A DNA stretch of 27,929 nt from a virus. Positions 1 through 27,929 of the stretch are shown piece by piece. Positions within the stretch are counted from its first letter, which is position 1; each line of letters starts with the position of its first letter. A program made the translations under genes and the position numbers. The DNA lies in IMG/VR virus record IMGVR_UViG_3300010354_000481, positions 1-27,929 of that record, one strand, 5' to 3'. The notes below the pieces were generated by a model. That model saw nothing but the letters and a program-made list of their open reading frames with translations. It was not told where the DNA came from and did not search any database.

Positions 1-239
1 ATCAGTTCTGGGAATACTCTACGAACGATTGGGAAGGCAAACTTTTGGAAGGTGCCTAACTTGCCAACGGTTGTAGCTCCGGGAGTAAGCTGCTCCTCGG
101 TCAGTTTGCTAGCCTCGGTCAGAACTGCCTTGGCTTGGTTCTCTAAAAGTTGAGCGGTTACTTCAGCCATGTAGTCGGTTTTGATACCGTCTAGGGCCTT
201 CTCCCACTTCTTAACGACATTACTATCAATTTTTCTCAT
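1..239 (-). CDS. gp23: Major capsid protein, gp23-like (3' part beyond window)
   Basis: This is the N-terminal 79 codons of a gene that runs off the left edge. Translation from the ATG at 239 begins MRKIDSNVVKKWEKAL and ends in FQKFAFPIVRRVFPEL. The 'F-P-[IL]-[IV]-R-R-V-F-P-x-L' segment is characteristic of T4-type major capsid proteins just after the removable N-terminal peptide. In T4 the product is the hexameric shell subunit, and gp21 removes its N-terminus during head maturation. A matching candidate site here is L40-T41-E42 before A43. A strong ribosome binding site precedes the start. The gene follows scaffold and protease genes, exactly the T4 order 21-22-23. Identity rests on the N-terminus and the gene order only, because the HK97-fold body is outside the window. 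Confidence 0.9.
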   Translation of the reverse strand, partial: MRKIDSNVVKKWEKALDGIKTDYMAEVTAQLLENQAKAVLTEASKLTEEQLTPGATTVGKLGTFQKFAFPIVRRVFPEL

Positions 240-246
240 TGTAAAA

Positions 247-253
247 TTCTCCT
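247..253 (-). promoter_or_regulatory. Ribosome binding site of the gp23-like gene
   Basis: On the minus strand AGGAGAA lies 7 bases before the ATG at 239. It is among the strongest Shine-Dalgarno matches in the window, as expected for the most abundant virion protein. It fixes the capsid gene start. Confidence 0.75.
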
Positions 254-258
254 AAATA

Positions 259-903
259 TCAATCTTTAATCATAAGATTCAATGTCTCTTCATTTAAGAA
301 GGGGTTGTAGACACCAGAATTCCTATGAGTTTTTGATTCAGTAAGTGTTTCTCTCTTCTTAAAGTTTTCTTCAGAAACAACTACTGCATCACCACTAACT
401 TCCATTTTAGCTTTTTCTTTGTTTTCTCTGATGCTAGTTTGTAAGTTAGAAACTCTTGATTCAAGAAGACCAATTTTGTCCTTTTGAATCTTGATAACGT
501 TTTTGAACTTGTTATTCTCTTCCAGTACTCTGGACATTTCATCTTTGAGAATATCAACATTCTTGCTCAGATTGGTGCTCTCAAGTTGCATTGCATTGAT
601 TGCATTTTGCTCGTCAGCAGGATTTAACTCGACTGCCATGAGTGACTTGATATGCTCGTATATGGATAGATCTTTTACAGTATCATTCTCCATCTCAAGC
701 TCTTTGAGAGCGTGCTCTTTGAGCTTCTCAACCTGACCACGAATAAAAGAAGTAGTCTTGATTGTTAAGTCTTTCTTAACCTTCTCTACTTCTTCGGTAA
801 TTTTTTCACTAACGAGATTGGCTATTTCAATAGCAACTGACTCGTCCAGATTCTCTGGGAGCAGTTTGGCAATCTCTTCCATTTTGTTTGTCTTCTTAGT
901 CAT
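259..903 (-). CDS. gp22: Prohead scaffold/core protein, gp22-like
   Basis: The 214-residue product is predicted to be highly helical and charged. A long heptad-rich coiled coil covers most of the middle, for example around EMSRVLEENNKFKNVIKIQ and KIGLLESRVSNLQTSI. T4 gp22 is the main helical core protein that templates the prohead and is then chopped up by gp21. The assignment comes from this helical character and the position between the protease and the capsid gene. The open frame reaches up to 954 inside the protease gene. I chose the ATG at 903 because AAGGAA lies 6 bases upstream and the extra 17 residues would overlap gp21. A candidate gp21 site, L-T-E before S, lies 25 residues from the C-terminus (codons at 334-345). 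Scaffold sequences diverge quickly, so direct similarity to T4 is weak. Confidence 0.8.
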   Translation of the reverse strand: MTKKTNKMEEIAKLLPENLDESVAIEIANLVSEKITEEVEKVKKDLTIKTTSFIRGQVEKLKEHALKELEMENDTVKDLSIYEHIKSLMAVELNPADEQNAINAMQLESTNLSKNVDILKDEMSRVLEENNKFKNVIKIQKDKIGLLESRVSNLQTSIRENKEKAKMEVSGDAVVVSEENFKKRETLTESKTHRNSGVYNPFLNEETLNLMIKD

Positions 904-909
904 AACTAA

Positions 910-915
910 TTCCTT
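910..915 (-). promoter_or_regulatory. Ribosome binding site deciding the gp22-like start
   Basis: AAGGAA on the minus strand ends 6 bases before the ATG at 903 and overlaps the TAA stop of the protease gene (914-916). This suggests coupled translation, and it argues against the longer reading from 954. Confidence 0.65.
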
Positions 916-1747
916 ATTTTTTGCCGCCTTTTTTCTTGGCGGGCTTTCCATCACCGCAGGACTTCATCTCTTGGATAAATTTTGCGGCGTATTTTGAGTA
1001 TGCAGATTCCTTAATTAATTTCTTTGATTCCGATACAGGAACACAATTAGGGACCTTGCGGCCACTTTTCATTTTCATTCCAACTTGCTTATAATTTTTC
1101 CAGCAAGGATCGCCTTTTCTCTTATCTTTTGCTTCATCAATGCGAAGTTCATCAAGTTTATTATCAATCTTGGCTTCCAGCATTGACAGGAATACATTGC
1201 GACCAACAACCTTTTTGATTGTATTCTCAACAGCCTTGGACTGAACACTTTCAGTAAGGGACGGGAATGCACCACGGGTTGAAGGATCAGCAACGATATC
1301 AAATGTTAAGAGCTTGAAATCCTCATTAACAATCTTATGTCCTTTACCTTCGCTCAGTGTTCCCATACCACGGCTGGAAATACCGATCTTGATTCCATCT
1401 TTGATAAGTGCCTCAACAACCTTTCCGGCTGGGGTAGAAAGAATCTCGGCTTCTCCAATAACGTCCTTGCCTTCAAAGCGAAGGCTGGTTATAATGTGAG
1501 AAGCATTAGACAGCTTAACCATGTCATAAGTAGGATGATCCAACTCACCGACACAACGACGCTCTTGAACTGCTTCAATAAGGTTATTGATAGCACTCTC
1601 TAATACTTTTTGAGGATAGATACGACCATTGTTATTAGCTTCGTCAGCCCTTTGAAATACGCCACGAACTTTCATGGGCTTTCCGGGGCCTGCTGATTCA
1701 TTAACTACTTGTAATGTATCTAAAATTCTGACATCTGTTAATAACAT
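914..1747 (-). CDS. gp21: Prohead core protease, gp21-like
   Basis: This 277-residue serine protease of the T4 gp21 type would cleave scaffold, core and capsid proteins inside the prohead. The N-terminal domain (about 1-165) has the family layout: G-R-I-Y-P near 41-45, the GELDHP motif with the presumed catalytic His71, and GISSRG with the presumed nucleophile at Ser124 or Ser125. A VADPS segment (Asp154) is a possible third active-site region. Straight after this domain comes S-L-T-E166 before S167, a plausible self-processing site. The C-terminal tail has a DPCW...VPNCVP motif (residues 213-237) and ends in a Lys/Gly-rich run. The family length in T4 is a little over 200 residues, so the tail is extra. 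The start at 1747 has AAGGA upstream, inside the last codons of the previous gene. The catalytic residue assignment is inferred from motifs. Confidence 0.9.
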   Translation of the reverse strand: MLLTDVRILDTLQVVNESAGPGKPMKVRGVFQRADEANNNGRIYPQKVLESAINNLIEAVQERRCVGELDHPTYDMVKLSNASHIITSLRFEGKDVIGEAEILSTPAGKVVEALIKDGIKIGISSRGMGTLSEGKGHKIVNEDFKLLTFDIVADPSTRGAFPSLTESVQSKAVENTIKKVVGRNVFLSMLEAKIDNKLDELRIDEAKDKRKGDPCWKNYKQVGMKMKSGRKVPNCVPVSESKKLIKESAYSKYAAKFIQEMKSCGDGKPAKKKGGKK

Positions 1748-1752
1748 ATGTG

Positions 1753-2136
1753 TTAATCCTTCCTCTTGGATTTAAAGTAAGCCTTAAGGTTTGAAGCTTT
1801 GGACTTACCATGGCGAACTAAAGTTCTTGCGCTATATTTCTTAGCGTCAGCAAAGCTGTTGAAACCCTTGGCAGTTCTGCCAGAAGATACCTGCTCTTTG
1901 CTATGGCCCCATTTCTGTATTGTTATAACATAGATTCTGTCAGAGTCGGGGGTGGAGAACATCTGACCGACATAACCATTTCTGAGAGCATCCATAATGC
2001 TCTTATAAATCTTAACTCTAGACTTCTGTGGGTTGCCGTGGGTTTTCTCTTTTGCCGTGAGCATTTTCTCACGACCAGCTTTTGAACCTTTAGCTTTTTC
2101 TGTTTTTGATTCTATGATAAGAGAGAAGATATCCAT
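1753..2136 (-). CDS. Small basic prohead-core candidate protein
   Basis: This 127-residue, strongly basic protein belongs to no family I recognise. It starts MDIFSLIIESKTEKAKGSKAG, split here as MDIFSLIIE and SKTEKAKGSKAG, so a possible gp21 cleavage site (I-I-E before S10) sits right at the N-terminus. The middle (about 40-110) looks like a compact domain, with segments such as YKSIMDALRNGYVGQMF and RIYVITIQKWG. The C-terminus is rich in Lys and Arg (KSKRKD). The gene lies between other head genes in the slot where T4 has small core genes 67 and 68, so a packaged or core role is inferred from position, charge and the candidate site. It is in the same reading frame as the gene before it, separated by TGA plus two codons. 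Its own Shine-Dalgarno signal is weak, so it may depend on translation of that gene. Confidence 0.6.
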   Translation of the reverse strand: MDIFSLIIESKTEKAKGSKAGREKMLTAKEKTHGNPQKSRVKIYKSIMDALRNGYVGQMFSTPDSDRIYVITIQKWGHSKEQVSSGRTAKGFNSFADAKKYSARTLVRHGKSKASNLKAYFKSKRKD

Positions 2137-2142
2137 GTTTAT

Positions 2143-2553
2143 TCACTTTTTTTTTGATTTGCCACCCAGAGTATTAGTACCAATCATTCCGACTGTGGTC
2201 ATCTCATTTATCATTTGCTTTGCTTCTGCTAGCAAAGAAGATAATCTTTGAATTAAATCATTTACTTTATCTTCGTTTATTTTTTTAGAAGTTTTCTTTT
2301 GTTGTTCCTTGATTGGTTTCTTGTTTTTCTTTTCTATGGATACTCCCATAGTTCCTTCTAAAATACTAGCGATATAATCATCACTAACATTCGTATCAGT
2401 AACATCTGGAACAAAGTCTGATACTTCTTTTGATTCTGCAATTGGTGTACTACTTCTAACTGGAGCAGCAACAGAATCTCTAACAGGGTCCATGTTTGAC
2501 AGGACACCCATTGCAATATCTATAACCGAAGTATTTGGATATTTGCTGGACAT
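2143..2553 (-). CDS. Small head-module protein, possible core component
   Basis: This 136-residue protein has no family I recognise. The first half is low-complexity and acidic or polar (P-V-R-S-S-T-P-I-A-E, V-P-D-V-T-D-T-N). A Lys-rich segment (KKNKKPIKEQQKKTSKK, about 74-90) follows. A short predicted helix (DLIQRLSSLLAEAKQMINEM) comes next, and the C-terminus ends GGKSKKK. I38-A39-E40 before S41 fits the gp21 cleavage rule. TGAGGA, which overlaps the stop of the preceding gene, gives a good coupled ribosome binding site for the start at 2553. A role as a prohead core or internal protein is inferred only from position, composition and the candidate site. The last codons include a nine-A run immediately before the TGA stop. 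Confidence 0.55.
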   Translation of the reverse strand: MSSKYPNTSVIDIAMGVLSNMDPVRDSVAAPVRSSTPIAESKEVSDFVPDVTDTNVSDDYIASILEGTMGVSIEKKNKKPIKEQQKKTSKKINEDKVNDLIQRLSSLLAEAKQMINEMTTVGMIGTNTLGGKSKKK

Positions 2554-2567
2554 AGCTTAAATTATCC

Positions 2568-3131
2568 TCAGTACTTCTTGCCCTTAGGCATCTTTTTCAT
2601 TTTAGGAGCGGGCTTCTTAGCCTCAACAACAGGCTCATTCTCTAATTCCTCTAACATCTCTAGAACGACATCGAAGTGTTCGTTCATATTAGCGAGGACA
2701 ACTGAATCATCCTCAACATGTGATTCGCACAGAGGGCAGGTTCCTTCTTGGTGAGCTTCGGTGATAAGGTCATCAAGGGAGACTTCCTCGCCCTCTTGGA
2801 TTGATTGAGCCTTCTCAACGATTGAAAGGAGTGTGCCAAAGTGAGTATCGATGTTCTCAAAGATAACATCATCATTCTCTAACTCTGACTCGCACAGTGG
2901 ACAGGCATCGTATGAAAGAGTATATTCGCTAGACTCTTCCATATCTTCATCACCTTCCCCATCTTCCTCTTCATCCTCGTCCTTGTCCTTGTCAGTTGCG
3001 TCAGCGGCAGGAGGAACAGGCTTATTGTCCTCTTCTTCATTAAGCTTAACTTTAAGGTTAGCTTGGGTCCAGTTAGCCTCAGTCAGAACTGTCTTAATAA
3101 AATCGTTAGTCTCGTCAAAGCGTTTTGCCAT
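2568..3131 (-). CDS. Acidic head-module protein with two Cx2C...H motifs
   Basis: The 187-residue product has four parts: an N-terminal helix with L16-T17-E18 before A19 (candidate gp21 site); a very acidic low-complexity stretch (about 48-67); two copies of a CPLCES motif; and a basic tail (KKPAPKMKKMPKGKKY). The copies are C77-x2-C80...H97 and C132-x2-C135...H152, each with 16 residues between the second Cys and the His. They look like a duplicated metal-binding module, although a clear fourth ligand is missing. A second candidate site, I-T-E125 before A126, lies between the copies. The gene is first in the head module, just downstream of two late-promoter boxes, where T4 has the acidic core gene 67. 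I regard it as a positional analogue, not a proven homologue. The start at 3131 has only a weak GGTGA signal. Confidence 0.65.
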   Translation of the reverse strand: MAKRFDETNDFIKTVLTEANWTQANLKVKLNEEEDNKPVPPAADATDKDKDEDEEEDGEGDEDMEESSEYTLSYDACPLCESELENDDVIFENIDTHFGTLLSIVEKAQSIQEGEEVSLDDLITEAHQEGTCPLCESHVEDDSVVLANMNEHFDVVLEMLEELENEPVVEAKKPAPKMKKMPKGKKY

Positions 3132-3164
3132 AAATCACCAATTAATAAACTATGTCCTATAAAC

Positions 3165-3172
3165 TATTTATA
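3165..3172 (-). promoter_or_regulatory. T4-type late promoter box for the head module
   Basis: The minus strand reads TATAAATA, an exact match to the T4 late-promoter element recognised by the phage sigma factor gp55. It lies 33 bases upstream of the first head-module start codon, inside the longest intergenic gap of the window (3132-3211). Transcription would begin a few bases downstream and cover the core, protease, scaffold and capsid genes. The motif is AT-only and can arise by chance in AT-rich DNA. Its location in the single real gap is the supporting argument. Confidence 0.6.
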
Positions 3173-3208
3173 ACCGAAGTAAAAAAATATAGATAAAATT
3201 TTAATAAT

Positions 3209-3216
3209 TATTTATA
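3209..3216 (-). promoter_or_regulatory. Second T4-type late promoter box
   Basis: This is another exact TATAAATA on the minus strand, 44 bases upstream of the first box and overlapping the TAA stop of the PAAR-like gene. It may be a tandem late promoter or a chance match. I saw no GC-rich hairpin or other terminator in the 80-base gap, so read-through from the tail module is also likely. Confidence 0.4.
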
Positions 3217-3604
3217 TTGTTGGTCCAACAAACACCCTATTAAGTAAAGCTCTTGCGCTTTCTAAGAAAGCAGGTGCCGCTGTAGGTATCTTAGGATAAT
3301 CACATGCAGTTACTCCAGCTATGTTATCCCAAGTAGTCATAACTGGTACTCTTGTGGGTCCCACAAATATCCTACTTGTTCCTAAAGAGACTGTTATTGG
3401 GGAGTGAGCAATAGTTGCTGCAGCATGTGGAGTATGAACATCTCCAGTTATAGATACTTCATTAAGAGGATCCCCTATGAATACCCTTCTAGTTCCTACA
3501 GGTAATACTGGATGGGCTGGAATAGGGAAGACTACCGTCGTAGTATTAGGTACACCGTCAGATACAACTGGGTCAATAATTCCTAAAACTGATCCGAATA
3601 CCAT
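3212..3604 (-). CDS. PAAR-like spike-tip protein (gp5.4-type candidate)
   Basis: This 130-residue protein has the look of a PAAR cone. A short beta-hairpin unit ending in [VI]-F-[IV]-G recurs at 41-44, 79-82 and 124-127. Between the first two lies G-D-V-H57-T-P-H60-A-A-A-T-I-A-H67, and a later A-C101-D-Y completes a possible set of three His and one Cys. Known PAAR tips, including T4 gp5.4, bind a metal with three His and one Cys and cap the central spike that pierces the host envelope. The T-P-H-A-A-A-T-I segment resembles PAAR proteins of other phages. The gene sits last in the tail module, far from the gp5-like spike gene it would cap. It has no convincing Shine-Dalgarno signal. Individual ligand assignments are inferred. 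Confidence 0.65.
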   Translation of the reverse strand: MVFGSVLGIIDPVVSDGVPNTTTVVFPIPAHPVLPVGTRRVFIGDPLNEVSITGDVHTPHAAATIAHSPITVSLGTSRIFVGPTRVPVMTTWDNIAGVTACDYPKIPTAAPAFLESARALLNRVFVGPTI

Positions 3605-3605
3605 A

Positions 3606-6600
3606 TTAATTATTAAACCTATTCTCTTTAGTTATAATAGGTTCTGGGATACTAACTTCTGGTATAATTGTATAATCAATATAAGTTATCTTGTCATTAC
3701 GATTTCTGGTAACGTCTTTAATTAACTTACCTCTCCATCCATTAGCTAGAACCTGTTTGAATCCTTCCGGTGCTTGATAGTATAAATCTCCGTATTCGTA
3801 ATTTCTAAGTCTAGAATATACGTCGAACCACTTTAATTCTTTAGGATCATATTGTTCTATTAAGTTATCAATTATTGTGTTAACTATCTTAGAAGTTATA
3901 GGCTTTTGAATAGGTCCCTCTGGTGGTGTTGATTGATATACACCATTAACATAATAAGTGTTAGTATAGTTAGAAGCATCAAACGTATAGTATTCCCTAT
4001 TAGCAAACCCGTAATTTTGTTTAGGTAACCCAGTCTCTAAAGGCTCTGTTGTTACTGACTTAAGAGCAATTTCTGGTTCTGAGAACTCGTTAATGTCGAA
4101 ATAATGAACTCCACTTAAAGTTCTTGTAACTATTGTTCCTGAGAAAGACTTAAGATCTGATTCACTATGGTAAGGATTATGTTTAGTTCCACAACCGGGA
4201 ACTAAGATCAAAGCTAAAGGAACACTACGAGTAAGGATGTCTGACACATCATCGTTCTCGTTTAGCAAGCTATCAAAATATTTAAAAGTTATATCGTTAT
4301 ATTTTAGAGATATCTGGCCTTTTTCTTTTGCATAGTGTATAAAGGGATCTCGATAATCTATGTTGACCCTTCTACTAGCAAGTCCATAATTAGTAATATG
4401 ATCTTGTATTTTTTGAGAATTAGTTAATAGTTTGTATTGAGCAGTTGTTATGTCAATCAATGGATCAGTGCCGGAAACTTCTTGTATTGTGGACAAGTCC
4501 AAAGCAAAATACATTGGAGTTGGGGTCGTAGATAACTCGTAAGTGTCCACAAATTCATGCTGCCCAGACACAGAGCTTGCAGTTAGCTCAAATATTAAAG
4601 GTGTTTTAAATGCTTTTAACGCTGCTAACCTAACACTCTCTGGTATGTACCAAGACTTCCCAACGTCTGTTGTTAGAGGTAATTCTACTTCTCCTACAGA
4701 CGATGTTGTAACCGAAATAAAGTAATCGTCCCCAGTTCCTATTGGAACGTACTGAGCAACCTCAGTAGTATCTTGATCAAAAATAGTTATTCCAGCATCT
4801 TCAAGATAGAGTGGAACTATTTCATTGGCACTGGTTGTAATAGGAATATTAGAATTAATATCTGAGTTTAATCTCTTTTTCCTAAGGATTCTAAACTTTA
4901 GTTGGTTATCCACCTTAGCTGGATCCGCAGGAACTGCTCCTTCAGTTACTAGACCCAGTCCTACCCTCTGGCTAATATCTGTTGCTGTTGTTTGTTTGTA
5001 ATCAACTATTCTGTCGTTAATTTGCTTCTGATATAGATCAAGGTAATAGTTGGGATCAAACTCATTAAGTTTATTAGTTACTATTAGTTTCCTGATTAAT
5101 GCTAAGAAATCATCAAGATTTAAATAAGTATTATCAACATTGTGAAGATTACTGAAAGCTGTCAATAGGTCTTCCCTTAAAGCTAATGAAATTTTTTCTA
5201 AAGTTAAATTAGCGTAATCAGATTCTTTCCAAGTGTAGTCTAATAGAGAATATTTATTTAAGAAGTTAAACACTTCTTTTGGAATATACTCATTAAATAT
5301 TTTTCTGTAAAAATAATTCTTAACATAACTTGTAGTTTGATTTGAAGGTACTTCATAGAAGTTATAAATGTCTTCTATATTATCATAAATTTTATCTTCA
5401 GTCTTTAAACCTAAATCAATAATTTCTTTGGGTTTGTTATACCTTAAATTTAGTTTTTTTGCTAAAAATCCTATTACACTTCCTGAATTTTCATTAGGAT
5501 CACCAATAAGGTTGTCTTTAAAACACTCATCTAGAGTAAAGTAGGGGCACAAAGCTTGGCTGACTTGAGAGTCTGTACATACTTTGCAGACGTTTTCTTG
5601 CGGATCAAATCTATACCTTACGGCAGCAACAACGGACACCCTAGGAGGTTTAGGAACTGTCTCGTAAATTATTGGGCCACATTCTATTGATTGGCACTGG
5701 GTACTAGTTTCACATTGTTCCCTATTTAAGTAAATACAATTACTTGTAGTACCATCACAAGGTTGACAAGATTTAGTTATCCTAAACTCGTTTTGTGAGC
5801 CTTCTGGGCATCTTGCTACGCTTGTTATACAAGCATAAGTATATTCTCTTGTTCTTATTCTAGGAGGTCTAGGAGTTATTACTTCAAATGTATTTTCGTC
5901 TAATCTAATACAATCAGTGGAGCGACAACTTGGGCTTGCTAAACATTCATTATAGTTAGAAAAAATACAGTCAGGATTATTTGGATCGTCTATGCAAGGA
6001 GTACATGTTTTAATAACTCTAAAGGGCTCTTGAGAGTTTGTAGGACAAGACTGCAGAATTATCTCACATTTTGCCTTCGTGATAGGTCTTGGTGTGTTAA
6101 CAGCTATGTATTCATTTGGATCTTGTGGTTGAGAGCAAGATTGACTTATACAGTTAATATCATCTAAACACTCTTGTATATTATTATATTGACATTCTAG
6201 AGATGTAGGATCAGAACAAGGAGCACAGGTTCTTGTAATAGCGTTAGTAGGTAATGTTCCGGGAGGGCAAGACTCTCCTATTGATTCTACACATTGATAT
6301 TTACAATCTGGTAATACGCACCCTGATTCTCTACATTCTGTTAAAGTTGTGTAACCACAATTACCTGTCCCAATAATACAAGGCTCGCAGCGACCACCCA
6401 AGTAAACAGTTTGCTGTTGAGTTGTGGGGTCAATACATGTAACCTCGGCTGGAGTACATTTAAATCCACATTCATCATTTCTGCAGTATTGGCGGCATCC
6501 GTATCGACCATCCAAAGAATCATAAATGCAATCAGGATCCCCAAGTACTACAATTTCTGTAAATCCTCCACCTCCAGTCTGATTAGGTATAAAAGTTCTA

Positions 6601-7445
6601 ACAATTGTTCTTACTATACAAGGGACACAATCTCTAATCTTTCTCTTAACTTCAGAAGTAACTTCAGAGTCACAAGGAAGTTCACTAATTTCTACGCACT
6701 TATAACCTGTTTCAACTATTTCAGTTTGACAAGATGTGGATATACAGTACTCCCTGCATTCAGCAGCAGTACTGTAAATACACATGGGATCAATGGTACG
6801 ATCACATCTTACACAGGTCCTCTTTGTATATGTTTGCTGAGGATCCGCTGGGCATGGAAGTATCTCTTCGACGCACTTGTATCCCGGGAGTTCCCTTTCA
6901 TATTGGCATTCTTCATCTATACAATTACTAATGCACCCAGCCCTAGTTTTAAAATCATCAAGGTCTCTACTTCTTTTATTAGGTTGATCAACACAAGATC
7001 TCCTATCAATAAAAGGCTCTATAGGAACAATAACTCCAAACTCACCTTGTATTGGAGGACATTCAACTTGTCTATCAATACACTTAACTGCTCTTAAAGC
7101 GCAGGGGAATTTATCAAAAGCTTCTGCTTCACACGCTGCTTTGCTTGAATAAGTTTCAACTGATGCAGGTGTAGGAGTAGGAGGAAAGCCCAAACCAATT
7201 TGTACACATTCTCTAGTGGACTCCTCAACGCATCCTCCGTTTTCCATTTGACCCCTGCAAGTACATACCCATGTCTCAGGTCTAGGCTGATTTTGGCCTC
7301 TTGGAGGTCTGGGTACAGGAATATAAACATTAGGATCTTGAGGTTGAGTCGATCCTCCACCACCCCCGGTAGTACCTCCGGGAAAAGTATTTATCCTTAT
7401 CGGCTTTAATTCGCCGCAATTAAAATATGGTGATGGATCAGGCAT
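3606..7445 (-). CDS. Large virion protein with N-terminal cysteine-rich repeat array
   Basis: The 1279-residue product is not a family I recognise. Residues 1-60 are Gly/Pro-rich (a GGGGG linker and a P-R-P-P-R segment). Residues about 61-645 hold some 65 cysteines arranged in about eight imperfect repeats. Residues about 650-1279 are almost cysteine-free and mixed alpha/beta, with Tyr- and Asn-rich segments such as LKWFDVYSRLRNYEYGDLYY near the C-terminus. There is no signal peptide or membrane segment. The neighbours are fibre-like and spike-tip genes in one unbroken late tail cluster, so a structural role at the baseplate periphery or in a fibre is the best inference. The cysteines could form disulfides after release from the reducing cytoplasm, or bind metal. 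The start at 7445 follows the upstream TGA by 4 bases with a GGGATGAG-type signal. Confidence 0.6.
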   Translation of the reverse strand: MPDPSPYFNCGELKPIRINTFPGGTTGGGGGSTQPQDPNVYIPVPRPPRGQNQPRPETWVCTCRGQMENGGCVEESTRECVQIGLGFPPTPTPASVETYSSKAACEAEAFDKFPCALRAVKCIDRQVECPPIQGEFGVIVPIEPFIDRRSCVDQPNKRSRDLDDFKTRAGCISNCIDEECQYERELPGYKCVEEILPCPADPQQTYTKRTCVRCDRTIDPMCIYSTAAECREYCISTSCQTEIVETGYKCVEISELPCDSEVTSEVKRKIRDCVPCIVRTIVRTFIPNQTGGGGFTEIVVLGDPDCIYDSLDGRYGCRQYCRNDECGFKCTPAEVTCIDPTTQQQTVYLGGRCEPCIIGTGNCGYTTLTECRESGCVLPDCKYQCVESIGESCPPGTLPTNAITRTCAPCSDPTSLECQYNNIQECLDDINCISQSCSQPQDPNEYIAVNTPRPITKAKCEIILQSCPTNSQEPFRVIKTCTPCIDDPNNPDCIFSNYNECLASPSCRSTDCIRLDENTFEVITPRPPRIRTREYTYACITSVARCPEGSQNEFRITKSCQPCDGTTSNCIYLNREQCETSTQCQSIECGPIIYETVPKPPRVSVVAAVRYRFDPQENVCKVCTDSQVSQALCPYFTLDECFKDNLIGDPNENSGSVIGFLAKKLNLRYNKPKEIIDLGLKTEDKIYDNIEDIYNFYEVPSNQTTSYVKNYFYRKIFNEYIPKEVFNFLNKYSLLDYTWKESDYANLTLEKISLALREDLLTAFSNLHNVDNTYLNLDDFLALIRKLIVTNKLNEFDPNYYLDLYQKQINDRIVDYKQTTATDISQRVGLGLVTEGAVPADPAKVDNQLKFRILRKKRLNSDINSNIPITTSANEIVPLYLEDAGITIFDQDTTEVAQYVPIGTGDDYFISVTTSSVGEVELPLTTDVGKSWYIPESVRLAALKAFKTPLIFELTASSVSGQHEFVDTYELSTTPTPMYFALDLSTIQEVSGTDPLIDITTAQYKLLTNSQKIQDHITNYGLASRRVNIDYRDPFIHYAKEKGQISLKYNDITFKYFDSLLNENDDVSDILTRSVPLALILVPGCGTKHNPYHSESDLKSFSGTIVTRTLSGVHYFDINEFSEPEIALKSVTTEPLETGLPKQNYGFANREYYTFDASNYTNTYYVNGVYQSTPPEGPIQKPITSKIVNTIIDNLIEQYDPKELKWFDVYSRLRNYEYGDLYYQAPEGFKQVLANGWRGKLIKDVTRNRNDKITYIDYTIIPEVSIPEPIITKENRFNN
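5523..7082 (-). repeat. Tandem cysteine-rich protein repeats inside the 1279-residue protein
   Basis: The repeats cover codons 122-641. The unit is roughly K-C-V, then C-P, then a basic residue with C-x-P-C, then C-[IQG]-[YF] with E-C, then C and C. Units begin at Cys 122, 191, 250, 330, 385, 460 and 539, with a worn last copy at 620. Spacing varies from 55 to 80 residues because linkers differ. The sixth and seventh units are flanked by P-R-P spacers. The pattern is visible by eye in the translation. Whether the units fold as disulfide knots or metal sites is not known. Confidence 0.75.
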
Positions 7446-7449
7446 TGGC

Positions 7450-10053
7450 TCATCCCACTCTCATGTTAGTTACTTTAAATCCGATGTCTTTCACCATAAC
7501 TCTATTACTTATTAATAGTGCGACACGGATATCCACTGATCTATTATTATAGCTTGTAAGTGGAGACTTATAAAGTCTCTTGATTTTTAACTCATATGGA
7601 TTAAGTTCACCTGTTTGAGCTTGTGCTGTGTTAGCCAGTGCAGGTAAACTTGGTTGTGTTGAAGCACTTCTATACTTCATTCCGAAACATTTGAAGTCGT
7701 TATTAAACTTATAATTACCGTTAAAGTCTTGTAAGACTAACCATCCGGGGAATACAGCCCCTGCTAATGTTCCTTCTGTTTCATTAGTACCTCCCAAGCC
7801 AGCAGTAGTTGGAACTGTAGTAGCTCTTAACCAATGAGTTGGTTCTTCTTTTAGTATTCTTGTTAGTAGATAGCGACCAATCTCCTCGCTAGTTACACCC
7901 ATAGGGAACTTCGCAGAAGAAGTAATCACATCAGATATAGTGGTTGTAATACTATTTAAAGGTTTAAGTTTGCTGTAAGTGCTTTCAATGGTCCTTGTAA
8001 ATACTTTATCTGTACTAAAGAGAGGGAATCCAGACAAGTCTCTGGGGGTTTGTACAAATGAATTTACTGTAATAGCTTGTACGGGCTCGGCAAGAATATC
8101 CCAAGTCTCTGTCCCTATTGTTCCAAACTTTAGTGGTAAACTTCTCAAGGTAAAGATGTACCATCTTACTTGATCTAGCCCGCTAGCAGTTTGCTCCCAA
8201 ATAAATTGGTTAAGTAAAGAAATAGAACCTTTGTCTAGCTTGTAAATACCATCAGGTATTGAGTCTCTTCCTTCTGCCCAATCTTGTAAGGTTTGCCTAA
8301 CTCCAGATTCAGTTAAACCATTAATTGGAGTTGTTCCGGCAGTTGTTGGTATACTAGACCTAACAGATGTATTAGGCCACAAACCAAAGTACTTACCACC
8401 AAAGTAAACAGGATTAGTAGAGATTAGTTTGTCTGTAGGAGACTCAATATAAATTTCATTGTATTGATCTCTTAACAGAGCTACCGTAGGTGTTGTTGGT
8501 GTTGTGGTTCCACCTCCACCAGTTACAGAAGGTGTAGGGATATTATTAATTATGCTTAACAATTTTTGAATTTGAGTATCAACGTAATTCTCTGTTGCTA
8601 CTGGATTCATCAAAGAGACTTGAGGGATAGCTGCTGCTAATCCGGCTCTCTCATTGTAGGCTAGCTCTGTTGTTCTAAAGAAAGGTCTGATATCAATGAT
8701 ATCATTAGTATTTAAAGATTGATTTCCTGCTGCGTTTAAGCTTTCTTTACGAACAACGACATAAGCTATTGGAAGAACTGATTGACCTACTAAAGAAAAG
8801 TGTCTCTTAGGCAACCACTCTGCAAGTAAAGGAGCGGTAGTCATCAAATCGTCAGGAGATGGAAATGATCCTCCAACTCCGAGATCAACAAATCCTAAGT
8901 TCTCATTTAATTGATCAGTTACACTTCCCAGTATCTCAGGTCTATTGATAGCTGTCTGTGGGTTTGCAAAGAACCATTGAGAATTATTATTGTAGGAAAG
9001 TCTTACCCCAGCCCCTTTCATAACTCCCAACTCTGCTTTCAGAATCTTTCTTGGAGAGTAGAGCGAAGGTGAGTTTCCATATTCTGATGTCACTGCTGCG
9101 TCACTATACTCAGCAACGTAAGATTCAGTTTGATCAACAGCCTTAGAGTATATAAACAGTAAGTCTATACGGTAATCTGCTTCCCCTGACAAAGAAGTGT
9201 CTAAGTCACCATTTGAATCAAAATAATTAAAGTCATCTGTGTTGAATGGTTCTATTGTTGCGCTTAGTTGATTAGGAACATCTACGACTGCTGTCCTTGC
9301 TATACCTCTCCAACGCTTTACGAAATCACTTTCGTTAAAGTATAAAGTTCTACCAGCTTTTGAAGCAACAGTATTGCTTCTTAATATGGGAACATTAGTT
9401 GGATTGGGTGTAGTTACTCCATTACCCCAAAGGAAAGTAAAGAATACTGGATATGTTTCCAGTAGAGTTAAACCAAATGGAGTTGGGTTAAACTGAGAAT
9501 CTGTAGCACCGGGTATTGTAGCTAAAGAAGTATCAAATACTGCTTCTGTCGTAAAAGTAAAAGGACTAACAAAGTTTCTTTCTGTTAGACCATTCATGCC
9601 TAAAGCGTCACTGGCATTCAGGGACTTTATTCTGTTGAGAACAGATAAAACTTCAGCGTCATTAACTGATTTTATGTCCCAAGTCTGAATATTTTCTACG
9701 TCATCAAAAGTTAATCTTGTAAGCACTTGCAGTGGAGTTAAGTTATATGCATCGTTGATTCTTGCGTTGAATCTACCGGGTCTTACATATACAATATTAT
9801 TTTGATTAAGTTGTTCTACAAATGGTTTTAATTCTGTGAATTGCTCCCTACCAAACTCGGTAGGCTGATTCTGTATATCAATAGTAGCAGACTCTACAGC
9901 TTGCTTGAGCCATAGAATATTCTCCTCAAGCTGCTTGATAGGAATATTATCTACGATACTAACATAAGGATCATTCTCCTTATATTTTCTAATTGGATTA
10001 ATAAATTTAAAAGGATTCTCAGTCGTAGAAAGATTAACTCGTAACGTACTCAT
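7450..10053 (-). CDS. Large tail-fibre or baseplate-periphery protein
   Basis: This 867-residue structural protein has an N-terminal segment (about 1-60) that includes D35-N-I-P-I-x-x-L-E-E, a motif shared with the next gene upstream. A beta-rich body follows to about residue 505 and includes D-I-I-D-I-R-P-F-F-R-T-T-E-L and Y-N-E-R-A-G-L-A-A-A, a segment I associate with phage structural proteins. A Gly/Thr/Pro hinge (about 505-525, GGGGTTTPTTPT) comes next. A separate beta-rich C-terminal domain (about 530-867) has no recognised enzyme motif. The layout of anchor, shaft, hinge and tip suggests a fibre, but its receptor role is inference. The start at 10053 has AAGGA lying in the last codons of the preceding gene. 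Confidence 0.6.
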   Translation of the reverse strand: MSTLRVNLSTTENPFKFINPIRKYKENDPYVSIVDNIPIKQLEENILWLKQAVESATIDIQNQPTEFGREQFTELKPFVEQLNQNNIVYVRPGRFNARINDAYNLTPLQVLTRLTFDDVENIQTWDIKSVNDAEVLSVLNRIKSLNASDALGMNGLTERNFVSPFTFTTEAVFDTSLATIPGATDSQFNPTPFGLTLLETYPVFFTFLWGNGVTTPNPTNVPILRSNTVASKAGRTLYFNESDFVKRWRGIARTAVVDVPNQLSATIEPFNTDDFNYFDSNGDLDTSLSGEADYRIDLLFIYSKAVDQTESYVAEYSDAAVTSEYGNSPSLYSPRKILKAELGVMKGAGVRLSYNNNSQWFFANPQTAINRPEILGSVTDQLNENLGFVDLGVGGSFPSPDDLMTTAPLLAEWLPKRHFSLVGQSVLPIAYVVVRKESLNAAGNQSLNTNDIIDIRPFFRTTELAYNERAGLAAAIPQVSLMNPVATENYVDTQIQKLLSIINNIPTPSVTGGGGTTTPTTPTVALLRDQYNEIYIESPTDKLISTNPVYFGGKYFGLWPNTSVRSSIPTTAGTTPINGLTESGVRQTLQDWAEGRDSIPDGIYKLDKGSISLLNQFIWEQTASGLDQVRWYIFTLRSLPLKFGTIGTETWDILAEPVQAITVNSFVQTPRDLSGFPLFSTDKVFTRTIESTYSKLKPLNSITTTISDVITSSAKFPMGVTSEEIGRYLLTRILKEEPTHWLRATTVPTTAGLGGTNETEGTLAGAVFPGWLVLQDFNGNYKFNNDFKCFGMKYRSASTQPSLPALANTAQAQTGELNPYELKIKRLYKSPLTSYNNRSVDIRVALLISNRVMVKDIGFKVTNMRVG

Positions 10054-10055
10054 TT

Positions 10056-13000
10056 TTAATTATTCCTTGCTAGGTCAAAGTTATTGACAGAAGCCAAGCC
10101 AATACCGACATCTTTATAAATATAATTAGAATCTCCACTACCGCTGCCATAAGGATAATAGATAGAGACTACCTTAGGAGCACCTGATTTGCCTGTTGCA
10201 CAATGTTTAGCATTAGCAAAAATGTTAGCCGCTGATTCATCCAAGAACACCCTTGCAGAGAATGGATCGTGCATCAGTCCTGCGCCAACAGCATACTGAA
10301 AGTTGCTTTGATTGGGGCTCTCAAATCCCACAGGTCTAAAAAGACCAGACAAACCAATGTACCTCTCAGATAAAGCCGCAGTGTACCTTAGTAATGTTTT
10401 ATGCATCGAACTAACACTAGATGTAGCCGACATGAATCCGGGAGGATAATAACCTTGTGCAAATACTTGAGGAATCCATCCCCCACTAAAGTATACTCCT
10501 GAAAGGTTTCCATACCCTAATCCACTTATTATACCTAATTCATTTACTGCTGGATCGGTAGAGAAATAAAGTCTAAAGACACCTTGATTTAAATTTGATG
10601 AAGTAAACACTGAAGAAGCATCACTAGGGCCTGATCCAAAATAATCTAATAAAGAATAACTGCTTACATATGGATCATTAGCCCAAGGAGAAGTGATAGG
10701 AATCGTTACTGGGTCTCCACTAAGGATTCCATTTATGCTTAGGGAAGATAGCCAAACAGCTAGAGGTCCGCAATACCCCGCATCAGTTGGGTAAAGAGAA
10801 CTAACTGAACAGTAAGATGCATTTAATCTAGAGCTATCTGCTATGTTCCAAATAAAGAGCAGCGAACACATTTTTGATATTGAGTCTGCTGTGGCATTAT
10901 AGAACACACCAGAAGGATTCCAGTGACCAGCAGGGAAGTTAACATTCTTAACATTAACCACGCTATCATTGACTGCTCTTACACACATTCCACCATAAGT
11001 AATTGAACTGTAGTTATTAAACGGTTCAATATTTCTATTTAATAAGTAGTAATAAGAATTTCCTGCGGGAGTGAAATTAACATCCGTTCCGGGGGTCACA
11101 AAAGTTCTTACAGCTTCACCTATTGGATTAGGGTAGAACTGCAAGAACCCGCCAGAAACATAGGAATGAAATGCTGTAACACTGTAATCTGGCTTCAAAT
11201 TATTTATAATTGAGCTTCCAGATTTGGAGTCCGACCAAATCTTGTTGTAACTTCCTAAATCCTCAGCGTTAATTACTGAGTTCTTGTTGGCAACTAAACA
11301 AGCTCTAGTTGAGTGCAACTCAACCATTGTGTGATTACCAGCGTCACTCAAATCAAAACTATCGACTTCTAAAGAACCTGCATCGTCTTTATGGGGCAGA
11401 ATATTTAGAACTGAATTATTTTCAGCCAAAACATTAACTGAATGTTGAGCTAAAATTGTAGGCCCTTGAATATCGGCTATTGAATTATTGTTTAAGTATA
11501 TTCCAGCAGTATTATTTTGATTGGTGCTGGTCTCTCTCCCAATAACTGTAGTAGCGTAAGTTTTGCTTCCCTTTAAAACAATCTTTGAATTATTCTCTAC
11601 TGAAATAGGATCTCCAAACTTTGGACCTGTTTCGAGAACATTCTTTGATCTAATCTTAGGATGAACTAATACACACTTTGAAGACTCCTGAATCAAAATT
11701 GATTTAGCATAACTGTTTAAGAATTCATGCGCTCCTAGCACATCTGGCATAGCACTGTCTTTGTTGTATGAGTAAATTGAATTTACTAAGCTCAAGTGCT
11801 TGCTATTTTTATCATAACGGAACTGCTCTTCTGCACCTCCGGCGACAAGTGAATTCTTATTATACAATAAGTTTGAATTTATTAAGGAAACACCTTTTAA
11901 TGTGTTTTCTACAAAGGAGGCTCTATCTAAAACAAGATTTGAATTTAAAGAGAATAAGCCAACATTATTTTGTCTGGTTTTAACTCTGCCGTCCCATTCA
12001 AATGTTGAATTAAGTAATTTAATACCACAACGATTATTCAATTCGCAAACAAGGTTTGTTCCAGAAGACCCGAAAACACCTCCATATAATTTTGAATTTT
12101 CCAGAACTATTCCGTTTGCATTTCTGCTAAAATTCAATGGATAATTTAATCCATAGGATAGCGAGCCGTATGAACTTACTGCGCTAAAGATGCTATCATT
12201 TTCAAACAGAGTTCTTTCAAATGCAGCGGTAGAACTGAATTGTATTTCTGAATTCAAAGCATACAATCCAGCAGCCGAGTCTCTTGAATCATCAAAAAGG
12301 TTGGTATCAAAAATTGTATTGGAGACTCTTGAAGGAGTTGTGGAATAGTTTCTGTAAGCTCCTATCCCTCTAGTTATAATAACCTTAGAATTATTGAAAT
12401 AGAAACCAGCCTTAGAATGTCTAGTTGCTATGCAGTTTTCTAAGTAAACATTTCTAGAGTTAGTAACTTCGATACCATAAGCATTCTTTGTAGTTATATT
12501 ATTGTCATCGACAAAGAAATTTCTTAGGTATATTGGACCGTCACAGTTGGTTACTACTACTTTTGTAAACTTGTTAGCATAGAATAATCCAACGTACTTA
12601 GCCATTAAAGAATCTGTCTCTGGCGCGGCTGTTGTAATGTAACTAGTTCCTTCAACAACGCTAATAGCACTAAAATCTTGACTACCTACAAGGTGATTAT
12701 TAATTGCATCAGTAGTAGTTTCAAATGGAGTTACTTTTATGGAATCTAAAGATACAGTATCAGCACCCGTAGAACTAATAAAGTAAGTAGCTTTTGAATC
12801 TCTACCTTCCCCTACTGGGCAAACCATTCCAAAGATATCAACTGCTAAACTAGTATTAGAAAATATGCTAAGATTTAAAAACTCTGATATAGAGCTTTGA
12901 AAATGTTTTCTAGCTGTAAAGGGAACTGAGTAGGTTAAAGAACTATCGACTCCACTTATTGCGCTGACTGCAAGATAGGCATCAGATAATTTTCCTACAT

Positions 13001-13454
13001 TATTTAAGCTTAAACCATCAAACTCAGGTTCCTGCTTGGCAAATACTTTATTTATGATTTCAAGTGATCCGGTTGGACCACATTTAATATTTTTTAAATT
13101 AAGTTCTCCTAGATTACCTTTATTGCAGATCTCAATGATAACTGGGTAATTAAGAACTTGAGGTAGGGCGGCCACGGCTGCGCTAACCGTCTCAAATGTG
13201 TTTCTATAGGACTCATAGTACTCGGAGCTACCTCCACCTGAAACAACTAAAACAACCCCGGGAAGGGCCGATGTGGGATGTCCTAGCTGCTCCCACAGGT
13301 GATAAGTCCTCTCCTCTAGATCATATATGGGAAGGTTATCCTGCTCCCAGTTGTAGAAAGCACTTGTATCAAACTTAGTGACTTTGTCAGTCCAAGAATT
13401 GTACAGTTTTACTGAGCCGCTAGCTGTATAAAAGTCGTTGTGTAAAAATACCAT
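10056..13454 (-). CDS. Right-handed beta-helix tailspike/fibre-like protein
   Basis: In this 1132-residue protein, residues 39-54 carry the D-N-L-P-I-x-x-L-E-E motif shared with the 867-residue neighbour, probably an attachment segment. Residues about 90-780 show short beta-strand rungs with many Asn-Ser turns (for example N-S-R-N-V-Y-L-E-N-C, N-S-N-L-V-L-D-R-A and N-N-S-K-I-V-L-K). This is the usual appearance of a pectate-lyase-like parallel beta-helix. Phage beta-helix proteins often bind or cut surface polysaccharide. No catalytic Asp/Glu set can be named from the sequence alone. The C-terminal 300 residues are Gly/Ser/Tyr-rich and could form a trimerisation or tip domain. The start at 13454 has AAGG 7 bases upstream. 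The fold is well supported, the enzymatic activity is not. Confidence 0.7.
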   Translation of the reverse strand: MVFLHNDFYTASGSVKLYNSWTDKVTKFDTSAFYNWEQDNLPIYDLEERTYHLWEQLGHPTSALPGVVLVVSGGGSSEYYESYRNTFETVSAAVAALPQVLNYPVIIEICNKGNLGELNLKNIKCGPTGSLEIINKVFAKQEPEFDGLSLNNVGKLSDAYLAVSAISGVDSSLTYSVPFTARKHFQSSISEFLNLSIFSNTSLAVDIFGMVCPVGEGRDSKATYFISSTGADTVSLDSIKVTPFETTTDAINNHLVGSQDFSAISVVEGTSYITTAAPETDSLMAKYVGLFYANKFTKVVVTNCDGPIYLRNFFVDDNNITTKNAYGIEVTNSRNVYLENCIATRHSKAGFYFNNSKVIITRGIGAYRNYSTTPSRVSNTIFDTNLFDDSRDSAAGLYALNSEIQFSSTAAFERTLFENDSIFSAVSSYGSLSYGLNYPLNFSRNANGIVLENSKLYGGVFGSSGTNLVCELNNRCGIKLLNSTFEWDGRVKTRQNNVGLFSLNSNLVLDRASFVENTLKGVSLINSNLLYNKNSLVAGGAEEQFRYDKNSKHLSLVNSIYSYNKDSAMPDVLGAHEFLNSYAKSILIQESSKCVLVHPKIRSKNVLETGPKFGDPISVENNSKIVLKGSKTYATTVIGRETSTNQNNTAGIYLNNNSIADIQGPTILAQHSVNVLAENNSVLNILPHKDDAGSLEVDSFDLSDAGNHTMVELHSTRACLVANKNSVINAEDLGSYNKIWSDSKSGSSIINNLKPDYSVTAFHSYVSGGFLQFYPNPIGEAVRTFVTPGTDVNFTPAGNSYYYLLNRNIEPFNNYSSITYGGMCVRAVNDSVVNVKNVNFPAGHWNPSGVFYNATADSISKMCSLLFIWNIADSSRLNASYCSVSSLYPTDAGYCGPLAVWLSSLSINGILSGDPVTIPITSPWANDPYVSSYSLLDYFGSGPSDASSVFTSSNLNQGVFRLYFSTDPAVNELGIISGLGYGNLSGVYFSGGWIPQVFAQGYYPPGFMSATSSVSSMHKTLLRYTAALSERYIGLSGLFRPVGFESPNQSNFQYAVGAGLMHDPFSARVFLDESAANIFANAKHCATGKSGAPKVVSIYYPYGSGSGDSNYIYKDVGIGLASVNNFDLARNN

Positions 13455-13462
13455 ATATTACC

Positions 13463-14068
13463 TTAGAAAGTTATAGTCCACCTAAAAATTAATCCAAAGT
13501 CTTCAGTTTTTCTAATATTAGAAATAACTTTATAAGCTACCAATATTGGTGCTCCATTTGGTAGGATGTTTAGAGGGTTTTTCATAAACAACCCTAACTC
13601 ATTTATGTTTGCTGAAGATCCGTCTCTAGTTAAATCGTTGCAAGAAGACTTATCTAAAGTTATTGTATACCTAACTGAGCGATCATTAATTCTGGTCATA
13701 TTGTGTGCTGGGATTTTACCATACCAGACAGTGTCAGATATAAATGACCCTGCAAACTGATTAGCTGATACTGTTAAAATATCTCCAAACTCACCTGTAT
13801 ACTCAAAGCTGCTGGATAATGGCCCAAATAGAGCATTAGTCGAAGTTACCTCGTTTGCAGTTACCCCAGACACCCCCACTTGAAACCTATCAATTTGATA
13901 GTCCAATATAGAAGTAGCACCAGATAACCCAAAGAATGATGCTAATGCCAACCCCATACCTGATACGATGACGTTATGATCATCATAAACGAGTTCTTCG
14001 TTTCCGTCATCAAATACTTTATGGACTGTAACGTGTCCTTTTACATTCAAATACTCAAGTATGTTCAT
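13463..14068 (-). CDS. Small virion structural protein (tail/baseplate)
   Basis: This 201-residue, beta-rich protein starts V-T-V-H-K-V-F-D-D-G-N-E-E-L-V, continues D-D-H-N-V-I-V-S-G-M-G, and ends I-N-E-L-G-L-F, then K-T-E-D-F-G-L-I-F-R-W-T-I-T-F. I associate this combination (an early 'd-N-x-I-v-x-x-G', a late 'N-E-x-G-L-F', and a final 'W-T-I-x-F') with small phage tail or fibre-associated structural proteins. The ATG directly abuts the TAA of the upstream gene. It lies between the wedge genes and the beta-helix gene, so a linker or adaptor role in the baseplate is plausible. No enzyme motif is seen. Confidence 0.55.
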   Translation of the reverse strand: MNILEYLNVKGHVTVHKVFDDGNEELVYDDHNVIVSGMGLALASFFGLSGATSILDYQIDRFQVGVSGVTANEVTSTNALFGPLSSSFEYTGEFGDILTVSANQFAGSFISDTVWYGKIPAHNMTRINDRSVRYTITLDKSSCNDLTRDGSSANINELGLFMKNPLNILPNGAPILVAYKVISNIRKTEDFGLIFRWTITF

Positions 14069-15073
14069 TTATATAAACCTTATTGTCCATTGATATAAGC
14101 AGTAGTTATCCCATTGTGCATCTCCCGGAGGAGGGTTTCCATTATTAAATAAATAATCAAAGCCCCCTATTCCGGCAGCTATTCCCGTACCATCATTTAT
14201 ATATAAAAGATCTCGGTTAAAGGTCTTTTTAGCAAATAAACGATATTTTCTAATATTATTTAGGGGGTCAAAAGAGAATGGAGGATAGTGACCCTCGGCC
14301 AACATAGCTTTTACATCTAAGCACCATAAGCCTAGATGGTATACGCCACCATATAAAAGAAGGGTTCCTGCGTCCCCAGCATCCAGCCTCCATGCTAAAT
14401 CCACTCTCCCGGTGGAGCTAAAATTTGAGGCTAAATTAATTAAAACTCCACTTGTGAACTCGCCAGCCGTGGCTGCTGCCTTTCCCTGCGCTCCATTTAG
14501 AGGAGCAAAAGTTAGGTGGCCGGAACCATCCATTAGTCCATAAGTATTGTAAGTACTACTTAAAGTACCAGAATAAATCACTTTACTTAAGTAATTATCA
14601 ATATCTGTTACAACATAATAATTAATTCCATCAGAAGGAGCAAAGCACCCCAGCTTATAATAATTTGAAGATAAAGAAGGAATTAAAAGGTGATTAGCAC
14701 AATGACCTATGTCAATTCCAGAAAATCCAGAACCTAAGGTTCTACAAGGTAATTTTTCTAATCTAGTATCTAATGGATCAGGGTAAGAGGGTAATAACTT
14801 GTAATCAAATATAGCTGAGGCTATTGCTGATGAATGATAAGAAGATACGCTAGTGGCTTCATAAGACTTAACAACAATTACAGGTTGCAGTGCGTCTGGG
14901 TCGTAAAATAAGTGAGCATGGTGATTAAACCCGCTAGCATCCTTTCCATAACTTATAGCTTGAAAAGTAAAATTAGAAACATCCAAAATAGCAGAAGCAG
15001 AGGGTATCTCTGCTAGGCTGGGTGACATAGTCAATATGTCTACTATTACTTCTCCTGCTTTATCTACTATCAT
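14069..15073 (-). CDS. Structural protein downstream of the gp7-like gene
   Basis: This 334-residue protein lacks a firm family match. The C-terminal part (L-G-L-W-C-L-D-V-K, then F-D-P-L-N-N-I-R-K-Y-R-L-F-A-K-K-T-F, then Y-Q-W-T-I-R-F-I) mirrors the ending of the next gene's product and suggests a shared beta-sandwich. It occupies the place of wedge gene 8 in T4 and has about the same length as T4 gp8, but I do not see T4 gp8 sequence in it, so I give no symbol. It is packed 1 base after the gp7-like stop, and its start is preceded by a modest AGAGAA signal. A baseplate structural role is inferred from context. Confidence 0.5.
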   Translation of the reverse strand: MIVDKAGEVIVDILTMSPSLAEIPSASAILDVSNFTFQAISYGKDASGFNHHAHLFYDPDALQPVIVVKSYEATSVSSYHSSAIASAIFDYKLLPSYPDPLDTRLEKLPCRTLGSGFSGIDIGHCANHLLIPSLSSNYYKLGCFAPSDGINYYVVTDIDNYLSKVIYSGTLSSTYNTYGLMDGSGHLTFAPLNGAQGKAAATAGEFTSGVLINLASNFSSTGRVDLAWRLDAGDAGTLLLYGGVYHLGLWCLDVKAMLAEGHYPPFSFDPLNNIRKYRLFAKKTFNRDLLYINDGTGIAAGIGGFDYLFNNGNPPPGDAQWDNYCLYQWTIRFI

Positions 15074-15074
15074 T

Positions 15075-18000
15075 TTAATTCTCTAAGTATAGTGTATTTA
15101 TTAGTGAAAGACCGAAGTCTACTGTGGTATTTGCAGGCCAATCTGAGTTTATTCTGTAATTTAACCTACTTCCACCTTGAGCTTCAAACTTACCAGCCAA
15201 AATATCCCCCGCTCTAGTGGCGAGTCCGGGAACTGCTGTTGTACCAGCCATATCCCTGAAGAACCTCAATACATCATAGAGTTTTTCTTTATCCAAATCT
15301 ACTCTATGTTGCTTTAAGTAAAAGTCTCCTATGGGGTTACCGCTAGGTGAATTTAAAGGATAGTAACTATTAACTGCAGAAACTAAAGGTTTGCTCCATT
15401 TATTTAATGTCATATCAACAAGATTTATATTATCAATTAACATAAAGTCTGTCGGATGATCGTAAGCAAATAATTCTATGAAATAATTTTGATTCTGCCT
15501 ATGAACTTGTTGATAAGTCTTGTAATAAAATTCGGGTACTGCGATAGGTTGATTTTTTGTATTTAATTCAATTTCATAAGTATTGAAACTTGAGGTAGCT
15601 ATGTCGTATATACTTCTCAGTTCTGTGACTGATCTAGTCCCACCACAAAATCTTGTGATAGCAGGAATTTCGTAACTTGAAAGATTAAGTCTTATTGCAA
15701 ACTCATCTTTTATTTTGCTTGCAGTTAAATCTTCAGAAGGTACAAACTTCCATTTCTTTTGTGGGGTGTATACCCAAGTCCCATCCTTTTCATAGGCCGT
15801 ATGAATAAAAACTCCTAAGCTTATTCTATCGAATTCTGTAAACGTATCATTTGTTGCTAGGGCTTTTATAGTTAATTTAAACTTATGTTCAGGTACTAAG
15901 AAATTTGTCTGTAGCGGATGTCCTTTTTCAGAATCATGTGAATAGGTTTTCAAGTCCATTCTTAATCTTGGAAGAGTAAAATTAAATCCATTTTTAATTT
16001 TTATAATTGTATTATCCGGGGTGAAATACGGATAGTTTAATTGGAAAACTCTCCAAGTTGTTTCATAGTCTGGGTCTGCTGCTGATAGTCTATAGATTTC
16101 AAAGTAATTATCATTTCCTCCGTAGGTATGAATTAAATCTATTCCTTCTAATATTGCTGAGTTAGCTATCTCATAAGAATACTCAGAATAAGGGAAAGAC
16201 GAAGGCGCACTTACAATAAATGCTCCTGAGGCTGGGTTTTCATTTTCAGGAAAGAAGTCTTCCCCAGCCACGAATCTATAGGTAGCAGAAGTATTTCTTG
16301 TGATAATATCCGGTCTTGCTGTTACTGCTGAACCAAATAATTCAAAGTCTGAGTTTCTTAAAATAGACCCTAAGGAATGTGCAAATATGTTTGGACCATT
16401 TACATTTAAGTCTTTTCTTATAGTGGAGTGTCTATTAAAGTAATTGCAATAATCTCTATGTAACCTATGTAAATCTCTACCAAATTCAAAGTTCTCGTAA
16501 TCTTCAAATGAGTTTGGGAACCCACTTGAGTTGCTTATTTCATTTGCTAGAGACTGAACAATATCTAAATAAGCTGGTTTATTAAACGTGTATGCTGAAT
16601 TAGATTCAACTAAAGCAGAGGCTAGTACATAGGTTTTTCTATCGCCTATGTAATGCATTAATTTCATAGCGTAATTTAGCTGGCCTCGATCAACAGTGTA
16701 ATCTCCACTTATTGCTTCCAAATTAAGTGCTCTTAATCCACGACAAGGGAAGGTAGCACTCACAATAAGTCCAGAATATATTGAAGATGAATTAAGTCCT
16801 TCACATATGTCGTAGATGTCCGGGATGCTTCTCCAAGACTTGAATAGCGTAGTCGTTGGGGTCTGGAAGATGGCACCGGAAATTAATGCCATATCTAATT
16901 CAGTGTCATTGACTTGAACATATGTTTGAGAGGAAGGTATTAAACCAAGACTAAGGAACCCAGTAGAACTCAAGGATCTTTCAAACACTTCCATGGTGAA
17001 AGTGGTTGGCATATTATGCCCGGTTCTTGAATACAGTCCTTCCCTTGGCAATATATTTCTATAATTTCTTCTTCTAAAACTTTTCCTAGGTGCTGCTATA
17101 GCACTAACCTGCATCAAGGAATCTACTAGGGAATCTGTAGAGGTTCTATCAACTAAATTGTACCCTGTTGTTTGACCTCTCTTGTAAAACTGTAGATCGT
17201 GTCCTGATAATTCATAATTTGCAAAACCTACTGTGTCAGATTCATTTAATGAATTACTATCTAGTTTATCAAACAACAAATAGTCTAATTCTGTTTGAGC
17301 GTAGGTTTCTATGTCCTCTGAGTATAATCTAAAATATACTTGTTTAATTGCGTGGGCTGGGCTAAACTCATCAATAATCTCATTAAGTAGTTTTATGCCT
17401 TCAATCGAATTAAAAAGGATTGAATCCCTAATAAATCTAAAGGAGTTTGCGTCGAAAAATAATTTAAAATGAGATGATTTACCATTCCACAAAGAAAGGT
17501 ATTCTGGTTTTTTGTTTGAGATGTCCAGAATTACAGTATCCCAATTAGGTGGGTAGCTAGCTCCAGATGTAAAGGTCAACCAAGTATAGCCAAGAGCTAT
17601 ATCATTCTCACTTTGCAGAGTAGTGTTTGCTAATAAATAATCTCTCACCTCAAATGCAAAAGACTCAGGAACCAAAAAGCAGACAATTAATTTATCAATT
17701 ATAAAATTGACAATTTGTTTAGATATGGGTTGATTCACCCAGTAAAGATATTCCTCAAATGGTGGTACAGAATAATCTCTTCCACGATATTTAAATTTGC
17801 ACTTGGGATCAGTTACGGGTACTAAGTCCCCTTGAACATAGAATTTAAATTTAAATTGTTCTGCTGTATCTAAAAGTATTTTATCAACAGCACATTTTAC
17901 TGCTTCGTCAATACTAGATGTTACATAAGTTACACTTAAATCTTCTGCGTCGGCTAGTGTCCAAGAGGAGGCATCAGCAAAAAAAGGAGACTCTGTGGCT

Positions 18001-19271
18001 AATGAGTAATATACTAAATGAGGAATATAGGATTCCCAAAGCTCCTGAATTGTTGCAGATGCATTAAATATGTCTGGCGAGAATGTAGAATCTACTACTC
18101 TTTGTAGGGCTAACTTAGTTCCACCAGCCTTATAAATGGAGACGCAATTTAGTATCTGGTATCTCCATCTTTGTGGTTCCGAGCCTATTAATCGCCAACC
18201 AACTAAGTCAGCAATATAAGGTAAGAATCTATCTGGGCATCTTTTAGCATCGTTTATAAATTCAAGTAATTCAAAATAATTATTATAATCACAGAAAGCA
18301 TAGGATATTGCTTTTAAGAATTTATAAAATGGACCTTGTATTTCTATTTGATCTAGAGGGAGTCGATTCTGTAAAAAACTTTCAAATGCTTGTTTTACTA
18401 AGGTATCTCCCCTATCATGAAAATCATTTGAATATATGATACCTACTAAGGTCTTAAGTTTTTCTAGTTGCTGTAAACCACTGGTATAAGTAGTGTCTTC
18501 TAAATCAAGATTTGGTCTATAGTATAAAGGTAAAAAATTAAATGATGACCATCCGGGATTGGCTGAGTAGTTTCTGTAAATATACTCAGTCAAGCACTTC
18601 ATAGCAACGTCTAGGCTGAATTCAGAACCCTTCCAAATCGTGTCCATTATTGCATCAGCAATAATTGTGGATCCATCGTAGGTTGCTCCACTGACGTTCA
18701 AGAAGTAAATCCAAGATAAGTTTCTTATTAAATAGGAATGCTCATCAAAACTTTTTACTTCACCTGTATCATAATAAGTTCCGTCATCTAATTCTGCTCC
18801 GTCAAAACTTTCAAAGCCAGCACCCGTCCCAGTAACAGACTTATTGAGTTTAATAGAAGGTAATAATTCAGTTACTAAATAATTTTTGAATTCAGCAGAT
18901 GTGTCGAAGTCTCTTAATGACTTTCCAAGAGGAAGTAATATTCTTCTCTCAAAATCGTTTGCATCAATATTTGTTAAATTATTTTGTTTAACAAAAAATT
19001 GACTTAATCCAGTTATATTATTTACCTTATCATAAGGTGGTCTTGGGCCGGGAACAATTCCATCTATACTGCTTATAATAACTTGAGAAAAGTTATTTGC
19101 AATATTTAAATGAGTGTTAATAATATCAGAAGCAATATCAAGGTCCTGTCCCCCTAATTGTTCATCAACCTCCAAATATACTTTAGGAGTAATTATCTCA
19201 GTTGCTTTTACATAATTTCTTTTGTAAAAGTTTTTGTTGTCATCAAAGTATGCTGGAGTAGTGAATTTCAT
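15075..19271 (-). CDS. gp7: Baseplate wedge protein, gp7-like (Tail_P2_I segment)
   Basis: The 1398-residue product follows gp6 with a TAATG overlap, as gene 7 follows gene 6 in T4. Residues about 340-395 show the Tail_P2_I signature: C344-P-D-R-F-L-P-Y-I-A-D-L-V-G-W, then R-W-R-Y-Q-I-L-N, then K-A-G-G-T-K-L-A-L-Q. T4 gp7 is known to pair with two gp6 chains to build the wedge core through this region. The remaining sequence is mostly beta-rich, with few clear motifs. Residues about 1000-1398 look like one or two beta-sandwich modules. At 1398 residues it is much longer than T4 gp7 (about 1030), so the extra part probably forms peripheral decoration. The start at 19271 has a weak Shine-Dalgarno sequence and probably relies on coupling. 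Confidence 0.75.
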   Translation of the reverse strand: MKFTTPAYFDDNKNFYKRNYVKATEIITPKVYLEVDEQLGGQDLDIASDIINTHLNIANNFSQVIISSIDGIVPGPRPPYDKVNNITGLSQFFVKQNNLTNIDANDFERRILLPLGKSLRDFDTSAEFKNYLVTELLPSIKLNKSVTGTGAGFESFDGAELDDGTYYDTGEVKSFDEHSYLIRNLSWIYFLNVSGATYDGSTIIADAIMDTIWKGSEFSLDVAMKCLTEYIYRNYSANPGWSSFNFLPLYYRPNLDLEDTTYTSGLQQLEKLKTLVGIIYSNDFHDRGDTLVKQAFESFLQNRLPLDQIEIQGPFYKFLKAISYAFCDYNNYFELLEFINDAKRCPDRFLPYIADLVGWRLIGSEPQRWRYQILNCVSIYKAGGTKLALQRVVDSTFSPDIFNASATIQELWESYIPHLVYYSLATESPFFADASSWTLADAEDLSVTYVTSSIDEAVKCAVDKILLDTAEQFKFKFYVQGDLVPVTDPKCKFKYRGRDYSVPPFEEYLYWVNQPISKQIVNFIIDKLIVCFLVPESFAFEVRDYLLANTTLQSENDIALGYTWLTFTSGASYPPNWDTVILDISNKKPEYLSLWNGKSSHFKLFFDANSFRFIRDSILFNSIEGIKLLNEIIDEFSPAHAIKQVYFRLYSEDIETYAQTELDYLLFDKLDSNSLNESDTVGFANYELSGHDLQFYKRGQTTGYNLVDRTSTDSLVDSLMQVSAIAAPRKSFRRRNYRNILPREGLYSRTGHNMPTTFTMEVFERSLSSTGFLSLGLIPSSQTYVQVNDTELDMALISGAIFQTPTTTLFKSWRSIPDIYDICEGLNSSSIYSGLIVSATFPCRGLRALNLEAISGDYTVDRGQLNYAMKLMHYIGDRKTYVLASALVESNSAYTFNKPAYLDIVQSLANEISNSSGFPNSFEDYENFEFGRDLHRLHRDYCNYFNRHSTIRKDLNVNGPNIFAHSLGSILRNSDFELFGSAVTARPDIITRNTSATYRFVAGEDFFPENENPASGAFIVSAPSSFPYSEYSYEIANSAILEGIDLIHTYGGNDNYFEIYRLSAADPDYETTWRVFQLNYPYFTPDNTIIKIKNGFNFTLPRLRMDLKTYSHDSEKGHPLQTNFLVPEHKFKLTIKALATNDTFTEFDRISLGVFIHTAYEKDGTWVYTPQKKWKFVPSEDLTASKIKDEFAIRLNLSSYEIPAITRFCGGTRSVTELRSIYDIATSSFNTYEIELNTKNQPIAVPEFYYKTYQQVHRQNQNYFIELFAYDHPTDFMLIDNINLVDMTLNKWSKPLVSAVNSYYPLNSPSGNPIGDFYLKQHRVDLDKEKLYDVLRFFRDMAGTTAVPGLATRAGDILAGKFEAQGGSRLNYRINSDWPANTTVDFGLSLINTLYLEN

Positions 19272-20872
19272 TATTGAAATACCATTAGTATGTTTAGATT
19301 ATTTAGTTGAATAACTTCATTGAATTGAGTATGAATAACCTTAGGTAAATTGTCTAAAGTAGAATACCTTACTTCGGGAACTTCAAATATTTTTGCATTC
19401 ATTTCTTGTTCAGTAAATGCTTTACCAAACTCAGCATTGTCAATATTAAAGAACTCTAGAATCTTGTCTCTCACTCTTAACTTAATCTCTGCTTCACGAA
19501 TCTGATACTTTCTGTCGCAGCGAACTGTTATGATTGGGTCGATAGTTCTGATTAATCCGTCTACAATAATGATCTCATCTGTGAGCATCTTTTTTGGTTC
19601 AATCGCTTGTAGGAGTTGTTTCTTGAACTCTGGGGTAGCTCTCTTCATTTGAGTATTATTAGCCTTCTCCAGAACATAGATATCAATTATGTTAGCTGAT
19701 GAGAAAGCTTTTCTTGTAGCTACCGTAGCTTTACCTACAGACCCGTAACCGGATCTAAACATGTTTACGAAAGCTAAAAAGTCATTTGTAGTGACAAGAC
19801 GATCTTGTGCTCTGAAGGTTAGTGGAGCATACCTTTTGGCATTTTCGATTGTCTGAGCATTAGTTCCCCCTGTTGCCATAGAAATATTTTCTATTGTGCC
19901 TTGCTTAAGAGACCCCACTATTGTTGTTCCGGTAACTTCATAATAAGGAACAGGAGCATTTAAAGCACTCTTTGCTACGTTACCTCTGGTTCCTCCTCCA
20001 ACTCTATAGTAAACAACATATTGATCACCGGGAGAGGGGGATTGACTGATGGTGTTGTCCCCGAAAACTACAGTACCAGCAAACCTGTCATCATAAATGA
20101 CTTGATAAGCTTTGTCAGTAGGACCCGAAGCAAAGAAAATGTTATCTACTTTTCTGTAATCTCCGACTGTTGCTGAAGGTCCACCAAATATAGAAACTTG
20201 TATGCTTCCTTCAATTATGGGGTACTGAGTCAATGGTATAGATTTAACTGCGTCAGTATCTTCAAACACGCCTTCCTGACGAACTAAATTACCTTCCAAT
20301 AAAATTATGCTACTAATTACAGAACTGGTGCTATCAGTATAATCAAACTCTAAGTCCCCTTGAGCATTATCAAATTCAACAAACCCATTAGGGTTATACT
20401 TATACATTGTGAAAGATAACTGAGTTGCATCCTCAGGAGAAGTTACTGTAAAAGTTCTATTTGCTACAGGAACTTTTACAGTTATTCCGGGCAATCTAGG
20501 TTCCTGTAATGTTATCCTCCCATTTGCTGCTGCTGAAGTAGGCCCTTGAAGTCTAACACCAATTAATTCAAGCAGCTTCTGCACACTTGATCTTTTCTGT
20601 GCTGTACGAAGAAAGTTCTCGTTTGCAAGGAAGTCGGCTTTGTAAGACATTATGTGACCCATAGAAGCAACAAGCTCTATAAGCATCATTCCTAAGTCTG
20701 ACTCAACAAAGTAATTGTAATCTAATGGATAGGCAGCTTGTATATAACTTATAAGATTAGATCTTAAGGTAAGAAAGTCAGAAGCTGTAAAGTCTACAAG
20801 ATCTCCCTTGACCCTATCATCTAGTCGAGCCCGCCTAACATAATCAGTGCTTACTAATCCATTAAATGTCAT
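19271..20872 (-). CDS. gp6: Baseplate wedge protein gp6 (Baseplate_J family)
   Basis: The 533-residue product has the clear gp6/Baseplate_J layout. Residues 55-106 read E-S-D-L-G-M-M-L-I-E-L-V-A-S-M-G, then Y-K-A-D-F-L-A-N-E-N-F-L, then A-Q-K-R-S-S-V and L-I-G-V-R-L. This is the helical segment conserved in gp6-type wedge proteins. The middle includes Y-R-V-G-G-G-T-R-G-N-V and Y-A-P-L-T-F-R-A-Q-D-R-L-V-T, both typical of the core domain. In T4, gp6 forms the inner ring that joins the six wedges and moves on sheath contraction. The protein is shorter than T4 gp6 (660). It overlaps gp25 upstream and the gp7-like gene downstream by TAATG, and has TAGGAAT as ribosome binding site. The call is confident. 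Confidence 0.93.
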   Translation of the reverse strand: MTFNGLVSTDYVRRARLDDRVKGDLVDFTASDFLTLRSNLISYIQAAYPLDYNYFVESDLGMMLIELVASMGHIMSYKADFLANENFLRTAQKRSSVQKLLELIGVRLQGPTSAAANGRITLQEPRLPGITVKVPVANRTFTVTSPEDATQLSFTMYKYNPNGFVEFDNAQGDLEFDYTDSTSSVISSIILLEGNLVRQEGVFEDTDAVKSIPLTQYPIIEGSIQVSIFGGPSATVGDYRKVDNIFFASGPTDKAYQVIYDDRFAGTVVFGDNTISQSPSPGDQYVVYYRVGGGTRGNVAKSALNAPVPYYEVTGTTIVGSLKQGTIENISMATGGTNAQTIENAKRYAPLTFRAQDRLVTTNDFLAFVNMFRSGYGSVGKATVATRKAFSSANIIDIYVLEKANNTQMKRATPEFKKQLLQAIEPKKMLTDEIIIVDGLIRTIDPIITVRCDRKYQIREAEIKLRVRDKILEFFNIDNAEFGKAFTEQEMNAKIFEVPEVRYSTLDNLPKVIHTQFNEVIQLNNLNILMVFQ

Positions 20873-21330
20873 TATATTATTCCTAAATTAACTTCTATAA
20901 AAACGTCATCTTCATCCCTAACTTTACAATAAAGTTTAATGTCTATCCCAGATGTATACTGGTTATTACTTGTTGATTTAACTTCAACTTTTACCAACTC
21001 AACATAAGGAGCATACCTTTGTATAGTTTCTGCTATTTCTCTTTTTATTTTGCTAAAAAGAAATTGATCTTTAGGTTCAAAAAGATATCTTTTTAAGTTA
21101 GTTCCGAATAGAGGTAACATAAATCTCTCACCTCTAGTGGTTTGAATAAGTTGAGTTATATTTCTTTTAATTAACTCTAATCCGCTCATTTTTGAGAAAT
21201 AGCCACCAGCAGTGTTCCATCCTATTGGAAACCCTAGTCCATAAAACTTTTGAACCTTTGAAGCTGTTCTATTATTAGCTTCTTTAGTATTAGGTACACC
21301 AAAAACTTTAGTTTCAGAGTTATAGACCAT
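20872..21330 (-). CDS. gp25: Baseplate wedge protein gp25 (GPW_gp25 family)
   Basis: The 152-residue product has the gp25-type signature: G-L-G-F-P-I-G-W near 31-38, T-R-G-E-R-F-M-L-P-L-F-G at 65-76, then L-F-E-P (83-86), and I-A-E-T-I-Q-R-Y-A-P-Y-V-E. In T4, gp25 sits at the inner end of the wedge and nucleates the sheath. The family is shared with type VI secretion systems (TssE). The start at 21330 lies 2 bases after the preceding stop and lacks any clear Shine-Dalgarno sequence, so its translation is probably coupled to that of the LamG-type gene. The TAATG overlap with gp6 fits co-assembly. Identity is secure from motif, size (T4 gp25 is 132 residues) and neighbours. Confidence 0.93.
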   Translation of the reverse strand: MVYNSETKVFGVPNTKEANNRTASKVQKFYGLGFPIGWNTAGGYFSKMSGLELIKRNITQLIQTTRGERFMLPLFGTNLKRYLFEPKDQFLFSKIKREIAETIQRYAPYVELVKVEVKSTSNNQYTSGIDIKLYCKVRDEDDVFIEVNLGII

Positions 21331-21332
21331 GG

Positions 21333-24029
21333 TTAGACAGTTAGATCAATGTTAGAGAAGAAATTTGACTGCGCCCGATAGTTATTTACTATCTGATCAG
21401 AATTTAATGCTTTATTGTATATCTTAAAACTTCCAAGATACCCATCTAGGGCTGATCTTCGTCCACCATAAGTTAATCCAAGGAAACCACTGTTGGCAGC
21501 ATTAAATCCATCAGTATAACCTCCTCCTATAACCCAAGGCGTAAACTTGTAATAGGTATCGATATTTCTTCTATCACTAAATTCTAATCCAGTATTTATC
21601 TTAGATAAGTATCCAAGATAACGGGGGGTATAGGCAAAACTATTATTCTGAGTAGATTCGACTTTGTCTATAACAAAGGTTGGAACGTTTAAAGTCTTGT
21701 AGGGTGACACTGCGAAAGTTAGATCAAGACTAGAAGTCGCCATTAGACTTCCGTCTAAGTAAACACTTATGTTGTTCTTCTGTGGATTAATAGAGATAGA
21801 CAAGTGACAGAATCTATCTTGGATAGCCGACATGGCTAGCCCCTCTGCGTTTACTTGATTTATATTCATCTTAAAGCACAAAGATTCCTTGGTGGAAATA
21901 CAGTTATCCTCAGCATTAGGAACCGTTGATGACTTATTTAAAAATCCAATAGATGAACCATCTACAGACTGGGTTTGAGCAATGAAGAAACAGGTCTCCG
22001 AGCCGGGATTACTGACATCCAAATCAGAAGGAGTCTCTCCTAGAGTTATTCTTCTGTCTCTAGTAAATCCAATCAAAAGACCCTTAACTACATTGTTGCC
22101 TTCATCTGGCTTTAAGTAGCCAATGTTTTTCTGTTTATTATCAGAGAAATTTATACCAAAATTTTCGTTTGCAAGAATTATCTTGTACATCTGCTGGACT
22201 GTTCCTTGATTCTGTGGGACGAGATCAGGTACATGAATCCAGAAATCAAAAGTAGCTCCTTGCTTAGAGTATAATAAATCCTCTAATTCTCTCCTTGGAG
22301 GCAAGATAACATGGTTGGAAAATCCTTCAACTACACCAGCAATATCGAACTTAACTACACCATCTAGGTAAGGTATGCCCAGACCTTTACTGAATACAGA
22401 AGGGATACTTGATGCTACTAATTTAGCATTTAGTATATTGTTGGTAGTTATACAATTATCGAGAAGATATTGATAAGAGCTTGCAGCCTCTACGTTTGTT
22501 TCTAGGAAGTTGTAAATTGCTACAAGATTTTCTTTAACAACTTCAGTTTCACTTCTCAATATTGTTGCTTTGATGTCCTCTAAGGAGCTTGCGCTACCCA
22601 ATATATTTGCTTCGCCTACCATCGATAACAATAGTTGATCAATGGTCATGTGTATTGAATCTTTTGGTGGCTGAGTATAAGTTGCCTCTACTGGCATTAT
22701 GATGCCATTTACATCATCATGATCTAGGGTAAGCTCTCTCTGTTTTTGTATATCAACTAAGAAGTTTGTTCCTGCTAGGTAAGAGAAATCATTAATAGGG
22801 ACATTCCCGGGAGTAAATTTATTTTTACCAAGTCTAACAGCTAGCTCAATTTGCTTTCTTCTCTTCTTTACTTTGTTGGAGAATGCTGCTAGCTCTGATA
22901 GTAAACTTTGTCTGGTGTTCAGTTTCTCCGCTTCGCTGTATGTATTATCAGCCTCTATCTCTGTAACCAAGGCAGACAAATCATATACTCTTTTGTTCTT
23001 ATGTATTTGAAGCTGCTCTAAATAATTGTCTTGATCATAGAATGGTTGCAAATCTTTTGAATCATCACTTCTCTCAATATCTAAGATATTATCAACATAT
23101 TCTTTAATTTGTTTTAGGGAGACTCCTTTACCTCTGCCTCCTATATTTGGGTCATGCTCAAATGTCCAAAATATAGAACTTGTTTGATTGAACTCAGCTT
23201 TCTTTCTAGCTATTTCCGTAAATGCTAAGGACAATCCCTCAGAGGCTGATTGTGAGTCGTAATACAAACCATCTTCAGTGAGTAAGAATTTTCCATACCT
23301 AGCCTTAGGAGGTCCATAGGAAAGTCTAAATATCTCTTGTTCTTCCTGAGGAGTGAATGCTTGTACAATCTCATCCTCATTTGCAAACTGCCTAATATCA
23401 ACATTTCTGTTAGGAACGAATCTAGGGCCTCTTGAGGGATCCTCTGCTCTAGCTGCAAACTCGGCATCAATTCTATTAATGAGGTCCGTAGCCTGCTGAA
23501 CGAAATCTACAGATCTTTGAATGAAATCTAGCTCGCTATCTAAGCCTGAAAAGTTAAGCTCTTCCTGAGTGACTGAGCCTACTTTGCTGTCTAGCGAATT
23601 CTTATACGAGTCTAAACATCTCTTAGCATCCTCAATCTCATTTTTAACTGCTTCATAGTTTGCATACATTGCTGCTGCATAATCTCTTATTGCTGAAATG
23701 TAAGCTAATACTCTTGAGATAAGACTAAAGAAGTCGATACCGAACAAAGAAAACTTAGATAAGAACTTAAGTCTACCATTCTCATCAAATGGATAAAATA
23801 CACCAAGACGGTCTCTGAGCCATGCTGTAAAGGCTGCAATGTCGTTTTCTGCGGCCATTCTTCCGAGCATGGCATCTACCCTTATAGCCTGAAGAACATC
23901 GTCAGGAAGGAGGGCTAGGACCTTTCCAGCCAGATTTAACATGCATGATGGCATTCCAAAAGCATTAGCTAGTGCTTCGGGAGTGCCTTGACTATTGGTT
24001 AAAAATTCTTTAGCGTTAAATGATGGCAT
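21333..24029 (-). CDS. Virion structural protein with C-terminal LamG/concanavalin-like domain
   Basis: In this 898-residue protein, residues about 1-110 are helical and hydrophobic, with no signal peptide. Residues about 115-200 and 330-400 are charged and helical, probably coiled coil. Residues about 585-890 look like a concanavalin A-like/LamG jelly roll: T-F-D-F-W-I-H-V-P, then R-F-C-H-L-S-I-S-I-N, then I-S-V-Y-L-D-G-S-L-M-A-T, and the closing G-Y-L-G-S-F-K-I-Y-N-K-A-L-N-S-D-Q-I. Such domains usually bind glycans. The gene lies between spike and gp25 genes, so a baseplate-attached, possibly glycan-contacting part is inferred. The N-terminal two-thirds match no family I recognise. The start at 24029 has only TGAG as ribosome binding signal. 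Confidence 0.65.
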   Translation of the reverse strand: MPSFNAKEFLTNSQGTPEALANAFGMPSCMLNLAGKVLALLPDDVLQAIRVDAMLGRMAAENDIAAFTAWLRDRLGVFYPFDENGRLKFLSKFSLFGIDFFSLISRVLAYISAIRDYAAAMYANYEAVKNEIEDAKRCLDSYKNSLDSKVGSVTQEELNFSGLDSELDFIQRSVDFVQQATDLINRIDAEFAARAEDPSRGPRFVPNRNVDIRQFANEDEIVQAFTPQEEQEIFRLSYGPPKARYGKFLLTEDGLYYDSQSASEGLSLAFTEIARKKAEFNQTSSIFWTFEHDPNIGGRGKGVSLKQIKEYVDNILDIERSDDSKDLQPFYDQDNYLEQLQIHKNKRVYDLSALVTEIEADNTYSEAEKLNTRQSLLSELAAFSNKVKKRRKQIELAVRLGKNKFTPGNVPINDFSYLAGTNFLVDIQKQRELTLDHDDVNGIIMPVEATYTQPPKDSIHMTIDQLLLSMVGEANILGSASSLEDIKATILRSETEVVKENLVAIYNFLETNVEAASSYQYLLDNCITTNNILNAKLVASSIPSVFSKGLGIPYLDGVVKFDIAGVVEGFSNHVILPPRRELEDLLYSKQGATFDFWIHVPDLVPQNQGTVQQMYKIILANENFGINFSDNKQKNIGYLKPDEGNNVVKGLLIGFTRDRRITLGETPSDLDVSNPGSETCFFIAQTQSVDGSSIGFLNKSSTVPNAEDNCISTKESLCFKMNINQVNAEGLAMSAIQDRFCHLSISINPQKNNISVYLDGSLMATSSLDLTFAVSPYKTLNVPTFVIDKVESTQNNSFAYTPRYLGYLSKINTGLEFSDRRNIDTYYKFTPWVIGGGYTDGFNAANSGFLGLTYGGRRSALDGYLGSFKIYNKALNSDQIVNNYRAQSNFFSNIDLTV

Positions 24030-24070
24030 ATCTCAGTACTTTATATATGTAATTATAGGGTTAACCATAG

Positions 24071-25507
24071 TTAAACTGGGAACTTACTACCCGTTGGATA
24101 CTCCACATCTATGGCTGGTACAATAGGAGCTATACCAAGGGCTGGAGGGTTTGCTGGGGTAGGTGGAGCAAAAGGTATATCTAGCAAGCCTGTCAAGGCT
24201 CCCGCTACTGTCGCTTGACCTGTATTCAAGAAAATACCAGTTTCACCATCTATATTAACTGCCGCTCCTTGCATATTAACAACTGAGCCTTGAATGTTAA
24301 CAATACTGGTAGGACCTCCTATGTTAACTGCTCCGGGAGAGAAGCCCAGAGACTGACTAGTTGTGTTTATCCCCGGAGTTATTAAATTTATACCTAAAGG
24401 AGCAGTTAAATTTATAGTTCCTTGTGGAGTTAATTCTATGGAAGCTAACCCGCATCTTAAGCTGATGCCAAGGTTAGTCATTATAATTTTTGATATTGTA
24501 TTTTTTATAATCACGGTTCCCGTGGCTGCATCCATTTCAAGAGAAGCCCCGACTACGGGTAACCCAGCCTTCATCGCAATACCCAAATTTGTTGTGAATA
24601 TTTTTGATAAAGCTGTTTCTAATATAATTTGACCTCCTATATTAGGAGGAAATATAAATCCCTTAGCAGCTAATCTAATGTTTTTCCACTTACTAAAAAT
24701 ATTAACATTACCAGATCTAAACCCACCTACACCAAAAACCGACATGAATCCAGTAGAATCATTTTCAATATTAATATCTTTACCTTCAACAACTCTAAGA
24801 TCTATCCCACCTCTATCACTAACAAATTCTTGGCTTAGAAATGTTTTGGCTTGCAGACTTCTTTTCGGATCTGGAGGAAGTCCAACAGCAGACTGAGGCA
24901 TTCCAGTAATCTTTAGGAAATCGCCATGGCCATTATCTAGCTGAACACAATCTATCTCTGGGGAAGAATTAAGGGACAAATACTTACCTCCGCTATTGAG
25001 TCTGGTTTCATTTACCATGTACTTCTTAGCGTTCTTGTCAGTAATGCTTAACCCGTTATCTTCATCATTCTTAAACTTCATCACAGCAGGAGCAAAGCCT
25101 TCATACAGTTTTGTCTGATCTCCAACGATTGGAGTTTTAAACAATTTATCTGCTACTTTATTAAGAAGTGGTTTAGTGAGTAACCCTAAAGGCCCAGTAG
25201 CTGCTGCTGCAACTGGATTTGCAACAACTTGCACAAGAGACTTTGCAACATTATTAGCTTTGCCCGCCTCATCTGCATCAATTATGGTTGAAAGATAATA
25301 AGATTTTAAAGTCTTATCATCAAATGCTATTAATATGTTTGAGTTTTCTGCTGGAATAGCAAACACCCCCCCAGTTCTAAATGGTTTGTGATAGGGAGTT
25401 GTGTAGTAGGCTTCCTTAGCTCTTGGCTCATCCGTGCAAGTTATTTGAATAATTCCCATCCTTGCTACATCTAAGGAGGATTTAACTTGTGCTGTGTAAA
25501 TTTTCAT
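24071..25507 (-). CDS. gp5: Baseplate central spike protein, gp5-like, without lysozyme domain
   Basis: The 478-residue product begins with a gp5/VgrG-like OB fold (about 1-115): V-A-R-M-G-I-I-Q-I, then Y-T-T-P-Y-H-K-P-F-R-T-G-G-V-F-A-I-P and N-S-N-I-L-I-A-F-D-D. The centre and C-terminal part (about 240-430) are short-period beta repeats, such as G-T-I-N-L-T-A-P-L-G-I-N-L and S-I-V-N-I-Q-G-S-V-V-N-M-Q-G, as expected for the triple-stranded spike prism. The last 60 residues are Pro/Ala-rich. In T4, gp5 carries a lysozyme domain between these parts. I see no lysozyme motif here. The ATGA overlap with the upstream hub-like gene supports a hub-spike pair. A GGAAGGA ribosome binding site precedes the start. 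Confidence 0.75.
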   Translation of the reverse strand: MKIYTAQVKSSLDVARMGIIQITCTDEPRAKEAYYTTPYHKPFRTGGVFAIPAENSNILIAFDDKTLKSYYLSTIIDADEAGKANNVAKSLVQVVANPVAAAATGPLGLLTKPLLNKVADKLFKTPIVGDQTKLYEGFAPAVMKFKNDEDNGLSITDKNAKKYMVNETRLNSGGKYLSLNSSPEIDCVQLDNGHGDFLKITGMPQSAVGLPPDPKRSLQAKTFLSQEFVSDRGGIDLRVVEGKDINIENDSTGFMSVFGVGGFRSGNVNIFSKWKNIRLAAKGFIFPPNIGGQIILETALSKIFTTNLGIAMKAGLPVVGASLEMDAATGTVIIKNTISKIIMTNLGISLRCGLASIELTPQGTINLTAPLGINLITPGINTTSQSLGFSPGAVNIGGPTSIVNIQGSVVNMQGAAVNIDGETGIFLNTGQATVAGALTGLLDIPFAPPTPANPPALGIAPIVPAIDVEYPTGSKFPV

Positions 25508-27929
25508 TTCTGAGGTCCTTCCATATCCACACTCTTACATAAAGTAAATTCTGAGTATGCTGAAGATGTAGTTATTATATGACGAAAACCAAGAATGAAA
25601 TATAATCCTGTAAGGTAACTAAATTGTTGAGTTTCTAATAAAGTTTCGTCCGGTCTCAGAACGTTCTTAGCGACAAAGAATGCACCACTGTGAACTCTTT
25701 CCATGTTGTTTATATTAAAAAAAGGAAGAGTCTTTACTCTAACTTTAAAAAGTTTTTTGTATAAATCGTCTAATATTTGTTTTCTTATTAAAAGTGGGTT
25801 GTATTTTATGTCAGTTAATATCGATCTACTTACTTTTGTAGAAGAATTAATAGTTAAATCCATTAATAAATCTTCAATTAAATATTTTAGTAAATAATCA
25901 GATAATTTAGCATTTTGACCTTCTCTATTACTTTTTGTTTCTAACTGTGTTGCTATATCTAATTCCTTTCCAAAAGTTTGAGATAGTTTCCAGATGTTGG
26001 ATGTTGGGCTTTGCGCTTCGTTGACAATTGCATCCTGAATTTCTTGTATATCTTGTCCATTTGCTAAAGATTGAGTTACGACTCTTTTTAAATAGGGAAC
26101 ATCAAACAACACATCATATAAACTTCTTCTTAAAGGTTCTAAAGATTCTATAACTATACCAGTTTTTAAATATTCTAAAATAGACGTATAAGCTATTGTG
26201 TTGTTTAATTTATCTACCTCAACTTCATAAGAAATAACATTTGCTCTAGGGCTATTAGCTAAAAATATTGGAGGAGCATAGGGCAGCAAGTCTTTATATC
26301 TTTTAGGATCTTGTAATGATTTAACAATATCTAAAACGTCAGAATCTAAAAAAGATTCATTAAAAAAAGAATTTATTACTCCTTGATTTTGTTTTTTAAG
26401 TAAATCTCTATAATTTTGTAAATCTTTAAAGTATTTGCTGTTAATTCCATAGTTTTGTAAATCTTCTTGATAAGTTGGATAATCGTCCCAATTTTGTTTA
26501 GTGGTTGTGACTGGGTAAAATAAATTTTTTATTAAAAATTCGTCACCTATTACAAGAGCTGGTTTAATTGTATTATTGAAATTTGTAGTCAAAGGAACTT
26601 TGTTAGAAGTTGGATAAACCTTCCTAAGACAATTTTTTAGTAAATCTAATCTTTTTAAATCATTCTCTTCGTAGAACTTAATTCTTATTGGATAATTTGA
26701 TTCTAGTTCTGAGATTTTTGTTGAGAACTCTGCTAAAAATTTATAAAAATTTATATTTGTTCCCTTCACTGGGACTAATTCAGTAGTAACATCTCCGTTT
26801 TTATTTTTTACTATTGAAAAAATTATTTTTATTTTTTTAACAGATTCAGGAATTGAATTCATCTGGTCTTGTTCATGATGTCCTGTTTGGTTAGCATTTT
26901 TACCTGCTGGTGGAGCAATATCTTCTTGATATAATTTAAGGAGAGCTTTCTGATAATTTTTAGCATAGTAATCACTCTTTACTGCGAGTTCTCCTGTAGT
27001 TGACCAAAATCCTTCTCCTAAATCTATTTCGTCAGATTCGGATAATTTTAATAACAATTCACCATAATCTGATTTTCTTTTTAACAGTCGATCATAAATA
27101 CTTTGAATACGGCTTCTACCTCCCATAGACAAAGCATATTTGTATAAACCTTTGTCTGCTTGAACACTAAAAATATTTGCTTTTGATTCTCTTATTAATT
27201 TTTGTTTTATAGAAGATTCATTATTAAGTAAATCCTTACCTGTAGAGTTCATTAATTCCGTAATAGTATCTTCTGAGTAACCATCAGCTTTTAATTCTGC
27301 GACCAAGTCATCACTCTGACTTTCAAACTTTTCAATATCTTCTTGTATTCCTTCAGGTATTCTTGCATCTCTTTGTTGAATTTTTTTATACCAATCTGTA
27401 TCCAAAATAAATCCTAAATATTTTAAAAATTCTGTTACTTTTAAATATTTTTGTATTTTAGATGAAGCTATGGCTGCTCTAAATTCTATCAAACTACCTT
27501 TTCCTACACTTAAAGCATTCTCTCTAACGTTTCTAGGATTTGAAGAATACTTTTGAAACAACTTATCAAAGTCAGGAAGTAAAAGAATAACATCTTGCCC
27601 ACCTGTAACTTTGTAAAATACTTCAGTAAGAACTTGTCTTATAAATTGAGATAGTAATTTATTATCTACTAACTCGGATAAATCTACATCACCTTCATAT
27701 TTGTATACTTGTCCAACAGAAAACTGCTCTTGCTCATAAGTTTCCTTTACTTCAAACTCTGGGCTTTTTATATTTAATAATGAAAGATCCGTTAAGTTTC
27801 CCGGGTGACCTAAATTTAAAAAATTAGCTTTTAGTTTTTTAAATCCATCAGAGCCTTGTGATACTTCACATGATCTAAATTGAGCTACTATAGGTGTTGA
27901 AATTTTTTCATTAACACCAAAAATAAAAT
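25504..27929 (-). CDS. Large baseplate hub-like protein, 5' end beyond window
   Basis: The open frame has no stop and no in-frame ATG up to the right edge, so at least 807 residues are visible and the true start lies outside. The in-frame TTG at 27561 is internal: the 122 codons before it are open and continuous in style. The protein is Lys/Asn/Leu-rich and mostly helical. Its C-terminus (about the last 55 residues: S-G-A-F-F-V-A-K-N-V-L, then F-S-Y-L-T-G-L-Y-F-I-L-G-F-R-H-I-I, then F-T-L) recalls the closing strand pattern 'G-x-Y-x-V-x-G-x-x-H' of hub proteins of the gp27/gpD type. Directly upstream of a gp5-like spike gene, a hub role fits, but it is unusually large and the call is tentative. 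It is also noticeably AT-richer than the genes that follow. Confidence 0.45.
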   Translation of the reverse strand, partial: FIFGVNEKISTPIVAQFRSCEVSQGSDGFKKLKANFLNLGHPGNLTDLSLLNIKSPEFEVKETYEQEQFSVGQVYKYEGDVDLSELVDNKLLSQFIRQVLTEVFYKVTGGQDVILLLPDFDKLFQKYSSNPRNVRENALSVGKGSLIEFRAAIASSKIQKYLKVTEFLKYLGFILDTDWYKKIQQRDARIPEGIQEDIEKFESQSDDLVAELKADGYSEDTITELMNSTGKDLLNNESSIKQKLIRESKANIFSVQADKGLYKYALSMGGRSRIQSIYDRLLKRKSDYGELLLKLSESDEIDLGEGFWSTTGELAVKSDYYAKNYQKALLKLYQEDIAPPAGKNANQTGHHEQDQMNSIPESVKKIKIIFSIVKNKNGDVTTELVPVKGTNINFYKFLAEFSTKISELESNYPIRIKFYEENDLKRLDLLKNCLRKVYPTSNKVPLTTNFNNTIKPALVIGDEFLIKNLFYPVTTTKQNWDDYPTYQEDLQNYGINSKYFKDLQNYRDLLKKQNQGVINSFFNESFLDSDVLDIVKSLQDPKRYKDLLPYAPPIFLANSPRANVISYEVEVDKLNNTIAYTSILEYLKTGIVIESLEPLRRSLYDVLFDVPYLKRVVTQSLANGQDIQEIQDAIVNEAQSPTSNIWKLSQTFGKELDIATQLETKSNREGQNAKLSDYLLKYLIEDLLMDLTINSSTKVSRSILTDIKYNPLLIRKQILDDLYKKLFKVRVKTLPFFNINNMERVHSGAFFVAKNVLRPDETLLETQQFSYLTGLYFILGFRHIITTSSAYSEFTLCKSVDMEGPQK

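Follow-up and report, generated by a model that had tools for sequence, protein, structure and literature searches.

The DNA window analysed here, a virus record from IMG/VR of 27,929 bases, encodes a protein whose N-terminal half is filled with small cysteine-rich modules that are probably closed by disulfide bonds. The observations as a whole are best explained by a peripheral tail or baseplate protein of a T4-like phage, consisting of a conserved domain and a variable arm of disulfide beads that faces the host or the environment, a reading to which we give a probability of roughly 0.6. The protein is best described as belonging to a new family of repeat-bearing tail proteins, with a module for which no described relative was found. 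Virions of tailed phages assemble in a reducing cytoplasm, and phage proteins built on disulfides are unusual.

The array gene and its neighbourhood

The array gene begins just downstream of the end of the ORF for an 867-aa protein (Table 1). Homologues in 67 loci retain the same frame, position, and neighbours, and the reading frame is therefore real; an ORF on the opposite strand, at 6411-7097 (+), is regarded as a shadow frame that accompanies the array. The product contains 66 cysteines, 65 of which fall within residues 1-641 (window positions 5523-7445), and the probability of at least 65 of 66 doing so by chance is 2e-19 (hypergeometric). Cysteine makes up 10.1% of this region, compared with 0-2.1% of each other ORF in the cluster, and histidine is absent from it. 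The cysteines are arranged as a lone Cys10 and nine modules, six with eight cysteines, two with six, and one with four (1 + 6 + 6 + 48 + 4 = 65). An earlier note, made from the letters of the window, had pointed to a cysteine-rich repeat array in a tail-cluster protein and to the lack of a named family for the repeat. The array is confirmed by these counts, with nine modules in place of the ‘about eight’ given there, and searches of Pfam, PHROGs, NCBIfam, and PDB with the array protein gave no relative.

Wherever contigs reach, the order of genes is constant, gp6-1398-334-201-1132-867-CYS-136-127-gp21-gp22, where CYS is the array gene; near relatives have extra 130 and 187 genes between CYS and 136. 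In the syntenic locus L002, gp23, gp15, and gp18 lie farther out, past gp21-gp22. With gp6 and gp25 in the same operon, gp21 nearby, and gp23 and the gp18 sheath in L002, the cluster is that of the tail of a T4-like (gp23-type) myophage. The array gene follows gp25 and gp6 and recurs throughout the syntenic loci, which suggests a place for its product in the tail or baseplate, as the earlier note had assumed in calling it a virion protein.

Among the neighbours, the 1132-aa protein is well conserved (34-59% identity), has no database match, and is a candidate fibre or spike. A 187-aa protein (2568-3131, −) has zinc-finger-like CxxC motifs with weak matches to the Rad50 zinc hook and to RING, and its gene adjoins the array gene in six near relatives only. 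Adjoining gp25, an 898-aa protein (21333-24029, −) has a weak match to Laminin_G_3 (lectin-like) near its C-terminus.

Table 1. Positions in the window of the array gene, its parts, and selected neighbouring genes.
Feature	Position	Strand	Basis or remark
gp21-like prohead protease	914..1747	−	database match
Whole array gene (CYS), 1279 aa	3606..7445	−	ATG start at 7445
C-terminal domain, residues ~686-1279, family-wide	3609..5390	−	AF2 pLDDT 83, pTM 0.83
Module 8, residues 620-641, 4 Cys, C3-C6 only	5523..5588	−	sequence
Module 7, residues 539-589, full 8-Cys	5679..5831	−	sequence
Module 6, residues 460-512, full 8-Cys	5910..6068	−	sequence
Module 5, residues 385-437, full 8-Cys	6135..6293	−	sequence, AF2
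Module 4, residues 330-381, full 8-Cys, modelled together with module 5	6303..6458	−	sequence, AF2
Module 3, residues 250-326, full 8-Cys, C4-C5 loop of 29 residues	6468..6698	−	sequence
Module 2, residues 191-239, full 8-Cys	6729..6875	−	sequence
Module 1, residues 122-180, 6 Cys, without C4 and C5	6906..7082	−	sequence
Module 0, residues 61-115, 6 Cys, distinct WVCxC type	7101..7265	−	sequence
N-terminal motif with lone conserved Cys10 (..FNCGE..), residues 1-18	7392..7445	−	family comparison
Adjacent 867-aa protein	7450..10053	−	syntenic in 58 loci; no database match
1132-aa protein, weak beta-helix similarity	10056..13454	−	syntenic in 55 loci
gp6-like baseplate wedge subunit	19271..20872	−	phrog_219, 2.6e-40
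gp25-like baseplate wedge subunit	20872..21330	−	phrog_261, 3.4e-21

A variable family in an uncultured lineage

Relatives were gathered by scans of IMG/VR, with the gp21 protease as the first query and the C-terminus of the family as the next. This gave 73 distinct members, all on contigs in IMG/VR from a T4-like lineage that is uncultured, comprises at least 70 such contigs, and has no close isolate; even the best phage record shares only ~30% identity with its capsid protein. No relatives of the array protein were found among 50,697 phage records (including by tblastn), scans with a single protein as the query gave no match, and a literature search found no description of such a protein or module.

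The members share a common layout, in which a short segment ending in CG is followed by a Pro/Gly-rich linker, zero to nine cysteine modules, and a C-terminal domain of ~600 residues that is common to all; the window protein has the highest number of modules. The CG is present in 54 of the 56 members with an intact start and often extends to CG[ED][FY]xPG. The number of modules differs by module-sized steps among close relatives. For example, L036 and L108 have 15 and 11 cysteines, respectively, with C-terminal identity of 87%, and L043 and L057 have 9 and 15 with 65%. Comparison of the window with L083 gave identities of 73% for the 334-aa, 70% for the 201-aa, 59% for the 1132-aa, and 48% for the 867-aa protein; for the array protein the values are 46% in the C-terminus and 39% in the N-region, even when cysteines are counted.

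In L028, the array (29 Cys, an odd number; 4434-5924) and the C-terminal domain (5949-7898) are two ORFs, the second with its own ATG ~35 bases past the stop of the first; if this is not a sequencing error, both halves would be able to act as separate chains. Two distant members, L032:5391-8498 and L033:5617-8469, keep a CGQLLPGQG start but arrange their cysteines differently, in part as adjacent CC pairs, so this gene position may accommodate cysteine modules of different kinds.

The full unit has the spacing C1-x6/7-C2(P)-x12-15-C3-x2-C4-x6-29-C5-x7-10-C6-x3-5-C7-x4-C8. The WVCxC type of module 0 is also present in L002, L029, L083, L004, L005, and L094. Reduced units with four cysteines (L036, L108) align with the 8-Cys module at E 7.8e-5, which supports a common module. 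Units of the window are 27-47% identical in pairwise amino-acid comparison and no long DNA repeat was found across them, so the copies are old; recent tandem duplication was rejected on these grounds.

Cysteines are present and lost in pairs

Cysteines were counted from the start codon up to the C-terminal domain in 55 members. The total is odd in 53 of them, so that an even number remains once the one conserved cysteine is set aside. When members were clustered at 40% identity and each combination of cluster and count was given a single vote, 28 of 30 votes were odd (p 4e-7), the votes being less than fully independent since modules are inherited whole. Four neighbouring proteins from the same phages served as a control, and their even and odd totals are random (even:odd of 26:26, 18:20, 44:33, and 32:28). 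The exceptions to parity, L009 and L013, have even totals and one extra cysteine each, just ahead of a module.

Incomplete modules lack particular sets of cysteines. Cysteines 2 and 8 are missing from reduced modules in, for example, L040, L057, L126, L036, L102, and L149. Cysteines 4 and 5 are missing from module 1 of the window and from modules in L047, L045, L052, and L041, where the CxxC is broken and the other cysteines are kept. The set 1, 2, 7, and 8 is missing from the terminal module of the window, L083, L029, L002, L004, and L005, and also in L003. Finally, 3 and 6 are missing twice in L009, twice in L028, and in L020, L008, and L013, losses that were assigned by eye from spacing and local context. 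A single one of the 105 pairings of eight cysteines, 1-7, 2-8, 3-6, and 4-5, fits all of these losses, and the other classes suffice to fix it when the one that lacks 3 and 6 is set aside. The array thus follows the pattern of a disulfide module, in which cysteines occur, and disappear, two at a time. From the sequences, disulfides and not metal would best explain the array cysteines, because of the parity, the paired losses, the absence of histidine, and the broken CxxC motifs.

An AF2 model of modules 4-5, made with 24 aligned tandem pairs, has a pLDDT of 92.5. In the predicted unit, C1 through C4 lie on a long hairpin and C6 lies in a short helix, with C7 just after it. Judged from residue numbers, the register would place C1 and C3 opposite each other across the hairpin and C6 and C7 near the helix, an arrangement that fits pairs 1-7 and 3-6. 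Foldseek searches with the tandem model returned nothing at E ≤ 0.001 and no PDB match. The model of the C-terminal domain had no fold match in PDB or BFVD, and the domain had no profile match in PHROGs.

Metal sites and Kunitz domains as alternatives

If each module instead bound Zn or Fe-S through its cysteines, it could be rigid without oxidation, and such sites would suit a reducing cytoplasm. C3, C4, C5, and C6 (a CxxC plus two cysteines) make a possible four-thiolate site, and exactly these are present in the terminal module of the window and in the single module of L003. However, the modules without C4 and C5 break the CxxC and keep everything else, and other modules lack 2 and 8, or 3 and 6. 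Once the lone cysteine is subtracted, totals are even yet often not multiples of four (50, 34, 14, 10), and the array, which has no histidine, matched no metal-site family. A Cys4 zinc-site repeat would have four ligands per site, keep its CxxC together, and exchange Cys with His, and the array does not behave in this way. A metal-site array was therefore rejected as the main reading and appears improbable. The ‘string of metal sites’ suggested in the earlier note is disfavoured for these reasons, with losses paired and not fourfold. Its ‘disulfide-locked fibre stalk’ fared better in part, as the cysteine pattern agrees with disulfides; a stalk is not supported, since the modules are predicted to be compact beads and are gained and lost whole between relatives. 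Hardening after lysis and binding to the host surface, also raised there, are plausible suggestions.

The modules could also be divergent Kunitz/BPTI inhibitors, perhaps directed against host or environmental proteases. Reduced units with four cysteines gave weak matches to PF00014 (L036, E 0.0045, 17.6 bits; L108, E 0.042, 14.5 bits; cut-off 21 bits), and the nested order proposed for C1-C7 and C3-C6, with a helical CxxxC, is the same as that in BPTI, where disulfides link 5-55 and 30-51. Against this, the hhalign alignment to BPTI covers the last 15 columns only, the 8-Cys profile gave no useful alignment with BPTI, the tandem model found no Kunitz structure in Foldseek, and the window protein has no PF00014 match. 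Furthermore, a Kunitz domain has its fold and six cysteines paired 1-6, 2-4, and 3-5, whereas the module has eight, and no PF00014 match rose above the cut-off. With so weak a resemblance, and with no support from hhalign or Foldseek, Kunitz membership was rejected, and we consider it very unlikely.

A proposed role for the bead arm

In the tail-protein reading that we prefer, the C-terminal domain would dock the protein to the tail, and the N-terminal half would be a chain of independently folded beads, each a beta-hairpin plus a helix. Each bead would be locked by up to four disulfides, C1-C7, C2-C8, C3-C6, and C4-C5; this pairing is proposed because of the paired losses and is consistent with the confident AF2 fold. 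Whole beads come and go from one related phage to another, and the arm that they form may be an exposed spacer or adhesin facing the host or the environment. Its exposure is suggested by the whole-bead gain and loss, together with divergence faster than that of the structural neighbours. Variable length and fast divergence are typical of exposed parts of phage tails.

Barring the action of a host or phage oxidase inside the cell, the protein would be synthesised in reduced form and oxidised on lysis. Oxidation at lysis in oxic water is the simplest account; a host equipped for oxidation, or a phage oxidase that escaped detection, would also suffice. Inspection by eye revealed no signal peptide in the array protein. 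Among 34 (mostly partial) records of the lineage, neither a DsbA-like gene nor psbA, a marker of photosynthetic hosts, was found, and a search for an Evr1/Alr oxidase gave no match, with its control also silent. One thioredoxin is encoded in G023. The lone N-terminal cysteine has no place in the intramolecular scheme; it may form a cross-link between chains or to a partner. The cytoplasm of E. coli is otherwise reducing, and capsids are known to be stabilised by disulfides, both inside a subunit and from one subunit to another (PMC8923235).

Our preferred picture is of rigid beads in an exposed arm, which would lengthen or decorate the tail and could attach to hosts; within it, binding and a role as spacer or shield carry about equal weight. 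The disulfide beads may on the other hand be an inert part that sets length or protects, as a tether or protease shield, and not a binding array; this is a serious possibility, albeit one that we hold below even odds. The variation from none to nine modules while the C-terminal domain and N-terminal motif persist, the long Pro/Gly linkers that accompany the modules, and the strong variation in loop lengths within modules would all fit an inert part. However, the length of the N-region is not kept when modules are absent, and the differences in bead number among close relatives fit host adaptation at least as well. A bolder account is that an undescribed, phage-evolved disulfide module was multiplied into a variable array of tail beads in a widespread uncultured T4-like lineage. 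Folding would take place during lysis or after it, the infectious tail thereby being built in two redox steps, and the lone cysteine would cross-link subunits. We regard this combination as speculative and somewhat doubtful.

The presence of ~32 apparent disulfides in a tail-cluster protein raises the questions of when and by what they are formed, and of whether infectivity depends on oxidation after lysis. The family would provide a new small disulfide scaffold with a proposed bond map, and with its natural length series, from 0 to 9 modules, related phages offer a way to test what the array does. In addition, the family is a marker for the tail module of a T4-like lineage of which the searched collection contains no isolate.

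Comparison with known systems

The Kunitz domain (PF00014) shares with the module its short disulfide-built form, a helix with C-x3-C, and the nested pairing proposed here, and its C-terminal part, [FY]xSxxxCxxxC, is the closest formal resemblance. The module differs in having eight cysteines, with two extra putative pairs and cysteines directly on strand 1, and the full module has no sequence or fold match. At the level of gene order, the cluster in the window follows gp25 and gp6, as do the T4 genes after gp6 (gp7 to gp12, and wac), but its neighbouring proteins have no detectable homology to solved structures. In contrast to Mosig and Melnitz, the tail cluster of the window lineage runs directly into gp21-gp22-gp23. 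Phage tail fibres and baseplate proteins can carry repeated domains such as Ig-like modules. The repeat of the array is built on cysteines and unrelated to these in sequence, with no such family in PHROGs or Pfam, but the array protein resembles Ig-decorated phage proteins in its location among tail genes, its conserved core with variable repeats, and its faster divergence than that of its neighbours.
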